In this document: positions 1-64,000 of the stretch, piece after piece
How the letters are laid out: each line of letters opens with the position of its first letter
How positions within the stretch are numbered: position 1 is the stretch's first letter
Assembly (NCBI RefSeq): GCF_900177805.1
Contig: NZ_FXAX01000002.1
Location: 124,001 to 188,000, forward strand
Direction: 5' to 3'
DNA: 64,000 nt
Source of the DNA: Fibrobacter sp. UWB13
GTDB taxonomy: Bacteria; Fibrobacterota; Fibrobacteria; Fibrobacterales; Fibrobacteraceae
Program-made: the position numbers and the translations under genes
Notes under the pieces: generated by a model
Seen by the model: only the letters and a program-made list of their open reading frames with translations
Databases searched by the model: none
Told to the model about the DNA's origin: nothing

Positions 1-606
1 TGCGAAAGAAACATCAGCAGGAACAACCATCACGAGCGCCAACGTTTCAAGGGCTTTAATGTTATGGAGAACCTTGAAGGAGCTTCCTCCCATCTTCAAA
101 GACACCTTGAACTTATCGGCTTCAAGTTTTTCCGTTTCCGGGTTCCAGGCTGCGAAAACCATTTCAAAATTATCGGATTCTGCAACCTTGAACTTAGCAT
201 CCGTGCCCAAAGTGAAGCGGTAGTTGAACTTGGCCAAATCGACGGTGGCCATGTATTCCTTACCCTCTTTACCGAGGTCACTATCCTTGTCCACTGGGGT
301 CATGGTTTTAAGGACATCGATCAAAAGAGCACCGGTAACCGCATTTTCGATTTCTGGGTTATTGAGCACGTATTCATTGAGACCCTGGTTGAGCGAGTTT
401 GCCAACTTCCAGGAATTGAAGTTAAGGTTAGAAGCAATTTCCTTGAGGTCTTCACGAGTTTTCTCGACGAAAGCCGCCTGTTCCTTGCTAACCTGAGCCT
501 GCGGAGCCTGAGGGCTATTACTACTCGAACTATCGTCCGAACATGAAGAGAGCAATGCTCCACCGCAAATTAGAGACATTGCGAGCATTTTCTGCATGGT
601 TTTCAT
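1..606 (-). CDS. putative lipoprotein, C-terminus cut by window edge
   Basis: The reading frame opens with ATG at 606 and stays open to the window edge, so about 202 N-terminal residues are visible and the C-terminus is missing. A strong ribosome binding site (AAGGAGG) lies just upstream. The N-terminus is a lipoprotein signal peptide with lipobox LSSC followed by a Ser/Asp-rich linker (CSDDSSSSNS), so the protein is probably exported and lipid-anchored. The mature part is hydrophilic and charged with no motif I recognise. The frame has consistent codon use and a downstream body (KFKVSLKMGGSSFKV) typical of a folded beta-rich exported domain. Function unknown. Confidence 0.8.
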   Translation of the reverse strand, partial: MKTMQKMLAMSLICGGALLSSCSDDSSSSNSPQAPQAQVSKEQAAFVEKTREDLKEIASNLNFNSWKLANSLNQGLNEYVLNNPEIENAVTGALLIDVLKTMTPVDKDSDLGKEGKEYMATVDLAKFNYRFTLGTDAKFKVAESDNFEMVFAAWNPETEKLEADKFKVSLKMGGSSFKVLHNIKALETLALVMVVPADVSFA

Positions 607-765
607 AATTTCCTCCTTCTTACAGGGAAATGATGTTGTGATATAAATGTAAACAATTTTTAAGATTATCGAACGACGTGTAAATTTTTATTAACACAAA
701 ATAGGCGATTCGGCGCTCCAATAAAAAATGCTCCGAATTAGAATAGCGGGCCAAAATAACAAAAG

Positions 766-787
766 AAGCCCAGCCGAAGCCGGGCTT
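766..787 (-). terminator. rho-independent terminator of pyrH
   Basis: On the minus strand an 8 bp stem closes on a UUCG tetraloop (AGCCCGGC then UUCG then GCUGGGCU, one G-U pair) and is followed by a U-rich tail. It lies about 30 bases past the pyrH stop codon. Confidence 0.85.
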
Positions 788-818
788 GAAAAGCGTTTTC
801 GCTTAGAATAGCAAGCGA

Positions 819-1523
819 TTAGCAGTGGACGAGCGTGCCGAGGTCGCCGTTGATAGCAGCGCGGGTCAGGTTGCCCTTTTCCATCTTGAACACAAAGATG
901 GGCATGTTATTTTCCATACAAAGTGCAACGGCTGCGGTGTCCATGACCTTGAGGCCGCGGGAAATGACTTCCTTGTAGCTGATGTCGTCGAAGCGGGTAG
1001 CCGTCGGATCCTTGACCGGGTCGGCCGTGTAGATGCCGTCGACCTTGGTGGCCTTCATGATGACATCGCATTCGCTTTCGATAGCGCGGAGAGCAGCGCA
1101 GCTGTCCGTCGTGAAGAACGGGTTACCCGTACCGGCAGAGAAGATGACCACGGAGCCAGCGGACAAGAGCTTGAGGGCCTTGCGACGGTCAAAGAATTCG
1201 CAAACCGGTTCCATGCGGATGGCAGACATCACGACGGAGTCAATACCCTGCTTGTCCAAAGCATCTTGCATGGCGAGGCCGTTCATCACGGTGCCGAGCA
1301 TGCCCATGGCATCGCCCTGGGCGCGGTTCATGCCGCCTGCAGATGCAGAAATGCCGCGAACGAGGTTGCCACCGCCAATCACGAGAGCGACTTGAACGCC
1401 CTGCTTGACGATGGATGCAATTTCGGAGGCCATGTCAGAAAGGATCTGGTTATCGATGCCGTGGCCCTTTTCGCCTGCGAGGGCTTCGCCACTGAGCTTG
1501 AGAAGAATGCGTTTGAATTTCAT
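819..1523 (-). CDS. pyrH: UMP kinase
   Basis: This 234-residue protein phosphorylates UMP to UDP in pyrimidine nucleotide synthesis and belongs to the amino-acid-kinase fold. The N-terminus [12 protein letters not shown] is the family's glycine-rich phosphate-binding strand, GGGNLVRG is the second nucleotide loop, and [12 protein letters not shown] is the typical late uridylate kinase segment. The length matches bacterial PyrH. In many bacteria pyrH follows rpsB-tsf directly; here those genes lie 15 kb away on the same strand. There is no clear Shine-Dalgarno before the ATG; instead a run of seven-base repeats abuts the start codon. Confidence 0.97.
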
Positions 1524-1558
1524 AATCTAGTCACTAGTTATTAGTCATTAGTTATTAG
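1524..1558. repeat. seven-base repeats directly upstream of pyrH
   Basis: On the plus strand the heptads TCACTAG, TTATTAG, TCATTAG and TTATTAG follow each other without gaps (1531-1558), preceded by a degenerate fifth (AATCTAG, 1524-1530) that touches the pyrH start codon. They occupy the place where a ribosome binding site would be expected. Confidence 0.7.
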
Positions 1559-1686
1559 TGTTTCGGAGGAAATGTAATAAAAATAGGCTATGGGTAAAAT
1601 GAATAGTCCTTGCTTTTTTCATACGAAACGCCTTCTTGCCGCAAATTAATGTATTTATAAAAGAGTTAAAGGGAAAGGGATGTTTT

Positions 1687-3639
1687 ATGAAAACCAAAAT
1701 TATATTCGGCCTATTATCGAGCATATTATTGCTCCCGACGATGCTTTTTGCAGACATCGTGTATCAAGGGAAACGCGTCCAGGAATGGCCCGAAGAGGCT
1801 CGACCGACATTCAACAACCAAAGCGCAGGCAAGCCAAGTTTTCTCTTGGCACGAACGCCTGTCACACAAAACAAGAGCCATTATGCAGCCCCAAAGGGCA
1901 AAATTTACAGCCTCACGCTCCTCGTCGATTTTTCAGACCAGAAGGCGCCCGTCTCGGTAGCCGACGTTGAAGAATGGCTGAACAAGGAAGGGTTCAACAG
2001 GGACGGCTGTAACGGATCCGTGCGCGACTACTATCTAGACGTTTCGAACGGGCAGCTAGACCTTACCAACGAAGTTTACGGCTGGTACCGCGCCAAACAT
2101 CCCAAGTCCTGGTACGAAAACCTGCAAGGGTACACGGGTTCGGACTCGCTCATGAAAGAAGTGTTCAATTACTTCGATCCACTAGTCGATTTTTCACGTT
2201 ATGATAATGACAAGGACGGAACGACCGAAGCAATCAACATCGTCTACGCAGGCCCCGGACAAACATGGGGACAAGGCCTTTGGCCGCATTCCGGATGGTC
2301 CAACGAAAGGCGCGACGGAGTCCGGCTCACGCATCATCAAATGACGGACATGCCCGGCAAGTTTTCCATTTACGTCTTTGTGCATGAATCGGGACACATG
2401 ATTTTTGGCTGGCCGGACCTTTATTGGTACGGCGATTACTGCACCATGGGCAACCGTGCGCATGATTTGAACCCAGTCGCCATCAACGACTTTTACCGCG
2501 CGGACCAAGGCTGGATTCCCTTTGTGGACGTAACCAGCAACGACGTGAGCCTCGAAACCACAAAGCCCGGCGAAGTCTGCTACCGCTACAAGAACCCCGC
2601 AAGGCCCGACAAAGAAGGTTTAGTATGGTCCTACGTACAAAACAAGGGCCGCAACCAAGTGCTAAAAGGAAGCGGACTCTTGATGCAGCACTACGATTTT
2701 TCGATCGAAGGCAATTCCGCTGCAGACAAGCTCGGACTCCGAATCGTGCATGCCAGCGCGGCGGGAAAATCAAGCGACAATCCCGGCGACCAGTGGCCAA
2801 GCCCGGGCAGCACCGCCAACACGTTCTTCAAGAGCGGTACTTATTCGGAATTTTCAGATGATGCCTACCCCGCCATCCGCTGGTACAACGGTTCCAAAAC
2901 AGAGCTAAAGATTACGGACATCGGGACGCCCGGAGAAACGCTAACGTTCTGCATCGGCGGAAACTGCCCAGCACAAGAATCGTCAAGTTCAACGGGAATC
3001 GCGTCCAGTTCATCCAGTGCGCCAGTTGTTTCAAGTTCGTCTAGCGTGACGCCACCGAAAAGCTCGAGCAGTTCTGTCCAAATCACGGTTCAGAAAATCG
3101 CACTAGAAACGACACTCCCGATTAGCGACAATTACGCCCCCGTAACGCTTGACCTGAACGGTAGCGAAGTCGCCAAGATTTTAGGCATCAAGCAAAACGA
3201 AATTGCAAACAAAGTCAAGTTCTACGGTGTAGAGCCCGACGGAACGCTCAACAGCCGCACTACCGGCGAAGGGACCGGCCACTGGTTTGACAAGAATGGC
3301 AAAATCGTCGCCTGGGATCCGAACGGCACCAGCATCGTATTCTCCAACATGGACCTCACGACCATGACCACAAAAATCGGCCACATGCCGAATAAGGCCA
3401 AAGCCGGAGATTCGTTTACCGTGCGACAGGCAGTCGTTTACGAAAGCAAGCAGGTCACTTTCGAAATCACGGTCACGATAGAACAGAAGACAACGAGGAT
3501 CTCAAATATCCGCAGTTCAAGACGCGGCAAACCCGGGAACATGATTTTCAATGCGCTCGGAAAACCCGTCGGCAAAAGAACAGAGTCGGGCGAAATGCCC
3601 GACCTGCCTAAAGGAATTTATGTGGAAATAGCGAAGTAA
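1687..3639 (+). CDS. secreted M6-family metalloprotease with Ser-rich linker and DUF4859-like domain
   Basis: The ATG at 1687 has a good upstream purine tract (GGGAAAGGGA) and gives a clean signal peptide (MKTKIIFGLLSS...LFA), so I prefer it to the in-frame ATG at 1636. The mature protein (650 residues with signal) has an immune-inhibitor-A/M6 peptidase domain with zinc motif HESGH at about residues 233-237, followed by GWPDLYWYG. Poly-serine linkers (about residues 430-465) lead to a beta domain resembling DUF4859, and the C-terminus ends in a short basic region followed by GNMIFNALGKPV, like the surface-targeting tails of Fibrobacter exported proteins. It probably cleaves extracellular protein. 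Natural substrate unknown. Confidence 0.9.
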   Translation: MKTKIIFGLLSSILLLPTMLFADIVYQGKRVQEWPEEARPTFNNQSAGKPSFLLARTPVTQNKSHYAAPKGKIYSLTLLVDFSDQKAPVSVADVEEWLNKEGFNRDGCNGSVRDYYLDVSNGQLDLTNEVYGWYRAKHPKSWYENLQGYTGSDSLMKEVFNYFDPLVDFSRYDNDKDGTTEAINIVYAGPGQTWGQGLWPHSGWSNERRDGVRLTHHQMTDMPGKFSIYVFVHESGHMIFGWPDLYWYGDYCTMGNRAHDLNPVAINDFYRADQGWIPFVDVTSNDVSLETTKPGEVCYRYKNPARPDKEGLVWSYVQNKGRNQVLKGSGLLMQHYDFSIEGNSAADKLGLRIVHASAAGKSSDNPGDQWPSPGSTANTFFKSGTYSEFSDDAYPAIRWYNGSKTELKITDIGTPGETLTFCIGGNCPAQESSSSTGIASSSSSAPVVSSSSSVTPPKSSSSSVQITVQKIALETTLPISDNYAPVTLDLNGSEVAKILGIKQNEIANKVKFYGVEPDGTLNSRTTGEGTGHWFDKNGKIVAWDPNGTSIVFSNMDLTTMTTKIGHMPNKAKAGDSFTVRQAVVYESKQVTFEITVTIEQKTTRISNIRSSRRGKPGNMIFNALGKPVGKRTESGEMPDLPKGIYVEIAK

Positions 3640-3671
3640 CAATGCACATGCCAATTTTGGCATGACAAGCG

Positions 3672-3697
3672 AAATGCGCGGCACCCGCTGCGCATTT
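3672..3697. terminator. bidirectional terminator between convergent genes
   Basis: AAATGCGC and GCGCATTT form a perfect stem flanked by A/T runs, between the convergent M6 protease and HAD phosphatase genes. It touches the stop codon of the latter. Confidence 0.75.
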
Positions 3698-4878
3698 TAT
3701 TTTGCCTTCTGAACACCGTCCCCGTAAATAGTCTTCCAGTCGTTTTTCATGGACACGGGAATCCATCCGTTCTTTTCGCTCGCGGTGCGCATTTTTTCAG
3801 CTTTCGCCTCGTTGCCATATTCGCGTTCCAAGTCATCGCAAAGCAACATGAAGCCCATTGATCTGTACTTGTTGTTAGAAATTGCATAATTCAAGAGGCT
3901 TGCATCCGTGCCGCTGTTGCCAAAGGCAAGCACCGGCTGGTAGCCAATTTCACTTGCGAGAGTCGTTACCTTGTTCGTCTGCAAATTCTTGATAATGCTC
4001 TGCCCTGCAAGCACGAGATTGTCGCCGTTCTGGAACGTGTATGCAAGACCGTCCGCACCTTTTTGGTTGCTCGTCACCACGACTACATCGGAACCGATAA
4101 TTTGTTTGGGCGGGAGGCCGAGACCATCAACAACAACGGGGCGCATTGTATAACGTTCAGTACCACTGCTCACGTAAACCGTGAAGCCATTCGCTGTCAA
4201 GAATTTTACCACTTCAACCATAGGCTTGTAATAGGCCTCGCCACGCTTGAGTCCCGTAAATCCCGGCTGCGGTTCTTGCATAAACGCACGAACATACGCT
4301 TCGAATTCCGATAGCGTCATGCCCTTGTATGCCTCAGCCACCATGCGTTCGCGCTCTGCGCTCAGCCCCGGGAAAACTCTCTTTTCACGCCCCTCACGTG
4401 CCGCCTTCAACTGCTTTTTTGTAGGCTTGTAAGTGGAATCGTCAAGAACGCGGTGTTCGAAAAGCATCCAGTCAAAATACGTGGGAGCGGTCTCGAGGAA
4501 TAGCGTGCCATCCCAATCGAAAACAGCTATGCGGCGTTCCGCTGGAATAAAATCTGGCGAGGTTGAATCTGTCGTTGCACGCACAAACGCTTCAAGAGAA
4601 TCTTTCGCAGGAGCGTGATCGTTCCAAAGCGAAAGAGATTCTTGAGGTTTCTCGGGAAGTACTGTTTGCTTGGATTGCTCGGCGAGAGTAGCCGCCTGTC
4701 GAGATTCTACTGTTTGCCGAGATTCCGCCGCAGTCGTAGTCGGGAGTGCCGCGGACTTTTGAACCGCCGCGGACTTATCTTCATATTTCGAACAGTCTTC
4801 ACAAGATGCCCGCTTATCGCAACAGCCAGTCAAGAACATCGCCGCCACAGAACCAACAGCAAAAATTTTTGCAATCAT
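3697..4878 (-). CDS. exported HAD-family phosphatase lipoprotein
   Basis: This 393-residue protein starts with a lipoprotein signal peptide (lipobox LTGC, then a Cys-rich segment CCDKRASCEDC) and a low-complexity linker to about residue 100. The catalytic part is haloacid dehalogenase-like: motif I FDWDGTLF with the nucleophile and acid/base aspartates, motif II YVSSGT, and motif IV GNSGTDASLL. This resembles the phosphoserine-phosphatase-like HAD group, so a phosphomonoesterase acting outside the cytoplasm is likely; the substrate cannot be read from the sequence. It stands alone and is convergent with the M6 protease. Confidence 0.88.
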   Translation of the reverse strand: MIAKIFAVGSVAAMFLTGCCDKRASCEDCSKYEDKSAAVQKSAALPTTTAAESRQTVESRQAATLAEQSKQTVLPEKPQESLSLWNDHAPAKDSLEAFVRATTDSTSPDFIPAERRIAVFDWDGTLFLETAPTYFDWMLFEHRVLDDSTYKPTKKQLKAAREGREKRVFPGLSAERERMVAEAYKGMTLSEFEAYVRAFMQEPQPGFTGLKRGEAYYKPMVEVVKFLTANGFTVYVSSGTERYTMRPVVVDGLGLPPKQIIGSDVVVVTSNQKGADGLAYTFQNGDNLVLAGQSIIKNLQTNKVTTLASEIGYQPVLAFGNSGTDASLLNYAISNNKYRSMGFMLLCDDLEREYGNEAKAEKMRTASEKNGWIPVSMKNDWKTIYGDGVQKAK

Positions 4879-5028
4879 ACTTTGCTCCCCTTTTCAGAAA
4901 TTTTTTGTATTAAATATAGTGAAAAGATTTCATCACCATTGCTATAAAATCATCAAAGTTGAAGCTCTTGCGGCAATTTGTAAATGAAGATATATTAAAA
5001 TATATCATACATCTGATTGGTATAACAA

Positions 5029-5475
5029 ATGAGAACACTAGAAGAAATAAAAGCCGACATCAACAAGCTCAATAAAGAATTGGAAACTGTTTACGAAGCA
5101 AATAAAGTTCGAGACATAGCTTTACTAAACAGCAAATACGCAAATAATTGGATTATTGTCCATGAGCATACATCAGTCCTAGATGCAGGCGTTTCCAAAA
5201 TAATAAAAGGAAATGTCCATCTGTATAAAGTTAAAGAAGTCTTATTTCAAGGACAAGGTTTTTTCAGATTTTCTGCGATACTACACATAAAAATCGATTC
5301 CGAAGACAACGAAAATCTCACATTCCTTGTTGAGAAAGATTTAGACAACGCTTCAATTTATTTCAGTGATTTCAAAAGAGAGCTAGCAAAAATAGCAAAC
5401 GAAACAGAAATCTCAAAATGGCTAAATAAAGCAAAAAACAGATTCAATCATCTTTTTGCATTAGCAAAGAGTTAG
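5029..5475 (+). CDS. hypothetical protein (148 aa)
   Basis: The N-terminal 25 residues are a charged helix (TLEEIKADINKLNKELETVYEA), probably a short coiled coil. The rest alternates beta strands and charged helices. There is no signal peptide or membrane segment, so it is probably cytoplasmic. I recognise no family. The A/T-rich codon use differs from the neighbouring metabolic genes, which together with small ORFs downstream suggests a recently acquired or decaying accessory patch. Confidence 0.65.
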   Translation: MRTLEEIKADINKLNKELETVYEANKVRDIALLNSKYANNWIIVHEHTSVLDAGVSKIIKGNVHLYKVKEVLFQGQGFFRFSAILHIKIDSEDNENLTFLVEKDLDNASIYFSDFKRELAKIANETEISKWLNKAKNRFNHLFALAKS

Positions 5476-5524
5476 GTTTAATGGTACTACTAGGGCTGAA
5501 AAAGTCGAAATTCCACCTGAAAAA

Positions 5525-5692
5525 ATGTTTAATATGCCATATGTATATGTAAAAGATTCAGAAGGATTCGTTTTCAAGAAGAAAGAATCCGAGGTAACTA
5601 CCGGCGAAAAGATTATCTCCGAAAAAGAATACATGAAAAAATCCGGGCTCGCTTTATACGAGAAGAAATACGGACATGGGGGCGCTCGCTGA
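5525..5692 (+). CDS. small ORF or gene remnant (55 aa)
   Basis: A short frame reads MFNMPYVYVKDSEGFVFKKK and ends GLALYEKKYGHGGAR. Protein-like sequence continues upstream of the ATG in the same frame (NGTTRAEKVEIPPEK) back to a stop at 5462, and no ribosome binding site precedes the ATG. It therefore looks like the C-terminal remnant of a longer gene as much as an intact small gene. No family recognised. Confidence 0.35.
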   Translation: MFNMPYVYVKDSEGFVFKKKESEVTTGEKIISEKEYMKKSGLALYEKKYGHGGAR

Positions 5693-5729
5693 ATTTTGTA
5701 ATTTTGATGAGCCTCGCATTGAAAGCGGA

Positions 5730-5882
5730 TTAACGATCGTCAGGCTTGTCTATAATCGGACAGTCTACCACAGGAACTTTTATTTCGCCCCAAAGGGACT
5801 TCAAAACTCTTTCAACTTGCGAAGAGGGCACCACAACAGGCTTACAATTGGGGAATTTTGCTGATTTGCTGCGAATAGTCAT
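5730..5882 (-). CDS. small hypothetical protein (50 aa)
   Basis: The ATG at 5882 follows a good ribosome binding site (AAGGATAAGGTT), so I start the gene there rather than at the longer frame's ATG at 5966. The product is basic at the N-terminus (MTIRSKSAKFPNCKPVVV) and ends in an acidic, proline-containing tail (IIDKPDDR). The size and the C-terminal shape resemble small antitoxin-like proteins, but no partner toxin is adjacent and the family is not recognised. Confidence 0.45.
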   Translation of the reverse strand: MTIRSKSAKFPNCKPVVVPSSQVERVLKSLWGEIKVPVVDCPIIDKPDDR

Positions 5883-5985
5883 AACCTTATCCTTACTTTG
5901 AATGAGAATATACCAAAAGGATTTTTGCAAAGCAAGGGGTCGAGTTGCAGGGCAATCATTTTGCAAATAGCAGTTATCCCAAAAG

Positions 5986-6014
5986 AAAAACCGGTCCCCA
6001 AGAGGCCGGTTTTT
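5986..6014. terminator. bidirectional terminator
   Basis: AAAAACCGG and CCGGTTTTT form a stem with A and T runs on either side. On the minus strand it ends the FISUMP operon. Confidence 0.8.
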
Positions 6015-6024
6015 GACGATTCAT

Positions 6025-6741
6025 TTACGTTACATCACGAACAAGTCTAACAGAGCAAAGACATTGAACGGGATTTACAAAAGTATCTATATTGGTTCGA
6101 TCTAATTTATTGCTAAAACCAACTCTATCTTTCTCTATAAAGAAATACGCAGGTTTCCCATCACATTCCGAGGACATCCACAAGCGAGCCTCAACACAAG
6201 GGTCTTCTTCCTCATATCCCCCTCGACCTTTGAATTCCAAAAATTGCTCACGATATCCGTCACTCTCCGATTCAATAAGATATCCATATCCACTATAAAT
6301 AGCCGAAAATCCAAAAGGATCCTTGCAAGCATCGTTCCAACTCAGGCTTTGAATACATTCACACACAGCCCCATCATCCCATCTTTTATCGCAATTAAAC
6401 AAACTATTCTTCAAGAACTTGCTCAAAAACCTTATTGTTTGCATTTTAGGGACGCCAACCGCACGAGCCAACTGAATAAAATCCGATTCCGAAGGCAACC
6501 GCCACCCTTCAGGAGCAGCCATATTGGCAGCTTCAATGGTGTAAAGATATCCATAACCACCATCGACCTCCAAATCATCCAAATCATCACGGACATCAGG
6601 GTCAGCTTGATCATATGAATAGAATCCATCAAGCGTTGCAAAGCAAAGATTTTCAGCAAACCACTCTTGTTTACCTATTATTACAGTTTTATAGACATGA
6701 TTATCACGTGGATCAATAAACTTTGATTTTTTTATTGGCAT
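6025..6741 (-). CDS. FISUMP-domain protein
   Basis: This 238-residue protein consists almost entirely of one Fibrobacter succinogenes major paralogous domain (PF09603/TIGR02145 type): FIDPRDNHVYKTVIIG, then QEWFAENL, YLYTIEAANMAAPEGWRLP and the C-terminal SVRLVRD. Family members are usually exported lipoproteins with a Ser-rich linker. This one starts directly with MPIKKSKFIDPRD and has no signal peptide, so it may act inside the cell or be moved by another route. It starts 6 bases after the stop of the SH3-domain membrane protein and is the last gene of a three-gene minus-strand operon. Biochemical function of the family is unknown. Confidence 0.88.
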   Translation of the reverse strand: MPIKKSKFIDPRDNHVYKTVIIGKQEWFAENLCFATLDGFYSYDQADPDVRDDLDDLEVDGGYGYLYTIEAANMAAPEGWRLPSESDFIQLARAVGVPKMQTIRFLSKFLKNSLFNCDKRWDDGAVCECIQSLSWNDACKDPFGFSAIYSGYGYLIESESDGYREQFLEFKGRGGYEEEDPCVEARLWMSSECDGKPAYFFIEKDRVGFSNKLDRTNIDTFVNPVQCLCSVRLVRDVT

Positions 6742-6747
6742 TCTTCA

Positions 6748-7662
6748 TTACCTTCTTGTACGAGATGAAATCATTTTCAACGAGCCGCTGTCACTTAATT
6801 GATAAGTATTTTGATTATGTCCATGTACAACAGTTACGGTTGTACTTGTATATCCTACAACTGCATCGGCTTGAACAGAAAGACTATAAAACGGTATTAT
6901 CTTACCATTTCCATCCATGAAACGGCATTCAGCACGACTGCCTTGCATAAAAACTTCCGCAATAAACCTCTTTTGCTTAGCCCTTAATTCTTGTTCCTTA
7001 CGAGATTTCAGTTCCTGCTCGTACAGCATTCTTTTCTGTTCTGCCATATTACGTTCTTCCCGCTTTCGATTTCTTTCTTGTTCACGTTCTGCGCGCCATT
7101 GTATTCGTTCTTCTTCCGTATCCACACTCGCAGTTTGATCTCCAAAAACATACCCCAAGAACTTAATCGGAATCAAAAGAATTAAACTCGCTATAAAACC
7201 AAACACGATAATTCCCATAAAAGGTGAACCATAAACAAGGAACCCCCACAAAGAATAGAGCAAAAAAGCTATTATCGAAAACTTAAAGAGTCCCGCAATT
7301 GTTTTAAAAAAGGACACAATTATTAAAAGATACAAAATCACAGCTATTACAAATCGAGACAACCATCCAGAATTATCACTTTGTTTATCCACTTTAGGAG
7401 ATTCTTTCGGTTTCGAAGTTTCTACAAACGATATAAAGTTTTCACTTACATAGCCTTTCTTATTTCCTAGCGATATTTCACAAAAGCCATTACTACAAGA
7501 ATACACGGTGATTTCATCACCTTTATTCAACTTAGATATCACTTTCGAAGAAGCCGACTTTGTAGCTCGGACATTCAATACATTCGCATCAACTTTTGCT
7601 TGATATTCCGCAAAAGTCACACTTGAAATCAGCAAAAGAATTAAAATTATATTTTTTAGCAT
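6748..7662 (-). CDS. membrane protein with exported SH3b domain and cytoplasmic coiled coil
   Basis: The start at 7662 is chosen because GGAGG precedes it and a signal peptide follows (MLKNIILILLLISSVTFA). Next comes a bacterial SH3 domain (VDANVLNVRATKSASSKVIS), then two to three hydrophobic segments between about residues 95 and 170, a strongly charged helix of Arg/Glu/Gln repeats (about 185-235) and a small C-terminal beta domain. SH3b domains commonly bind peptidoglycan or other wall polymers, so this protein may link the envelope to a cytoplasmic partner. It sits between the 202-aa nuclease-like gene and the FISUMP gene, with gaps of 46 and 6 bases. Confidence 0.72.
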   Translation of the reverse strand: MLKNIILILLLISSVTFAEYQAKVDANVLNVRATKSASSKVISKLNKGDEITVYSCSNGFCEISLGNKKGYVSENFISFVETSKPKESPKVDKQSDNSGWLSRFVIAVILYLLIIVSFFKTIAGLFKFSIIAFLLYSLWGFLVYGSPFMGIIVFGFIASLILLIPIKFLGYVFGDQTASVDTEEERIQWRAEREQERNRKREERNMAEQKRMLYEQELKSRKEQELRAKQKRFIAEVFMQGSRAECRFMDGNGKIIPFYSLSVQADAVVGYTSTTVTVVHGHNQNTYQLSDSGSLKMISSRTRR

Positions 7663-7708
7663 AAACAAAAACCTCCATTTATATATGCAAATAGAACCAA
7701 TAAAAAAA

Positions 7709-8317
7709 TCACCCAAATTCCTGTAATGAGAACCAGAATACATTTCCAATCGGTTCCCAACAAACACCATTCATTTTCGCCCTATACTTTTCTCCAATTT
7801 CATTATTGTGAACAAGCACAAGGCAATATGTTTTTGCAACCCCATCTTCAAGACTCACTCGCTCCATAAATAGAGCATCTTTTTCGCAATCTTTTTTTCG
7901 TTTGCTATAGGCTTTATGCGTGGGAAATTTTAACTCAACGGCACTTTTGGAACCATCACCGTTAATTATAAAAAGGTCTATTTCCTTCTTCACAAATTTT
8001 GATAAATCAGTAGAATTTCCACAGACTTTATCATTTTTCACATTTATTTCAAAATAAACCTTAAAACCTCTTTTTCTTAAAAAGAAGCCTAATTCAAATT
8101 GCAAAGAAAATTCATTGTAAATTAATTCATTGTAATCTTCTTCTGATAAAAGCTTTAGAAAGTCTCTAAGATCTTTACTAGAAAAACGATTTTCACCCGA
8201 ATTATCTCTTTCCACTTCACTTGACATAAAAGCAATTTTTCTCATTTCATATGAGACTTGTTTTTTTCTTACACCAAAAGTAAGATTTTTTTTCACAAGT
8301 GCAAATAATTTTGTCAA
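7709..8317 (-). CDS. hypothetical protein, possible PD-(D/E)XK-fold
   Basis: This 202-residue product has a segment KKEIDLFIINGDG followed by SAVELKFP, the D...(D/E)xK spacing seen in PD-(D/E)XK nuclease-fold proteins, and a preceding ELGFFLRKRGFKVYFE strand-helix unit common in such folds. A restriction-type or related nucleotide-cleaving fold is an inference only. The start is uncertain: internal ATGs exist at about residues 25 and 31. First gene of the operon that ends with the FISUMP gene. Codon use is A/T-rich. Confidence 0.6.
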   Translation of the reverse strand: MTKLFALVKKNLTFGVRKKQVSYEMRKIAFMSSEVERDNSGENRFSSKDLRDFLKLLSEEDYNELIYNEFSLQFELGFFLRKRGFKVYFEINVKNDKVCGNSTDLSKFVKKEIDLFIINGDGSKSAVELKFPTHKAYSKRKKDCEKDALFMERVSLEDGVAKTYCLVLVHNNEIGEKYRAKMNGVCWEPIGNVFWFSLQEFG

Positions 8318-8740
8318 TTTCTCCTATTTTCAAGGTCTTTTTTACAAGATTCAAGCGATTCAGGGTTTTAGGGGCAGAGCCCCTAGGCGAGAGGGTGATG
8401 GAAGACTTGCCCCATATTTGCAACCGATACCTTTACTGGATCCTTCACATTCGTTCAGGATGACACATGCGTTTCGCACTTCGCTCAGGGTGACACTTGG
8501 ATTTTGCATCAGGAGCAATATGATGTTAGGGCAAGGCTGCAATCAGGGGGAGGTCTCCCCCACCTAGCCAAAATTATTTATTACAAAATACTTACACAAA
8601 ACTTAAAATGGAGTTATTTTCAGTCCGTTCGGAGCATATTCAGAAATCCGTCGGGTTTAATAAATCTATCTTGTAGCTTGTAAAATTTTGCAGAGTAGCA
8701 GGATTTTCAATTAACCGTTAAATTAAAACACTATAGTAAT
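8318..8740. other. gene-free region with REP-like palindromes
   Basis: I see no credible gene in these 423 bases. They hold a GC hairpin (GGGGC AGA GCCCC, about 8371-8383), two tandem GTCATCCTGA-type units (8436-8495) and a second GC hairpin (GGGGGAG GT CTCCCCC, near 8547). The last 100 bases are A/T-rich and presumably hold the etfB promoter. No clear ribosome binding site precedes etfB. Confidence 0.6.
8436..8495. repeat. REP-like element, two tandem units
   Basis: CTGGATCC, a short variable stretch, then TTCAGGATGACAC, followed by a second unit ending TCAGGGTGAC. Read on the minus strand this is the GTCA(T/C)CCTGA...GGATCCAG family, of which related copies lie at 15903-15939, 55673-55705 and 62498-62529, always next to gene ends. 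Confidence 0.7.
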
Positions 8741-9622
8741 ATGAGTCTTAAAATCGTTGTGCTTGCAAAGCAAGTACCTGATACACGAAACGTAGGCCCG
8801 GACGCCATGACACCGCAGGGTACTATCAATCGTGCCGCATTGCCCGCGGTCTTCAACCCCGAAGACCTGAACGCCCTGGAGCAAGCCCTTCGTTTGAAGG
8901 ACCAGTTCCCTGGTTCCACCATCTCCGTGTTGACCATGGGTCTCCCGAAGTCTGCCGAAGTCGTCCGCGAAGCTTTGTACCGCGGTGCTGACTGCGGTTA
9001 CGTCGTGACGGACCGCCCGCTCGGTGGTGCTGACACGCTCGCTACGAGCTACACGCTCGCCCAGGCTGTGAAGAAGATCGGTGACTACGACATTATCCTC
9101 GGTGGCCGCCAGGCTATCGACGGCGATACCGCACAGGTCGGTCCGCAGATTGCTGAAAAGCTCGGACTTACTCAGGTCACTTACGCCGAAGAAATCTTGA
9201 AGCTCGACGAACAGACACGCAAGGTCGTGATCCGCCGCCACATCGACGGTGGTGTCGAAACTGTGGAAGCACCGCTCCCGCTGGTCGTGACCGTGAACGG
9301 CAGTGCTGCTCCGTGCCGTCCGCGCAATGCAAAGCGCATCATGAAGTTCAAGAACGCTACTGCAGTTGCCGAACGCAAGCCGGAAGATGCAGACAAGTAC
9401 GCAGCTCTCATCGCTAAGAAGCCCTACCTCGACATCCCGCAGTGGGGTGCCGCCGATATCGACGCCGACCCGGCCCAGATCGGTAAGGCAGGCTCGCCGA
9501 CGAACGTGAAGGCCGTCAAGAACATCGTGTTCAAGGCCAAGGAAAGCCGCACGCTCTCCGCAAGCGACGCCGACATTGAAGGACTTATCAAGGAACTTTT
9601 AGACGGGAAGATTATTGGCTAA
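8741..9622 (+). CDS. etfB: electron transfer flavoprotein, beta subunit
   Basis: This 293-residue protein is EtfB/FixA-like. It opens with IVVLAKQVPDTR, has FNPEDLNALEQALRLK and GGRQAIDGDTAQVGPQIAE, the AMP-binding and dimer-interface segment, and a C-terminal extension typical of EtfB. With EtfA it forms a heterodimer carrying FAD that passes electrons between acyl-CoA dehydrogenases and other redox partners. It is the first gene of an operon with etfA (3-base gap) and an acyl-CoA dehydrogenase. No strong Shine-Dalgarno precedes the ATG. Confidence 0.95.
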   Translation: MSLKIVVLAKQVPDTRNVGPDAMTPQGTINRAALPAVFNPEDLNALEQALRLKDQFPGSTISVLTMGLPKSAEVVREALYRGADCGYVVTDRPLGGADTLATSYTLAQAVKKIGDYDIILGGRQAIDGDTAQVGPQIAEKLGLTQVTYAEEILKLDEQTRKVVIRRHIDGGVETVEAPLPLVVTVNGSAAPCRPRNAKRIMKFKNATAVAERKPEDADKYAALIAKKPYLDIPQWGAADIDADPAQIGKAGSPTNVKAVKNIVFKAKESRTLSASDADIEGLIKELLDGKIIG

Positions 9623-9625
9623 CCT

Positions 9626-10651
9626 ATGAATAACGTATTTGTATATTGCGAAATTGAGGGAACCACCGTCGTTGACGTTTCCCTTGAACTGCTTTCTAAG
9701 GGTCGCAAGTTGGCCAACACTCTCGGCGTTCAGCTCGAGTGCATTTGCGCTGGCAAGGGCCTTGATGGCATTGAAAAACAGGTTTTCCCTTACGGTGTGG
9801 ACAAGGTTCATGTGTTCGACGCCGAAGGCCTGTTCCCCTACACCACCAACCCGCACGCCTCTCTCGTGGTGAACCTCTTCAAGGAAGAACAGCCGCAGAT
9901 TTGCTTGCTCGGTGCAACGGTTATCGGCCGTGACCTCGGCCCGCGCATCTCCAGCGCCATGCACAGCGGCCTTACCGCTGACTGTACCGAACTCGAAATC
10001 GACAGCTTCGAAATGAGCATCGGTGGCGTGAAGAAGTTCTACGAAAACCAGCTCTGCCAGATCCGTCCGGCATTCGGCGGTAACATCGTCGCAACGATTG
10101 TGAACCCGGAACACCGTCCGCAGATGGCAACCGTCCGCGAAGGCGTGATGAAGAAGGAAATCGTGGACCCAAACTACAAGGGCGAAGTCATCAAGCACGA
10201 CGTGGCCAAGTACGTTCCGGAAACGGAATACGTGGTCAAGGTGCTCGAACGCCATGTGGAAAAGGCCAAACACAACCTCAAGGGCGCTCCGATCGTGGTC
10301 GCCGGTGGTTACGGCATGGGTTCCAAGGAAAACTTCGACATGCTGTTCGAACTCGCCAAGGAACTCCACGCTGAAGTCGGTGCTAGCCGCGCCGCTGTGG
10401 ACGCAGGTTTCGTCGATCATGACCGTCAGATCGGTCAGACTGGCGTGACGGTCCGCCCGAAGGTCTATATCGCTTTCGGTATTTCCGGCCAGATCCAGCA
10501 CCTCGCTGGTATGCAGGATTCAGGTATCATCATCTCCGTGAACTCCGACCCCGAAGCTCCGATCAACGCTATCGCTGATTACGTGATCAACGGCACCGTC
10601 GAAGAAGTTCTCCCGAAGATGATCAAGTATTACAAGGCAAACAACAAGTAA
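9626..10651 (+). CDS. etfA: electron transfer flavoprotein, alpha subunit
   Basis: This 341-residue protein carries the EtfA FAD-binding C-terminus: PIVVAGGYGMGSKENF, ASRAAVDAGF, IGQTG, AFGISGQIQHLAG and NSDPEAPI in order, and an N-terminal nucleotide-binding-like half (CLLGATVIGRDLGPRIS). It pairs with EtfB, encoded 3 bases upstream, and presumably accepts electrons from the acyl-CoA dehydrogenase encoded 5 bases downstream. No extra iron-sulfur cluster motif is present, so this sequence alone does not show whether it bifurcates electrons. Confidence 0.95.
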   Translation: MNNVFVYCEIEGTTVVDVSLELLSKGRKLANTLGVQLECICAGKGLDGIEKQVFPYGVDKVHVFDAEGLFPYTTNPHASLVVNLFKEEQPQICLLGATVIGRDLGPRISSAMHSGLTADCTELEIDSFEMSIGGVKKFYENQLCQIRPAFGGNIVATIVNPEHRPQMATVREGVMKKEIVDPNYKGEVIKHDVAKYVPETEYVVKVLERHVEKAKHNLKGAPIVVAGGYGMGSKENFDMLFELAKELHAEVGASRAAVDAGFVDHDRQIGQTGVTVRPKVYIAFGISGQIQHLAGMQDSGIIISVNSDPEAPINAIADYVINGTVEEVLPKMIKYYKANNK

Positions 10652-10656
10652 GCGCT

Positions 10657-12369
10657 ATGGCAAATTTCTACACAGATCACCCCGAGATTAAATTCAACCT
10701 CGAAAGCAGCCCCTTGATGCAACGCATTGTCGAGCTCAAGGAAAACGGATTTGCTGACAAGGACAATTTCGACTATGCGCCGGAAGATTTTGCCGACGCT
10801 ATGGACAACTACAACCGCGTGCTCGAAGTCGCTGGCGACATCACCGCAAACACGGTCTTCCCGAACTCCGAAGACGTGGATGCCGAAGGCCCGCACTGCG
10901 AAAACGGCCGCGTCCGCTACGCATCCAAGACCTACGAAAACCTCGAAGCCACCCGCAAGGCTGGCCTCAACGGTGTCACGATGCCGCGCCGCTTCGGTGG
11001 ACTCAACTTCCCGATTACCGCCTACACGGCCATCAACGAAATGATCGCCTCTGCAGACGCCGGTTTCGAGAACATCTGGTCCCTCCAGGACTGCATCGAG
11101 ACGCTCTATGAATTCGGCGACGAAGACCAGCGTTCCCGTTTCATCCCGCGCATCTGCGCCGGCGAAACGATGTCCATGGACTTGACCGAACCGGATGCAG
11201 GTTCTGACTTGCAGCGCGTGATGCTCAAGGCCACCTACAGCGAAGCTGACAAGTGCTGGTACTTGAACGGCGTGAAGCGCTTCATCACGAACGGTGACTC
11301 CGACATTCACCTGGTGCTCGCCCGCTCCGAAGAAGGCACGCACGATGGTCGTGGTCTTTCCATGTTCATTTATGACAAGCGTGACGGTGGCGTTGACGTT
11401 CGCCGCATCGAAAACAAGCTCGGTATTCACGGAAGCCCGACTTGCGAACTTGTCTACAAGAACGCCAAGGCTGAACTCTGCGGCCGCCGCAAGTTCGGTC
11501 TCATCAAGTACGTGATGGCCCTCATGAACGGCGCACGCCTCGGCATTGCAGCACAGTCCGTGGGTATCAGCCAGATGGCTTACAATGAAGCTCTCGCCTA
11601 CGCCAAGGACCGTAAGCAGTTCGGTCAGGCTATCGTGAACTTCCCGGCCGTCTACGAAATGATTTCGAACATCAAGGCTCGCCTCGATGCAGGTCGTGCC
11701 CTCTTGTACCAGACAGCTCGTTACGTCGATATCTACAAGTGCCTCGAAGACATCGAACGCACCCGCAAGCTCACCGACGACGAAAAGAAGGAACTCAAGC
11801 TTTACCAGAAGCTCGCTTCCGCTTGCACGCCGCTCGCCAAGGGCATGAACTCCGAATACGCAAACCAGAACAGCTACGACTGTATCCAGGTTCACGGCGG
11901 TTCGGGCTACATGCTTGAATACGCTTGCCAGCGCCTCTACCGCGATGCTCGTATCACCTCCATTTACGAAGGTACGACGCAGCTCCAGACGGTTGCAGCA
12001 CTCCCGCACATCACCACCGGCAGCTACGGCCTCATGCTCGAAGAACTCGAAGCTATGGACGTTCGCCCGGAATACGAAAGCCTCAAGGCCCGCGCCAAGG
12101 CTATGGACGAAAAGTACAACGAAGCTATTGAATACGTGAAGTCCGTTGAAAACAACGAATTCACCGACCTCTGCAGCCGTCACTTGTACGAACTCGCCGC
12201 CAACTGCGTGATGACCCAGTTGCTCCTCCGCGACGCTACCAAGGCACCGGAACTGTTCGACAAGAGCATGAAGGTGTACCTGAACCTCACCGAAGCCGAA
12301 GTCGCAAAGCACTACAACTTTGTGAAGAGCCTCCGCGTGGAATCGCTCGAAAGCTACAAGCAGGCTTAA
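10657..12369 (+). CDS. acyl-CoA dehydrogenase (long form, about 570 aa)
   Basis: The protein has the acyl-CoA dehydrogenase fold: the flavin-contact segment MDLTEPDAGSDLQRV, KRFITNGDSDIHLVLARS, RKQFGQAIVNFPAV, and the catalytic-base region SIYEGTTQLQ with Glu at about residue 438. At 570 residues it is much longer than the usual 380. The extra C-terminal helical domain places it with the long ACAD group (DmdC/FadE-like, with an acetyl-CoA-dehydrogenase-like C-terminal domain). Substrate is unknown. Genetic coupling to etfBA means ETF is its likely electron acceptor. The operon ends at a strong terminator. Confidence 0.93.
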   Translation: MANFYTDHPEIKFNLESSPLMQRIVELKENGFADKDNFDYAPEDFADAMDNYNRVLEVAGDITANTVFPNSEDVDAEGPHCENGRVRYASKTYENLEATRKAGLNGVTMPRRFGGLNFPITAYTAINEMIASADAGFENIWSLQDCIETLYEFGDEDQRSRFIPRICAGETMSMDLTEPDAGSDLQRVMLKATYSEADKCWYLNGVKRFITNGDSDIHLVLARSEEGTHDGRGLSMFIYDKRDGGVDVRRIENKLGIHGSPTCELVYKNAKAELCGRRKFGLIKYVMALMNGARLGIAAQSVGISQMAYNEALAYAKDRKQFGQAIVNFPAVYEMISNIKARLDAGRALLYQTARYVDIYKCLEDIERTRKLTDDEKKELKLYQKLASACTPLAKGMNSEYANQNSYDCIQVHGGSGYMLEYACQRLYRDARITSIYEGTTQLQTVAALPHITTGSYGLMLEELEAMDVRPEYESLKARAKAMDEKYNEAIEYVKSVENNEFTDLCSRHLYELAANCVMTQLLLRDATKAPELFDKSMKVYLNLTEAEVAKHYNFVKSLRVESLESYKQA

Positions 12370-12393
12370 GCCTCGCTAACGCGAAATTGAAGG

Positions 12394-12415
12394 CCCCGAC
12401 TCTAGCGAGTCGGGG
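12394..12415 (+). terminator. terminator of the etfBA-ACAD operon
   Basis: CCCCGACTC, loop TAGC, GAGTCGGGG, then TTTT: a perfect 9 bp stem with a T run. Confidence 0.92.
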
Positions 12416-12500
12416 TTTTGTTTATATCCCAATTATTTTCCTTCCCCGCGCGCTATCACCCGAAAAATTGTATAGCTTTATAAATAGATGGAGAATTTTT

Positions 12501-13376
12501 ATGGGAGCGAACAACGATTTTCAGAAGATTGATCTGAATGATTACATCCAGACGGGCGAAGGCGGGACTGCGCTCGCGTATACGCATAGGAACGGCAAAT
12601 CGCTTGCAAAGTTGTACAATCCGGATTTTGACGCAAACACAATAAAAAATGAATTTTGGGCATCGCGGACGGCATTCGAATTGGGCATTTCTACGCCTGA
12701 GCCTTATCGTTTGATTACGGATGGCAAGCGTTTTGGCGAGGAATACGAGCTCATTCAAGGCAAGCGTTCTTTTTCGCGAATCATTTCGCAGGAGCCCGAG
12801 CAGCTAGAAGAGATTTCCTTGGAATTTGCACGCATGGCACGAGAGCTACATGCGACAAAAGCAGATACTTCGCGGCTCAAGTCTTACAAGCAAATGATTA
12901 CGCAGTTCTATTCCGAAAGGGATTTTGTACCGGAAGACTACAGAAACCGCATCTTGAAATTTTTGGATAAAGTTCCAGATACCGAGACTTGCCTCCATGG
13001 CGATTTGCAGATTGGCAACGCCATCACCGACGGAAAGAGGACTCTCTGGATTGACTTGGGCGGGTTCGGTTACGGCGCTCCAGAATGGGATCTTGCGCTA
13101 ATGTGGAACTTGGCGCACATGCCAGATGCAGATAAACTAGACTTTCTATTTCATCTGCCGTCAGAAACGATGAAGACCCACTGGAACATTTTCTTTTCGG
13201 CCTATCTCGGGACTAACGACAAACAGAAAATCGAAGAAGCGACCCGCCGGCTTCCGCTATTTGCTGCAGCGAAAATTCCGTACATGTTTGGAATTGCGTT
13301 CCATAAAAATGTGCCCGAGGAATTTTTCGCTCTTCTCACTCAGATGTTAGACCAGTCAGACACAGGTAAGGAGTAA
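12501..13376 (+). CDS. aminoglycoside-phosphotransferase-like kinase, Fibrobacter paralogous family
   Basis: I start at the ATG at 12501 (GGAG upstream), since the longer frame begins inside the preceding terminator region. The 291-residue product has the APH/choline-kinase fold: a Gly-rich start (IQTGEGGTALAYTH), the catalytic loop LHGDLQIGNAI, and the metal-binding segment WIDLGGFGYGAPEWDLAL. It resembles a Fibrobacter paralogous family described as TIGR02172. The substrate is probably a small hydroxyl-containing metabolite; there is no reason from context to assign antibiotic resistance. The next gene (GNAT acetyltransferase) starts 2 bases after its stop, so the two are co-expressed. Confidence 0.85.
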   Translation: MGANNDFQKIDLNDYIQTGEGGTALAYTHRNGKSLAKLYNPDFDANTIKNEFWASRTAFELGISTPEPYRLITDGKRFGEEYELIQGKRSFSRIISQEPEQLEEISLEFARMARELHATKADTSRLKSYKQMITQFYSERDFVPEDYRNRILKFLDKVPDTETCLHGDLQIGNAITDGKRTLWIDLGGFGYGAPEWDLALMWNLAHMPDADKLDFLFHLPSETMKTHWNIFFSAYLGTNDKQKIEEATRRLPLFAAAKIPYMFGIAFHKNVPEEFFALLTQMLDQSDTGKE

Positions 13377-13378
13377 CC

Positions 13379-14008
13379 ATGAAACTCGAATTCGGTTTAC
13401 AGACTCGCGAAGAACTTGACGAGGCGAGCGCAATTATGGCCAGGGCATACGAGGATTACGACTATGTCACACTCTATTTCCGTGATGCAGAAAAAAGCCG
13501 AAAGGGGGTGCAGATTTTTATGAACTGCGTCCTAAAAGCAAATTATGGAAAAGCAGATTTACTGGCAGCGCATCGGGACGGCAAGCTGGTTGCCCGCGCA
13601 ACACTGGAGGCACCCGGCTTCAAGAAACCTTCCGCATTCCAATACATCATACACGGTTTTTGGCGAGTATACCTTAACACGAAATGGAGCGAAATCAATG
13701 GATTCGTGGCCATGGACGAAGGCGCCAGCAAGCCCTGCCACGATTTTCAGAAATCAGGGCCGGACATCTGGTATCTCAGCATGCTCGAAGTAGACCCGTC
13801 TGCACAGGGGCAGGGCGTCGGTTCGCAATTTTTAACTTATATGGAAGAATATGTACGAGAACGCGGCGGCAAGCAGTTGGCGCTATTCACAAATTCAAAA
13901 GAAAACCTCGCTTTTTACAGCAAGCGAGGCTACGAGGTCTTCCACGAATGTGAAATTGAGCACGACGGCCGAAAAATTGGCAGCTGGAGCATGAAGAAGA
14001 CGCTATAG
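13379..14008 (+). CDS. GNAT-family N-acetyltransferase
   Basis: The 209-residue protein has the GNAT acetyl-CoA-binding motif A (LEVDPSAQGQGVGSQFL) and motif B (TNSKENLAFYSKRGYEVF). It is translationally close to the APH-like kinase gene, with a 2-base gap. A kinase plus an acetyltransferase in one transcript suggests small-molecule modification, but the acceptor is unknown. Confidence 0.9.
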   Translation: MKLEFGLQTREELDEASAIMARAYEDYDYVTLYFRDAEKSRKGVQIFMNCVLKANYGKADLLAAHRDGKLVARATLEAPGFKKPSAFQYIIHGFWRVYLNTKWSEINGFVAMDEGASKPCHDFQKSGPDIWYLSMLEVDPSAQGQGVGSQFLTYMEEYVRERGGKQLALFTNSKENLAFYSKRGYEVFHECEIEHDGRKIGSWSMKKTL

Positions 14009-14079
14009 ACGAAAGAAATGATGACAAGAAAAATCCGATGAGCTTTACCTTTCGCATCTTTTTTGCATAAATTTATAGC

Positions 14080-14691
14080 ATGAAACCCGCTCTAAAAATA
14101 ATTGCAATTTTGCTCATCATTTGCGTTACAAGTGTAACGACTGCGCTTGTCATGAAAAAGCTGTACTCCGACACAAAACGGACGAGCATCACAAGCGAGT
14201 TTGTGGAGCAGCAAATTAGCGAGATTTCGGAGCTTGCGACCCTCCACCACCACTACCGCAAAAATGCAAACTACCAGGACGCGAAAAAACTCCTCGAATA
14301 CATGCCCGACTGGAGAATCAACAAATCCATCAAAGAATTCTCGCTTGTTTATGAGGGCGATGTCAAGCTGGGTTATGACTTGAAAGACATCAAAATTCTT
14401 GTCGAGCCGAACACGCAAAGTATTTTCATTTACCTTCCGGAGCCCAGGATTCTGAGCCATAGCATCGATTTCGAGAGCATCCAGATTCTTTGGGAAAAGC
14501 AGGGTTGGTTCAACAACATCCGCTTTGAAGATTTCAAGCAGTTCTTTATTTCCGAACAAAAAAAGTACGAGCAGGAAAACAGCGAGGAGCTCAAGCGCAG
14601 AGCACGCGAGCATGCGATGAAGTTAATCCAGTTGCGGCTCGGGACAACCATAGAACACGGCTACAAGGTCAACCTGGAGCAACGCGAATAA
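14080..14691 (+). CDS. DUF4230-family membrane-anchored protein
   Basis: The 203-residue protein has one N-terminal transmembrane segment (ALKIIAILLIICVTSVTTALV) followed by an outside domain matching DUF4230: SEFVEQQISEISELATLHH, FSLVYEGDVKLGYDL and LPEPRILSHSID. The C-terminal third is a charged amphipathic helix. Function of the family is not known. Single gene with its own short upstream region. Confidence 0.8.
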   Translation: MKPALKIIAILLIICVTSVTTALVMKKLYSDTKRTSITSEFVEQQISEISELATLHHHYRKNANYQDAKKLLEYMPDWRINKSIKEFSLVYEGDVKLGYDLKDIKILVEPNTQSIFIYLPEPRILSHSIDFESIQILWEKQGWFNNIRFEDFKQFFISEQKKYEQENSEELKRRAREHAMKLIQLRLGTTIEHGYKVNLEQRE

Positions 14692-14696
14692 AAACT

Positions 14697-14718
14697 GGCC
14701 GCCCCGCGAGGGACGACC
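14697..14718 (-). terminator. terminator of the 14774 lipoprotein gene (copy 1 of a repeated hairpin)
   Basis: On the minus strand GGUCGUCCC, loop UCGC, GGGGCGGCC pairs fully through G-U pairs and is followed by AGUUUUUA. The same 22 bases recur at 15866-15887. Confidence 0.85.
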
Positions 14719-14773
14719 AATTTAATTTCGCAGGATGGGGGCAGCGTATCCGCTCAGGATGCGGCGAGAATCT

Positions 14774-15820
14774 CTAATCTTCGATTAATTCTGTTGGCTT
14801 TTCGCTATCGAGTATGCACCAGACGGTGTAATGGTCTATTTTACTTGGACGGCACAATCTAGGATAAACGTCTTTAGGAGTCTTCATGTTGCGAGCGGTG
14901 CAATCGACAAAACTATTGCGGTAATTTTCCCAGTCCTTGCACTGTTCCTCCGGAGTTTTCGCGGAGTCACGTACAAAATCTTCGGTCGTACAGGTTTCAT
15001 TTTCAAAAATCCATGTATTGCCCCAATCTGTAATAGTCAAGCCGTACTTTTTAATGGAAATTGTATCGACATAACTCGGATCAACTTTATTCGCAACAGA
15101 TGTCACCATGGTATCTTTTTCGAAGACGCTTTTTTTCCATGTACTTGGCGTAGTTTCCTTGGGTTCATAAGACGGATTTGTGGCAATCCAAATAGTCATC
15201 GTCGAATCCGTCAACTGCGTTAGCTGCAACTGCTTTTCAGATACGCCAAAGTAGTATTCATCATCTCCGACCTTAATTTTTCGCGAGTATGCTTCCGCAT
15301 TTTGGCACGATCCCCAAATTGGGACATTTCTGCAATTCCGGATATTCGAGAACATAAGCGAATCCTCTCGAACGACAAGTACGCAATTCGAAACATCACG
15401 AACGCCCATATAATCTGTAACGATCTTGCCGCTTTCATAAACATGCATGACCATGCAGTACGGATTAACTATTTCATCGGTCGTGATGAAATGTCCAAGG
15501 AACTGACCTGCTTTTTCTCTGGTTTCATTCGAGAATGTATCCGGTTCGATCGTATATTTTATAAGCTGAGGTCTGATTCCCGTCGTGTCAAAGGGGAGCG
15601 TTTCAGATGCGGAACTTTGCAATACAGATTCTTCAGAAGAAGAGCTTTCAGCCGATTTTTGCGACGAAGAACTTTCCGATAAAGCTTCAAGCGAAGAACT
15701 TACACCAGCCTCTTCATTTTTGCCAAAATCCAAAGCCTGAACCGAATTAGAATCGGTACAAGCAAAAAGAGCAAGAGCGACATAACCCGTTAACGAGAAA
15801 GACAAGAACTTTTTCAGCAT
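14774..15820 (-). CDS. putative lipoprotein with Ser-rich linker
   Basis: The ATG at 15820 is preceded by AGGAGAAG and starts a lipoprotein signal peptide (MLKKFLSFSLTGYVALALFAC), so the longer upstream frame is rejected. A Ser/Glu-rich linker (about residues 40-80) precedes a roughly 250-residue domain with several cysteines in pairs (YSRKIKV, RNCRNVPIWGSCQ, ENETCTTEDF) that may form disulfides outside the cytoplasm. This layout is typical of Fibrobacter surface lipoproteins. No known domain recognised. Confidence 0.82.
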   Translation of the reverse strand: MLKKFLSFSLTGYVALALFACTDSNSVQALDFGKNEEAGVSSSLEALSESSSSQKSAESSSSEESVLQSSASETLPFDTTGIRPQLIKYTIEPDTFSNETREKAGQFLGHFITTDEIVNPYCMVMHVYESGKIVTDYMGVRDVSNCVLVVREDSLMFSNIRNCRNVPIWGSCQNAEAYSRKIKVGDDEYYFGVSEKQLQLTQLTDSTMTIWIATNPSYEPKETTPSTWKKSVFEKDTMVTSVANKVDPSYVDTISIKKYGLTITDWGNTWIFENETCTTEDFVRDSAKTPEEQCKDWENYRNSFVDCTARNMKTPKDVYPRLCRPSKIDHYTVWCILDSEKPTELIED

Positions 15821-15865
15821 AAACTTCTCCTGTTTCACAAAATATAGTTTATTAATAAAAAAACA

Positions 15866-15887
15866 GGCCGCCCCGCGAGGGACGACC
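15866..15887 (-). terminator. terminator of rpsB-tsf (copy 2 of a repeated hairpin)
   Basis: Identical hairpin to 14697-14718, here about 60 bases past the tsf stop on the minus strand and followed by a U run (UGUUUUUUU). Confidence 0.85.
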
Positions 15888-15902
15888 AATTTAATTTTCG
15901 AT

Positions 15903-15939
15903 CTGGATCCTATCGCCTCTGTCGAGGCTCCAGGATGAC
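15903..15939. repeat. REP-like element
   Basis: CTGGATCC ... CTCCAGGATGAC, with an internal GCCTC/GAGGC pair. It lies between the tsf stop and its terminator. Confidence 0.65.
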
Positions 15940-15950
15940 AGCAGGCGAAC

Positions 15951-16832
15951 TTAGTTACCGCGTTCGAAGCGGATGAAGTTCACGACCTTCAAGCTGGTAA
16001 GGCCGAGCTGCTTTGCAACGACTTCCTGGAGGTAGTCCTTGACAGAGAGCTTCTTCGGGTTCTTTTCAGACATGAAGAATTCCTGGTCTTCGAGAACGAT
16101 TTCCTTAAGGACCTTAGCCACGCGGCCATCAATCTGGCGCTGCATGAATTCAGGCTTGGTCTGCTTGCCAGAAGCTTCGATCTGAGCCTTGGCAATTTCC
16201 TTTTCCTTTTCGATCGTTTCAGCCGGAACTGCAGCATCGTTCAATGCAACCGGAGCGAATGCAGCGGCCTGCATAGCGATGTCCTTAGCAGCCTGCTTGA
16301 GAGCAGCTTCGTCAGCAGAGCCTTCGAAAGCGAGTTCAGTGATAACACCGATCTTGCCCTTCATGTGGCTGTAAACGCCAAACACGGAGTTCGGGACCTT
16401 CTTGATTTCTGCGAACTTGCGGAAGTCAATGTTTTCCTGAATCTTCACGAGGACGTCCTGGAGGCGGTCATTGATCTTGACGCCATCGACGACAGCGTTC
16501 TTGAGATCTTCGACGGAAGCGATATCCTGCGTTTCAACAGCCTTGGTGGCCATAGCAGCGAGGGCAACGAAGTCGTCGTTGTTGGAAACCGGTTCAGTTT
16601 CGCAGGTGAGTTCGAAAGCGGCAGCCTTGTCAGCAGTTTCGATAAGGTAAACGCGGCCTTCCTTAGCAGCCTTGTCTGCGCGCTTTGCAGCGACAGCAGC
16701 ACCGTGCTTGCGGAGGAGTTCAACGGCCTTGTCCATGTCACCGTCAGTTTCGACGAGTGCCTTCTTGCACTGCATCATGCCGACGCCAGTCTTCTGGCGG
16801 AGTTCGTTAACGAGGGATGCGGTAATCTGCAT
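15951..16832 (-). CDS. tsf: translation elongation factor Ts
   Basis: This 293-residue protein is EF-Ts, the guanine nucleotide exchange factor for EF-Tu. The start has the conserved LVNELRQKTGVGMMQCKKAL (UBA-like domain with the TGVGMM motif), followed by KKAL/ETDGDMDKAVELLR. The core has ETEPVSNNDDFV and the later dimerisation domain. It starts one base after the rpsB stop codon, so it is translated from the same message as ribosomal protein S2. Confidence 0.97.
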   Translation of the reverse strand: MQITASLVNELRQKTGVGMMQCKKALVETDGDMDKAVELLRKHGAAVAAKRADKAAKEGRVYLIETADKAAAFELTCETEPVSNNDDFVALAAMATKAVETQDIASVEDLKNAVVDGVKINDRLQDVLVKIQENIDFRKFAEIKKVPNSVFGVYSHMKGKIGVITELAFEGSADEAALKQAAKDIAMQAAAFAPVALNDAAVPAETIEKEKEIAKAQIEASGKQTKPEFMQRQIDGRVAKVLKEIVLEDQEFFMSEKNPKKLSVKDYLQEVVAKQLGLTSLKVVNFIRFERGN

Positions 16833-16833
16833 A

Positions 16834-17574
16834 TTACTTGTCCTCGCCGTTGTCGAACTTCTTCACTTCTTCCTTGGATTCCTTCTTGTCAGCAGCGACG
16901 CGCGGCTTGACGTTAGCAGCGATGTAGTCCACAATGAGCTTGAGGGACTTCACAGCGTCGTCGTTTGCCGGAATCGGGTAGTCCACGAGGGTCGGATCGA
17001 CGTTCGTGTCGCAGATGCCGATGATAGGAATGTGGAGACGGCGAGCTTCTGCAACAGCGATCTTTTCGTGAGCGAGGTCGGTCACGACGAGAAGGCCCGG
17101 GAGGTTCACCATTTCACGGATACCACCGAACACGTCGAGGAGCTTGGCGCGTTCACGAGTCTTGTCGAGGACTTCCTTCTTGGAGAGAGCCTGGAAGGTG
17201 CCGTCCTGTTCCATGGTGTCGATCTTGTCAATCTTCTTGATGGACTTGCGGACAGTCTGGAAGTTCGTGAGCATACCGCCCAACCAACGGTTGGTGACGG
17301 AGAACTGGTTGCAGGTAGCAGCAGCGTCGAGCACGCACTGACGTGCAGTCGGCTTCGTGCCAACGAAGAGCACGGTCTTGCCAGATTCAGAAATCTTGGC
17401 AGCAGCCTTAGCAGCTTCTTCGAGGAGGTCACGAGTCTTGGAGAGGTTGAGAACGTAGATGCCGTTCTTTTCTGCCAAGATGTACGGTTTCATTTTCGGA
17501 TTCCAGCGCTGAGTCTGGTGACCAAAGTGGGAGCCTGCAGCAAGCAGATCTTCGACGGAAGGCAAATTAGCCAT
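16834..17574 (-). CDS. rpsB: 30S ribosomal protein S2
   Basis: The start at 17574 (MANLPSVEDLLAAGSHFGHQ) follows an AAGGAAAA ribosome binding site and matches the family's N-terminus, so the longer frame to 17673 is rejected. The 246-residue protein has RWNPKMKPYI, NRWLGGMLTNF and VVTDLAHEKIAVAEARRL, all hallmarks of S2. It belongs to the small subunit and precedes tsf by one base. The 140 bases upstream may hold the usual S2 autoregulatory leader, but I cannot identify it. Confidence 0.97.
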   Translation of the reverse strand: MANLPSVEDLLAAGSHFGHQTQRWNPKMKPYILAEKNGIYVLNLSKTRDLLEEAAKAAAKISESGKTVLFVGTKPTARQCVLDAAATCNQFSVTNRWLGGMLTNFQTVRKSIKKIDKIDTMEQDGTFQALSKKEVLDKTRERAKLLDVFGGIREMVNLPGLLVVTDLAHEKIAVAEARRLHIPIIGICDTNVDPTLVDYPIPANDDAVKSLKLIVDYIAANVKPRVAADKKESKEEVKKFDNGEDK

Positions 17575-17886
17575 AGTATATTTTCCTTTTCGGTTGTTAC
17601 TACCCGGACTGCAATTAAGCCACAAAGCGAAGTCAATATTAATTGTACCGCGCCACCGAAGCGACTCTTGCAAGCCGGTGATTGTTTACGCCCAGGCGAT
17701 ATTGTCTGAGCTAGCCCAAAGATAGAAATTATAGTGGTTAGTGGCTAGTACGCAGTAGTTAGAGGACGAGAGAAAATGCTGGAAAAAGGAGGCGTTGGTT
17801 ACTTCGGTCATTAATTTTCAAAAAACTTTTTATATTTTTCTTATTCCATACGATAATTAAAGCACAGACACCAAAAGAGGACACTC
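17575..17886. other. divergent intergenic region between rpsB and the BspA-like gene
   Basis: No gene is seen in these 312 bases. On the minus strand, about 140 bases before rpsB, ATTTCTATCTTTG gives a TATCTTTG element like the one in front of the sigma-like module at 19853-19865, next to a TATAAT. Upstream of that (17732-17766) is a seven-base TAG repeat tract (TAGTGGT, TAGTGGC, TAGTACG) like the one before pyrH. Confidence 0.5.
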
Positions 17887-19752
17887 ATGCAAATTGTGCT
17901 CAACGCTCCATTCGCCGACAAAGAAAACGATTTGACAGATACCCTCTTCACGTTTTTATCGAATTCGCTTCGGGCAAGCGACATCACCATTATTGACAAC
18001 CAAAGCGAACTTGCCGCCGCAACGAACGGCCCAAACACATTCCTTATCAACGGAATAAGTTTCGCAGACGACACTCCCGAAGCCATCGATCAAGACGGCA
18101 ACCGCATCGACATCGCCATCGCATTCAATGACGATGCAAGCCGCCCCAGCGACAAAATCATCGAATTCGTCCAGAAATCATTCGCTGAATCCGGCCATTA
18201 CAACATTAGTATCAATCCGCCATTTATCAGCAGCGTTGTCGGATCGCCAGACTGCCCAACACTCACCATAGCATTCCGCCGCAACCTTTATCTTGACGCG
18301 GGCACGCACCGAATGCGCTCAACAGCGTATAAATGGAACCATTTGCTCAATAACATTTATCAAGGAATTGCGAGCAAAAACAAAACTACCGTCGTCGCAC
18401 AGAACAAAGAGCACCTCATCGAACTCATTAACAAAGCCATTGCAGAACATGGCCCAAATTGCGACCTGAATTTCATTGACGTCTCCAACGTGACCGACAT
18501 GAGTCGGCTCTTCTTTAATTCCAACTTCAACGGAGATATCAGCGGTTGGAATGTGTCCAACGTAACGGACATGTCGCACATGTTCTATTCGAACATTTAT
18601 AAGTACATGCGCTATCACAACACCCCTTTCAACGGGGATCTTAGCCGTTGGGACGTGTCCAAAGTCAAGAATATGGAAAGCATGTTTGAACAGTCCGCAT
18701 TCAACGGGGATATCAGCAAATGGAATGTATCAAGCGTGACCAACATGCACAAGATGTTTACCGACTCCGAATTCAGCGGAGACATCAGTCTGTGGGACGT
18801 TTCTAACGTTATCGACATGTCCGCCATGTTTGCCGGAAACAAAAAATTCTTGGGCGATATCAGCAAATGGAACGTATCGAAAGTCACGAACATGAGCGAT
18901 TTATTCTGGGGAACACCATTCAACGGAGACTTGAGCAAGTGGGATGTTTCTAGCGTCACCGATATGCATGGCATGTTCGAAAGATCCCTGTTCAACGGTG
19001 ACATAAGCGATTGGAATGTATCCAGCGTGATTAAGATGGGCGGCATGTTCAAAGGAAGCGCATTCAACGGCGACATAAGCAAATGGAATGTATCCAGCGT
19101 CACCGACATGCACGAAATGTTCTACAATTCAGAATTCAATGGAGATATCAGCAAGTGGAATGTTTCGAACGTGACCGACATGAGAGGGACATTCAGCGGT
19201 TCCGAATTCAACGGAGATATCAGTCATTGGAACGTCTCCAACGTGACCGACATGAAAGGAACTTTCAGCGGTTCCAACTTCAACGGAGACATAAGCAACT
19301 GGAACATCCGTAACGTAACTTGCATGAACTATCTGTTCAACGCTTCAAAATTCAATGGGGACATAAGCAACTGGAACGTGTCTAACGTCAAAAGCATGCA
19401 CGGCATGTTCTATGAAAGCGAATTTACCGGCGACATCAGCAAATGGAACACCTCGAACGTCACAGAAATGAGCAGCATGTTCAAGCAAAGCCTGTTCAAC
19501 GGAGACATCAGCGGGTGGGACGTTTCTAACGTAACAAACATGAACAACATGTTCTATGGAGCGAAATTCAACGGAGATATCAGTCATTGGAACGTCTCCA
19601 ACGTGACCGACCTCCACGAAATGTTCACCGCTTCAAAATTCAGCGGAGATGTAAGCGGTTGGAAATTCGCCCACAAGCCAAAATCCAAAAACGCATTCAA
19701 GGGAACATCTCTCGAAAGGGCAGGCAAGCTCCCGCCATGGTACAAGAAGTAG
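17887..19752 (+). CDS. BspA-like DUF285 repeat protein with unusual N-terminal domain
   Basis: This 621-residue protein has two parts. Residues 1-165 form a globular domain with a segment (NISINPPF, then [12 protein letters not shown]) that resembles the C-terminal half of N-formylglutamate amidohydrolases; this is inference. From about residue 195 to 600 there are 16 units of 24 residues of the DUF285/BspA type (consensus [16 protein letters not shown] plus six to eight variable residues), ending in a PPWYKK cap. Such repeats fold as an extended solenoid and often bind proteins or surfaces. No signal peptide is visible, which is unusual for this family. Confidence 0.85.
18475..19680 (+). repeat. 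72-bp tandem coding repeats
   Basis: Sixteen in-frame units of about 72 bases encode the DUF285 repeats. Two units (about 19205-19250 and 19563-19608) share an almost identical block beginning TTCAACGGAGATATCAGTCA, a sign of recent unit duplication or gene conversion. Unit 2 carries a 10-residue insertion. Confidence 0.85.
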
Positions 19753-19796
19753 AAAAATCTGGCAAAACATCATGTAAAGCGATTACAAAATCTTTG

Positions 19797-19816
19797 TTGT
19801 AAACTCTAATTTACAA
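19797..19816. promoter_or_regulatory. inverted repeat TTGTAAA-N6-TTTACAA
   Basis: A perfect 7 bp inverted repeat lies downstream of the BspA-like gene and 17 bases before the GTCA palindrome of the sigma-like module. A near-identical site with a 7-base spacer lies at 52781-52801 before the sugar porter gene. This suggests a shared regulator's operator; a weak terminator is the alternative. Confidence 0.45.
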
Positions 19817-19832
19817 ATTAAAACTTCTAACC

Positions 19833-19865
19833 GTCATGTTTTGACAGTCGGATTTTCTATCTTTG
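19833..19865 (+). promoter_or_regulatory. promoter/operator of sigma-like module 1
   Basis: GTCA-TGTTT-TGAC is followed by GTCGGATTTTC and TATCTTTG. The module 2 copy (25239-25270) has the same order: GTCAT.TT.TGACA, CGG.TTTTC, TAT.TTT. The palindrome sits where a -35 element would be and the TAT.TTT as a -10. Confidence 0.6.
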
Positions 19866-19876
19866 TTTTTGAAGAT

Positions 19877-19972
19877 ATGAGAGTATTTGAATTTTTCTCC
19901 GTCGCTTTCTCCGGCACCAAAACCTTGAGTGCCTCGCCCGCTACCGCTCCAACACTCGGATCGGCCACATAA
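19877..19972 (+). CDS. leader small ORF of module 1 (31 aa)
   Basis: The ORF reads MRVFEFFSVAFSGTKTLSAS and ends TLGSAT. The paralogous module carries a 33-residue ORF at the same place that shares M-R-x4-F-S-(V/I)-x-F-S-(G/S). Several differences in the shared part are silent (TCC/TCT, TTC/TTT), hinting that the peptide is translated. The ATG lies only about 12 bases after the putative -10, so the message would be nearly leaderless. Role unknown: leader peptide or signalling peptide are both possible. Confidence 0.4.
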   Translation: MRVFEFFSVAFSGTKTLSASPATAPTLGSAT

Positions 19973-19999
19973 ATAAAAATATATACGCCTTTTTTGCCT

Positions 20000-20015
20000 T
20001 TTGATAATAATCAAA
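20000..20015 (+). promoter_or_regulatory. leader hairpin of module 1
   Basis: TTTGAT, loop AATA, ATCAAA, then GGGTGTTTT and GTCGTCTT. The equivalent at 25410-25429 keeps the stem (TTTGATA/TATCAAA) with a different loop and the following GGGCGTTTT. A conserved stem with a changing loop suggests a functional RNA structure before the regulator gene. Confidence 0.5.
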
Positions 20016-20089
20016 GGGTGTTTTCTGTCGTCTTTTCACCACCATCGCCATCCAAAACAACCCAAGTATCACCCAAAGGAAGCCACCAC

Positions 20090-20796
20090 ATGACAAACAC
20101 CAACAACGCCGCCATCAACAACCTCATCGCCATCGCCCAGACCGCCGCAAACGAGGACATCCGCAACAAGGCCATCAACGAGCTCTGGGACCTCTACGGA
20201 GACCAAATCGCCGGTATCATGGCCGGAAAATCCTTCCAGATGGACTCAGACTTCAGCCTCAAGGGCTACAGCCCCAAGGAACGTCAGGACAGCCTGCTGG
20301 CAATGCCTACTACCTGTTCTACAACGCCGTAGCCACATTCAACCCGTCCCTGGGCGTTCCGTTCATCGCCTACACCACCCAGAAGAGCAGCTGGTTCCTC
20401 GCCACCGAAAAGCGCAACAACACCAAACACAGCAAGCGCGAAGAATTCGTGGACTTCTCCCTGGAATGCGGCCCCAGCACCGAATGCACCCCCGAAGCAT
20501 CCCGCATGATGGAAATTTTCAAGGGGATCGCCCACAACGACAGCATCGAAAACGACTGCTACTGGGAAGATGCAGTCCAGGTCCTCAGCCACGCCATCCA
20601 GAATTCTCCCAAGCTGAGCAAGTACTTCGAAGCCAGCCTGGAAGTCTGTAAGGAAGGCGATGACTACAGCGACGCCAACGTCGCAAGATACATGGGTTGC
20701 ACCCGCGCATGCGTCGGACAGTACCGCAAGGCGCTCCTCCGCATGATGGAAGAAAACGGTCTGTCTGCAGAATTCAACCAGCTCATGGCCGCGTAG
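20090..20796 (+). pseudogene. sigma-70-like regulator, frameshifted (module 1)
   Basis: The ATG at 20090 (AAGGA upstream) opens a frame that is the paralogue of the intact gene at 25483-26193. After SPKERQDSLLA the frame runs into nonsense and stops at 20332, while the matching sequence continues in the -1 frame from about 20302 as GNAYYLFYNAVATFNPSLGV and on to EFNQLMAA at 20796. The region 2-like and region 4-like (NVARYMGCTRACVGQYRKA) parts are both recognisable. No slippery heptamer is present at the switch, so I read this as a one-base deletion (or a sequence error), not programmed frameshifting. Confidence 0.75.
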
Positions 20797-20898
20797 CAGT
20801 CGCGAGGGGATTCGGGCGGGGGAAAAGTTCAACATTCCCCCAAAAAGCAAATACAAAAGAAGAAACCGTTCTATTACAAAACAGTTCTATCAGAAATT

Positions 20899-22059
20899 TC
20901 AAAAAGGCTTCACTATACGGAAACCTAATTTTTGAATCACCTCAGAAATTGTTCTTTCAGAAGATATCGCCCACTCTTCAAGAATACTCTTAATGTTATT
21001 TTCTTCATTAAACAGCAGCTTCTTTATCCTCGCCCTGAAATGCCCATCTATTACATCGTTCATTTTGTTATTTAGAATTGAAAAAAATTCTTCTCGTAGA
21101 ACAGGAAATATTTTTAGAGCCATTTCTAGATAAAGAGAAGTTTCACTCTTTGTCGGAATCAACCCAGCAAGTTCCAAAGTTCTTAAAGGATGTAAATAAG
21201 GTCCCGCTCCCGGTCCAGAACTTATAAAAGGCCACTTAGAACATTGATGAAAACGGACCTCTCGAAATTCCACTTTTTCTAAAAAAGTTTGTTCCGCCAT
21301 AATCATATACATAAAGATTATCGAAAACATGATATTTTCGGTAGCATCGTCTCCTGGACGTCCGTCTTCCCAACGATCGTTAACGCCATCATAAATATAC
21401 AGAATTTCAACGAATCCTTCGTCATCCTTTGCTGATTTGAAATACCGCTTTAATTGCCCGAGAAACTTTTGTCTATAATAAAAAGAAAATATTTTAGAAT
21501 TAAAGACAATTCCTGTGAGGCCTGTTGAAGGTTTATATTGTCGATATAATATACGTAGCGTTTCAAAAAGACTGTGACGAATATATCCTACAATGAAATT
21601 CTTATCAAAAAATTCTTTTTTAAAGCCATCAGATTGATATGAGTTGAAGAACGGCTCAAGCCTTTCTATCACAAATTGCAGAACCATGGGTGCCACATCC
21701 AGAATATCTTCAATTTCTTTTATTTGGTTTATCTCTCGTTTGATACCAGATCTTTCTAGAAATGACTCCAATAACTTAAAGTCTGCATTGAAAATCATCC
21801 AATTGACGCCTAATTCATACATTAACTTTATAGCCGAGTCTCTACTCCATTTTTGTTCTAAACATACCTGTATAGCATAAAAAGAAGCTGTAAGAGAGAC
21901 AAATATTACCCATTCTTTATGATTACGCCTAGACGGGAAGCAGCCTCCCCAAGGGGACAACCTACCATTTTCAAAATACCCCTTCAGATCCTTTGAAAAG
22001 CATTCACTGTAATACGCCTCAATTTCGTTGATAGAGTATTCTGTTGTCATAATCACCAT
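20899..22059 (-). CDS. hypothetical protein (about 386 aa)
   Basis: A helix-rich soluble protein with no signal peptide; aromatic and charged residues dominate and no known motif is seen. A hydrophobic stretch near the middle (IMFSIIFMYMIMAE) might be a buried helix or one membrane pass. The start is uncertain between ATG 22059 and ATG 22050. Codon use is A/T-rich compared with the metabolic genes, suggesting acquired DNA. It is convergent with the frameshifted sigma-like gene and divergent from the 22256 gene. Confidence 0.65.
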   Translation of the reverse strand: MVIMTTEYSINEIEAYYSECFSKDLKGYFENGRLSPWGGCFPSRRNHKEWVIFVSLTASFYAIQVCLEQKWSRDSAIKLMYELGVNWMIFNADFKLLESFLERSGIKREINQIKEIEDILDVAPMVLQFVIERLEPFFNSYQSDGFKKEFFDKNFIVGYIRHSLFETLRILYRQYKPSTGLTGIVFNSKIFSFYYRQKFLGQLKRYFKSAKDDEGFVEILYIYDGVNDRWEDGRPGDDATENIMFSIIFMYMIMAEQTFLEKVEFREVRFHQCSKWPFISSGPGAGPYLHPLRTLELAGLIPTKSETSLYLEMALKIFPVLREEFFSILNNKMNDVIDGHFRARIKKLLFNEENNIKSILEEWAISSERTISEVIQKLGFRIVKPF

Positions 22060-22255
22060 ATCTTTTAAAACATATTATGCATTCTTACAACAATATACAA
22101 AATGAGATTGATCTTTCATAAACAAAAAACAGCCCAAACATCATCTAAAGACCTTTTAAGTTTGTTAATCATAATAAATTTTTAAAAATTCATTTTACAC
22201 TTACGACTTTGCCTACGATAATAATTACAGAAGGCACAAACAAGGAGAACGCCTC

Positions 22256-22696
22256 ATGAAAAAGTACCAGATTGCAAACGCCCGCGTAGATCAGTGCAGC
22301 GGCGGCCCGGACCCAGCAATTTTCGTCGGAGAAGTCGAACTTAAAACAACGAAAGGAAAACCGTTCTTTTTCACCATCACCGAATGCGATGGAATGCCGA
22401 TGATTTTCAAGACAGACTCATCCGTATTCGACTGGTGGATGGATCAAGACACTTATTCCGACGAACTCGACAAATTACAAGAAGCCGGCGCTCTGTACGA
22501 AAGCGACGGTTACTCCGAGCTGTTCGAAAACCACGACGATATCGAATGCTACGAAAGCCTGCGTTACCTCATTTACCTGATCCGCACCAGCTGGGAAGAA
22601 ATGGAAGCGTTCATCGCACAAACGAAGGGCAAGTTCCTCGACGAGATTGAAATCCCGAAGTCAGATGTCGAAAAGGAATGGGAAGAAAGTGCGTAA
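22256..22696 (+). CDS. hypothetical acidic protein (146 aa)
   Basis: A good ribosome binding site (CAAGGAG) precedes the ATG. The product is acidic and soluble with no signal peptide. The N-terminal half looks like a small beta domain (FVGEVELKTTKGKPFFFTIT), the C-terminal half is helical (YLIYLIRTSWEEMEAFIAQT). No family recognised. Single gene next to the IS200-type element. Confidence 0.7.
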   Translation: MKKYQIANARVDQCSGGPDPAIFVGEVELKTTKGKPFFFTITECDGMPMIFKTDSSVFDWWMDQDTYSDELDKLQEAGALYESDGYSELFENHDDIECYESLRYLIYLIRTSWEEMEAFIAQTKGKFLDEIEIPKSDVEKEWEESA

Positions 22697-22732
22697 GGTT
22701 TATTAACAAGGAAATCTTCGACAATACAAAAA

Positions 22733-23432
22733 GGAACCCACCGGCAAAGCCGGTGGTTCTTCATATGCGGGCCCTGCCCTAGGATACTAGCCACGCGTCA
22801 CGTCGCGTCGGTCAATCCGCCACTTGCGAATTGTCCTTACCGGCGGCCCGTAAACGGGCTATAGTTTTCCCAGCATTGTCAACTGTTCTCCGTACTGGTC
22901 TTCCTTCAGCTGATTTTGAATATACGTTGCAATCCTTGCCGTATTTTTACCAGTCGTGTCAACATAGTAGCCGCGACACCAAAATTCCCTGTTACGGTAT
23001 TTGAACTGGAGTGATTTGTACTTTTCGTAGATCATCAGGCTACTTTTCCCTTTCAAGTACCCGACAAAACCCGAAACGCTCACTTTGGGTGGAATCTCGA
23101 CCAACATGTGAACGTGATCCGGGCAAACCTCAGCCTCCAAAATATTGACCTGTTTCCATTCGCAAAGCTTTCTCAGGATTGCTCCGATTTCGACCTTTTT
23201 CTCCCCATAAAAGACCTTCCTTCTAAATTTGGGAGCAAACACAATATGGTATTTGCAGTTCCACGATGTATGAGCCAATGTGTTATTATTTCTATTATTC
23301 ATTTGAAATCCTTTGATTTTATTGTTATGCAGTTGGCAGACCGCATATCAACAGTAATCAAGGGATTTCTTTTTATCCGAGGGCGCAACGCCAGAAGGCT
23401 CTTTTGAACCACCAGCCTAGCTGGTGGTTTTC
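22733..23432 (-). mobile_element. IS200-type insertion sequence
   Basis: A Y1 transposase gene is flanked by imperfect palindromes typical of IS200/IS605 ends: CCACCGGC AAA GCCGGTGG at 22738-22756 and AACCACCAGC CTA GCTGGTGGTT at 23407-23429. No TnpB is present. About 100 bases of structured DNA lie between the left hairpin and the tnpA stop. Exact end points are not certain. Confidence 0.8.
22859..23302 (-). CDS. tnpA: IS200-type transposase (Y1 tyrosine HUH)
   Basis: The 147-residue protein is a full-length TnpA of the IS200/IS605 family, which moves single-stranded DNA by 'peel-and-paste'. The HUH motif is in CPDHVHMLVEIPP, the N-terminus has the usual KYHIVFAPKFRRKVF, and the catalytic tyrosine is probably in TARIATYIQNQ. 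The frame is intact and both end hairpins are present, so the element may be active. Confidence 0.93.
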   Translation of the reverse strand: MNNRNNNTLAHTSWNCKYHIVFAPKFRRKVFYGEKKVEIGAILRKLCEWKQVNILEAEVCPDHVHMLVEIPPKVSVSGFVGYLKGKSSLMIYEKYKSLQFKYRNREFWCRGYYVDTTGKNTARIATYIQNQLKEDQYGEQLTMLGKL

Positions 23433-23441
23433 ATTTATACA

Positions 23442-23466
23442 AAAAGGAACGCACAGCGTTCCTTTT
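23442..23466 (-). terminator. terminator of the 24144-23490 gene pair
   Basis: AAAAGGAACG, loop CACAG, CGTTCCTTTT; on the minus strand it is followed by a T run. It directly abuts the IS200 right end. Confidence 0.8.
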
Positions 23467-23489
23467 GTTGCATTCTTCAATATTTTCCC

Positions 23490-24131
23490 CTAGAACCCCA
23501 GCCCGTCCTCCCCACATCCGTACTGTTCCGCTTCTTTCGCGGCATCGTACAGAGCGAGTTCATCGAGCGTGGCGTAAATACGATTTTCATCCACGTTATC
23601 AAGCAAAAAGTCAGCCTGAATCGAGATGGCATCGCTATCCAGGTTGCAAATGACATCGCAGACTCGCCGCCTCTGCTCAAGAGAAAGACAATTAAAGGCA
23701 ACCCCAATAGACGACGAAGTGTCGCCCTCCAAACGGGTGAAATTCACCCCCATGCTATTGCAGATCGCCGTGCGGAGTTCTTCGCGCATATTTGCCAAAC
23801 GCTTCAAACTTGTTGTCCAGCTCATCTTGGGGAACTGCGAGACATACCGATCCAGACGTTCCCTGATGTAAGGCACACTCCAATCAGCGAGTCCGTCCTT
23901 CCCGACATAAAATGTTTCTACGGGATAGCCCTCCCGCATGTAATCGACGTCCACACTGACGACATCGCGCCTATAAGGGTCCACGAACATCTTGCCCTCG
24001 TTATCGCGGAACGGGAAATCCACTGTTTTCCCGTTAGTCTTGATTTTGACACGGATGTCGTACGCCGGGTGGAGCGCCAACAGCATTTGTTCCACCTCGC
24101 CGCATATCCAGCGTTTTTTACCGAAAAGCAT
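23490..24131 (-). CDS. hypothetical protein (213 aa)
   Basis: An AAAGGAG ribosome binding site precedes the ATG. The protein is soluble, with a beta-rich N-terminal half (YDIRVKIKTNGKTVDFPFRD) and a helical C-terminal half. No motif recognised. It starts 12 bases after the stop of the FISUMP-like membrane protein and so forms a two-gene operon with it, ending at the terminator at 23442-23466. Confidence 0.7.
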   Translation of the reverse strand: MLFGKKRWICGEVEQMLLALHPAYDIRVKIKTNGKTVDFPFRDNEGKMFVDPYRRDVVSVDVDYMREGYPVETFYVGKDGLADWSVPYIRERLDRYVSQFPKMSWTTSLKRLANMREELRTAICNSMGVNFTRLEGDTSSSIGVAFNCLSLEQRRRVCDVICNLDSDAISIQADFLLDNVDENRIYATLDELALYDAAKEAEQYGCGEDGLGF

Positions 24132-24143
24132 AGGTTCTCCTTT

Positions 24144-25043
24144 TTACCGATACAGATACGGCAATTGTCTCATATTGTTGTAATACGTAGTCATATTCGA
24201 TTTCTGGCTATCCATCATGTGGTTCGGATCGTCAATACGGATGCAGCGGATTGGGTAATAATAATCCTGTTTCAAGAGGATACCTCTCATGGTTTCCTTA
24301 ATCCCATCTTGCTGTTCTTTCGTGTAACTGTTCGGCACAATCACAGTCGGGAACCCATCACTCGTCCAGACGACGCTCAGGGAGTCCACTAATTCCATAG
24401 AATCCTTCTCGTTATTGTAAAACCCGGACAGGTTCAGTTCAACCGTATCGACCCACCCATAAGTCTCTTCGTGCAGGTGAGCACGCAAACGTTGCAGGCC
24501 ACTCGGGTCCAAAGAATCAACAACCTTAGTAGGGCTAAATGTCGGCCAATACATCAAATGCCCCTTTGGGGAGAAAAACAGCCCCGCATTCTGCTCCGCC
24601 GAGGCGATTTTCCAGCCCGCAGGACACGCGTTGAGCCGCCCTATAGAAGAATAATAGCGCCCTCGTTCGCAAGTGGAATCCAGGCAGAAACTGCAATGCG
24701 TCTTGTATCGCAAATTTTCCAGCATCAAGTGGAAAGTCACGGTATCACCACCCGCCACAAAGCCCGAATCGTGTTCCGACATGTCGCAGCCAGTATACCC
24801 AGCATACTTCAGCACTATATATTCATTGCTGTCGCGCGGGTCCACAAAGGTCTCGAGCTTCTGAAAATAGTAGCTATCAATATCCTTTTCAGGACAATGC
24901 GCATAATTATGGGGAGTTTTCCACGAAATCTCTAGCCTGCCGGACACCAATGCACCCACGACATACCAGAAAGCCATCACGATTAGCAACAAGCCCAAAG
25001 GCTGGCCGAAAATTTTATAAGAAAAGATTTTAAAGAATTTCAC
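24144..25043 (-). CDS. membrane-anchored FISUMP-like protein
   Basis: I start at GTG 25043, which has a perfect GGAGG seven bases upstream; the longer ATG frame at 25094 lacks one. After a short cytoplasmic segment there is a membrane anchor (GLLLIVMAFWYVVGALV), then a FISUMP-like domain: FVDPRDSNEYIVLKY, VTFHLMLENLRYKT, ACPAGWKIASAEQNAG and the terminal IRCIRI. The core FISUMP motifs are present but diverged, with cysteine pairs (CSFCLDSTC) that could form disulfides outside the cytoplasm. Forms an operon with the 213-aa gene downstream. Confidence 0.75.
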   Translation of the reverse strand: MKFFKIFSYKIFGQPLGLLLIVMAFWYVVGALVSGRLEISWKTPHNYAHCPEKDIDSYYFQKLETFVDPRDSNEYIVLKYAGYTGCDMSEHDSGFVAGGDTVTFHLMLENLRYKTHCSFCLDSTCERGRYYSSIGRLNACPAGWKIASAEQNAGLFFSPKGHLMYWPTFSPTKVVDSLDPSGLQRLRAHLHEETYGWVDTVELNLSGFYNNEKDSMELVDSLSVVWTSDGFPTVIVPNSYTKEQQDGIKETMRGILLKQDYYYPIRCIRIDDPNHMMDSQKSNMTTYYNNMRQLPYLYR

Positions 25044-25238
25044 TCTAACCTCCAAAGAAGCGTACACAATGATATCGAATAATCTCAGCCACATGTAAAT
25101 ACGGCACGCAAAAAAAATTTCAACTTTTCCCAGTTTACTTTTTCACATCAGCAATCGATATATAACACGGATATGATTTGGACGTCTACACTCTTCAATC
25201 TCAAAAGTTTAGAAAACTTTACAAAAGAAATTTTCGGC

Positions 25239-25270
25239 TGTCATATTATGACATACCGGTTTTCTATATT
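25239..25270 (+). promoter_or_regulatory. promoter/operator of sigma-like module 2
   Basis: The perfect palindrome TGTCATATTATGACA (25239-25253) is followed by TACCGGTTTTC and TATATTTAG. It matches the arrangement in front of module 1 (19833-19865). Confidence 0.65.
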
Positions 25271-25277
25271 TAGGAGC

Positions 25278-25379
25278 ATGAGATTGAATAAGATTTTCTC
25301 TATTCGTTTTTCCAGCGCATTGAACAGCGCAACACCGGTTTTCGTCTATATAGGTCCAGCAAACGGCTTGACCAAATAA
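25278..25379 (+). CDS. leader small ORF of module 2 (33 aa)
   Basis: The ORF reads MRLNKIFSIRFSSALNSATP and ends ANGLTK. It shares its position and the M-R-x4-F-S-(I/V)-x-F-S pattern with the module 1 ORF (19877-19972). The ATG lies directly after TAGGAGC, too close for normal Shine-Dalgarno use, and about 8 bases after the putative -10, so it would be leaderless. Translation is unproven. Confidence 0.4.
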   Translation: MRLNKIFSIRFSSALNSATPVFVYIGPANGLTK

Positions 25380-25409
25380 ACAACATTTCAGCAATTCACG
25401 CCATAGTCT

Positions 25410-25429
25410 TTTGATAAAAAACTATCAAA
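25410..25429 (+). promoter_or_regulatory. leader hairpin of module 2
   Basis: TTTGATA, loop AAAAAC, TATCAAA, then GGGCGTTTT and GCCGTCTT. The structural equivalent in module 1 is at 20000-20015. Confidence 0.5.
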
Positions 25430-25482
25430 GGGCGTTTTGCCGTCTTGTCTCAAAATTTTCAACTTCCCAAAGGAGCTTGCTT

Positions 25483-26193
25483 ATGCAGCACAACAACACC
25501 AAGGCTACCGCCGCCCAGATCAACAACCTCATCGCCATTGCCCAGGCCGCCCCGAGCGAATACGCCCACGACAAGGCAATGTACACCCTTTGGGACATCT
25601 TCGGGGACTACGTCATGGCACTCGTCGCCAAGAACTCGTTCCAGATTTGCTCCGATTTTAACCTCAACGGCTGCAGCCCCAAGGAACGCAAGGCCAACCT
25701 GGCCGGTGACGCCTACATGGTCTTCTGCAAGGCTGTACAGGATTTCAACCCGACCTTGAAAGTTCCCTTCGAAGCGTTCTTCGCCCAAAAAATCAGCTGG
25801 CACATGGCTGACGAAAAGCGCAAAAACGCCAAGCGCGACAAAGTCGAAAAAGCCGAAAGCAGGCTGAAAAAAAACGATGACGAAGCCGACTCCATCATTG
25901 ACAACGGCGATATGAACCCATTCACCGGGGAACGCAACGTGCTCGAAAGCGACTACGAACAGTGCGAAATCATCGACATCATCAGGCACCGCCTCGCCAA
26001 CAGCCCCAAGATGCTCAAGGCATTCGACACCATGTACGAGGTGAGCCGCAATTGCGACAAGTACACCGACGTCGAAGTCGCCGAAGCGCTGCACTGCACC
26101 CGCGCCAACACGGGAAAGATCAAGAAGAACATTTGCAAGTTTTTGATTGACTGCGGGCTCGAAGACGAATGCCGCCTCCTCATGGCGGCGTAA
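25483..26193 (+). CDS. sigma-70-like regulator (module 2)
   Basis: The ATG at 25483 follows AAAGGAG. The 236-residue product opens like sigma region 2 (INNLIAIAQAAPSEYAHDKA) and continues with GDAYMVFCKAVQDFNPTLKV and FEAFFAQKISWHMADEKR, which match the order of sigma-70 region 2.1-2.4. A charged linker follows, and the C-terminus has a helix-turn-helix like region 4 (DVEVAEALHCTRANTGKIKK). It is probably an alternative sigma factor or a derived regulator. The conserved upstream palindrome suggests autoregulation, which is inference. No anti-sigma gene is adjacent. Confidence 0.75.
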   Translation: MQHNNTKATAAQINNLIAIAQAAPSEYAHDKAMYTLWDIFGDYVMALVAKNSFQICSDFNLNGCSPKERKANLAGDAYMVFCKAVQDFNPTLKVPFEAFFAQKISWHMADEKRKNAKRDKVEKAESRLKKNDDEADSIIDNGDMNPFTGERNVLESDYEQCEIIDIIRHRLANSPKMLKAFDTMYEVSRNCDKYTDVEVAEALHCTRANTGKIKKNICKFLIDCGLEDECRLLMAA

Positions 26194-26242
26194 CGCCTAG
26201 TCAATAACGTAAAATTCCATAGTAACCTCCTAGTTGAAAAAG

Positions 26243-26270
26243 CCCGGTGGCCGTCAGGTCATCGGGTTTT
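26243..26270 (+). terminator. terminator of the sigma-like gene
   Basis: CCCGGTGGCC, loop GTCA, GGTCATCGGG, TTTT. It follows the sequence CCTCCTAGTTGAA, as does the terminator at 28181-28214. A third relative is at 29286-29317. Confidence 0.85.
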
Positions 26271-26291
26271 GTCATAGTAAAATGCGCCTTA

Positions 26292-26320
26292 TTGACTTTC
26301 CTTTTGCCTATTCATATATT
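26292..26320 (+). promoter_or_regulatory. sigma-70-type promoter of the candidate RNA
   Basis: TTGACT, 17-base spacer, TATATT. The start point would be near 26327. No ORF begins behind it before 26646. Confidence 0.6.
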
Positions 26321-26326
26321 TATCCT

Positions 26327-26541
26327 CGTATTTCGACAATCCTCGTGACAGTCGGCATAGGCCTATGGCCCGTACGTGCATCCGCGACGAGGCGCATCCA
26401 CATTCTTGTAGATGTTGTTGGATAGCTGGCAGGAGAAACAGCCTGCTCGAGTGCGCAGATTAAACTGCGCCAAGTAACGCCGAGGAAAACCCTCGCCAAC
26501 AGCACCGCAAGAGCATCCCATTTCCACGCGAATCGTGGAAA
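26327..26541 (+). ncRNA. candidate structured RNA
   Basis: This gene-free stretch is far more GC-rich than the flanking intergenic DNA and holds a chain of stems: CCTCGT pairs with ACGAGG, CATAGGCCTATG is a palindrome, ATCCA pairs with TGGAT, GCAGG with CCTGC, GCGCAG with CTGCGC around ATTAAA, CGAGG with CCTCG, and TTTCCACG with CGTGGAAA. A promoter-like site lies just upstream. I see no match to RNase P, tmRNA, 6S or a known riboswitch. The end point is approximate; no U-run terminator is visible. Confidence 0.45.
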
Positions 26542-26602
26542 TTTCCCAAGAACAAGACAAAAATCAAATGAACCATATTCATTTGATATATTGCAATACG
26601 TA

Positions 26603-26631
26603 TTGACATCAGTCTATACATTTTCTATAAT
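26603..26631 (+). promoter_or_regulatory. perfect consensus sigma-70 promoter
   Basis: TTGACA, exactly 17 bases, TATAAT, 15 bases before the DUF4258 gene. Such a fully consensus promoter is what a self-repressed toxin-antitoxin operon often has. Confidence 0.8.
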
Positions 26632-26645
26632 AAAGAGGGTAATAG

Positions 26646-26888
26646 ATGAATATTACAAAACACGCTTTTGAAAGAATGCGTGAAAGAGGCTTTACCGTAG
26701 AAATGCTTGGAAAAGTACTGCGGAGAAAAGACCTAGTACGGGATCCATCCGATAAAGAAGGTGTATCTAAAATCACATCCGAAGTTGACAATCATTTTTG
26801 GACATTAATTGTTTCTGACGATTTAAAAACTTTGATAACCGTAAGGAGAGCTCATGAAGATGAAGAGAAAAAAGCCCGAAAAGGTTAA
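26646..26888 (+). CDS. DUF4258-family protein, probable toxin
   Basis: The 80-residue basic protein begins MNITKHAFERMRERGFTVEM, the DUF4258 start in which a helix with HAxxRMxxR precedes a small beta sheet (TLIVSDDLKTLITVRRAHED). DUF4258 proteins resemble the RelE/BrnT-type small ribonuclease toxins. The next gene, a ribbon-helix-helix-like protein, overlaps it by 35 bases, the usual layout of a type II toxin-antitoxin pair with the toxin first. Toxicity is inferred, not shown. Confidence 0.72.
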   Translation: MNITKHAFERMRERGFTVEMLGKVLRRKDLVRDPSDKEGVSKITSEVDNHFWTLIVSDDLKTLITVRRAHEDEEKKARKG

Positions 26889-27189
26889 ACTGCCCAAGGG
26901 TTTCAAGCTGGTTGATGATTTTCTTTCTAAGGAAGAAATTGAGGCTCTTGAAAACGACACCACAATGAGAGATCCGATAATCATCACCGGAGGACACGAG
27001 TCGGAAACTATCGAGGAATCCATAGCACGCATCAGCCGTGCCATAGCCGAAGCCAAGGAAGAAAAGAAAATGTATTCCATAAGGCTCAAGGTCAAAACAG
27101 TGGACGCAATCAAACGCAAAGCTGCAGCCGCAGGCATTCCATATCAAACCTATGTAAATGTATTGCTAGACAACGCCGCCTCAGCTTAG
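26854..27189 (+). CDS. CopG/BrnA-like antitoxin
   Basis: The 111-residue protein starts at an ATG with AAGGAGAG upstream, inside the end of the toxin gene. The charged N-terminal and central parts (KLVDDFLSKEEIEALEN and a helix rich in Glu/Ala) would wrap the toxin, and the C-terminus MYSIRLKVKTVDAIKRKAAA followed by IPYQTYVNVLLDN is a ribbon-helix-helix DNA-binding domain. It probably neutralises the DUF4258 toxin and represses the shared consensus promoter. Confidence 0.75.
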   Translation: MKMKRKKPEKVKLPKGFKLVDDFLSKEEIEALENDTTMRDPIIITGGHESETIEESIARISRAIAEAKEEKKMYSIRLKVKTVDAIKRKAAAAGIPYQTYVNVLLDNAASA

Positions 27190-27198
27190 AGAATCATC

Positions 27199-27225
27199 AA
27201 ATCGTCAGCCACCGGCTGGCGATTT
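27199..27225 (+). terminator. terminator of the toxin-antitoxin pair
   Basis: AAATCGTCAGCC, ACC, GGCTGGCGATTT with one G-T pair, followed by further T. It also lies beyond the end of the convergent 27245 gene. Confidence 0.88.
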
Positions 27226-27244
27226 TTTCACATGGCGAAAAAAT

Positions 27245-27856
27245 TCATCCCCAATACCCTAGCCCGAAAAACACAAGGAAAACCGGAAGGATAAAAATCC
27301 ACACGCCCTGAAAATAATGCTCCAGGTCTGAATTGCTCATCGTGGAATGATCAATCAGCGAAATGACCAAATACCAAAGCCCGACGTAAGCCCAAACAGA
27401 GTGAGTCCCTGCAAAGATATACTTAAGCAACACATAGCCAAGTACAAATCCGACAACTGTCGGAGCCACTGCGGTTAACGAATGCTGCACAGCCTCCATG
27501 AACCATGGCCCCCTCGTACGGTAACTGATGTGGCCTAGGCGCCCACCATCATTTTCGAACATGCAGACTTCATTCACTTCCGCCCCTGTAATTACAGCGA
27601 ATATCAAATGAGACATCTCATGCACAAACGTCCCCGGAAACGTCACAAAATTCACGAAAAAGTACGCCAAATCGCGATTGAGCGACCCGATGAGCGACAC
27701 TTGCAAACGTTCAAGCCCAAATAAAATCAGCCCCGCAATGACAGGAGCCAACAAAACGACTATCGTCAAAACGGCACTGACAGCAGCAATGGCGCCGGGG
27801 CCATTCCCCCAGCCAAACCAGGCGACAACTTGAGCCATCGAAGGAAGCGCTACCAT
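27245..27856 (-). CDS. integral membrane protein with HExxH-type zinc motif (M50-like)
   Basis: Starting at ATG 27856 (GGAGG five bases upstream), the 203-residue protein has about five hydrophobic segments. The motif FVHEMSHLIFA in the second half of a membrane segment is an HExxH metallopeptidase signature, and GGRLGHISYRTRGP follows, as in M50B-like membrane proteins. It may be an intramembrane protease. A second zinc ligand motif of the NPDG type is not obvious, so activity is uncertain. Confidence 0.68.
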   Translation of the reverse strand: MVALPSMAQVVAWFGWGNGPGAIAAVSAVLTIVVLLAPVIAGLILFGLERLQVSLIGSLNRDLAYFFVNFVTFPGTFVHEMSHLIFAVITGAEVNEVCMFENDGGRLGHISYRTRGPWFMEAVQHSLTAVAPTVVGFVLGYVLLKYIFAGTHSVWAYVGLWYLVISLIDHSTMSNSDLEHYFQGVWIFILPVFLVFFGLGYWG

Positions 27857-28032
27857 GAAAACCTCCAAAAACACATATATAATAATATCGAAAAATCATA
27901 TTTGGGAGTAAACATGTTAAGCGTCAAATGAAAAAACAGCCCTTAACACTACCATTTTTTCTTTTTTGAGCTTTACATTCACTAGTTTCATTTCGATATA
28001 TAAGTAGAAACAACAATTAAAAGGAGTCCAAC

Positions 28033-28149
28033 ATGGCACGCACAAAGACTTACACCACCAAAGACGGCACAATAATTCTCCGCTACACAAAAGAAAAGAC
28101 TGTCATCTACAAAAACGGCAGGTGCTACGCCACAAAGGGTTGCAAGTAA
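28033..28149 (+). CDS. small basic protein (38 aa)
   Basis: A perfect AAGGAG lies seven bases before the ATG, the frame has good codon use, and a terminator follows 30 bases after the stop, so this is very probably a real small gene. The product MARTKTYTTKDGTIILRYTK continues to a cysteine-containing tail (GRCYATKGCK). Strongly basic, without hydrophobic segment; possibly nucleic-acid binding or a peptide. No family recognised. Confidence 0.7.
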   Translation: MARTKTYTTKDGTIILRYTKEKTVIYKNGRCYATKGCK

Positions 28150-28180
28150 AAAAGTCCTTAGCCTACCTCCTAGTTGAACG

Positions 28181-28214
28181 AAAAGCCCGGTGACCTTTGG
28201 ATCATCGGGCTTTT
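28181..28214 (+). terminator. terminator of the 38-aa gene
   Basis: AAAAGCCCGGTGA ... TCATCGGGCTTTT, preceded by CCTCCTAGTTGAA as at 26222-26236. Confidence 0.9.
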
Positions 28215-28294
28215 ATACACTTGGCTCTAAAAATTTTTGACAAACAGACATCTTTGATTTATCTTTTTGAAAAACAAGAAGGAATATTACCGTT

Positions 28295-29215
28295 ATGTCA
28301 TACGACATCAACACATATTGGAATAGTCTTGCCTACTCAGCAGGCAACCTAAAGAACCCCATCTACAAGTGGAGCTGTTTTAGTAACGCAAGCATAAACG
28401 AACTAAACGACTACATCCAAGATATCACAGAACAGTTGAATTCGTACGACTATTCTAAAGCCATATATCGATATGACGAAGATCGTGACACCTACTACAA
28501 AACAGGAACACCTATTGAAGCAAAAATTTTTGCAACCCTATTCCTGATTCGATGCGCACTTATCAACAGATGCTCTGATGACTGGGACCTCACGATTAGA
28601 CCAGAATACACCTCTGAAATCGGCCTTGATGATTTAAGTTCTAGCCAATGGGCATCCTTAATAAACACCGCAGAAAGTGTATTAGGAAGACCTCCCCTAG
28701 CACAAGACAACAACGCGTTCCACTACTGCGCACGCATTCTTGTTGAATCAGGCATTCCTCTAAGAGCCCTGCAAAATCCCAAATCCAAAATAGTAGAGGG
28801 ATTAAGAAGCATTTGGATTTTTCGCAATAGCATTCCCAATATCAGCGCATACAGCAAAGCAAAGAAAGATTTTGAGTCTACGGGAGTCTTAATGAAAAGA
28901 ACGGGATTCGTTTCACAAGTTCTTCCTCTACCGGGCGGTCGCAACGGATGCAGAGAATTCTTCGACACAGGATTAAACTTACTTGAACGAGCAATCGCTA
29001 TGCAGAAAAATGCAAGCAGTAACTTGGATGGCGTAACACTTTTCAAGAAACTTGGTTTCGAAAACCCCTCGCAACAAGCAATCGATTACATTTTCAATCT
29101 TAAAGATCAAACAAACATTCCACAGACCACATCCGATACGACAGACAAGAAAAAAGTCAGCCATCCAAGAATCCACAGAAAAATTTCTTTCACCTGGAAA
29201 GGAAAGATGCCCTAA
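28295..29215 (+). CDS. hypothetical protein (306 aa)
   Basis: A soluble, helix-rich protein with no signal peptide. Its central part is IEAKIFATLFLIRCALINRC and the C-terminus is basic (KKKVSHPRIHRKISFTWKGK), which could contact nucleic acid. No family recognised. It is convergent with the defence island's helicase gene and has its own terminator, so it may be a neighbour rather than a component. Codon use is A/T-rich like the island. Confidence 0.7.
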   Translation: MSYDINTYWNSLAYSAGNLKNPIYKWSCFSNASINELNDYIQDITEQLNSYDYSKAIYRYDEDRDTYYKTGTPIEAKIFATLFLIRCALINRCSDDWDLTIRPEYTSEIGLDDLSSSQWASLINTAESVLGRPPLAQDNNAFHYCARILVESGIPLRALQNPKSKIVEGLRSIWIFRNSIPNISAYSKAKKDFESTGVLMKRTGFVSQVLPLPGGRNGCREFFDTGLNLLERAIAMQKNASSNLDGVTLFKKLGFENPSQQAIDYIFNLKDQTNIPQTTSDTTDKKKVSHPRIHRKISFTWKGKMP

Positions 29216-29285
29216 GCTTAAGCGACACGGCTATATTAAACGCCGACATAATAAGTTCGAAATTTTCATTTTCTCTAGATTATTG

Positions 29286-29317
29286 AAAGCCCGGTGACCA
29301 TCTGATCATCGGGTTTT
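29286..29317 (+). terminator. terminator of the 306-aa gene
   Basis: AAAGCCCGGTGA ... TCATCGGGTTTT, third member of the terminator family seen at 26243 and 28181. Confidence 0.88.
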
Positions 29318-29351
29318 ATAATCATTATGACTTATTCATTTGTAAAACATC

Positions 29352-32135
29352 TTACCATTTGGCATTCTCTGTTTCGAAATACTTTATGATAGATTCATTT
29401 CCATCTGCAGTTGTCATAGTTGCAGCAAGATGACTTGCAGCACGTGACACGCCTACATAAAGATTTCTTCGCATCAACTCATTGGATTTTCCCTGAATTG
29501 CAGTGTCAATGTCATAGAAGAACGCAGCCTCAAATTCCATACCCTTAATCTCAGACAATCTGAAGACTCGGACAACTTCCTTCGAATCAAGAGTTTTGCC
29601 TCCCGTACAATCCACGACATCAATTCCTTTTAGGATATATGTATCTTCAATTTCCTCAATAAATTTCCCGACATCAACATCATCACCAACAAAAATTGCG
29701 ATAGATGGTAAAAGGTCGTATTTCTTATAAATATCCAAAATACGTTTACAAATCCATTCAACCTTTTGACTCATATCGTCACTAATCATCAAAATCGGTT
29801 TAGCGTCATCTTCCATTTTAATTTTTTTACTGTTGTATGCGGGATATTCACCAAGGCTGTCCTTGTAAAGATCCCTAGCCATATCAACAAGAGTCGGAGT
29901 TTGTCGATAACTGATATTCAGGGAGAACACTTCAAGATTCGGGAAAAGATCTCTTAACTCTTCCCAACTTTGAATTCCGTTTTTACGCATTCCCTGCATC
30001 AGATCACCGCTCAATGTAATCGATGAAAAATCATAGAAGCGGAATGATATCATACAATAATAATCCATCAACGTATAGTCCGTGGCTTCGTCAATACCAA
30101 TAATCGGACGACAAAATTCCTTATACGCCTTCGCTGATTTACCCTTCAATTCAAGAAACCTAGCTCTAAACTTGCGTCCAAAGGCATTGCTAAATGTGTA
30201 AAGAGCATTATTAACAAGCCCTATTAAAAGATTTTGCTCATCCGCATGCAGACATCTATTGCTATCCTTTCTGATTATTTTTTCAAGAAGCGCATTGTTG
30301 TACATTGAATCATTTTGCACAAGCATCTCTTTACGGAACAGCTTATACATTTGCGGAATTTTATTGATGAATAAATTTTCCGTACCACGACTAAAAGATG
30401 TAAAAATTTTAGAAAACAGTACATATTCGCCAATATTTTTCAGCGATTCTTCATCAACGGACTGTTCAATAAACGGCTCTACAATTTTATAGAGTTCCTG
30501 TTGGCGCCCTCTAATTCGTGCATTAGCGTCAACTTTTTTCAAGCCAATATTACGAATAAGTTTACGAACATTCGTATAAAGTTCAGTATCAAAATCAATT
30601 CGTTCTGCTTCTGATGATTCATCGTTTTCTTCAAGAACATCATCAGCAGCATCTTCGTCAGCATCATTATGCCACTGAGAGAACAAGTCCCTCAAGGAAG
30701 CCGAAACAGCATCATCTTTCATAATAGAACGCTTAACAGCAACTGAAAGGTCTTCAAGTTCTTCTTTAAGGATATCTTCTACAGATTTTACCGAATCATC
30801 ACGCTTTTCATAAAGCGCTTCTAAAAGCCGCATCAAAGAATTCAAATCAACAACATCATTCTTTTGGCAAATTTCCTTAAGATCCTTGGCTTCTCTAGAC
30901 CACACATAATCAGACACGTCTAAGGATACAATCTTGTCGCGTTTTTGTTTAATCTGGTCAATACAGAATTTTTCAAATGCGTCTATAGCTAATTTCGGTT
31001 GAAGAATGAGCAAGTCCCCGCTCCTATCCTTCCACTCAATAAATCTCGGATTTGCCGGATCTATGATGCCATATTCACGAAGCATCACCTTACGAAAACG
31101 TTCTATTGTACGAGTATTCGTTTCATTTGCATTTAGTTCTTCTTCATGCATATTATGACGAAGGAACTGAAGCAAAAGATCCGTCGGAGAAAAGAACAAC
31201 CATTGCTGGCTCCAGCGATGAGGATCATCGAAACGGCTTAGTTGATTATCAGAAAGTGGGGCTTCATATTCTTTTAACGACTCTTTGGAAAGTAAAAATT
31301 TTAATCTTTGAATGACCGTTGTAGTCTTACCAGTACCTGGTCCGCCATCAATAACAATAGGAATGCCATCATAAATATGTGAACGTTTCGCGTCTTCTTG
31401 ATACGGATCAAGAATATGCTGCGAACGGAGCATTACATTTTTATGAAGAATGTCTCTCTGTTTTTTAATATTTTCTTCCGCAGCAGCAATATTCTGTTGT
31501 ATGCGAGCAATTTCTTCTCTCCGTTCCCTTGCGTCCTGTTCTCTTTGAATTCGTTCCGCTTCAAGGCGAGCGCGTTCAGCCTCTTCAGCTCGAGCCTTCG
31601 CTTCAGCCTCTTCCTGTCTTAAACGTTCTTGTTCTCGTTGGAGAGCTTCCAGCTGATCCTGTTTTTCTTGAAGCTTAGCTTCCTCGCCCGCTTTAAAAGC
31701 AAGCAACTCATTCAATGAAGAATAGACATAATGATTTGCATCGCCAGCAAGACTAATCTGAACATCCTCAGCATTTTCACCAAAAGGCACATACACAGCA
31801 CGATTCACGGGCCTTACCGTTTTTATGCCTTTAGGGGCCTTATATTGAGTATCTACGCCCAACTGGCCAATCAAAGCTCTACCCAATAGTGTATTCTTAT
31901 ACACAGTTGTTCCAATATTCGGCTGAGCTTGCATACCAACAATTGTGGTTACATTACCAACGAAGTCATGTCCAAACTTAACAGTTTCATTCGCTTTGTT
32001 GGTCAAAAAATACGTAACATCGCCACCAGCTCTTTCACAATACACTCTTGCAACAGCACGGTTAGAATAGCCCTTGCTAAATTCATCACAAAGACGCTCT
32101 TTAATATTTTTCGCAATACCAATGATATCTTCCAT
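29352..32135 (-). CDS. SF1 (UvrD/Rep-like) DNA helicase with coiled coil
   Basis: The 927-residue protein has an N-terminal domain of about 145 residues, a long Glu/Arg-rich coiled coil (about 147-235) and then an SF1 helicase core. Walker A is GGPGTGKTT (264-272), Walker B is IGIDEATDYTLMDY, motif III ITLSGDLMQGM, motif IV SYRQTP, and the C-terminal motif VAVSRA-like segment is YVGVSRAASHLAA. It lies at the 3' end of the defence island, 123 bases behind the HNH gene and after a hairpin, so it may have its own promoter. Probably translocates or unwinds invading DNA. Confidence 0.9.
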   Translation of the reverse strand: MEDIIGIAKNIKERLCDEFSKGYSNRAVARVYCERAGGDVTYFLTNKANETVKFGHDFVGNVTTIVGMQAQPNIGTTVYKNTLLGRALIGQLGVDTQYKAPKGIKTVRPVNRAVYVPFGENAEDVQISLAGDANHYVYSSLNELLAFKAGEEAKLQEKQDQLEALQREQERLRQEEAEAKARAEEAERARLEAERIQREQDARERREEIARIQQNIAAAEENIKKQRDILHKNVMLRSQHILDPYQEDAKRSHIYDGIPIVIDGGPGTGKTTTVIQRLKFLLSKESLKEYEAPLSDNQLSRFDDPHRWSQQWLFFSPTDLLLQFLRHNMHEEELNANETNTRTIERFRKVMLREYGIIDPANPRFIEWKDRSGDLLILQPKLAIDAFEKFCIDQIKQKRDKIVSLDVSDYVWSREAKDLKEICQKNDVVDLNSLMRLLEALYEKRDDSVKSVEDILKEELEDLSVAVKRSIMKDDAVSASLRDLFSQWHNDADEDAADDVLEENDESSEAERIDFDTELYTNVRKLIRNIGLKKVDANARIRGRQQELYKIVEPFIEQSVDEESLKNIGEYVLFSKIFTSFSRGTENLFINKIPQMYKLFRKEMLVQNDSMYNNALLEKIIRKDSNRCLHADEQNLLIGLVNNALYTFSNAFGRKFRARFLELKGKSAKAYKEFCRPIIGIDEATDYTLMDYYCMISFRFYDFSSITLSGDLMQGMRKNGIQSWEELRDLFPNLEVFSLNISYRQTPTLVDMARDLYKDSLGEYPAYNSKKIKMEDDAKPILMISDDMSQKVEWICKRILDIYKKYDLLPSIAIFVGDDVDVGKFIEEIEDTYILKGIDVVDCTGGKTLDSKEVVRVFRLSEIKGMEFEAAFFYDIDTAIQGKSNELMRRNLYVGVSRAASHLAATMTTADGNESIIKYFETENAKW

Positions 32136-32230
32136 AAAGACCTCGTAGTAAAATGTTCTTCAATACAAAAATAATATAAATGTCACTTTTATTTATTCAA
32201 AAAAGTGCAATCATGGTAATAATCTAATAA

Positions 32231-32248
32231 GGCGTTCTTTTGAACGCC
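32231..32248 (-). terminator. hairpin after the HNH gene
   Basis: GGCGTTC, TTTT, GAACGCC. On the minus strand the tail is only moderately T-rich, so termination may be partial. Confidence 0.5.
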
Positions 32249-32258
32249 CTTAACATTA

Positions 32259-32807
32259 TCATTCTTTTTTAGCTCGTTTTATCATAGCTCTTAGCTCATC
32301 AGGCATATAGACTTCGTCACTTGCACCCGTTTTACCGTGTAGAGCAGTATGACAATTAGGGCATACAGGAATCAAATCCTTTATGGGATCTATCGCATGT
32401 GCTGATTTTGTTCTACAAAGCGGATCTATATGGTGGACCTCGATTTTCCCAGCAAATTCCGGCCCATAAAAAGTTGAAAAATCAAAACCACATATTTGGC
32501 ATTTATAACCAAAGTGTTTTAAGCAGGCTGCACGATTTTTGGGATCACGCTCATAGTCATGACTAAGAACATCGCGAACTTCACCATCTTTTGCATTATC
32601 AGTATTTTCAGGATTAGGATAATGAGAGTCAGGCGAAGAAGGAGGCGCCAATTCATAAGGCGGATTGAGTCCTAATTTAACAAATAGACCATTTTCCCAA
32701 ATACGAAGTTCTTTAGAAAAAAATATTTGCAGTTCATTTCGGACACTTGCATGATCCTGCACATTGGTAATGCCCGCAACAAATTTAATATAAAAATAAG
32801 TAGTCAA
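32259..32807 (-). CDS. HNH endonuclease, start uncertain
   Basis: The C-terminal half is a clear HNH nuclease: CQICGFDF, IEVHHIDPL, and IPVCPNCHTALHG give the two CxxC zinc pairs and the HH/N/H catalytic set. The N-terminal 90 residues (WENGLFVKLGLNPPYELAPP) match no domain I know. No ATG exists in frame upstream of the nuclease; the longest frame starts with TTG at 32807 without a good ribosome binding site. The gene may start at a GTG near 32762 or be a 5'-truncated allele. A strong terminator separates it from res. Confidence 0.75.
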   Translation of the reverse strand: MTTYFYIKFVAGITNVQDHASVRNELQIFFSKELRIWENGLFVKLGLNPPYELAPPSSPDSHYPNPENTDNAKDGEVRDVLSHDYERDPKNRAACLKHFGYKCQICGFDFSTFYGPEFAGKIEVHHIDPLCRTKSAHAIDPIKDLIPVCPNCHTALHGKTGASDEVYMPDELRAMIKRAKKE

Positions 32808-32822
32808 AAAAGCTCAATAGCC

Positions 32823-32851
32823 AAAGGGCTCCGCTCAAAGCGGAGCCCTTT
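32823..32851 (-). terminator. terminator of the Z1-DUF4420-mod-res operon
   Basis: A 13 bp perfect stem (AAAGGGCTCCGCT, loop, AGCGGAGCCCTTT) lies 18 bases past the res stop; on the minus strand a T-rich stretch follows after 10 bases. Confidence 0.85.
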
Positions 32852-32868
32852 ACTAAGGAAATATAAGC

Positions 32869-35550
32869 TTAAACGCCCAATGCAAGTAAACCGCTCACAT
32901 CTAAAGACGGCCTTTGGTTGATTTCTTCTTCAGAAATCAAGATATACTTCCATGGTTTAATATCTTCCGTCGAAGCTCGTTCACACCAGATTCTTCCGGC
33001 AGCCGCTTTTTGAAGAACTTCTTCGTCCTTCATTTTATTGGCAGCCTTCACTTCACACATAATTTTTTCATTTGCTGTTTCCATGATGATATCTGGAGTG
33101 TAGCACGATCCATCTGCACCATACGGAATACTGAACGTAGTTTGTGTTGCACGGAACCACTTCTGCAAAATCTCATCAGATTCCAATTCAACCATCAACT
33201 TGCGTTCGGGATCGCTATCAAATTTTTGAACATCATAAAGGCATTTTTCAAATCCGTTAAAGGCCATAGACTTAATTTGGCTTTTTACAAATTTATCGTC
33301 CCTGAAATCACGAATTTTTTCACCTTCGTTGATAGTTCCGCTTATGATTTGCAATTTGACATATCCCGGTTCTACACGAGTTTCATACTCCAAATTACCA
33401 ACAGTTCGGTGAGCCAAAAGTTGTTTCTTCACTATTTCACAAATCCGTCCGAAATAGTTCACAACAATATTAGACGGTTTATTACATTGCAGAAGGATAT
33501 CTTTGACTTGACAAGCAATATCACTAACAACTTTCGCATTGTTGTCATAATCAATTTCGTCAATTTCAGCCATTTCAAGCATCAAATGATACATGAAATC
33601 TTTTTCATCAAAGACATCACCTCTTTCTTCGACCTTTAAGATATAAGAAGAAGCCTGCTTTGACAACACCGTTCGGACCATCAATTTATTGTCCACAGGT
33701 TGCAACTTCTTTATTTCTGTACCATCAATGGTAAAATTGTCAAGATTGCATGTTACAGCAAATTTTGGAGTCAATGTAATTCGAGGAATATCAATCGTCA
33801 CATGTTTTACAATTTCAACGCCTTGTTCCGCGACATTTTCAGATACACCTTGTTCAGCCAAAGAATCTTTTGTCGTTTGCACGTATACAGGATTATTCAG
33901 GTTTGGCTTTAAGCCTTTGCCAGCATCCTCATTCATTTGGGTAAGAATCTTACCTGCCGCAACTTCAGGCGTATTTACAGAACTCGGTTGAGGAACGTTT
34001 ATTGACGGAGCAGAATCTTCCGTAGCAGGAGCACCAGCCGAAACCGGAGCAACCAGCTTTTCTGTTTTGGGTTTCATCGTTATCTGCACTTTACGCGGAA
34101 CGCCACTACCGGCTTCGCCAGGAGTTCCTGCACCAAGGTCAATCTTTTCTAGAAGGCCCATTTCTTTAATTGCTTGTTCAATAACTTTATCGAAGTTATC
34201 ATGCGAAACAACGACCACCTGGTCGACATCCTTATCTCCGACACGCTTGCCATAAGGCAAACGAAGCCCTCGACCAATGGACTGCATAATCAAATGCAAC
34301 TCATTCGCAGCACGCAAAGGAACAATCGTATAAAGATTCGTGACATCCCACCCTTCTCCCAATTTGTTGCAATGAATCACAATTTCATACGGATTCAAAG
34401 GGTGTTCAAGCAATAACAGCTTTTTAATTTCTTCGTCACTTGAAGAACTATCTATGCGCAATACCTTATCTTTGTATTTGCCATCACAAAAATCTTTCGA
34501 CTGCGTGTATTCTTCAATCTGCTTAGCATGGGCGATATCTTTAGAGATTACAAATATAAACGGTTTAACATTTTGTTTCAAGCCATGATTAAACTCATAA
34601 TCCTTCAAAGCAACCTTTTTGTTTGAATGAATTAAATCAGCTTCTTTAAGTTTTAAATGTTCCAATTCCTCTGGCGTGAAATTAGCGGGATTGAAATTGC
34701 TACGATACGCTACTGCAGGAATCTTGACAAAGCCATCATGCATCGCTTGCGGTAAACCATAGGAATATAGGATATTCCTAGTTTGATTAGTTGGAGTAGC
34801 CGTCAGTTCCAAGCCGAGAACAGGATGAAGTTCATCTATGGCGCTATATCCGGCTTTCGCCCTATAATGATGGGCTTCATCCATAATCACTACCAAATCT
34901 TCTTTTTTCAAAAGAATATTGAAGTAACTATCACCCAAAAATTCTGAAATTCGACGAACTCGGGGAAGAGCTGCAGCGGCATCCGATTTATCTAAATGAT
35001 TTTCTTTTGCACTTTGCTTTTCCGTCAATTTGGCAATATTGAAAATATTTACTGTAATAGGAGTTACATCATCAAGAACATCAGTCCCCGCAGCAACGCT
35101 ATTATAGTTTTCCCCTGTAATAATTCGATGCGACGGCCATCCCAAAGGATCCAACCCACGAAAAACATATTTTTTATTGTCAAAACCAGAAGTAAAATCA
35201 GCAATAAGTTTTTCGTAAATCGTGGTATTTGGAGCAACAATCAAATAATTTTTCAAACCAAACTTTTTATATAAGTAGGCAATGAAAGCTCCCATCAAAC
35301 GTGTTTTACCCACGCCTGTAGCCATGTCAAATGTCATGGAACTAAAACCATGATCAAAATCGGACATAGGAGTCAAACTAGCAGACTGTTGATATTGTTG
35401 AACGATGTTCAATTGTTCTGCAATATCGGCATCTTTTTTCAAAAGATTGGCTTCTGCAAATTTTTCTACAACAGCAGAGAGGTGTTCGAGAGCTACCTTC
35501 TGCGGCTTGCGAAGGCTTAAACACTTAGAAATACTATCAACAAGCTTCAT
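32869..35550 (-). CDS. type III restriction enzyme, Res subunit
   Basis: The 893-residue protein has an SF2 helicase core: Walker A FDMATGVGKTRLMG (about 75-87), DEAHH (224-228), ELTATPTNQT, and motif VI IGRGLRLPYG. A C-terminal PD-(D/E)XK nuclease follows (YTPDIIMETANEKIMCEVKA). This is the layout of type III Res subunits, which move along DNA and cut when two unmodified sites are met. The gene starts 11 bases behind mod, with GGAG before the ATG. A Pro/Ala/Ser-rich linker near residues 480-530 may mark the helicase-nuclease boundary. Confidence 0.93.
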   Translation of the reverse strand: MKLVDSISKCLSLRKPQKVALEHLSAVVEKFAEANLLKKDADIAEQLNIVQQYQQSASLTPMSDFDHGFSSMTFDMATGVGKTRLMGAFIAYLYKKFGLKNYLIVAPNTTIYEKLIADFTSGFDNKKYVFRGLDPLGWPSHRIITGENYNSVAAGTDVLDDVTPITVNIFNIAKLTEKQSAKENHLDKSDAAAALPRVRRISEFLGDSYFNILLKKEDLVVIMDEAHHYRAKAGYSAIDELHPVLGLELTATPTNQTRNILYSYGLPQAMHDGFVKIPAVAYRSNFNPANFTPEELEHLKLKEADLIHSNKKVALKDYEFNHGLKQNVKPFIFVISKDIAHAKQIEEYTQSKDFCDGKYKDKVLRIDSSSSDEEIKKLLLLEHPLNPYEIVIHCNKLGEGWDVTNLYTIVPLRAANELHLIMQSIGRGLRLPYGKRVGDKDVDQVVVVSHDNFDKVIEQAIKEMGLLEKIDLGAGTPGEAGSGVPRKVQITMKPKTEKLVAPVSAGAPATEDSAPSINVPQPSSVNTPEVAAGKILTQMNEDAGKGLKPNLNNPVYVQTTKDSLAEQGVSENVAEQGVEIVKHVTIDIPRITLTPKFAVTCNLDNFTIDGTEIKKLQPVDNKLMVRTVLSKQASSYILKVEERGDVFDEKDFMYHLMLEMAEIDEIDYDNNAKVVSDIACQVKDILLQCNKPSNIVVNYFGRICEIVKKQLLAHRTVGNLEYETRVEPGYVKLQIISGTINEGEKIRDFRDDKFVKSQIKSMAFNGFEKCLYDVQKFDSDPERKLMVELESDEILQKWFRATQTTFSIPYGADGSCYTPDIIMETANEKIMCEVKAANKMKDEEVLQKAAAGRIWCERASTEDIKPWKYILISEEEINQRPSLDVSGLLALGV

Positions 35551-35561
35551 TTTAGATGCTC

Positions 35562-37295
35562 CTACAAATTCAAAGAAGGTTCCGATTCAATTTCCGACAT
35601 AGGCAAATTCTTAACATTAAGGCTATAATCATCATGGCCCCATTCGCACTTGTCAAGAATCTCTTTTGGAATTTTAGAAATAGTGATATTTTCACAATCT
35701 GCCGGAACAGCATCAAATGCTTTACAAAGAATACTTAAATGACGATTACCCAATTTTTGACTAATGGAACGAATATGCTCTGCAGTCATAAAGTTCGTCG
35801 TCACATAAATAAACGCATTTTCAGTGCTTTGTCCATGGATAAAGTATTCATCTTGGCTTGGTGCATATTCAAAGCCCATAATTTTGCATACAGCTTCGGC
35901 AAGCTTAGCAGCATCAAAATGATTGCGATCAATTACATCTATTCCATATTCATCTTTTTTGATGAGTGACGGAGCCAATTCATAGAAACGGAAACCGCCA
36001 CCACCTTGCCAGCCAGTAGACTTGCTAATTCCACTTTGATCGGTCCCATCAACCACGTTTTTTAATCTTGACATCGCATGGGTTTCGCAATGGTCACCTA
36101 ATTCAATGCCAATCCATCGACGATTCATCTTATGAGCAACGGCGGCCGTTGTCCCCGACCCCAAAAAAGAGTCCAAAACCAAATCACCTGGATTTGTTGC
36201 TATAGAAATAATCATTTCTAATAGTTTTTCTGGTTTCTTTCCATTATTTAGCTTTACACCACCTTCTGAAGCAATACCTTGCCACAAATCTTCAAATATT
36301 ATATTACTTGCACCTTCTAACTTAGTCAAAGTTTTATTTTCATCATCAACAGACACATAATTGTTTAAATAGCTAACTTTATTACCCTTGTATAAAAAAT
36401 AGCGTGAACGTTTTCCAGCATCCCTACCTCTGGTCGGGATATATTCATACACAAACAAATCATCGTTGTTTATAAAATCCGCCGTCTGTTCTTTTAATTT
36501 TTTTCCAATTCCTCCACTTAAAGCCGTAAGCCTAAAAATCTCGTTCCGATTGTCATAAAAATCAACAGCAGTCATTGTCGCTACCGGCAGCCTAATAATT
36601 TCAAAAGCCCCTTTAGGTATTCTATAATACGTCATTCCATCTATTTCTTTAATCAATTCCATCTTGCTATAATCAATATTCCGCAAAACTTGATTGTAAT
36701 TCTTCGCAGTTTTTGATTTGGAATCAATTTTTTCCACGGCTGTTTTAAGGAAATTAAACGTTACTTTTGTAGCGGATTTCGAATAAACCAAAATGTATTC
36801 ACTGCAGTCAAAGAACATTGCATCGTTTGCTGTGAGTCCGCCTTGACTCTTTACTTTACATGTAATCATTGTTTGGAAATTTTCTCTACCGAAAACTTCA
36901 TCACATAAAACTTTCAAATAAGCACATTCATTATTATCAATTTGAACAAACAATATTCCTTCATCTGAAAGCAATTTTTTTAACAAATCCAATCTTGCCT
37001 TCATAAGATTCAACCATATTGAATGTTCCTTATTGTCATCATAATGTTCAAACGCAGCACCTGTATTATACGGAGGATCAATATACACACACTTCACTTG
37101 TCCGGCAAACTTACTTTCCAATGCTTTTAACGCAAGTAAGTTATCACCATGAATAAGCATATTATCAAAAATATCGCCTTTATGCTTCGTTTTCGCGCAG
37201 TAAGACTTTTCGGGCACTTCTAGCAATAAACGCGGTTCCAGTTTTACCGGCTTATTCTTGCCAACCCATGTAAGCTCCAACTTTTGACCAGCCAT
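35562..37295 (-). CDS. type III DNA methyltransferase, Mod subunit
   Basis: The 577-residue enzyme has the catalytic motif YIDPPYNTG (about 71-79) before the AdoMet-binding LVLDSFLGSGTTAAVAHKM, so it is a beta-class N6-adenine methyltransferase as in type III Mod and related enzymes. The stretch between the two motifs, A/T-rich and variable (about 120-320), is the expected target recognition domain. It is flanked by DUF4420 (8-base gap) and res (11-base gap). AGGAG precedes the ATG. Confidence 0.93.
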   Translation of the reverse strand: MAGQKLELTWVGKNKPVKLEPRLLLEVPEKSYCAKTKHKGDIFDNMLIHGDNLLALKALESKFAGQVKCVYIDPPYNTGAAFEHYDDNKEHSIWLNLMKARLDLLKKLLSDEGILFVQIDNNECAYLKVLCDEVFGRENFQTMITCKVKSQGGLTANDAMFFDCSEYILVYSKSATKVTFNFLKTAVEKIDSKSKTAKNYNQVLRNIDYSKMELIKEIDGMTYYRIPKGAFEIIRLPVATMTAVDFYDNRNEIFRLTALSGGIGKKLKEQTADFINNDDLFVYEYIPTRGRDAGKRSRYFLYKGNKVSYLNNYVSVDDENKTLTKLEGASNIIFEDLWQGIASEGGVKLNNGKKPEKLLEMIISIATNPGDLVLDSFLGSGTTAAVAHKMNRRWIGIELGDHCETHAMSRLKNVVDGTDQSGISKSTGWQGGGGFRFYELAPSLIKKDEYGIDVIDRNHFDAAKLAEAVCKIMGFEYAPSQDEYFIHGQSTENAFIYVTTNFMTAEHIRSISQKLGNRHLSILCKAFDAVPADCENITISKIPKEILDKCEWGHDDYSLNVKNLPMSEIESEPSLNL

Positions 37296-37303
37296 ATTTT
37301 CTC

Positions 37304-38290
37304 CTAATTATTTGAAATTCTGTTTAAAAATTCTTCGAACGTGTAAGCTTGTTGGTTTCTCAAATCCACATGATAAATAATCTTGGTTATATCTTGCGGG
37401 AACTGATTATTCACGAACATGTCTTCTGTAATCCTTGGGAAATCGTCTGTCACTTCATAAAAACGAGGATTTTCAATCCAATGGTATTGCTTTTGCCACG
37501 AAAGCGAGCCCTCAACAATCCCCTTATCCTTCAATTTATTAACAAGAGCATTAATTTCTATCATAGGAGATTCATATCTAGCGACTTCTTCACCAATAGA
37601 TAAATCACCTGTGTTTTCGTACTGGAACAAGACTACATAAAGCGGCTTATCCCCTGTTCTTTGCAACTGATGTTGAGATGAAATAACAAGTTCAGGTCGA
37701 TCCTTTGCATGCAAAGTCGACTTAACTTCTACACTGCAGTTTTCAAGTTCAAAATCATGGACATTACCATCCGGCCCAGGCCAATTTTCCCGAACAGAGT
37801 GAATTAAACCCTGACTATTAAGCATCCGCAGCATTTGTACTTCAGCAAGTACTGCATACGGCGAAGTTTCCTTAAACGTATTGCCAAGCAAGTCCGCTAG
37901 AATCGTATAACAAATATCGGGATCCGTTGTAAACTTTTCCCTATATTCAGCATCAACAAAGCGAATCATCAAATCAACGAAAATTCCAACCGAAAGCGAG
38001 TTTTCAAAGTCGAATTCCTGCGGATTAATTGACAATGTCAAAAACGGGCCAGGCAACAAGCCATTTGACGTTTGCAGTTCAGCACTACGCGCTAAAGAGA
38101 ACGTTTTTAGTTGACGAATAAACGCCTTCGCTTCATTACGGAAGGCGATTGCAACGCCCATCTGAGTAAAATTTGAAAAAAAGTAGAAGTCACCAGCAAA
38201 TCGACGAACTATCTTCTGTCGAGTCTGACCAATTTGCATCATCAAATCAGTCAGTACTTCTTTTAAGTTAGCATCCAAAGCATCAGCCAT
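37304..38290 (-). CDS. DUF4420 PD-(D/E)XK-motif protein
   Basis: The 328-residue protein matches the DUF4420 family of PD-(D/E)XK proteins: the nuclease segment is VHDFELENCSVEVKSTLH, with D and E-x-K at the proper spacing, followed by KDRPELVISSQHQLQ. Family members occur next to Z1-domain proteins in predicted restriction-like clusters. It starts 2 bases after the Z1 gene stop and ends 8 bases before mod, so the four genes are one transcript. Probably a DNA nuclease or end-binding component. Confidence 0.85.
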   Translation of the reverse strand: MADALDANLKEVLTDLMMQIGQTRQKIVRRFAGDFYFFSNFTQMGVAIAFRNEAKAFIRQLKTFSLARSAELQTSNGLLPGPFLTLSINPQEFDFENSLSVGIFVDLMIRFVDAEYREKFTTDPDICYTILADLLGNTFKETSPYAVLAEVQMLRMLNSQGLIHSVRENWPGPDGNVHDFELENCSVEVKSTLHAKDRPELVISSQHQLQRTGDKPLYVVLFQYENTGDLSIGEEVARYESPMIEINALVNKLKDKGIVEGSLSWQKQYHWIENPRFYEVTDDFPRITEDMFVNNQFPQDITKIIYHVDLRNQQAYTFEEFLNRISNN

Positions 38291-38292
38291 AG

Positions 38293-41200
38293 TTACATTC
38301 CCTCACGATTAAACCAAAAACGATACGGACGGCCAGGCGCACACTTCAAATTATATTCAGGGTGATTCCCTATAAGCCTTTGCAATTCAGCCGGAGTTGA
38401 AGGCATCAAATTTTCATTCCATCTAGCATCCGCAGCAAGAACTGCATTTTTTAATTCATCAATAGACAATTGATTCGTGGTACCTCGTAAAATCATTGCG
38501 ATTTTTTCCAAAAAGGCACGAGCAATTTTTGCTTCCGCATTTTCCATTTCAGCCCAATTTATAGAAGCATAAGCATCTTTACCCGGGAATTGGTAATAAC
38601 CATACCCATTCTCATTACCGCGACGCACATTGGCATTATATACGGTTTCCGCATTCGGGAATTTGCGGAGCGGGTAAAACTCAAGGAATTTCGCCCTTAA
38701 AGCCGCTGTCGTCATGGGGAAGTTAGCTTCCTGAAGAATTCTATTGACTTTCACAAAGACATGAGTTTTGTCAATAGAACGTGGAGGAGGTTCATAACCA
38801 ACTTCATTTGCAACGAAGTAATCTGGATTGTGTTCTGGCCAATAAACAGATATAGCGATTAAAGGTATTCCCGCCTCGAGTCCTTCTACATTCCCCTGCG
38901 GATCAATCACATAGAATTGCAATACAGGCTTCTTATTTGAAGGGATTTTCAAACCAGCAAACGCCTTTGCCATATAACGAGAATCTGATTTGTTGCGGAA
39001 ACCTTCCGGCAAATCCTTACCTTGAGGCACATTTTCTCGATGATGACTAAAATAATCCTTATAATATTGAGTTGTTTCTTCCAAAACAGTTGTCGGGAAA
39101 TTAGCATAGAACGAAATGTGAAGTCTGGATTCAGCTTCCAAGACACCATCCTTATGGAATATTCTCGGATTTGCTCCAGAAAGCATAAAATTCCCTATTC
39201 GGAAACAAGGCCTATTTTCCGGCACACTATCCAGCACTCCAATAGCTGGTGTACCTAAGACAACATCCCATTCATTTATTAGGCTACTATTAATATCCCT
39301 AATTAAAGCATTCAAAACGCGTTTCGTTTTTTCAGGATAGAAATCTCGTAATTCGGTCAATGTCCTAACAACATCTTCTACAGGAACATTCTCCCATAAA
39401 GGAATTTTATTATACTGGTACTCTTCCGGATTTCGAACCTTTTCTTGATGTTCCGTAACAAAACGATTAACAATACTATAAGCAGCCAAAACAGAGTCTC
39501 TCTGAATAGGCAATGCTTTAGAATGGATTAAAGCTCCCATCGGAGCATCCATTCTTCTGCGACTTTGTTCTCTCCCAGAGAGTTTTCTACCAAATGAATA
39601 AACCGTTTGGAAATGGTTCGGATCAGCCGGAGAATAATGATTATCAAAATTTTCTCTAATGCTTGGATGAAGCAATTCTTCAACCTGGGCGATTTTCTTC
39701 AATTCCTGTAAATTTGCAGGTTTCATCCAAATTCGCGGTAACATTTCATAACCACGACGATAACCGAACCAACGCCCCATTTGGGTCATCGTATCCACGG
39801 GAATCGTTTTGTTCAATCGGTCAAAATAGCTAACAGTAAGCCCCGGAAGCGTTAAACCACGAGAAATTTTGTTACCACCACAAACAATCCAAGCACGATC
39901 ATCCGTATAACGTTGAACACCATCACCATTATTTGCGTAACGATTTGAATCTTCTCTACCGCTAATACCTGTATTCAACACTACAACCTGGATTTTATCC
40001 ACGCCTTGAAAATACTCTAAATGAGGCAAAAGAGCTTCCCAACTTGGATAGGGTTCAAATTCCCCATAATTGGGGAAAAGCTGCCTAAAATATTCTTCGG
40101 TAAATTCGCCTGTCATATGCACCCACGCTTCATGACAAACATCTATAAAATCGTCTCTCCGTAAGAAATTTCGCAAATATGTTTTTATAGCATCTTTAGC
40201 TCCATCCATAACTCCAATCGTATGATGGATGTTTACCAACATTGATGTCCATAAATCGTCTCGTATAGACGAATAAAATTCTTCATTTCCATTATTCTCT
40301 ATAACAGGAATATCTCTCAAACGGCGTACGCGGCGAGCAGCGGCAGAACAAATAAAATAGCTGATTGCATCCTTCAAGCCAACCCATTCATCACCTTCAA
40401 CAGATAAATCGTCCGCTATTCTAGCACCATTTTTAACTTTATCAACGAGAACAGCTTCCTCGTCCGAAAAAGTTTGCAAAATAGGCATTCTCGAATTTAG
40501 ATTATCAGGATCATACCGTCCAAAAATTTCAGCAAGGCCAAAATACTGATTTGATTTGTCTAGTGATTGAATAAAATCAGGATAAATGGAAGTTGCGTTC
40601 GGATTTTCATTCAAGATACAAGCATAAGGCGTTGCTGTATAGGCAATATAAGCACAATGTTTAAAATTATACGTGTATTCGACAGCATCATGGGTCTTAT
40701 CCACGATTTCAATGATGCCACCATTGATTTGACTTCTGTCAGTTGCGATAGACAGAATTGATTTTACCAATAAAATAAATTCTTTTACATTTGGCTTTCT
40801 ATTGCCAACATTATAGTATCTATAAATTTCACGAACAATTTCTTCCGTCGCACCAGTCAGGTTGCACCAATTTTGATTTCGAAGAAGTGCATCGCGTTGA
40901 ACAGTAGCCGACCTTGCACCTTCTGCTAAAATATTTTTAGCAAAAATTAATGCAGCATGTTCAGCATTCAATGTTCTAAGATTTTTGAACCATTCAACAA
41001 CATCTACTAGTCCTGCAAATTGTTCATCTTCAGCAAGACAAGTCAACTTTTCAAGTTCCAAATCAATTTCTGCGTCCTCTAACAAATTGGGATCATTATT
41101 AGAATTCGGACTTGCATTATCAGCTTCATCATCGATAATCATAACGCGCATATTCTGATGAACAGCACGACTATCACTCAACCATTGCTTGAAATTTCCA

Positions 41201-41940
41201 ATATTATTAACTTCTTTAATTACCACGCCCCAATAGAGGAAACCATTTGTGTCATTCGCAGGAAGATTTCCATTTCTAATACTTACATCTACCTGACGAG
41301 CAAACCTATCCGTTATACCGGCTTTGGCAAAATCTTTGGCAATTCGACTAGCAGTCTGTGTACGAAGTTCAGTGCTATTACTCGTTAAAACAAAGATTGT
41401 ATTCCAACCTTCATCAAAAGCCTTTAACATCAAGCCGATATAGTTGCGCGTCTTACCCGACTGGACTCGACCAACAACCAAACCATTCGGTCTAGACTTT
41501 GGATTATTAGCCTCAACAACAGGATTGCCATTTTCATCAACACCATTATAGGAAATGCCTTGCATAACCTCATTCAAGCGATTGATGGTCTGGCAAACCG
41601 ACGATTTTGTTCTATCATCATGGATATTGTTGATATAGTTTTCAAAAAAACTCGGACGTTCTTGAGGATTAGGGACAACACCTCTTACTGGCAAACTGAC
41701 ATTTCGCGGCCGAACCCCCCGCTCTATTTGCGCTAGGACATCTAAAAACTCATCTCTAGCAATGTGTATATTAATTAAAGCAACAAGATCGTCATCATAG
41801 TAATCTTGAGTAGCAGCTTCAAAAGGCATCAACGCTGCAATAAAGTTTTCTGCTTGACGAAGAAAGTTGAAACCAATAGGAGCGTCAGCCCTACGAGTCG
41901 CGTAAGTGATATAATAGGCGAGAGAAAGAATTTCGTCCAT
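38293..41940 (-). CDS. Z1-domain ATPase/helicase
   Basis: The 1215-residue protein starts best at ATG 41940 (GGAAAAATT upstream); the frame's GTG at 41967 is an alternative. The P-loop VVGRVQSGKTRNYIGL lies near residues 155-170 and the Walker B-like MIIDDEADNASPN near 270; the remainder carries the large Z1 domain (TGISGREDSNRYANNGDGVQ and AWIVCGGNKISRGLTLPGL). Z1 proteins are SF2-type ATPases linked with DUF4420 and methyltransferases in predicted defence clusters. First gene of the defence operon. Confidence 0.88.
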   Translation of the reverse strand: MDEILSLAYYITYATRRADAPIGFNFLRQAENFIAALMPFEAATQDYYDDDLVALINIHIARDEFLDVLAQIERGVRPRNVSLPVRGVVPNPQERPSFFENYINNIHDDRTKSSVCQTINRLNEVMQGISYNGVDENGNPVVEANNPKSRPNGLVVGRVQSGKTRNYIGLMLKAFDEGWNTIFVLTSNSTELRTQTASRIAKDFAKAGITDRFARQVDVSIRNGNLPANDTNGFLYWGVVIKEVNNIGNFKQWLSDSRAVHQNMRVMIIDDEADNASPNSNNDPNLLEDAEIDLELEKLTCLAEDEQFAGLVDVVEWFKNLRTLNAEHAALIFAKNILAEGARSATVQRDALLRNQNWCNLTGATEEIVREIYRYYNVGNRKPNVKEFILLVKSILSIATDRSQINGGIIEIVDKTHDAVEYTYNFKHCAYIAYTATPYACILNENPNATSIYPDFIQSLDKSNQYFGLAEIFGRYDPDNLNSRMPILQTFSDEEAVLVDKVKNGARIADDLSVEGDEWVGLKDAISYFICSAAARRVRRLRDIPVIENNGNEEFYSSIRDDLWTSMLVNIHHTIGVMDGAKDAIKTYLRNFLRRDDFIDVCHEAWVHMTGEFTEEYFRQLFPNYGEFEPYPSWEALLPHLEYFQGVDKIQVVVLNTGISGREDSNRYANNGDGVQRYTDDRAWIVCGGNKISRGLTLPGLTVSYFDRLNKTIPVDTMTQMGRWFGYRRGYEMLPRIWMKPANLQELKKIAQVEELLHPSIRENFDNHYSPADPNHFQTVYSFGRKLSGREQSRRRMDAPMGALIHSKALPIQRDSVLAAYSIVNRFVTEHQEKVRNPEEYQYNKIPLWENVPVEDVVRTLTELRDFYPEKTKRVLNALIRDINSSLINEWDVVLGTPAIGVLDSVPENRPCFRIGNFMLSGANPRIFHKDGVLEAESRLHISFYANFPTTVLEETTQYYKDYFSHHRENVPQGKDLPEGFRNKSDSRYMAKAFAGLKIPSNKKPVLQFYVIDPQGNVEGLEAGIPLIAISVYWPEHNPDYFVANEVGYEPPPRSIDKTHVFVKVNRILQEANFPMTTAALRAKFLEFYPLRKFPNAETVYNANVRRGNENGYGYYQFPGKDAYASINWAEMENAEAKIARAFLEKIAMILRGTTNQLSIDELKNAVLAADARWNENLMPSTPAELQRLIGNHPEYNLKCAPGRPYRFWFNREGM

Positions 41941-42164
41941 AATTTTTCCAATTTTAAACAAAAACACACCTCAGAAGTCGAGCATCCAAGGTATTAATTA
42001 AAAAACATTTTTTGGCTTTTGTGCCTAATATTAATTGCACGTTTTATATATACATTTTTTTAGTGTATTTTTTCGCAAATTAACATAAAATCGCTAAAAA
42101 AACGCTCGCCACGCCCAATTCACGAGAAAACCCGAGATAACCAAGTCCTCAAACAAGCATTCCC
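41941..42164. other. intergenic, probable promoter of the defence operon
   Basis: No gene is seen. The stretch is very A/T-rich and holds likely -10 sequences on the minus strand, but I cannot single one out. Confidence 0.4.
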
Positions 42165-42974
42165 CTACCCCTTCATGAACTCCAAAATCCTTGCACGGTA
42201 ATCCGGAGCTTCGTCATAGGCGGCATGGCCGTAGTTCTCGTAAACGTAGAGTTTCACCGGCGTGCCGTTTTGCTTTAGCACTTCTGCGATTTCGCGAGAG
42301 GCGATTACGCCCAAGACCTGGTCGAGTTCGGCGCCCAAAACAAACGTCGGACATTTGAGCTTTTCAAGTCCCGGGTATGCATCGTATTCAAGGCAGGCCT
42401 TTGCCAAAACGCAGAAGCGTGCCATGTCCTGTTCCGTTGCATTCGTGTTCATGCGCATCAGGCTCTTTTTGTACTTGCGGATTGTTTCGGCAGAAAAAAC
42501 TTTGTCTATAAAATTCGAGCAGAGGGCTTCGATATCGCGAGCTTCGGCGAGGCGTTTCCATTCCGTCATCACCGCGCGAGACATATCGTTCAAGCGGGCA
42601 GCACTGCAGCCGAGCGCCAAGCGTTCGACCTTCTGCGGGTATTGTTCAGCAATGATTTGCGAAATCATGCCGCCCTGCGAAATTCCAATGAAGCACGCAC
42701 GTTCAATGCCCAACGCATCCATCGCTTCAGCAGTGTCAGCAGCCATCTGTTCCATCGGATACGATTCACCGAAATTCTTTTTGCGGTCGAACAGATAAAC
42801 CGTAAAATCATCTGCAAATATTTTATACGAATCGACTACCATCGAGGCAAGGCCCATCGTACTCTTGAGACTCATCCCCGGTAACAACACGAGCGTACGC
42901 GCGCCTGTGCCAAACTTGAGGTAGTCCATTTCAAAATTGTCGGTTTTTACGGTCTGTACGGTATAATCAATCAT
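42165..42974 (-). CDS. alpha/beta hydrolase
   Basis: The 269-residue protein has the alpha/beta-hydrolase fold: the oxyanion region LVLLPGMSL, nucleophile elbow GISQGG (Ser as nucleophile), a late acid (GAELDQVLG) and catalytic His in YENYGHAAYDEAP. Substrate unknown; probably an esterase or a small-molecule hydrolase. It starts 12 bases after the AlkD-like gene and is the last gene of a four-gene operon. Confidence 0.9.
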   Translation of the reverse strand: MIDYTVQTVKTDNFEMDYLKFGTGARTLVLLPGMSLKSTMGLASMVVDSYKIFADDFTVYLFDRKKNFGESYPMEQMAADTAEAMDALGIERACFIGISQGGMISQIIAEQYPQKVERLALGCSAARLNDMSRAVMTEWKRLAEARDIEALCSNFIDKVFSAETIRKYKKSLMRMNTNATEQDMARFCVLAKACLEYDAYPGLEKLKCPTFVLGAELDQVLGVIASREIAEVLKQNGTPVKLYVYENYGHAAYDEAPDYRARILEFMKG

Positions 42975-42986
42975 ATTTTAAAGATA

Positions 42987-43685
42987 CTATAATTTTAAGG
43001 TCTTCAGATACGCTTTTTGCTCATCGGTAATGCGATAGCTTTCAATCGCCTTCTGTATGGTCTTGTTATGCGTCCATACATCGAGCACGCGTTTTTCAAT
43101 GAACGGGAGCGTCGCCTCGTACTGCTTTGCAAGTGCCGTCGCAAAGAACCACGCCACCATCATATTGAGGTAATATTCCTCACTGCGAATTTTCGCAACC
43201 CATTTCAAAAATTTCGGGTCAAAGTCATCGTCCAAAAAGAACGACATCAAAGTTTCGATACCAAAACGCACCGTGTAGACATCCGTCACGGGAGCACTCA
43301 TCCAACGTTCAACATCTTTCAAAAGTCGCTTGCGGTTCGCGGCCTTTGCAAAAACTTTCGGGCGCATCTGGTCACACGTTGCCCAGTTATCCACATACGG
43401 CAAGAAAGCATCAATGTGCGACACGCAATCATCATAGTCCTTAATCAAGGACAAAATAAACGCATGGATTTGATTTTCGTCGTAATACTTATGCGGAAGC
43501 ATGGTCAAGAATTTTTCCACGTCAGGGCGGTTTGCAAATTCCTTTGCTATGGCACGCAAGTCAGGAGTGCGCACGCCAATAATCGTCTTTGCATCCGTCG
43601 TCGGAATCAGCTTGCTATGGAAAGCTTTGAACTTTAAATCCTGTTTTGCAAAAAGCGCTTTTTGGATTTCATTAACGACATTCAT
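42987..43685 (-). CDS. DNA alkylation repair protein (AlkD-like HEAT-repeat glycosylase)
   Basis: The 232-residue protein consists of HEAT-like helical repeats and has the family's marks GVRTPDLRAIAKEFANRPD, VDNWATCDQMRPK, RFGIETLMSFFLDDDF and the end motif RITDEQKAYLKTLK. AlkD-type proteins excise alkylated bases or bind such DNA. The start at 43685 follows the preceding gene by 9 bases. It is a typical single-copy repair gene placed within an operon of envelope proteins. Confidence 0.88.
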   Translation of the reverse strand: MNVVNEIQKALFAKQDLKFKAFHSKLIPTTDAKTIIGVRTPDLRAIAKEFANRPDVEKFLTMLPHKYYDENQIHAFILSLIKDYDDCVSHIDAFLPYVDNWATCDQMRPKVFAKAANRKRLLKDVERWMSAPVTDVYTVRFGIETLMSFFLDDDFDPKFLKWVAKIRSEEYYLNMMVAWFFATALAKQYEATLPFIEKRVLDVWTHNKTIQKAIESYRITDEQKAYLKTLKL

Positions 43686-43694
43686 TACTTTATC

Positions 43695-44183
43695 TCACCT
43701 CGCCAAATTAACCTTTTCCATCGGCAGACTCCATGGATAATTCGCCTCCGCGGAATTGGGTTCTTTCACAGGAATCACAACCGCATTAGGATAAGCTCCA
43801 AAATCCACACAAATCAAGAACACCGGAAACACAAGGGCAAACAAGACCGCCAATTCCCTATTTCCAGCTTCAAGCTCTTCCCTTTCTTCTTTTTTCGTCT
43901 TCCCCGTCCACCAATCGCGTTCATCATCGTGGCTGTGGTCTATTTCTTTCTTTTTTCGATGCACGTACGCGGCACCATAGACAACGTCATCCTTTTTCGC
44001 TTCCAAATACATTTCGCTTTCTGCCGTATTTTCAATAGTGCAGGCATCGCTAGCAGAACACACCAATTCGCCATTCCGGTAAATGGAATAATCCCCAGCC
44101 CCATCCGAAACAGAAACGCTCATATAAGAAGCACAGCCCACCAGCCAAAACGAAATCACGAACAAAATGCAAAAGAATCTCAT
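43695..44183 (-). CDS. small lipoprotein/membrane protein (162 aa)
   Basis: A lipoprotein signal peptide (lipobox LVGC) leads to a small beta domain (YMSVSVSDGAGDYSIYRNGE), a charged loop and a hydrophobic segment (LAVLFALVFPVFLICVDFG) near residues 110-130, which suggests a second membrane anchor. Its start overlaps the stop of the upstream gene (ATGA, 44180-44183), showing translational coupling. No family recognised. Confidence 0.72.
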   Translation of the reverse strand: MRFFCILFVISFWLVGCASYMSVSVSDGAGDYSIYRNGELVCSASDACTIENTAESEMYLEAKKDDVVYGAAYVHRKKKEIDHSHDDERDWWTGKTKKEEREELEAGNRELAVLFALVFPVFLICVDFGAYPNAVVIPVKEPNSAEANYPWSLPMEKVNLAR

Positions 44184-45043
44184 ACGCCAAACTTCACTCC
44201 AACAGAAAAACCATGAACAACTTCTTTCGAGCCATCAAGGATATTTTTCATTTTATAAATTTCTCTGAAATAGCGAGATTCCAGCATAATATGGACTTCA
44301 TTTTTCAACTTTAATGAAAGTCCCAATTCCACAAAATATCCCGGTGTCACAACGGATTCACTTTCCGTTTTTTCTTCTTTAAGACCATACCTGTTTTCAA
44401 ACTCTGTTTTGATCTCCGTTGCGACGAGTCCACCATTGATACCGGCACCCAGATACGGGACCACAAAACGACGCCCGAACATATACGCCACAGAAAAAGA
44501 AGCGCCCAGCACGGAGCCATGCACGCCTTTGGGTTTTGAGCCCAAGAAGGCAATATTCAAATTTGCCGCCATCTTGATAGATTCCACATTGAACTGCACA
44601 AACGGTTCATAATTGTAATCCACAAACTTTATCGGAGCAATCAGCCCTATAGCGCCAAAACCGAAACCACAAATAAATTCTTTTTCCCAGCGATCCATTT
44701 CCCGAGCAACATAACTTGCAACAGGAGCAAAGTCCTCCGGTAAATAAGCAATATGTCCATAAGACCAAAGCAACTCACCTTCCGGGCTCCGCTTTTCATA
44801 AATGACAGCTACCCCTTTTTCTTTGCGAATCAACTTTATTTGCAGCAAGTAATCGCAATCAGACTTATTGGGGACAACTTCATTGCCTTCAACGGCAACA
44901 TATTCTTTAGTTAAAGAAACAATTTTTTCAGCATAGTCTTCGTGAACATTTTTCAAATGCACCGGCAATATGTAATACGACGTTTTCGCCCACAAAGGCG
45001 CCGCAAGCAGAACTGCAAAAATAAAAGGACAAATAAATTTCAT
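44180..45043 (-). CDS. exported protein, probable outer-membrane beta barrel
   Basis: The 287-residue protein has a signal peptide (MKFICPFIFAVLLAAPLWA), an N-terminal periplasmic part of about 120 residues, and then alternating strands ending in a terminal strand HGFSVGVKFGV, the pattern of a small outer-membrane barrel. First gene of the operon continuing into the small lipoprotein, AlkD-like and hydrolase genes. Confidence 0.75.
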   Translation of the reverse strand: MKFICPFIFAVLLAAPLWAKTSYYILPVHLKNVHEDYAEKIVSLTKEYVAVEGNEVVPNKSDCDYLLQIKLIRKEKGVAVIYEKRSPEGELLWSYGHIAYLPEDFAPVASYVAREMDRWEKEFICGFGFGAIGLIAPIKFVDYNYEPFVQFNVESIKMAANLNIAFLGSKPKGVHGSVLGASFSVAYMFGRRFVVPYLGAGINGGLVATEIKTEFENRYGLKEEKTESESVVTPGYFVELGLSLKLKNEVHIMLESRYFREIYKMKNILDGSKEVVHGFSVGVKFGV

Positions 45044-45079
45044 GAAAGCAAAGCACCCAAAAACGCAATCAAACTTGAA

Positions 45080-45598
45080 CTACCGCACAATATTCCGACA
45101 ATTCAAACGAAGAGCTCCGTAAACATAAGCCGTACCATTACGCGTTTCGCAAGTTTCATCATACGATTCATCGCATGCCTCGACAATCTTCGGAGATGCC
45201 ATCGAATAGCAGCCCTCTACTGTCGCTTCATTATTATGACACTTAGCGAAGCCCAATTCCAGAGTCAAAGAGTCGCAATTATCCATAGGCAAGCAAAACG
45301 ACACCTTCGATATATTGTAAGCCATCGGGTAATACCCCTGCATCGTCGTCATATCAATACGGCACAACGTCTTCGAAGTTGCAACGCTCGAAGAACTTTC
45401 GGCAAACGGATTTTCCGCAGAAGAAAGCGCCGCTGACGAGCTGAGATTATTACCAGCGCCGGAACCCAAAACATCCGCAGAAGATGAAGACTGCAAAACA
45501 TTTTCTTGCGGTGATGCAGAATTATCATCACAGCCAAGCATCATGCCACAAGCAAGAACAGATGCGGCACAAATAACATTCCAAGTCGTTTTCTTCAT
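45080..45598 (-). CDS. putative lipoprotein with Ser-rich linker (172 aa)
   Basis: Lipoprotein signal (lipobox MLGC) followed by Asp/Ser-rich linkers (SSSSADVLGSGAGNNLSSS) up to about residue 75, then a compact Cys-rich domain with seven cysteines (LCRIDMTT, SFCLPMDNC, FAKCHNNE, EGCYSM). Disulfide bonding outside the cytoplasm is likely. No known domain. Typical Fibrobacter exported architecture. Confidence 0.78.
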   Translation of the reverse strand: MKKTTWNVICAASVLACGMMLGCDDNSASPQENVLQSSSSADVLGSGAGNNLSSSAALSSAENPFAESSSSVATSKTLCRIDMTTMQGYYPMAYNISKVSFCLPMDNCDSLTLELGFAKCHNNEATVEGCYSMASPKIVEACDESYDETCETRNGTAYVYGALRLNCRNIVR

Positions 45599-45648
45599 AA
45601 GGGATCCTTCTCCACTCTCTTAATTTGTTCTCTACAATATACAAAAAA

Positions 45649-45666
45649 GCACCCTTAAAAGGGTGC
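45649..45666 (-). terminator. terminator of the zinc-ribbon gene
   Basis: GCACCC TTAAAA GGGTGC; on the minus strand followed by TTTTTTG. The stop codon of the gene lies in the loop. Confidence 0.85.
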
Positions 45667-46194
45667 CAGTATATGGACAACATCCTCGATGGGCAGGCTT
45701 TCATCTTCCATGCTTCCGAGACCCGCATTCGAACTGTTGATCGATGCGATCAAGGCTTTTCCAAAAGAAGTAGCATTCACGTCAGCTTTCATCACCGAAG
45801 TCCCAAACTGATGACCGCACGTGCCACAAGTCATCGCGATATTTTTCGCCCCCGAAAGAGGACTCCCACCACCGCCCGTACAATAGGCAGTTTCGTGACA
45901 CTTCGGGCATTCCGCCTGAAACATCGGCTTTTCCCACAAGCGAAGCAACCCGCCCAAAAAAGCCACCGGCACATTCCATTCTCCAGAATAAGCTAGCCCA
46001 AAACGAATGCAGTCTATATGGCAACGCGCCATCTTATCATCAGCAAAAATGCGCTCCCTGTTACGAATAAATAGAGGCACATTCTCGCGAAGGATGCGTC
46101 TACGGCGTTCCTTACGGGCCCTGTAAATATCAGCAATTGCACTTTCTTCCATGTGCAACGCCTGCTGGTCATCGCTGATTGTCGACTTTTCCAT
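45655..46194 (-). CDS. zinc-ribbon protein (179 aa)
   Basis: The N-terminal half is charged and helical (IYRARKERRRRILREN), the middle is a short hydrophobic stretch, and the C-terminal part has two CxxC pairs (ECPKCHETAYC and MTCGTCGHQFG), a zinc-ribbon fold. The remaining tail is acidic. Function unknown; zinc ribbons of this type bind nucleic acid or mediate protein contacts. Confidence 0.72.
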   Translation of the reverse strand: MEKSTISDDQQALHMEESAIADIYRARKERRRRILRENVPLFIRNRERIFADDKMARCHIDCIRFGLAYSGEWNVPVAFLGGLLRLWEKPMFQAECPKCHETAYCTGGGGSPLSGAKNIAMTCGTCGHQFGTSVMKADVNATSFGKALIASINSSNAGLGSMEDESLPIEDVVHILAPF

Positions 46195-46220
46195 AAAACA
46201 CCTCCGAATCTAGTGTGTTT

Positions 46221-46641
46221 TTAACGGTATTTGTGAGGTTTTTCTGAACGCATTGTGTCAGCATTTAACAAAATTCCTTCACTAAGGTTCACCAGCCCAT
46301 CAATCCAAGTATAGTGAATGACATTGTGGACACGAATTAGACTATCGACAGTAGCACGAGGAACTCTCGAAAAATCAAAAGGGCGGCACCCCGACTCAAT
46401 TCGCTTTTGAAAATAGAGCAATGTATCGCCTTTTCTTTCAAACTTGTCTGTAGTTTCAAATTCAGTGTTTTCCCAACTGGTAAATCCATCAGGGCATTTG
46501 CTCGTATACTCCCTCAAGAAATTTTCTCGTTCTCTATTGATTTCAATAATCAACTCTGTGACAAACGTGGATATAAAAAAAAACAACACTCGCCCAAAAC
46601 CAAAAATTGTTAAGCGTTGATTTCAAATCTTGTCTAATCAT
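46221..46641 (-). pseudogene. membrane protein gene broken at a run of nine A/T
   Basis: The natural start is ATG 46641 (GTGGG upstream), giving MIRQDLKSTLNNFWFWASVV, but after nine T (minus strand; 46575-46583) the frame changes and soon stops. The downstream frame continues FISTFVTELIIEINRERENF to a stop at 46221, and the two halves join into one protein with an N-terminal membrane segment if the run has eight T. So this is a homopolymer frameshift: phase variation, slippage-corrected expression, decay or a sequence error. The only start in the second frame is a GTG at 46589 lacking a ribosome binding site. Confidence 0.65.
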
Positions 46642-46652
46642 TCTACCCACTT

Positions 46653-46814
46653 TTATATTTCGTCATCCCTCAGCATGTTCGAAGCTGCTGATCTAAAAAG
46701 TCTCCTCATGAACGCTTCGTAACCGGGATCGCCTTTCTTTGGAGGAAGAACGATCTTGTTGGGGACAGTTTTGTTGTTCTGCTTCTGATCATTTTCAATT
46801 TGTTTTTCTTCCAT
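46653..46814 (-). CDS. small hypothetical protein (53 aa)
   Basis: A strong AAGGAG precedes the ATG at 46814. The frame reads MEEKQIENDQKQNNKTVPNK and ends FRSAASNMLRDDEI: a charged disordered N-terminus and an amphipathic helix. The stop is only 11 bases before the ATG of the broken membrane protein gene, suggesting one operon. No family recognised. Confidence 0.65.
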   Translation of the reverse strand: MEEKQIENDQKQNNKTVPNKIVLPPKKGDPGYEAFMRRLFRSAASNMLRDDEI

Positions 46815-47092
46815 ATTGGACTCCTTTTTAAATAAAAACGCCGTTTTTCCATCATAATCGGCAATTTCACCATTTTCGACGATGCTCCCCCAGGTCCCCT
46901 AAAATCAGGCCCCTTCCACGCACGTCGGGCGCATATATACTAATACATGCATAATTATTATCGAAAAACAAAAATAAAAAGTAAACTGATTGGGATATAC
47001 CGAATAAAAAAAGACGTGCAAGGTTACGAAGCAGCGAAACATTTATATTTCGATATTTCGTAACCGAAGCAGTCTTGCGTATAACGCAAAAT

Positions 47093-47117
47093 TCCCCGGA
47101 ACTTTAGATTCCGAGGA
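47093..47117 (-). terminator. terminator resembling that of ileS
   Basis: TCCCCGGAA ... TTCCGAGGA, fully paired on the minus strand with one G-U pair, loop TTTAG-like. The ileS terminator at 48271-48297 has nearly the same stem and loop. Confidence 0.75.
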
Positions 47118-47119
47118 TT

Positions 47120-47240
47120 AATAATTCAAGTCTCAAAAAGACGACTATGCGACTTTCGCCTTATTAAGCATAGATGCTTCGCATCCTAGCCTCAGCGGCT
47201 CGGTCATGCCCGTGCAAGCACGGTCGCGACCCTCGCCTTT
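47120..47240 (-). repeat. structured repeat block with variable palindromes (unit C)
   Basis: On the minus strand: AAGGCGAGGGTCGCGA, palindrome CCGTGCTTGCACGG, GCATGACCGAGCC, then palindrome AAGCATCTATGCTT and AATAAGGCGAAAGTCGC. The fixed parts match units A and B at 51609-51752; the palindromes differ. Confidence 0.6.
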
Positions 47241-47262
47241 TGCAGTTGTCGGCCACAGCCTG

Positions 47263-47373
47263 CTATCTTACTGCTTCGACGAAGACCTTTTCGCCATCTG
47301 CATCAGATTCCTGCAAACCAGCAGTAGAATCCTTCCACACGATAGCGTTCGCTTGCGTCTGGCGCGAGGCGCC
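47263..47373 (-). pseudogene. remnant resembling the IleS C-terminus
   Basis: A 36-codon frame ends at TAG (47263-47265). Its sequence around TQANAIVWKDSTAGLQESDA and DGEKVFVEAVR aligns without gaps with the last 33 residues of the IleS encoded at 48358-51543: by my count 14 identities, including TQA, I, W, GL and DADGE, and the stop falls at the same end. A stop codon precedes it in frame, so it is a remnant. A copy of the ileS terminator follows 146 bases downstream. Confidence 0.5.
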
Positions 47374-47485
47374 CTACCGCAAAGGCTCGGGAAAAAGCCT
47401 TCCGGAAACATAAAGAAGTTCGGTTTCTTTTTTACGGGAAATACTTCATGATGTATAAATATAAATAAAGTTATAAATTTTACAA

Positions 47486-48210
47486 TCATCTATATTTTGA
47501 TACACATTTTTCTACAACGTCTGAGTCTATAAAATTATCCCATCGGCATTCTTGGAAATCACCTTCCATAATGCCATCTATTTTCTCATAAAAAAGTTTA
47601 TACTCAAAAGACTCAGGATTATTCCTCAAGGCGCTATCAAAACACTTAGGACTTATCATGTCGAAATATTGATATTCATTTCCGTCATAGTAAATGATAT
47701 TCAATGTTTCACCAACACATTCACGTGGAGGAATTCCTCTTTTTTTAATGGACATTTTTTTTCAGAAAAATAAGACATAACGAGTCTGTAATCCATAGAG
47801 TTAATTGAGTATTCTTTACGACATTTGTCCATGAAAAAATTTTCATATTCCTGGGAAGTGTAACTTTCTCCTACACATAATCCGATATCCGGATATCCAA
47901 TATCCCAAGATGGAAAATTAAGGAACTTATAAATACGAATTTTATTTGAGTCTAATGGGATAAAGCCTATTTTCTTTTGATGATCTTTTTCAAAAAGGAT
48001 ATAAAACCCCTTATCTTTCCACGATATTTCTTCGTCACTAATACGGCCATAAAAATCAACATAATAACCCACACCCGTCGGTGGAACTAACTCCGTTCTA
48101 TATTCACTTTGCGGAGGGGCTTTTGTCAATTCTTTAGACGGTCCTATGTCACCTGATGCACAAGCAACAAATAGTATAAGAGTCAGGAAATACTTTATAA
48201 AGCACAACAT
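47486..48210 (-). pseudogene. lipoprotein gene split by a frameshift
   Basis: The first part (start 48210) has a lipoprotein signal (MLCFIKYFLTLILFVAC) and continues to SYFSEKKCPLKK, then shifts into a short nonsense tail ending at 47701. The second frame continues as KKRGIPPRECVGETLNIIYY and ends at 47486 with CVSKYR. Two runs of seven T on the plus strand (47741-47747 and 47756-47762) lie exactly in the overlap; adding one base to either joins the frames. One gene, broken or phase-variable, is more likely than two overlapping genes, since the second ATG has no ribosome binding site. Confidence 0.65.
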
Positions 48211-48270
48211 GGTTTACCACAATACATCAATAAACATTGGAGCAAAACATCTTCATATGAATATAAAAAT

Positions 48271-48297
48271 ATCCCCGGAATTTTAGATTCCGGGGAT
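48271..48297 (-). terminator. terminator of ileS
   Basis: ATCCCCGGAAT, TTTAG, ATTCCGGGGAT: an 11 bp perfect stem; on the minus strand an A/T-rich tail with TTTTT follows. 61 bases past the ileS stop. Confidence 0.9.
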
Positions 48298-48357
48298 AAA
48301 GTATTTCGGGTCTGGCAGGGAGATTCCCGATCAAGTCGGGAATGACATTCCTGTCAA

Positions 48358-51300
48358 TTACGCTTTTACCGTCGTGAAGCTGAAGGCTTCGCCATCAGCG
48401 TCGTTGGCTTCCAAGCCATCGGCTGTAGCAGCCCAGGCAATCTTCACGGCCTGAGTTTCGCCAGCGATGTAGGCTTCATTCTCGGCCACAGCCTGCTTGA
48501 AGACGTCACTTGCAGAGAACAGCGTCACTTCGATCTTATCGGTGATGGCGTAGTTCTGGTCCTTACGGCGGTTCTGGATGCGGTTCACGAGTTCGCGAGC
48601 CACGCAGGCGCGGCGGAGTTCGTCCGTGATCTTCAAGTCCAGAGCCACAGTGAAGTGCTGGTTGGCTTCCACAGCCATGCCGTCGGCCACGATGCGGTTG
48701 AGCATCAGGCAGTCGGCACCGACTTCACCAAATTCGAACTTGATGGTTTCACCATTCTGCAGAGCCTTGATTTCATCGACGCTCAACGAATTCAGCTTGG
48801 CGGAAATCACCTTCATGTTCTTCGCGTAATCCGGGCCCTTCGCCTTGATGGCGAGGAAGTTCGGCTTGGCGGAGAGCTGCACGAGCTTGGTTTCGTCTTC
48901 GAGGAACTTCATTTCGCGAACGTTGAGTTCTTCGAGGATCAAGTCCTTCATCGTTTCAGCAACATTCTTTTCTTCGTTGCCGTGAGCAACGACCGTCATG
49001 CTAGCAATCGGCATACGGTTCTTTACGTTGTTCGTTGCACGGATCACACGGCCCATTTCGACCATGCCACGCACCATGGCGATGCGTTCCACAAGCTTTT
49101 CGTCCATCAAGGACTTGTCGGCGCTCGGGAATTCGCAGAGGTGCACGCTCACCGGGGCGTTAGCGTCCACTTCGCGCACGAGAATCTGGTAGATTTCTTC
49201 GGCGAGGAGCGGGAGGAACGGAGCGAGAATCTTGGAGAAGTCCACCAGCACCTTGTACATGGTAGCGTAGGCGGCGTTCTTGTCGCCATCGTTTTCGCTC
49301 TTCCAGAAACGGCGACGGCTGCGGCGCACGTACCAATTCGTGAGGTCATCCACCGCGGCAATCACAGCGGGCACCACGTTGTACAAGCGGTAAGCCTTCA
49401 TTTCCACTTCGACCTTGGCGGCGAGATCCTGCAACGTAGCAAGCATCCAGCGGTCAAGTTCATTGTCGCTCTTGACTTCCTGACCCGGCTTCCACGTAAG
49501 CTGGCCCTTAGCGGCATCGGCGTTATGGTTAGAGACAAAGAATGCAACGGCGTTCCAGAGCGGGAGCATCACCTGCTTCACGATGCCCTTCACGCCTTCT
49601 TCACTGAAGCGGAGGTCTTCAGCCTTCAAAGCGGCGGAGTTAATCATGAACAAGCGAATAGCGTCAGCACCCGTGCGTTCAATAAGGTCGTTCGGGTCCG
49701 GGTAGTTGCGCTTGGACTTACTCATCTTGGAACCGTCTTCGGCCAAGATAATACCGTTCACAATAACGTTCTTGAAAGCCGGCTTCTGGAACAAAGCGTT
49801 AGAAAGCACGGTCAGCGTGTAGAACCAACCACGAGTCTGGTCAAGGCCTTCGGCGATGAAGTCAGCCGGGAAGCTGCGTTCCACGAGTTCCTTGTTTTCG
49901 AATGGGTAATGGCGGCTAGCATACGGCATAGAACCGGATTCAAACCAGCAGTCGAAAACTTCCGGCGTGCGGCGATAGACCTTGCCGTCCTTTTCAATCG
50001 TGAGCTTATCGACAAAGTGCTTGTGCAGGTCGTCGAGCTTCACGCCAGTGAGCTGCTGGAGTTCTTCGATGGAACCCACGGCAATCATGTCGCCGTCGTC
50101 AGAGAGCCACACCGGAATCGGCGTACCCCAGAAACGGTTACGGGAAAGGTTCCAGTCGCGGGCACCTTCGAGCCACTTGCCAAAGCGTCCGTTCTTGATG
50201 TGGTCCGGAACCCAGTTCACGGTCTGGTTGTTTTCGACCATCCATTCCTTCAGAGTCTTGGTGATACCGTCCTTGCTTGTAACAGGAGCGTCAATCTTGA
50301 GGAACCAAGTCTTGAGGGCGCGGTAAATCAGAGGAACGCCGGTACGCCAGCAGTGCGGGTAGCTATGCACAATCGTGTCCTGCTTGAACACGCGGCCCTG
50401 TTCCTTGAAGAAGCGGATAATTTCCTTGTCGGCTTCCTTCGCACCGAGGCCCTTCCACATCGGGACCTTGTCGGTGAACTTGCCTTCGGTATCGAGCGGG
50501 TCGAAAAGGCCGAGGTCGAGTTCAGCGCCCTTCTGGAAGTCTTCTTCACCGAAGGAAGGAGCGGTATGCACGGCGCCAGTACCGTCTTCGGTACTCACGT
50601 AGTCGGCGGGGTAAATCTTGTAGTGGCGGGACAGCTGGTCCGGCGTCACGAATGCATCGGAAATGCGGGAAAGCGGCTCGTAGTCCTTGCCCACGAGTTC
50701 GGAACCCTTGCAGGTATCAACGATGTTCGGGTTCTTGAAGTAAGCAGCGGTACGGCTTGCGGCAATCCAGTACTTCTTGCCATCCTGTTCCACAAGGTTG
50801 TAGTCCATATCCGGGCCAACAACAATGCAGAAATTGGAATAAAGTGTCCACGGGGTCGTCGTCCACACGAGGATGCTCGTGTCCTTGAACTTGGCTTCGT
50901 TCGTGTTGAGCGGGAAGATGAGCGTCAGAGACGGGTCCTGACGGTCCTTATAACCCTGGTTCGTTTCGAAGTTCGAAAGCGGAGTAGCGAGAGCGGGGCT
51001 GTACGGCTGGATGCGGTAGCCCTGGTAGATGAGGCCCTTGTCGAAGCACTGCTTGAACACCCACCACACAGATTCCATGAAGTTCTTGTCCATGGTCTTG
51101 TAGCCCTTGTCGAAGTCGACCCAGCGGCCCATGCGGCGCACAGTCTTCTTCCATTCGCTGGTGTACTTGAGCACCTTGCCGCGGCAAGTTTCGTTGAACT
51201 TGTCGACGCCAAGCTTCTGGATTTCGGCAACGCCAGCGAGACCGAGTTCGTTCTGCACGAGAGATTCAATCGGAAGACCGTGGCAGTCCCAACCGAAACC

Positions 51301-51543
51301 GCGCGGAACCTTCTTGCCCTTCATGGTCCAGTAACGCGGAACGATGTCCTTGATGGTACCGGCAAGCAAGTGACCGTAGTGCGGAAGGCCCGTTGCAAAC
51401 GGAGGGCCATCATAGAATGTGTACGGTTCGGTTTCCGGACGGCTGTCAAGCGACTTCTTGAAACTATCGTCCTTGTCCCACAATCCGAGCACGCGCTCTT
51501 CGATCTGCGGGAAGGTCTCTTCTTTCTTTACTTCACGAAACAT
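48358..51543 (-). CDS. ileS: isoleucyl-tRNA synthetase
   Basis: The 1061-residue class I synthetase attaches isoleucine to its tRNA. The HIGH motif is PHYGHLLAG near residue 55, and KMSKS appears as DGSKMSKSKRNYPD. The editing domain (TTPWTLYSNFC) and the anticodon-binding part (NWYVRRSRRRFW) follow the usual order. The length fits the longer, eukaryote-like IleS group. The C-terminal 35 residues (TQAVKIAWAATADGLEANDA onward) have a diverged echo at 47263-47373. Single-gene transcript. Confidence 0.97.
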   Translation of the reverse strand: MFREVKKEETFPQIEERVLGLWDKDDSFKKSLDSRPETEPYTFYDGPPFATGLPHYGHLLAGTIKDIVPRYWTMKGKKVPRGFGWDCHGLPIESLVQNELGLAGVAEIQKLGVDKFNETCRGKVLKYTSEWKKTVRRMGRWVDFDKGYKTMDKNFMESVWWVFKQCFDKGLIYQGYRIQPYSPALATPLSNFETNQGYKDRQDPSLTLIFPLNTNEAKFKDTSILVWTTTPWTLYSNFCIVVGPDMDYNLVEQDGKKYWIAASRTAAYFKNPNIVDTCKGSELVGKDYEPLSRISDAFVTPDQLSRHYKIYPADYVSTEDGTGAVHTAPSFGEEDFQKGAELDLGLFDPLDTEGKFTDKVPMWKGLGAKEADKEIIRFFKEQGRVFKQDTIVHSYPHCWRTGVPLIYRALKTWFLKIDAPVTSKDGITKTLKEWMVENNQTVNWVPDHIKNGRFGKWLEGARDWNLSRNRFWGTPIPVWLSDDGDMIAVGSIEELQQLTGVKLDDLHKHFVDKLTIEKDGKVYRRTPEVFDCWFESGSMPYASRHYPFENKELVERSFPADFIAEGLDQTRGWFYTLTVLSNALFQKPAFKNVIVNGIILAEDGSKMSKSKRNYPDPNDLIERTGADAIRLFMINSAALKAEDLRFSEEGVKGIVKQVMLPLWNAVAFFVSNHNADAAKGQLTWKPGQEVKSDNELDRWMLATLQDLAAKVEVEMKAYRLYNVVPAVIAAVDDLTNWYVRRSRRRFWKSENDGDKNAAYATMYKVLVDFSKILAPFLPLLAEEIYQILVREVDANAPVSVHLCEFPSADKSLMDEKLVERIAMVRGMVEMGRVIRATNNVKNRMPIASMTVVAHGNEEKNVAETMKDLILEELNVREMKFLEDETKLVQLSAKPNFLAIKAKGPDYAKNMKVISAKLNSLSVDEIKALQNGETIKFEFGEVGADCLMLNRIVADGMAVEANQHFTVALDLKITDELRRACVARELVNRIQNRRKDQNYAITDKIEVTLFSASDVFKQAVAENEAYIAGETQAVKIAWAATADGLEANDADGEAFSFTTVKA

Positions 51544-51608
51544 GATTGAACCTCAGGGGCAAACACCCCACATTAAATTTTCGGGGGTAAATTTAGAAAC
51601 TTTTGCGT

Positions 51609-51752
51609 AAGGCGAGTGAAGCGGGACTGTTTACAGGCCCATTTCCGAGCCTAGCAAAAGACACTCAAAGAGTGTCAAAGGCGAGTGCAGCGGCAAAACA
51701 ACTAGTTGTTTTGACATTGCCGAGCCGAACTAAATGCGCTCCGAAGGAGCGC
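51609..51752. repeat. structured repeat blocks with variable palindromes (units A and B)
   Basis: Two tandem blocks: AAGGCGAGTGAAGCGG, CTGTTTACAG, CATTTCCGAGCC, then palindrome GACACTCAAAGAGTGTC; and AAGGCGAGTGCAGCGG, palindrome AAAACAACTAGTTGTTTT, CATTGCCGAGCC, then palindrome GCGCTCCGAAGGAGCGC. The fixed words are nearly identical, whereas each palindrome is different but self-complementary. Unit C lies at 47120-47240. Confidence 0.7.
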
Positions 51753-51782
51753 CAATTAGCAAATTCCCCCTCTATTATCAAA

Positions 51783-52592
51783 TCAATACAAGAAAATCCA
51801 GCCAGCCTGAAGCTTACCACGTTTGTCATTTAACGGGATTTCTTCAGGTGCATATTCGAAATACAATCCCCAAGGATGTTTCTTTTTCCAAAATGCACTG
51901 ATTCCAATCGTCAACACATTCACACGATGAGCATACCCTGGATAATTTTCTTTCTCATGCGAAGAACCCAAAACATCTATATAGATTCCATAGTTCTTTA
52001 CTGTAGAACCACCGCTATTAAAAGCCAATCGTTCATAATTGACGTAGGCACCCAAAGAAAATACTTCACCGAGATCAAACATCGCACCGCCGCCAACATT
52101 GTACAGAATAAAACCGTCAAAACGTCCCGTCGGATTTTTCACATTAGGTTCATAATTTTCTTTTTGTTCATTGGAATAATAGCCACCCACAAAAGAGACT
52201 CCCGCCCCTAAATATGCAGGGCCAATCCATTGCACAACACTCGGGCGCACCCCAATATCCATCGGAATTGAAAATGGAACAGACAAAAACAATCCGCCCT
52301 TTTGCCCTGCAAGCGAGTAATCAAACGAAAGCAATTCTACCCTTCCATTGAAAGCCCCACCACCAACAGAGCTTGTTGTATGCGGGGACGAAATTTCTCT
52401 ATTTTCATCGCCCGCGAAAATTCCACTCGCCTCGATAAAGCGAAATTTTTTCTGATCTGACGAATACTTGAGAACCGCCGCATCGCCCAACATGTTCCCT
52501 GACGAGGTCACCGCACACCCCGAAAAAGCCAATGCAGACAAACAAAGAAAAACGGAGCCGACACACCATCTTTTAACAAAAGAAAAGAACAT
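51783..52592 (-). CDS. lipoprotein, probable outer-membrane beta-barrel type
   Basis: A lipoprotein-like signal (ALAFSGC) leads to a 240-residue beta-rich region with strand pairs rich in Gly and aromatic residues (YLGAGVSFVGGYYSN, FILYNVGGGAMFDLG, FSLGAYVNYERLAF) and a C-terminal AGWIFLY. This resembles small surface barrels or lectin-like outer membrane proteins. No family identified. It stands alone between the repeat blocks and the sugar porter operon. Confidence 0.72.
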   Translation of the reverse strand: MFFSFVKRWCVGSVFLCLSALAFSGCAVTSSGNMLGDAAVLKYSSDQKKFRFIEASGIFAGDENREISSPHTTSSVGGGAFNGRVELLSFDYSLAGQKGGLFLSVPFSIPMDIGVRPSVVQWIGPAYLGAGVSFVGGYYSNEQKENYEPNVKNPTGRFDGFILYNVGGGAMFDLGEVFSLGAYVNYERLAFNSGGSTVKNYGIYIDVLGSSHEKENYPGYAHRVNVLTIGISAFWKKKHPWGLYFEYAPEEIPLNDKRGKLQAGWIFLY

Positions 52593-52780
52593 ATTACCTC
52601 CACAGAGTATTCCAACTTAAACTAATTTACCAAAAATAAATTCACAAAATTCGCAAGAAAATTCGCCCACTGTAAGAAAATTATATATATCTATTAATAA
52701 ATAGGACGGGAGCAGTGAAGCCACAACTTTCGACTTATGTAAGAAAACCGTTAGTCCTTTTTGGACTATCGAGATTTATT

Positions 52781-52801
52781 GTAAACCTTGAATTTACAAT
52801 T
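52781..52801. promoter_or_regulatory. inverted repeat TTGTAAA-N7-TTTACAA
   Basis: Perfect 7 bp arms lie 60 bases before the sugar porter start, overlapping a possible promoter (TTGAAT, 18 bases, TATATT). Twin of the site at 19797-19816. An adjacent hairpin (TAGTCC TTTTT GGACTA, about 52755-52771) lies upstream. Confidence 0.55.
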
Positions 52802-52860
52802 TCTTGATAGCTATATTAGCGGCTAATCCATTTGAAAAAATCAAAAACAGAGGTACGAAA

Positions 52861-54255
52861 ATGGCAGTAGAAGACAATTATAAAGTTGGACATGTCGTTA
52901 TGATAACCCTTTCCGCCGCCATCGGAGGGTTCCTTTTCGGCTTTGACTCATCCGTGATTAACGGAGCCAACGTGGCCCTCAAGGGCTATTTCAACTGTAA
53001 CGATATGCAGCTTGGTCTTGCGGTTTCTCTCGCATTGATCGGCGCTGCCATCGGTGCATATTTCGCCGGCCGTCTGGCCGATAAGTTCGGACGTGTGCGT
53101 TGCATGCTTGCAGCCGCCGTCCTTTTCTTTATCAGTGCAATCGGTTCTGGTCTCCCCTTCACCATCTACGATTTCATCGCTTGGCGTGTCATCGGCGGTA
53201 TCGGTATCGGTGTGGCATCCATCATCGCCCCGATTTACATTGCCGAAACTTCACCGGCGCATTTGCGCGGACGTCTAGGTTCCATGCAGCAGTTCGCTAT
53301 CGTTATCGGTATTTTCGTGGCACTGCTTTCGAACTACATCATTGTCCGCATTTCGGGTTCAGCAAGCAACTTGATTATGGGCATTGAATCCTGGAAGGTG
53401 ATGTTCTGGGTCGAAGCCATCCCGGCATTCCTTTACGGTGTCGCCGCCTGGCAGCTCCCGGAATCCCCGCGTTTCCTCGTGAGCAAGGGTCGCATGGAAG
53501 AAGCTCAGAAAGTGCTTTCGATGATTGCATCCGTCGGCATCAAGGAAAAGGCTCAGGAAATCGAAGACTCCTTCAAGACTCACAAGCCGGCCAAGCTTTC
53601 TGACCTCCTCGAAACGGTCGCTGGCAAAAAGCGCGTCGCTCCGATTGTCTGGGCAGGCCTCAGTATCGCTATCCTCCAGCAGCTCGTGGGTATTAACGTG
53701 ATCTTCTACTATGGTTCCATGCTTTGGCAGAGTGTCGGTTTCGGCGAAAGCGATGCATTCCTTACGAGCGTGATTTCCAGTGCCATCAACTTGACCATGA
53801 CTATCGCTGCTATTCTCCTTATCGATAAGATTGGTCGTAAGCCGCTTTTGCTCATCGGTTCTGCAGGAATGACCGTTACGCTTGGCATTCTCGCGTGCTG
53901 CTTCCTCTTCGGTTCCGATGCAAGCGGCAACCTCACAGGCAATAGCGGTATTTTCGCCCTCCTCGCCGCAAACTTCTATGTGGCATTCTTTGCCGCTACT
54001 TGGGGTCCGGTGATGTGGGTGATGCTCGGCGAAATGTTCAACAACCGCATTCGTGCCGTGGCAATCGCAATATGCGGCCTTGCCCAGTGGGGTGCAAACT
54101 TCCTGGTCAGCTGGTCTTTCCCGGTTCTCGTCGGCAAGGACGGCATCGGCATCGGCCCGACCTACTTGATTTACACGACCTTCGCAGCAATAAGCTTTGT
54201 GTTAGTCGCCAAGCTGGTGAACGAAACCAAGGGCAAGAAGCTCGAAGCCATGTAA
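52861..54255 (+). CDS. sugar porter family MFS transporter
   Basis: The ATG at 52861 (AGAGG upstream) gives the usual N-terminus; the frame's earlier ATG at 52804 is rejected. The 464-residue protein has twelve hydrophobic segments, the loop motif RLADKFGRVR (sugar porter GRR/K), the IAPIYIAETSPAHLRGRLGS signature, and PESPRFLVSKGR; the later QQLVGINVIFYYGS and GPVMWVMLGEMFNNRIR are also characteristic. It probably imports a hexose or pentose by proton symport. The deacetylase gene follows 113 bases later. Confidence 0.93.
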   Translation: MAVEDNYKVGHVVMITLSAAIGGFLFGFDSSVINGANVALKGYFNCNDMQLGLAVSLALIGAAIGAYFAGRLADKFGRVRCMLAAAVLFFISAIGSGLPFTIYDFIAWRVIGGIGIGVASIIAPIYIAETSPAHLRGRLGSMQQFAIVIGIFVALLSNYIIVRISGSASNLIMGIESWKVMFWVEAIPAFLYGVAAWQLPESPRFLVSKGRMEEAQKVLSMIASVGIKEKAQEIEDSFKTHKPAKLSDLLETVAGKKRVAPIVWAGLSIAILQQLVGINVIFYYGSMLWQSVGFGESDAFLTSVISSAINLTMTIAAILLIDKIGRKPLLLIGSAGMTVTLGILACCFLFGSDASGNLTGNSGIFALLAANFYVAFFAATWGPVMWVMLGEMFNNRIRAVAIAICGLAQWGANFLVSWSFPVLVGKDGIGIGPTYLIYTTFAAISFVLVAKLVNETKGKKLEAM

Positions 54256-54368
54256 TCACAAGATTTGCTATAAATCAGCCCATCGAAGGTCTCGGATTTT
54301 CCGGGACCTTTCCTTATATAACTATTTTAATTTTTATTGGGTATTTAAATTGTTGTTGGATTAGGATT

Positions 54369-55640
54369 ATGAATTACAAAACATTAGCACTCACTTCTGG
54401 ACTCGCGTTCGGACTCGCAGGCATTGCCATGGCAAACCCCATCAAAACCATTCCTTGGAACGGCCATGTCGGAGCCGTAAGTTTCACTTTCGATGACGCT
54501 CTCGAAAACCAAATCGAAAATCTAAAGCCTGTGCTTGACAAACTGCCCGACGTGCACGTCACGTTTTTCCTCACGAGTATGGGGAGCGGCTATAGGCAAC
54601 AGGCTGACGGTTACGCTGCGCTCGCAAATAGCGGTCACGAAATGGGCAACCATACCGAATCGCATGGGCACCTGACTTCGATTAGCGACAACAGCGAATT
54701 GGAAAAAGAAATCATCCAGTTTGCCGAAAACATCGAAAAGACGCTCGCGGACAACGGAGCAAACATACGCGTGATTTCATTTGCCACTCCTTTCTGCGAA
54801 AACAATGACAATATCAAAAGTTTCATCGCCAAGCACCACTTTATCAACCGCGACTGCGGTTGGCATGGGCGCAACGAATGGGATACCGAACCGGACTGGT
54901 TAAGCCTCAGAGCCAAAATCTGGACGCGCTCAGGCGCCACCGTAGACGAGATGCTTTCGTCGCTCGACACGGCGGCTTTCATCGGCAACTTCGAAGGCGC
55001 GAACCCGTGGGACGTTCAAGTGAAAGGCGGTTCCTGGCTCGTCGTCTTAAACCATGGCGTCACTGACGACCAGGGCGACGATTACGCCATCGACCCTGCG
55101 GATATCGAAAAGCAATTCAAGCACGCTATCGAAAACAAGCTTTGGGTCGCACCGTTTGGCACCGTAGGTGCCTATTACCGCGCCCACTTTATCGTCGATG
55201 CAGCCAAAGAAACCGCAACAGACGACGGCTTTACTGTAGAATGGGAAATTCCTAGCGAGTACATGCCCGCAAGCATTCCGCTCCGCGTAAACATCGACAC
55301 ACAAAGCGTTGGCGAAAATGCAATCGTAGAACAGGGCGGCAAAGCCATCAAGCGCGAAAGCGATGGCAGCTACATTATCGAATTCACAGAAAAAAGCCTC
55401 AAGGTTCGAAAGCCCAAAGCCGGCGAAAATCCCAATTCGGAAACGTCACTTCCGGGCGTAGCAAAACGACCGCTTGCAGGTTCCCAAAACTACACAAAGT
55501 ACACACTCTTCGACTTGAACGGAAATGCTCTTGGGAACGTCAACGGCTTTGAAGTGCCGGCAAAATTCTCCAAAGGCACATACATCATCCGCGCCGAAGC
55601 GGCCAGTCAAACGCCTTTAATCAAAAAAGTTCATCGATAG
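54369..55640 (+). CDS. secreted polysaccharide deacetylase (CE4-like)
   Basis: Starting at ATG 54369 (GGATT upstream, signal peptide MNYKTLALTSGLAFGLAGIA), the 423-residue protein has a NodB-homology fold: FTFDDALENQ (motif 1 with the catalytic Asp pair), GHEMGNHTESHGHLT (metal His motif H-x3-H) and a later TPFCENND. A beta domain follows and the C-terminus has the Fibrobacter-type tail (YTKYTLFDLNGNALGNVNG). It probably removes acetyl groups from xylan or another polysaccharide. A REP-like element and a terminator separate it from the GH8 gene. Confidence 0.88.
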   Translation: MNYKTLALTSGLAFGLAGIAMANPIKTIPWNGHVGAVSFTFDDALENQIENLKPVLDKLPDVHVTFFLTSMGSGYRQQADGYAALANSGHEMGNHTESHGHLTSISDNSELEKEIIQFAENIEKTLADNGANIRVISFATPFCENNDNIKSFIAKHHFINRDCGWHGRNEWDTEPDWLSLRAKIWTRSGATVDEMLSSLDTAAFIGNFEGANPWDVQVKGGSWLVVLNHGVTDDQGDDYAIDPADIEKQFKHAIENKLWVAPFGTVGAYYRAHFIVDAAKETATDDGFTVEWEIPSEYMPASIPLRVNIDTQSVGENAIVEQGGKAIKRESDGSYIIEFTEKSLKVRKPKAGENPNSETSLPGVAKRPLAGSQNYTKYTLFDLNGNALGNVNGFEVPAKFSKGTYIIRAEAASQTPLIKKVHR

Positions 55641-55672
55641 CCTTCTTGACCTAACGAAAATACAAGAAATAA

Positions 55673-55705
55673 CTGGATCCTTCGGGCTTAAGCCCTCAGG
55701 ATGAC
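55673..55705. repeat. REP-like element
   Basis: CTGGATCC TTCGGGCTTAAGCCCTCAGG ATGAC, with perfect inner palindrome GGGCTTAAGCCC. Confidence 0.7.
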
Positions 55706-55724
55706 AGGCTGGGATGACATCAAA

Positions 55725-55753
55725 AAAAACCGGGGCTTTCGCCTCGGTTTTTT
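55725..55753. terminator. bidirectional terminator between the CE4 and GH8 genes
   Basis: AAAAACCG...GGC, TTTC, GCC...CGGTTTTT, with a T or A run on each side. It serves the GH8 gene on the minus strand and may also stop the CE4 transcript. Confidence 0.85.
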
Positions 55754-55778
55754 GCAAATTCGCTTGTAACGTTGCGGA

Positions 55779-57962
55779 TTACTTGACGTTGACGCGGTTC
55801 ATTTCAGAACCCACGCGAACGATGTAGGAACCCGTAGCCGGAACGTTAACGGTCAAGCTGCTGCTCATCAGCATGCCACCAGCAATTGCCTTGCCCTGCA
55901 TGTTGTAGACAGCGAACACGCTACCAGCCTTAGCACCATTGATTTCGAGCTTCATGCCGTTTGCACGGACGCTGAAGGTCGGCATCATGGAGACCTTGTA
56001 GAGGCTGACCGGCTTGATTTCCACGCCAGTGAGCTTAACCGGATCAATAGCCTGCTTAGAACCATCGAGGAATTCGACAGCCTTGATGGAGATTTCACCA
56101 ATGCCACCCTTAGCATCCTTGACTTCCCACTTGAGGCCCTTGATAGCCTTGAGGATCTGAGCGCCTTCCGGAGCATTGTTTCTGCTGACCCAGTCAAGAA
56201 TGGTAATTTCACTCTTGCCACCCAAGCCAACGAAACCGTAATCGCTCGGAGTCATATCATAGGTCACTTCCTTGTAGTCTTCGGTGTTGTCAACATAGAC
56301 ACCCGGTTCAGAACCAGCACCAGCGTTTTCGACCTTCTTTTCTTCGTTTTCGTCAGTAATGGTATTGAGGATAGCCATGCGGATCGGGCCAGTAGACTTA
56401 GCCGTCACGCGGATGTACTTAATACCGAGAGCAGAGAAGTCCACACCGCAGCTCTTGTCCTTCTTGCAGTCATCCTTCTTGAAGGAAACAGCGATACCAG
56501 CAGACGGATACTTGAGGGTACCAGCAGCGGCAGCTTCCGGAGTCCATTCCGGTTCCGGACCGATTTCCATAGAAGCGCGGGCAATGATAGAACCATCATC
56601 CAACTTGTAAAGCGGAGAGTCACCAGAATCCGGGACCATCTTGGTACCGATACCGAGCTTGTCGTGGTATGCACCCCAGTTCCAGAGGCCAGAAACACCA
56701 ACAGTCGTATCACCAAATGCCAAGTGTTCACCATCGCCTTCCTTGATGGACGGAGCCTTGGACGGATCCGGAGTGAAGGCGGTAAAGCCAGTCATGTTAT
56801 AGAAGTTCGGCATGTTACCCGTCACGAGGAGGAGGTAGAGCATGTTCAAAGTAGCCGGATAGTACTTTTCACCAGCGACAGAACCTTCACCGCAACCCTG
56901 GGCGGTAGTGCAGCTTTCCTTTTCCTTAAGGACCTTGTAAACCGTACCGAGATAGGTTTCAGCTTCCTTGCTATCGATAGAAGACGTTGCAAGGCCGAGA
57001 CCGCCGGAGAACGTAGAAGAAACAAAGTTACGTTCGTCGCTCTTGTCAGCCATGAAGATGCCACCAGTGTACTTATAACCAGAATTTACGCCACTAGCCG
57101 TGCGGGTTTCCGGAATGAGCCAGTCCACAATCTTCTTGTTGAAAGCCTGAGCCTTGGTATCACCGTACCAGTAATATGCCCATGCCATACGCCACGGCGT
57201 ACGGGCTGCGTCATCGTAGAAACCAATGTCATTGGCAACGGCTGCAGACGTCAAAATCGGCTTGTGAGAGTTCCAGTCGCACCAGTCCGGAACAAGACCT
57301 GTCTTGGAATCCTGGCAAGCGTTCAAGTCCGTATAAGCCTGAGAGATGACGCTAGACCAAGAACCACCGGCAACGTCCTGGAAAAGCTGGAAGTTGGCTG
57401 TCGTTGTATAGCTCGGGTTGAAACCGTCGTTCCACTGGTTACCCGGCTTAATCTTGTTGCTGCCGATATCGTTAGAAGCAATCCAGGTAATGAGGGACTT
57501 ACCGGCAGTGAGGTAAGAAGCATCATTCCACTGCTTAGAAGCCATCACGAGAGCGAGAGCGGCATCGAAGTCAGCGTCAGATGCAGTACCTGTACCGCCA
57601 CTGCATCCGATACGCCAGTTCATACCACCATTGGCACCAACACTGTTGCTTGTCCAAGTCTTATAAAGATTTTTGAAAACTTCCTGATCATCCATATAGA
57701 CGGTAATCAACATACCGTAAGCAATAGCTTCAGAAACGGTAGAGCAAGTTCCTTCCGGAGCGAGCACATAACCATTGCTAGCCTGGTACCAAGCCTGTTT
57801 CCACTTTGCATAGTGGGACTTGATCATGTCCGTATCGGCGTATTCAATAATCTTGCCGTGCGGATACTTCGTGTTCTGCGGAAACGGGAAGTTTCCTGCA
57901 GCAGATGCTGTCACTGCAGTTGCGGCTGCGAGGCCCAGCATAACTTTTACCAAATTCTTCAT
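55779..57962 (-). CDS. secreted GH8 endoglucanase-type glycoside hydrolase
   Basis: The 727-residue protein has a signal peptide (MKNLVKVMLGLAAATAVTAS), a GH8 catalytic domain (about residues 25-400) with the general acid in TVSEAIAYGM (Glu about 78), the family signature ASDADFDAALALVMA (127-141), and aromatic cleft residues (PDWCDWNS, WRMAWAYYWYGD). A second module (about 415-620) is a carbohydrate-binding-like beta domain, and a C-terminal sorting-type domain (MKLEINGAKAGSVFAVYNMQ) ends the protein. It probably hydrolyses beta-1,4-glucan or mixed-linkage glucan outside the cell. Confidence 0.93.
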   Translation of the reverse strand: MKNLVKVMLGLAAATAVTASAAGNFPFPQNTKYPHGKIIEYADTDMIKSHYAKWKQAWYQASNGYVLAPEGTCSTVSEAIAYGMLITVYMDDQEVFKNLYKTWTSNSVGANGGMNWRIGCSGGTGTASDADFDAALALVMASKQWNDASYLTAGKSLITWIASNDIGSNKIKPGNQWNDGFNPSYTTTANFQLFQDVAGGSWSSVISQAYTDLNACQDSKTGLVPDWCDWNSHKPILTSAAVANDIGFYDDAARTPWRMAWAYYWYGDTKAQAFNKKIVDWLIPETRTASGVNSGYKYTGGIFMADKSDERNFVSSTFSGGLGLATSSIDSKEAETYLGTVYKVLKEKESCTTAQGCGEGSVAGEKYYPATLNMLYLLLVTGNMPNFYNMTGFTAFTPDPSKAPSIKEGDGEHLAFGDTTVGVSGLWNWGAYHDKLGIGTKMVPDSGDSPLYKLDDGSIIARASMEIGPEPEWTPEAAAAGTLKYPSAGIAVSFKKDDCKKDKSCGVDFSALGIKYIRVTAKSTGPIRMAILNTITDENEEKKVENAGAGSEPGVYVDNTEDYKEVTYDMTPSDYGFVGLGGKSEITILDWVSRNNAPEGAQILKAIKGLKWEVKDAKGGIGEISIKAVEFLDGSKQAIDPVKLTGVEIKPVSLYKVSMMPTFSVRANGMKLEINGAKAGSVFAVYNMQGKAIAGGMLMSSSLTVNVPATGSYIVRVGSEMNRVNVK

Positions 57963-58003
57963 ATGAATTCCTTTAAAAAAAAGATTTCACCCATCCAAGC
58001 TAA

Positions 58004-58033
58004 AAGATAGTTTGATACTATATAAAAAATCAA
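58004..58033 (-). promoter_or_regulatory. promoter of the GH8 gene
   Basis: Minus strand: TTGATT, 18 bases, TATCTT, about 45 bases before the ATG. Confidence 0.5.
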
Positions 58034-58077
58034 CCCTTCTTTTGTAAAAGGATTGACATAATGCGTAAAATCACACA

Positions 58078-58099
58078 AAAAGTGTTCTTAAAGTGTTCC
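58078..58099. repeat. tandem 11-base direct repeat upstream of GH8
   Basis: AAAGTGTTCTT and AAAGTGTTCCT lie head to tail, about 45 bases upstream of the GH8 -35. Possibly tandem activator sites. Confidence 0.45.
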
Positions 58100-58105
58100 T
58101 ATACA

Positions 58106-60391
58106 TCAACTTACGTTAACTTTTCTTTGCATTAAGGAGCTCATCGTCCCGAGAACCTTCGCCGCGACGAACGGTTTCTCCAAATGAGCATCCATTCCCG
58201 AAGCCATCGACTTCTGACGGTCTTCTTCAAAAGCATTCGCAGAAAGCGCGACAATAGGTAACTTTGAACTCGGATAAAGCTTACGGATAGCCATCGCTGC
58301 CTCATATCCATCCATCACAGGCATCTGCACATCCATCAAAATGCAGTCGTAATAACCCGCCGGTTGCTCGCTAACTTTCGTCACCGCCTCTAACCCATTT
58401 TCGGCACATTCGACAACCATTTCGGCATCATGCAAAAAATCCTGCGCGACTTCACGGTTGAACTCGTTATCTTCAACGAGCAATACACGCTTGCCCTTTA
58501 AAAATTCGGCATTTTCAAGCGAACACGTCTCTACATTTTCCAGGGAAACATCGCTTTCGCTTACAATTTTGAACTGTGTGCGCACATGGACTGTTGTTCC
58601 CAAGCCAATTTCACTCTGGACATCTATTTCACCTCCCATCATATCGACAAGGCGCTTTACAATAGACATGCCCAGCCCCGTTCCCGGCACTCCGCTTTGG
58701 GTCGAAGACTGTTCACGGGCAAATTCATCGTAGATATGTTCCAAAAATTCCTTGGACATGCCAAGACCGTTATCACTTATTTCAAAGTTGAATACCGCAA
58801 ATCCACTAACACGGCACGGGAGTTCTTCAACGGTAAAAACGACACGCCCACCAAACGTCGTAAACTTTTGCGCATTCGAAATAATATTGTACAGGATTTG
58901 GCGCAGGCTATTCACATTGGCGACGACAAAGTTATTCTTGATTGTCGAAAAGTCCCTGACAAACGAGATATTCTTATGCTTCATCATGGGTTCACAGGCA
59001 TCGCAAAGTTCGTCCATGCAGGAGGTAAGATTCACCATACGTTCCTTGAGCGACACTTGCCCGGACTCTATTTTCGCCATGTCTAGCACTTCTTCAATCA
59101 GTTGTAGCAAGAAACCGCCCGACAGGCGAATTTTCCGCAAGGCATCCTGGACATCTACCTGGTTTTGAAGGTGGCGCTCGGCACGGTCCGCATAACCGAT
59201 AATCGCATTCATCGGTGTACGGATATCGTGACTCATGTTGAGGAGGAACTTAGATTTTGCCTCTTTAGCCTCAGCAGCATAGGCATTCGCCTCACGCAAC
59301 TTGAAGTCCAGTTCATCTTGGCGATTTTTTAACCGACGTCTAAAAGCAATCCAGACAAGCGAGCTAAGCAACATCAATCCAAGAATCCCAAAGACAGCCC
59401 CGAACACAACCATAATCTGAGAATACTGGCGCTCCACCCCAGAGTAATTAGGCATCCGGAATCCGGCATACTTGATGACTTTCGCACGAACAGTCTTTGG
59501 AGAAATCGCCAGTATGCTCTTCGTCAAGACAGAAGCCAGTTCACGAGGGACATCTCTTGGAACGGCAATGCGCAAGCCAAGCAACAAGCTGTCGTTATGA
59601 TCAAACAACCGGTCGCGCAAATATTCCGGCGTAAAGACCCACCAATCGTCACCGCCCGCCATGTCATACGTTGCATCAAGAACTATCTGCAACTTCTTGA
59701 ATTTAACGCTATTATCGCCATCGTTTTCTGACGGTTTAACAAATTCATACTTCAAGCCGTATTGCCCTGCAATTTCAGCAAAGAGATCCATCAAGACGCC
59801 TCTTGCGACATCACCATCCATATAGGCGTACGGGAATTTTGCATCTTGAACAGTAACCTTCAAAAACTTGTTAGATTGTTTCAAAGCCTTCAGAAACAAC
59901 CGTTCGCGTTCGCTAAGCACCGATGAATTATTTTGTTCTTTATCAAAATGTTTAAGATAAAGTTGGTTTCTCCAGCTTGGGTTTTCATCATCCATTTGAC
60001 CAATCGCATAATTGATTTCGTCAAGCAAACCCTTATCGGACTTGCGGACGAGAATGCAATCATCATTGGGTCCGACAGGCAAAGAGCAGGTAAACAACGC
60101 CCCTAGATTTTCAGTCTTTTGATTCGATGTTACAAGGTCAATATCGCTACTTTCGAGCATCTTGAGCATGTCGTTCCAAGTCTTATCGTAGCCGACAAAT
60201 TCAAAATTCAAATCGGCATAGCGCGACATCAAGCGGAGCAGCTCGTATACGTAGCCGCCCTTTTCACCCTTTGGAGAAATTTCATGATAGCCGGAATTAG
60301 CGAAAAAGCCCACTTTAACGGTCTGTGGACTCGCAAAGATCTGCCCCCCAACCAGCAGAAAAAACAATACACTTAAGAGCGTTACGCGCAT
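58106..60391 (-). CDS. hybrid histidine kinase with tandem SBP-type sensor
   Basis: I start at ATG 60391; the longer frame begins with TTG. The 761-residue protein has a signal-anchor, two periplasmic solute-binding-protein-3-like domains (VKVGFFANSGYHEISPKG and YAYMDGDVARGVLMDLFAEI), a membrane segment near 325-350, a HisKA domain with SHDIRTPMNAIIG (His about 388), an ATPase domain (NGLGM, GTGLGMSIVKRL) and a C-terminal receiver with ILMDVQMPVMDG. It probably detects a small solute. It lies directly upstream of the GH8 gene in the same direction. Confidence 0.92.
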   Translation of the reverse strand: MRVTLLSVLFFLLVGGQIFASPQTVKVGFFANSGYHEISPKGEKGGYVYELLRLMSRYADLNFEFVGYDKTWNDMLKMLESSDIDLVTSNQKTENLGALFTCSLPVGPNDDCILVRKSDKGLLDEINYAIGQMDDENPSWRNQLYLKHFDKEQNNSSVLSERERLFLKALKQSNKFLKVTVQDAKFPYAYMDGDVARGVLMDLFAEIAGQYGLKYEFVKPSENDGDNSVKFKKLQIVLDATYDMAGGDDWWVFTPEYLRDRLFDHNDSLLLGLRIAVPRDVPRELASVLTKSILAISPKTVRAKVIKYAGFRMPNYSGVERQYSQIMVVFGAVFGILGLMLLSSLVWIAFRRRLKNRQDELDFKLREANAYAAEAKEAKSKFLLNMSHDIRTPMNAIIGYADRAERHLQNQVDVQDALRKIRLSGGFLLQLIEEVLDMAKIESGQVSLKERMVNLTSCMDELCDACEPMMKHKNISFVRDFSTIKNNFVVANVNSLRQILYNIISNAQKFTTFGGRVVFTVEELPCRVSGFAVFNFEISDNGLGMSKEFLEHIYDEFAREQSSTQSGVPGTGLGMSIVKRLVDMMGGEIDVQSEIGLGTTVHVRTQFKIVSESDVSLENVETCSLENAEFLKGKRVLLVEDNEFNREVAQDFLHDAEMVVECAENGLEAVTKVSEQPAGYYDCILMDVQMPVMDGYEAAMAIRKLYPSSKLPIVALSANAFEEDRQKSMASGMDAHLEKPFVAAKVLGTMSSLMQRKVNVS

Positions 60392-60597
60392 AAGCAAACA
60401 TCCAGCCAAATTTTATTATAATTATATTACAATATATATACAATTTTTATAAAAATGGCAATATTGAACATATTAGCACAAAAAGAGCGTTGTGACGGCA
60501 AGCAACTTTTTCAACGAAGTTACAATTTTCTTACACTTGATTTTCAAAATTATATACATTTATTACGTATTGTATTTGGGTTTCAAAGGATTGCGTT

Positions 60598-62124
60598 ATG
60601 GATGTGAAACGCCCTCTTATACTGATTGTTGACGATGTGGCCATGAACAGGGCACTGTTATCGGACGTACTCAGTGACAAATACAACATTATCGAAGCTG
60701 AAAACGGCAACGAAGCGTTGCTGATCCTCCGAGAAAAGACCTCCGAAATTTCACTCGTGCTCCTCGACATGGTGATGCCCGAAAAAGACGGCATGGAAGT
60801 GCTAGCCATCATGAACAAGAACGGTTGGATTAACGAAATCCCGGTCATCATGATCTCTGGCGAAACCGCACATGCGCTTATCGAAGGCGCCTACATGCTC
60901 GGCGTGACCGATTTTATCGGACGACCGTTCGACGAGATGGTCCTCAAGAACCGTGTAAACAACACCATCCGCCTCTACCAAAAGCAAAAGAACCTTTCGG
61001 ACCTCGTCTTAAACCAGATTTACGAAAAGACTCGCAACAACAGCATGATGGTGACTATGCTGAGCCACATTGTGGAATTCCGCAATGGCGAAAGCGGCAT
61101 GCACGTGCTGCACATCAACACCATCACCGAAATGCTCTTGCGCGAACTATTGCACCGTTCGAACAAGTACCAAATCAATAAAAACGATATCGGGATTATC
61201 TGCACGGCATCTTCCATGCACGATATTGGAAAGATTACGATTCCCGACGAGATTTTGAACAAGCCCGGCAAACTCACGCCCGAAGAGTTCAACATCATGA
61301 AGGCGCACACCGTCAACTGTGCCCAGATGCTCAACGCGGTCCCGGTCGGGAAAGACGAACCGTTGATGAAATACGCCTACGAGATTTGCCGCTGGCACCA
61401 TGAACGCTATGACGGCCGCGGATACCCAGACGGTCTCAAGGGTGACGAAATCCCTATAGCCGCACAAATCGTCTCCATCGCAGACGTGTACGACGCTCTT
61501 ACGAGCGAGCGCTGCTACAAGCACGCCTTCACGCACGAAAAAGCACTCGAGATGATCCACAACAACGAATGCGGCGTATTCAACCCCATCCTGATTGAAT
61601 GCCTCGACGCCATCGCCGACAGACTTGTGACTGCGCTACAGACGTTCGACTGGAGTAAGCAAGCGGACAAGGACTTTTACTACATCGCTGATGCGATGAT
61701 GAACGACCAAAATCATCCGATTTACAATCAGGCGTTCAGGCAGTTAATTGACGAACGCAAGAAATGCCACTTCTTTGAATACTCACTGAACGGGATTCTT
61801 TTCGAATACACGTTCACCCCGTCGGTCATAAAGCTTTCTTCAAAGGCATCACAAAAGCTTGGATTACCAAGAACAATTATCGACGAATACAAGCCAAACG
61901 AAGAAGCCAAAGACGTCGCAGAAAACCTCGAAAAGATCAGGAAGATTATACGACGCAAATCGACACCCAAAGATAAGCCAATCCTTATCAAGCAAACATT
62001 CAACATAGACGGTCAAAGCACCCCCTGCAATGTCAAGGCGCTTCAGATTTGGACTAAAGGCGCGAATGATGTTCCGGTCTTATCTGCCGTTTATGGACAC
62101 ATCGATATTTCAAAACAAGGTTAG
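60598..62124 (+). CDS. response regulator with HD-GYP phosphodiesterase-type domain
   Basis: The 508-residue protein has a receiver domain (Asp57 in VLLDMVMPEKDG) and an HD-GYP domain with MHDIGK and HHERYDGRGYPDGLKGDE. HD-GYP enzymes hydrolyse cyclic di-GMP. A C-terminal extension of about 180 residues follows. The motif residues are intact, so activity is likely. It is followed 9 bases later by the Hpt gene, which could pass phosphate to this receiver. Confidence 0.93.
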   Translation: MDVKRPLILIVDDVAMNRALLSDVLSDKYNIIEAENGNEALLILREKTSEISLVLLDMVMPEKDGMEVLAIMNKNGWINEIPVIMISGETAHALIEGAYMLGVTDFIGRPFDEMVLKNRVNNTIRLYQKQKNLSDLVLNQIYEKTRNNSMMVTMLSHIVEFRNGESGMHVLHINTITEMLLRELLHRSNKYQINKNDIGIICTASSMHDIGKITIPDEILNKPGKLTPEEFNIMKAHTVNCAQMLNAVPVGKDEPLMKYAYEICRWHHERYDGRGYPDGLKGDEIPIAAQIVSIADVYDALTSERCYKHAFTHEKALEMIHNNECGVFNPILIECLDAIADRLVTALQTFDWSKQADKDFYYIADAMMNDQNHPIYNQAFRQLIDERKKCHFFEYSLNGILFEYTFTPSVIKLSSKASQKLGLPRTIIDEYKPNEEAKDVAENLEKIRKIIRRKSTPKDKPILIKQTFNIDGQSTPCNVKALQIWTKGANDVPVLSAVYGHIDISKQG

Positions 62125-62133
62125 GATAAATTT

Positions 62134-62484
62134 ATGACACTCTCTGAATTTTACAGCTCTCTCGGTGAATCATTGGACGAAGTTCTTGAAAGACTCCGCA
62201 TGGAATCTCGCGTTGCAAAGTATTTGGGACTTTTTTTGAACGATCCGAGCTTTAATGAACTCAAGACAGCCTTTGCCGGAAACAACGCCAAGACGGCATT
62301 CCGCGCAGCACACACGCTCAAAGGCGTTGCCGCCAATCTCGGACTGAACAAGCTCTCCGCATCGAGTAGCGCACTCACCGAAGACCTGCGTCCGGAAGCA
62401 TTTACCGCCAATTCTCAGGCACTCCTCGAAAAAGTCGAAGCAGACTACGTTGCAGCAGTGGCTGGAATCAAGCAATTGACCTAA
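62134..62484 (+). CDS. Hpt-domain phosphotransfer protein
   Basis: The 116-residue protein has one histidine phosphotransfer domain with AAHTLKGVAANLGL (His60 as the phospho-acceptor). Such proteins relay phosphate from a hybrid kinase's receiver to a response regulator. It shares a transcript with the HD-GYP regulator and is convergent with the hybrid kinase downstream. Confidence 0.92.
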   Translation: MTLSEFYSSLGESLDEVLERLRMESRVAKYLGLFLNDPSFNELKTAFAGNNAKTAFRAAHTLKGVAANLGLNKLSASSSALTEDLRPEAFTANSQALLEKVEADYVAAVAGIKQLT

Positions 62485-62497
62485 TTACTCAGCTTCA

Positions 62498-62529
62498 CTG
62501 GATCCTTCCGCTTTCAGCGTCAGGATGAC
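62498..62529. repeat. REP-like element
   Basis: CTGGATCC TTCCGCTTTCAGCGTCAGG ATGAC, with the inner pair CGCT/AGCG, between the convergent Hpt and kinase genes. May also end transcription. Confidence 0.65.
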
Positions 62530-62536
62530 GGAGTAG

Positions 62537-64000
62537 CTATTTCTTGAGATACTTCTTCAACGCGTCTTCGAGTTGGGCGATGACGATGGGCTTTGCCAAG
62601 TGACCATCCATGCCCGCTTCGAATGACTTGCGACGGTCTTCATCAAACGCATTTGCCGAAAGGGCAATAATCGGAATTCGCTTGTCCGGGAACATCTGGC
62701 GAATAGTACGCGTCGCCTCAAAGCCGTCCATTACCGGCATCTGGATATCCATCAAAATGCAGTCGTAGTAGTCGGGACCTTTTTCTTTTAAGCGTTCCAC
62801 TGCGATGGAACCATCTTCTGCCGATTCCACGACAACACCAGCACTTTCCAAGATATCTTTGGAAATTTCGAGATTCAGCTCGTTATCTTCGACGACTAGA
62901 ACCTTAAAGCCCTCGAACGAAACCGCTTCCTGCTCGGAATGCGCAAAGCGCACCTGTTCAACGTCTTCGGGATGTTCCTGAATGCGCATCGGGATACGGA
63001 TAGTAAACTTGGACCCTTCCCCTACCTTGCTATCCACTTCGATGGAGCCTTCCATCATATCGATAATGCGCTTGGTAATTGCAAGTCCAAGACCTGTTCC
63101 CTGCTGCTTACTGACTGTAGATGTCCGCTCACGGGAGAATTCATCAAAAAGGTGCTGCTGGTATTCGGCACTCATGCCGATTCCCGTATCCTTGATGACA
63201 ATCTGGTACAGTCCATAGCCTACCCGTTCCGACGGAATCTGGGATATATCCACCGTCACAGAACCGCCCGAAGGCGTGTACTTCACCGCATTCGAGACGA
63301 CGTTGATGACTACCTGATTCAAACGCAAGAAGTCGACATAAACATATCGATTCTGGATATCATGTTGCGCAAAATCAAAGTGAACGTTTTTCTTTTCGGC
63401 AAGGGAACGGAGCATCGGCACATAATCTTCGCTATTTTCACCCAAATTCACCGGATTCAAATCCAGTTCCACCTTGCCACTTTCAATGCGAGACATGTCC
63501 AGCACATCGTTGATTAAGGACAAAAGATGTTCACTCGAAAGTTTAGACTTATTGAGGCAATCAAGCGCTTTAGCCTTGTCATCGATATTCTTGACCGCCA
63601 TGTCGGTAAAGCCAATCATCGCATTCAGCGGCGTGCGAATGTCATGCGACATGTTGAAGAGGAAGGCGCTCTTAGCCTTGTTCGCAAGTTCCGCCTTTTC
63701 GAGATTCGCCATTTCGCGTTTTGTCTCGGCATCGACGCTATGGAAACCCGCAATCACATGGTTCTTGAAGTTTTCGTCCTTGACGAATTTAATTTGGTAG
63801 TAAATATCTTCGCCACCGACCTGCAACCTGAAGTTGACAAAGTACATGTGTTCCCGTTCCACCATGTCGAGAACTTTTGCAGGTTCTGTCGCAGCGCAGA
63901 ACGATTCGCGATCGCTCGGGTGGACTACCGTATCGACAAGCACTTCCAGACGTTTGCCGAAATTGTTGATTTTGGACCAACCCGGTACCATCTCATCAAA
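62537..64000 (-). CDS. hybrid histidine kinase, N-terminus beyond window edge
   Basis: The frame is open to the window edge (three more codons precede the ATG at 63991), so about 488 residues are visible. The visible part begins within a PAS-like domain (HPSDRESF..., IYYQIKFVKDENFKNHVIAG), then HisKA with SHDIRTPLNAMIGFTD, an ATPase domain (GIGMS, GTGLGLAITKRI) and a receiver with ILMDIQMPVMDG. It probably signals through the Hpt protein and HD-GYP regulator next to it. Confidence 0.9.
   Translation of the reverse strand, partial: FDEMVPGWSKINNFGKRLEVLVDTVVHPSDRESFCAATEPAKVLDMVEREHMYFVNFRLQVGGEDIYYQIKFVKDENFKNHVIAGFHSVDAETKREMANLEKAELANKAKSAFLFNMSHDIRTPLNAMIGFTDMAVKNIDDKAKALDCLNKSKLSSEHLLSLINDVLDMSRIESGKVELDLNPVNLGENSEDYVPMLRSLAEKKNVHFDFAQHDIQNRYVYVDFLRLNQVVINVVSNAVKYTPSGGSVTVDISQIPSERVGYGLYQIVIKDTGIGMSAEYQQHLFDEFSRERTSTVSKQQGTGLGLAITKRIIDMMEGSIEVDSKVGEGSKFTIRIPMRIQEHPEDVEQVRFAHSEQEAVSFEGFKVLVVEDNELNLEISKDILESAGVVVESAEDGSIAVERLKEKGPDYYDCILMDIQMPVMDGFEATRTIRQMFPDKRIPIIALSANAFDEDRRKSFEAGMDGHLAKPIVIAQLEDALKKYLKK

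Follow-up and report, generated by a model that had tools for sequence, protein, structure and literature searches.

In attenuators of the trp and his type, a short ORF with its own ribosome-binding site and a run of regulatory codons stands at the start of the transcript, and it is followed by a terminator-like hairpin with an alternative antiterminator and by a biosynthetic operon as the regulated unit. Structured 5' leaders and riboswitches, as collected in Rfam, end in an expression-platform terminator. The leader described here, from the cellulose-degrading rumen genus Fibrobacter, resembles the trp/his type in having a short ORF at the predicted transcript start, a terminator-like hairpin and a gene that would be regulated; it differs in that it has no regulatory codon run, no visible ribosome-binding site for the ORF and no identified antiterminator, and in that the gene is sigma-like instead of a biosynthetic operon. 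It shares with the Rfam cis-regulatory families a set of possible hairpins, the last of them terminator-like, and an exclusive association with one gene family. However, no aptamer-like conserved core was recognised, and Rfam covariance models run over positions 18000-30000 at E <= 1 gave no match except STnc490 beside an insertion sequence. The downstream gene itself resembles the sigma-70 family (ECF-like, FliA/WhiG-like) through weak similarity to TIGR02937, Sigma70_r2, WhiG and sigma factors of phages, but it differs from that family in scoring under the curated cut-offs and in occurring only within the genus among the genomes sampled.

The locus and its downstream gene

The window is the whole 64,000-nucleotide stretch of DNA that was analysed (G000:C2:124001-188000), part of a Fibrobacter genome of 3.8 Mb. 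It contains the two leader ORFs named in a preliminary description, and each precedes a sigma-like gene:

25278..25379, + strand: leader ORF, 33 codons plus stop, 33 aa, open in 12 of 12 alignable homologues
25483..26193, + strand: sigma-70-like gene preceded by this leader, 236 aa, with profile matches
19877..19972, + strand: paralogous leader ORF, 31 codons plus stop, 31 aa
20090..20796, + strand: sigma-like paralogue, reading frame disrupted by a frameshift near 20295

The frameshift in the paralogous gene marks either a pseudogene or an assembly error; promoter and leader look intact there. A near relative of the locus, with 88% protein identity, lies within a Fibrobacter succinogenes MAG.

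The 236-aa protein matches TIGR02937 at 24.9 bits (E 1.3e-5), below the curated cut-off of 42.9, and a Pfam search of it gave no sigma match. Within the sigma-like family, 3 of 14 members touch Pfam Sigma70_r2, and the family profile finds WhiG at E 7.3e-4. The downstream gene is predicted to be sigma-70-like, weakly so. Relatives were present in 12 of 60 genomes sampled, all 12 among the 37 that belong to the genus, and none was found in the 23 sampled genomes of other genera; a profile search detected sigma-like genes in 28 of 80 genus genomes. The family thus appears to be restricted to the genus. A recent viral source was considered and rejected: a scan of IMG/VR returned 270 pattern matches and no relative, and a phage collection gave four Rhizobium phage records, whose sigma factors show 30-31% identity to the 236-aa protein over 40% of the query.

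Several other features lie nearby in the window. A surface protein at 17887-19752 matches the PARCEL repeat model TIGR02167 in 13 stretches. At 22859-23429 on the minus strand is a transposase that we take to be IS200-like, with the STnc490 match adjoining it, and at 24147-25094, also on the minus strand, is a FISUMP-domain protein (TIGR02145, E 7.9e-8, below the cut-off). Downstream, positions 26646-27189 hold a toxin-antitoxin-like pair, a DUF4258 protein followed by a CopG/BrnA-type antitoxin, and three similar terminator-like repeats, AAAGCCCGGTG...ATCGGG (family D10), occur at 26239-26275, 28182-28218 and 29286-29322.

The profile search yielded 52 matching places, of which 32 leaders entered the folding, terminator and start-frame counts. 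Left out were places with no recognisable promoter (e.g. L020 and L037, where a palindrome-type promoter was not found), places without a leader (L036 and L060), one-gene repeats and others; L061, L062 and L034 served in the comparison of upstream layout, outside the 32-leader counts. In L036 and L060, a palindrome promoter is followed after about 33 nt by the sigma-like gene itself, and neither a leader nor a terminator-like hairpin intervenes. By eye, a frame similar to the FISUMP protein lies upstream of the L036 sigma-like gene. Twelve leaders, from 11 of the 80 genus genomes, can be aligned with the window ORF and are called class 1; they form cluster A (L002, L006, L007, L027), cluster B (L009, L018, L022, L030, L059) and cluster C (L003, L010, L031). 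The L017 and L022 leaders are identical, and one was kept for the counts. The class-1 ORF has 33 codons in 10 copies and 31 in 2.

Promoter

Many of the relatives share an upstream arrangement: a palindrome, TGTCA-N5-TGACA (or TGACA/TGTCA variants), then TATATT and a short leader, with a hairpin ahead of the sigma-like gene. In the window these upstream elements are as follows:

25218..25223, + strand: half-site TTTACA, located 47 nt 5' of the -10-like hexamer
25239..25253, + strand: operator-like palindrome TGTCATATTATGACA in place of a -35 box, from the promoter comparison
25265..25270, + strand: TATATT, the predicted -10 element by sequence reading, from which the transcript start is deduced
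19833..19846, + strand: paralogous operator-like palindrome GTCATGTTTTGACA, from the promoter comparison

The ATG lies 7 nt (25278) or 13 nt (19877) past the -10-like hexamer, which agrees with the earlier remark that translation would start almost at the predicted transcript start. A longer ORF from 25173 (68 aa) was rejected, as it would cross the promoter elements and no such frame was seen in the cluster B loci listed; the same frame is open in all four cluster A loci.

Across promoters, the TGTCA-N5-TGACA palindrome stays put, 26-27 nt before the hexamer. The spacing of TTTACA varies by subfamily in one-helical-turn steps: it lies 46-48 nt (7 promoters), 58-59 nt (9) or 69-70 nt (4) upstream of the hexamer, and it is absent in 17 of 37. 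Because these positions are one helical turn apart, we infer a DNA-binding activator that acts on one face of the DNA. Another palindrome, GTAA-N6-12-TTAC, occurs in the promoters of 9 of the 32 leaders, compared with 0.87 in shuffles. In the genome that holds the window (G000), the palindrome-plus-hexamer pattern is found at 8 sites, the leader promoter included, and the reversed control gave none; one of the 8 precedes a gene that, from its sequence, is presumably radA-like. The pattern suggests a wider regulon. Sites of a longer form of the pattern also occur in G030, G033 and G086, genomes without a sigma-like match; thus, the factor that binds the palindrome is probably not the sigma-like family itself.

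Leader RNA structure

Four hairpins can be drawn in the leader, three within the ORF and one beyond it, and the last has a counterpart in the paralogous leader:

25280..25300, + strand: P1, possible stem GAGA...TCTC near the 5' end, pairs in 11-12 of 12, almost invariant
25315..25330, + strand: P2, hairpin GCGC...GCGC in the middle of the ORF, a hairpin there in 12 of 12, single-sequence P 0.006-0.41
25353..25373, + strand: P3, hairpin GGTC..GACC over the last codons, P <= 0.032 in 10 of 12
25406..25433, + strand: P4, terminator-like hairpin with G and TTTT after it, 36 nt 5' of the sigma-gene ribosome-binding site
19995..20020, + strand: paralogous P4, terminator-like hairpin followed by TTTT, from folding and a consensus scan

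P4 at 25406-25433 folds at -10.5 kcal/mol, and 0 of 40 shuffles were equally stable; a simple consensus terminator scan calls the paralogous P4 at 19995-20020 but does not call this one. In all 12 class-1 leaders, the best hairpin-plus-T site either is P4 or contains it (-6.6 to -11.0 kcal/mol), and P4 beats the shuffles at P <= 0.05 in 6 of the 12 (40 shuffles each). Over all 32 leaders, the best such site reaches P <= 0.05 in 13 (again 40 shuffles each). L008, L011, L032 and L035 carry strong predicted T-tract terminators of -12.5 to -21.3 kcal/mol, with 4 of 4 at P <= 0.05.

The part of the ORF from codon 11 to the stop is more stable than the dinucleotide-shuffled mean in 12 of 12 copies (z -1.2 to -3.3), and it reaches P <= 0.05 against codon-order shuffles in 6 of 12. 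Folding of the whole ORF is less clear, with z from -2.2 to +0.1 and unremarkable values in several copies, and single-sequence folds of the leaders differ between clusters. Covariation was not seen, since P1, P3 and P4 are nearly constant across the aligned sequences: with RNAalifold on alignment A3, both sides showed some change in 2 of 16 pairs, and pair counts on alignment A4 gave 0 of 19 pairs changed on both sides. In cluster C, P2 and P3 lie in another register; thus, their agreement rests on position and fold, not on covariation. The hairpins P1-P3 inside the ORF are moderately supported. No antiterminator for P4 was identified in the leader folds. One candidate pairing, drawn by eye, would join the 5' arm of P4 to the ribosome-binding site of the sigma gene.

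Reading frame and peptide

The ORF frame is open in all 12 class-1 copies, and none of them has a frameshift in it, the event named beforehand as evidence against the peptide; both other sense frames are interrupted by stops in every copy. In 11 of 12, the in-register antisense frame is open as well. By column shuffle, the chance of all 12 being open is P 0.0074, and it is P 0.057 among shuffles that are open in the two window copies, that is, conditioned on discovery. Within clusters A and B, gaps occur in the ORF in 0 of 16 pairs and in the stretch from its stop to the sigma gene in 14 of 16. Considering all classes, an ATG or GTG is found <=19 nt from the -10-like hexamer in 26 of the 32 leaders, and 6 of the 32 have no near-start frame; in leaders other than class 1, frame length ranges from 2 to 31 codons and the encoded peptides are mostly dissimilar (e.g. 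MTKI, VRTTF, MSISRNTSSLLA). The frame is perhaps kept, and its translation may be significant.

The case for selection on the peptide had been built on the two window copies. Both do share the motif M-R-x4-F-S-(I/V)-x-F-S-(S/G), and the codons for Ser-8 and Phe-11 do differ silently between them; however, these two silent differences are no test, because a codon change at an agreeing residue is silent by definition. The two leaders can be aligned as DNA along their length, and the 14 differences over their first 13 codons fall 7/2/5 at codon positions 1/2/3. Among the 12 class-1 copies, the full motif is present in 6 and, minus its last residue, in 8, and five residues are invariant across the nine distinct peptides compared (9 of 12). 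Third-position changes, also named beforehand among the possible contrary signs, are no commoner than changes at positions 1 and 2, and the differences are spread evenly (e.g. 4/3/4, 6/3/4, 5/5/3).

Selection on the peptide as a whole did not hold up: both pN/pS and the column-shuffle test are negative for the ORF and positive for the adjoining sigma gene. The leader ORF has pN/pS of 0.59-1.22, a ratio that is defined for 13 of 15 pairs and less than 1 in 11 of these, compared with 0.15-0.47 for the sigma gene in 12 within-cluster pairs examined, of 16; in three between-cluster pairs, the sigma gene gives 0.84-1.08, values that are saturated. The coding test, a column shuffle that scores conservative codon change, gave the leader ORF P values of 0.29 in cluster A, 0.21 in B, 0.38 in two cluster C copies and 0.19 in A+B. 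As a control, 32-codon windows of the sigma gene from the same loci were run for A, B and A+B, with P < 0.05 in 10 of 26 windows for A, where power is low, in 23 of 24 for B and in all 24 for A+B. The coding test is thus sensitive enough for B and A+B, and the leader ORF does not pass it. The suggestion of a secreted signal is likewise unsupported: no hydrophobic core was seen (in four representative peptides, 11-residue Kyte-Doolittle means peak at 1.05-1.45), and the distant leaders do not retain most of the peptide. Over its full length, the peptide shows no sequence conservation and probably has no independent function.

The first codons form an exception, with a nominal signal. All of the following values are post hoc: codons 2-8 of the 12 leaders reach P 0.094 (uncorrected) and, after adding L008 (MRMNEIFSPP), P 0.033 (13 leaders); codons 2-7 with L008 and L021 reach P 0.052 (14 leaders); and with L011, L032 and L035 (MRMKEF, VRVKEF, MRVMEF) among 17 leaders, codons 2-6 reach P 0.0075. 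For the three class-2 leaders, codons 2-22 reach P 0.0245 (uncorrected). From codon 9 onward, the coding test on A+B gives P 0.21. Part of the first-codon stretch overlaps the possible P1 stem. The start of the ORF may be constrained (M-R-x-x-E/D-like), as translation initiation might impose.

Linkage to the sigma-like gene

A covariance model built from the 12 leaders was run over the 80 genomes under stricter filters, with which weak matches can be lost. It matched the 12 training copies (by construction) and, weakly, the L008 leader (E 0.3); all 13 lie directly 5' of sigma-like genes, and no free-standing copy away from such genes was found in the 80 genomes under these filters. Leaders and genes do not always share their nearest relative. 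The L027 ORF differs from that of L002 at 1 of 99 positions, and their sigma genes differ at 47; the sigma gene and 3' leader of L027 are nearest to L007, with 26 differences and 2 of 107, respectively. Similarly, the ORFs of L009 and L018 have 5 differences in 99 positions, with a sigma pS of 0.36. In L027, the middle part of the leader ORF has apparently been swapped between alleles independently of the sigma-like gene. From these comparisons, leader segments seem to have been exchanged apart from their genes.

Discussion

Part of the original leader claim stands: the ORF lies directly 5' of the gene and near the predicted transcript start, its frame is open in 12 of 12 copies, and its first codons carry a nominal signal; selection on the whole peptide is the part that falls. 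We propose, with slightly more confidence than doubt, that the ORF is the 5' part of a cis-acting attenuator-like leader of the sigma-like gene, and that the peptide is probably functionless. The mechanism would be as follows. The sigma-70-like gene would have an mRNA leader of ~200 nt, with the ORF as its first ~100 nt, and transcription would start just before or at the ATG, from the palindrome promoter. In this promoter, TGTCA-N5-TGACA would replace the -35 box, and TTTACA, further up in some subfamilies, would point to a DNA-binding activator. The leader RNA may then fold into the small hairpins P1-P3 in the ORF and the terminator-like P4 before the sigma ribosome-binding site. P4 would halt part of the transcripts, and read-through would thereby set the sigma output.

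It is possible, although we consider it rather unlikely, that the leader senses its own translation, so that the passage or stalling of a ribosome, and not most of the peptide, chooses between P4 and an alternative fold while the amino acids drift. An open frame flanked by stopped sense frames in all 12 copies, the gap-free ORF within clusters A and B, the whole-codon difference between 31 and 33 codons, the ATG or GTG near the start in 26 of 32 leaders and the nominal coding signal in the first codons are all consistent with this. However, the openness reaches only P 0.057 after conditioning, with the in-register antisense frame open in 11 of 12, and the inferred transcript contains no visible ribosome-binding site for the ORF. 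The distant leaders have very short frames or none, the peptides, read directly, show no run of one amino acid's codons, and no alternative fold was identified. A more specific version, which we find doubtful, is a lineage-specific attenuator whose frame is open, whose start is constrained and which is otherwise free, where ribosome passage gates transcription and leaders recombine independently of their genes.

That the peptide itself is functional and under selection, either as a leader peptide with a conserved start or as a secreted signal, is improbable in our judgement. The pN/pS is near neutral beside a constrained sigma gene, and the whole-ORF coding test is negative where the control is positive, as it is for codons 9 onward of A+B; the motif shared by both window copies and the five invariant residues in nine peptides speak for it, and pN/pS does fall below 1 in 11 of 13 pairs, with first-codon signals of P 0.0075-0.094 and P 0.0245 in the three class-2 leaders. 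Yet the full motif is kept in just 6 of 12 copies and is lost in the distant leaders, the four peptides scanned have no hydrophobic core, and no copy was found away from sigma-like genes in the 80 genomes. The same linkage bears on a last alternative, for which we see very little chance: that the leader, terminated at P4, works in trans as a stable small RNA, and that the sigma gene is expressed by read-through. Such an RNA would have its own promoter, a terminator-like end and possible hairpins, and the L027 leader, with an ORF part like L002 and a sigma gene and 3' leader like L007, looks as if the pieces were separately exchanged; but in 80 genomes, under the stricter filters, there was no copy without an adjacent sigma-like gene.

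In the part of the literature covered by a narrow search, we recognised no description of a unit that combines the palindrome promoter with an attenuator-like leader. The attenuator-like reading corrects a plausible small-protein call: the two window copies pointed to conservation, which the twelve copies, compared alongside an internal control, do not show for the peptide as a whole. Also described here is a putative regulatory unit in Fibrobacter, in which a palindrome promoter and an attenuator-like leader stand before a sigma-like family that appears to be restricted to the genus.

Follow-up and report, generated by a model that had tools for sequence, protein, structure and literature searches.

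The window, by which we mean the whole 64,000-nucleotide stretch of Fibrobacter sp. UWB13 DNA that was analysed, contains two repeat units (A and B) whose left-hand neighbour is a minus-strand gene for an isoleucyl-type tRNA synthetase (class I, I/L/M/V), and a third unit (C) at some distance. Read from the letters alone, these units had been described as fixed words enclosing palindromes of freely changing sequence, which raises the question of what such units are, whether their structure acts as RNA or as DNA, and how they came to lie there.

A repeat family defined by its fold

Units A, B and C all match the pattern GGCGAG...CCGAGCC, for which 0.03 matches per window are expected in shuffled sequence. 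A family with fixed words is indeed present. The palindromes required correction. Perfect palindromes of 20, 17 and 17 bases had been reported between the words; the 20-base one (CAAAACAACTAGTTGTTTTG, 51694-51713, inside unit B) is perfect, but the two 17-base ones (51660-51676 and 51736-51752) each consist of a 7-bp stem and a 3-base loop and lie 3' of the fixed words, and unit A has one mismatched pair between its words. The region from 51600 to 51770 has a fold energy of -65 kcal/mol, compared to -43.7 kcal/mol in shuffles (z -5.5). The parts of the three units are listed in the table.

Table. Parts of the repeat units in the window
Feature	Position	Strand	Basis
Unit B, P1 5' arm (target T, AAATTTAG)	51589-51596	+	Pairs with 51730-51735; identical sequence at the empty sites of relatives
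Unit A, P1 5' arm (CTTTTGC), followed by GTAA at 51607-51610	51600-51606	+	Complementary to 51654-51660; covariation of P1 in the alignment
Unit A, core (41 nt)	51611-51651	+	Pattern and covariance-model match, 79 bits
Unit A, P1 3' arm (GCAAAAG)	51654-51660	+	Fold
Unit A, H2 hairpin (7-bp stem, AAA loop); the inserted unit A ends here	51660-51676	+	Fold
Unit B, core (47 nt) with the 20-base palindrome	51680-51726	+	Pattern and covariance-model match, 44 bits
Unit B, T' arm (CTAAAT), complementary to T	51730-51735	+	Sequence; same arm in L041 and L043
Unit B, H2 hairpin (CGAAG loop)	51736-51752	+	Fold
Direct repeat of T, decayed (AATTAG), 3' of unit B	51754-51759	+	Full-length AAATTTAG there in L041; 12-nt repeat in G019
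Unit C, core (41 nt); P1 pairing now poor	47197-47237	-	Pattern and covariance-model match, 71 bits
H2-like hairpin (GATGCGAAGCATC) after unit C	47173-47185	-	Sequence and fold

A search of the genome for the fixed words returned 17 matches, the inner parts of which were all palindromic. With a covariance model built from a gapless alignment of 12 copies, in which 14 of 22 pairs had changed on both sides, we found 55 copies in this genome. The element is about 75 to 85 nt long and consists of a basal helix (P1), the core and a short hairpin (H2). The core is laid out as GGC-GA-G-N-G-NN-GC-hairpin-AT-N'N'-C-C-GA-GCC. Across 38 dissimilar copies, 21 of the 22 pairs had changed on both sides and 91% of the cells paired; the covariation score was 0.652, compared to 0.193 in shuffles and at most 0.179 with slid partners, over which the structure has some advantage, having been drawn from copies of the same family. 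Pairing is thus strongly conserved in the absence of conserved sequence, as had been proposed. Constancy is highest where no Watson-Crick pair is formed, namely at the tandem G.A/G.A, the G.T and the CxA mismatch, and a single-base bulge is fixed as well. The outer GGC/GCC also covaries (GCC/GGC and GGTT/GACC variants), as does the next pair, which changes from G-C to A-T. The basal helix, the second hairpin and the placement of the fixed letters at non-canonical positions of the fold go beyond the sequence-only reading, as do the nesting of A in B and the mobility with empty sites described below.

A larger set, comprising 105 distinct copies that carry the fixed words and come from loci of Fibrobacteraceae, contained 90 different inner hairpins. 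Non-palindromic copies would have spoken against a selected structure; at least 80% of the arm positions formed Watson-Crick pairs in 90 of the 105 copies, and only one copy fell below 50%. Overall, 88% of the hairpin-arm positions were Watson-Crick and 1.6% were G.T. Word matches in viral contigs, which served as a chance control, reached 36% and 9.8%, respectively, and none of 24 was 80% paired. Carriage by phages was considered and discarded: the 31 word matches in viral contigs are chance matches without hairpins. G.U pairs are usually commoner in RNA helices, and the scarcity of G.T in the arms therefore leans towards a folded DNA. The copies also have no fixed orientation to genes (see below), and both features lean towards DNA in the choice between RNA and DNA, which the sequence-only reading had left undecided. 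CGAAG, GCTTGC and CAAAG are the most frequent H2 loops; among DNA mini-hairpins, d(GCGAAGC) is known to be very stable (PMC4686876).

Scarce G.T pairs are expected from selection on a DNA fold, or from mutational copying of one arm onto the other. Arm complementarity could be maintained by either process or by both. In one reading, the repeats have no function at all: arm-to-arm copying would keep the palindromes perfect, and ordinary duplication would spread them. The double-sided changes with almost no G.T intermediates agree with it, as do paired changes in length (e.g., CAACTC/GAGTTG versus CAACCTC/GAGGTTG). However, copying would also erase the G.A/G.A, the CxA and the bulge, which are among the most constant positions, and simple duplication does not produce clean empty and filled sites with inserts of unit length. 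A purely mutational origin is possible for the variable arms but leaves the kept mismatches unexplained, and we consider this reading improbable for the family as a whole. The kept mismatches argue instead for recognition.

In a first sample, all 25 genomes of the same genus contained copies, and 16 others gave a single marginal match. When 150 genomes from across the phylum were sampled, copies were found in the genomes of the genus and in some other genera of Fibrobacteraceae, with one weak match elsewhere. Almost all named records matching a strict pattern were assigned to Fibrobacter or were metagenome assemblies of Fibrobacteraceae, and many of them came from rumen or gut; one was labelled Bacteroidales. 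The family thus occurs in every Fibrobacter genome examined and in some related genera, and essentially nowhere outside the Fibrobacteraceae. No Rfam family reached its threshold score in the region, where the best match (E 3.3) is a chance one, and a literature search returned no report of such repeats in Fibrobacter. The family is real, widespread and undescribed in the libraries searched, and it is a variant of the short palindromic mobile repeats.

Nesting, empty sites and flanking repeats

Unit A, together with its H2, interrupts unit B, which is found uninterrupted at L041 and L043; comparison with L043 places AAA on both sides of unit A. In genome G001, a third unit breaks the inner hairpin of B, again with AAA on both sides, and G000 is empty at this position. 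Both A and B are absent from the ileS promoter of relatives, which display empty sites. In G019 the insert consists of core, T' and H2 with a 12-nt repeat, and G043 is empty at that site. A symporter gene carries two different insertions among relatives, and empty sites are also present. Several units are inserted within CGTCATCC...ATCCAG repeats, which resemble the CGTC REPs of PMC3733652. Flanking direct repeats with a score of at least 12 were found for 13% of the unique copies, compared to 2% of cross-copy pairs, and often begin at the end of H2; they span about 3 to 54 nt, and most copies show none. Several equal-scoring copies in each of G013, G063 and G133 suggest recent spread. Two copies read in G013 are identical, share a flank and lie at different sites. 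Deduced from genome comparison, these patterns point to mobility of the unit.

Further observations were made at the insertion loci. The ileS promoter of G012 (L116) carries AAACTTTTGCGTAGCAAAA, in which the P1 arms of unit A enclose a GTA loop and the core is missing; this is either an empty or an excised form. The start of ileS is seemingly duplicated in L129, L131 and L132 (G019, G021 and G043), where the element would lie in an older ileS remnant, with a new promoter and start nearer the gene. Near a contig end in G001 (L144, around 14310), one copy of unit A and coding sequence of ileS are fused, through rearrangement or an assembly error. At the 3' end of the symporter gene (L150-L153, L164, L170) and in a gene for a radical SAM type protein (L050, L074), the last codons of the gene flank the element on both sides; the upstream tail, which is the functional one, shows synonymous recoding when compared to the downstream copy, and it is this downstream copy that matches the empty sites of relatives. 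Recombination with a distant orthologue is a possible origin of such tails. Many Fibrobacter genomes contain intergenic runs of repeats similar to GTAGACAGTAGGAAGTAGG (L110, L113, L119 and others).

The target arm and the position relative to genes

The insertion in the window adjoins AAATTTAG, the target T. On the minus strand, its complement CTAAATTT resembles the -7 box of what would be the ileS promoter, both assignments being predictions. Among copies with a non-standard P1, T was repeated after H2 (score of at least 8) in 16 of 67, compared to an expected 2.9%; of the copies with the standard ACAA arm, one of 48 showed such a repeat. Two classes of copies are therefore present. The repeat includes the P1 5' arm in, for example, L070 (AGGCTTAATA), L037 (ATATAGCATA) and L129 (AATTTAGAAAAA), and P1 is therefore partly target DNA in this subset.

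The mobile unit proper could then be core-T'-H2, with T' pairing to the host T to give T-core-T'-H2-T, so that base pairing would serve to find the target or to rebuild the basal helix. This arrangement is displayed exactly by the comparison of G019 with G043. We searched for sister copies that share core and H2 and differ in T, and found none; together with the observation that unit A brought its own P1 arm into B, this weakens the pairing idea, which we put forward tentatively and regard as rather doubtful. T' may act as an insertion guide, may be templated by the target or may have been selected afterwards. At a predicted asd gene, so called after its C-terminal sequence, two species have different host codons and the arm has changed along with them, which favours selection or templating; templating at each jump is disfavoured, since no sister copies carrying a new T were found. 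Copying of the P1 arm anew at each insertion was rejected on the same sister-copy evidence. Insertion of the core into pre-existing hairpins with GNA loops was also rejected, as only 3 of 61 genomes contained common P1 arms in their empty form.

An arm that keeps step with host codons would also suit a cis-acting RNA element, in which each copy, once transcribed, would fold and thereby stabilise or terminate the mRNA of the gene just upstream. The strong covariation agrees with such a role, as does the placement of copies behind genes: in a set of 115 copies that is enriched for high-scoring ones, 20 have a same-strand stop codon at most 20 nt before their 5' end, compared to one copy in the mirror arrangement. 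However, TAA is the commonest triplet before the core (44 of 107 copies), and the stop-codon bias is at least in part explained by a preference for TAA as a target. In the genome of UWB13, 51 of 55 copies are intergenic and their orientation to genes is near random, based on approximate gene calls from a simple codon-usage script; the folded strand of the units in the window is antisense to both neighbouring genes. G.T pairs are nearly absent from the arms, and no T-run follows the plus-strand units, which lack the stem-loop and T-run of an intrinsic terminator; weak minus-strand patterns at the H2 hairpins are at chance level. Thus, we consider a cis-acting RNA unlikely. Separately, one copy in G020 (L065:2273-2342) is apparently read in frame inside a coding sequence.

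The mobilising enzyme and related systems

The reading that we favour, and consider likely, is that the family consists of short, non-coding, non-autonomous mobile DNA elements, similar to REPs and RPEs and putatively recognised by shape. One strand would fold into a long interrupted hairpin (P1 and core) directly followed by H2. This single-stranded DNA would be the active form, and an enzyme acting in trans would probably recognise its shape through the tandem G.A/G.A, the single-base bulge and the G.T and CxA step. Insertion would take place beside a site that usually ends in AA (commonly TAA) and would leave direct repeats of varying length, while the paired arms would be free to drift as long as they stay complementary. 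Points against mobile elements are that no enzyme was found, that the direct repeats are variable or missing, unlike those of standard transposons, and that the 5' stop-codon bias (20 versus 1) is also expected of an RNA role.

Y1 transposases (IS200/RAYT) and reverse transcriptases were absent from most of the carriers tested. PF01797 was detected in a minority of the genomes of the genus and was absent from G006 (113 copies) and G019 (102 copies). Predicted genes beside dense clusters were inspected by eye for a transposase and appeared ordinary. The window itself has a match to a Y1 (IS200-like) transposase at 22910-23429 on the minus strand, with a match to the STnc490 RNA family right beside it. 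Since almost all paired bases are free to vary and the non-canonical positions stay fixed, shape recognition of a folded DNA is directly testable, and the many Fibrobacter genomes with recent insertions are a place to look for the mobilising enzyme.

GTAG REPs and REPINs with their RAYT (PMC3733652, PMC2817692, PMC3116915) are likewise short dispersed palindromes, mostly intergenic and in many copies, with unpaired landmarks in the hairpin and a short tag by the stem. The units could accordingly be ordinary GTAG-type REPs moved by a RAYT transposase, all the more so as they are high-copy hairpins with kept mismatches and a GTAA beside the core stem that resembles GTAG. However, GTAG itself stands there in 7 of 107 copies, compared to 28 with GTAA and 16 with AAAA; the stem sequence is not conserved, H2 and flanking direct repeats are present, and most genomes of the genus, some with more than 100 copies, lack a Y1 transposase. 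We regard this identity as very unlikely. CGTC REPs (PMC3733652) are also palindromic repeats without a dedicated transposase, and repeats of this type occur in Fibrobacter, where they serve as insertion sites for the units; the units differ in being longer, in their structure and in the lack of a CGTC tag, which in CGTC REPs ends a stem of 8 to 9 bp and is missing from the consensus before the core. MITEs moved by DDE transposases have terminal inverted repeats and target duplications of fixed length, a pattern from which the units depart with direct repeats of 3 to about 54 nt.

Rickettsia palindromic elements (RPEs) are named in PMC3733652. The units resemble them as palindromic mobile repeats, with one Fibrobacter copy in an open reading frame (L065:2273). 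The Fibrobacter element is mostly intergenic, with that single in-frame case, and conserves its fold rather than its sequence. RPEs measure roughly 100 bases, have no known mobiliser and are regularly inserted in frame in protein genes. Integron attC sites combine variable sequence with a conserved folded single strand whose unpaired landmarks are recognised by shape. By this general description, the Fibrobacter element may be likened to attC in its variable sequence, folded strand and unpaired landmarks; it differs in that the whole unit is dispersed and is not bound to gene cassettes.
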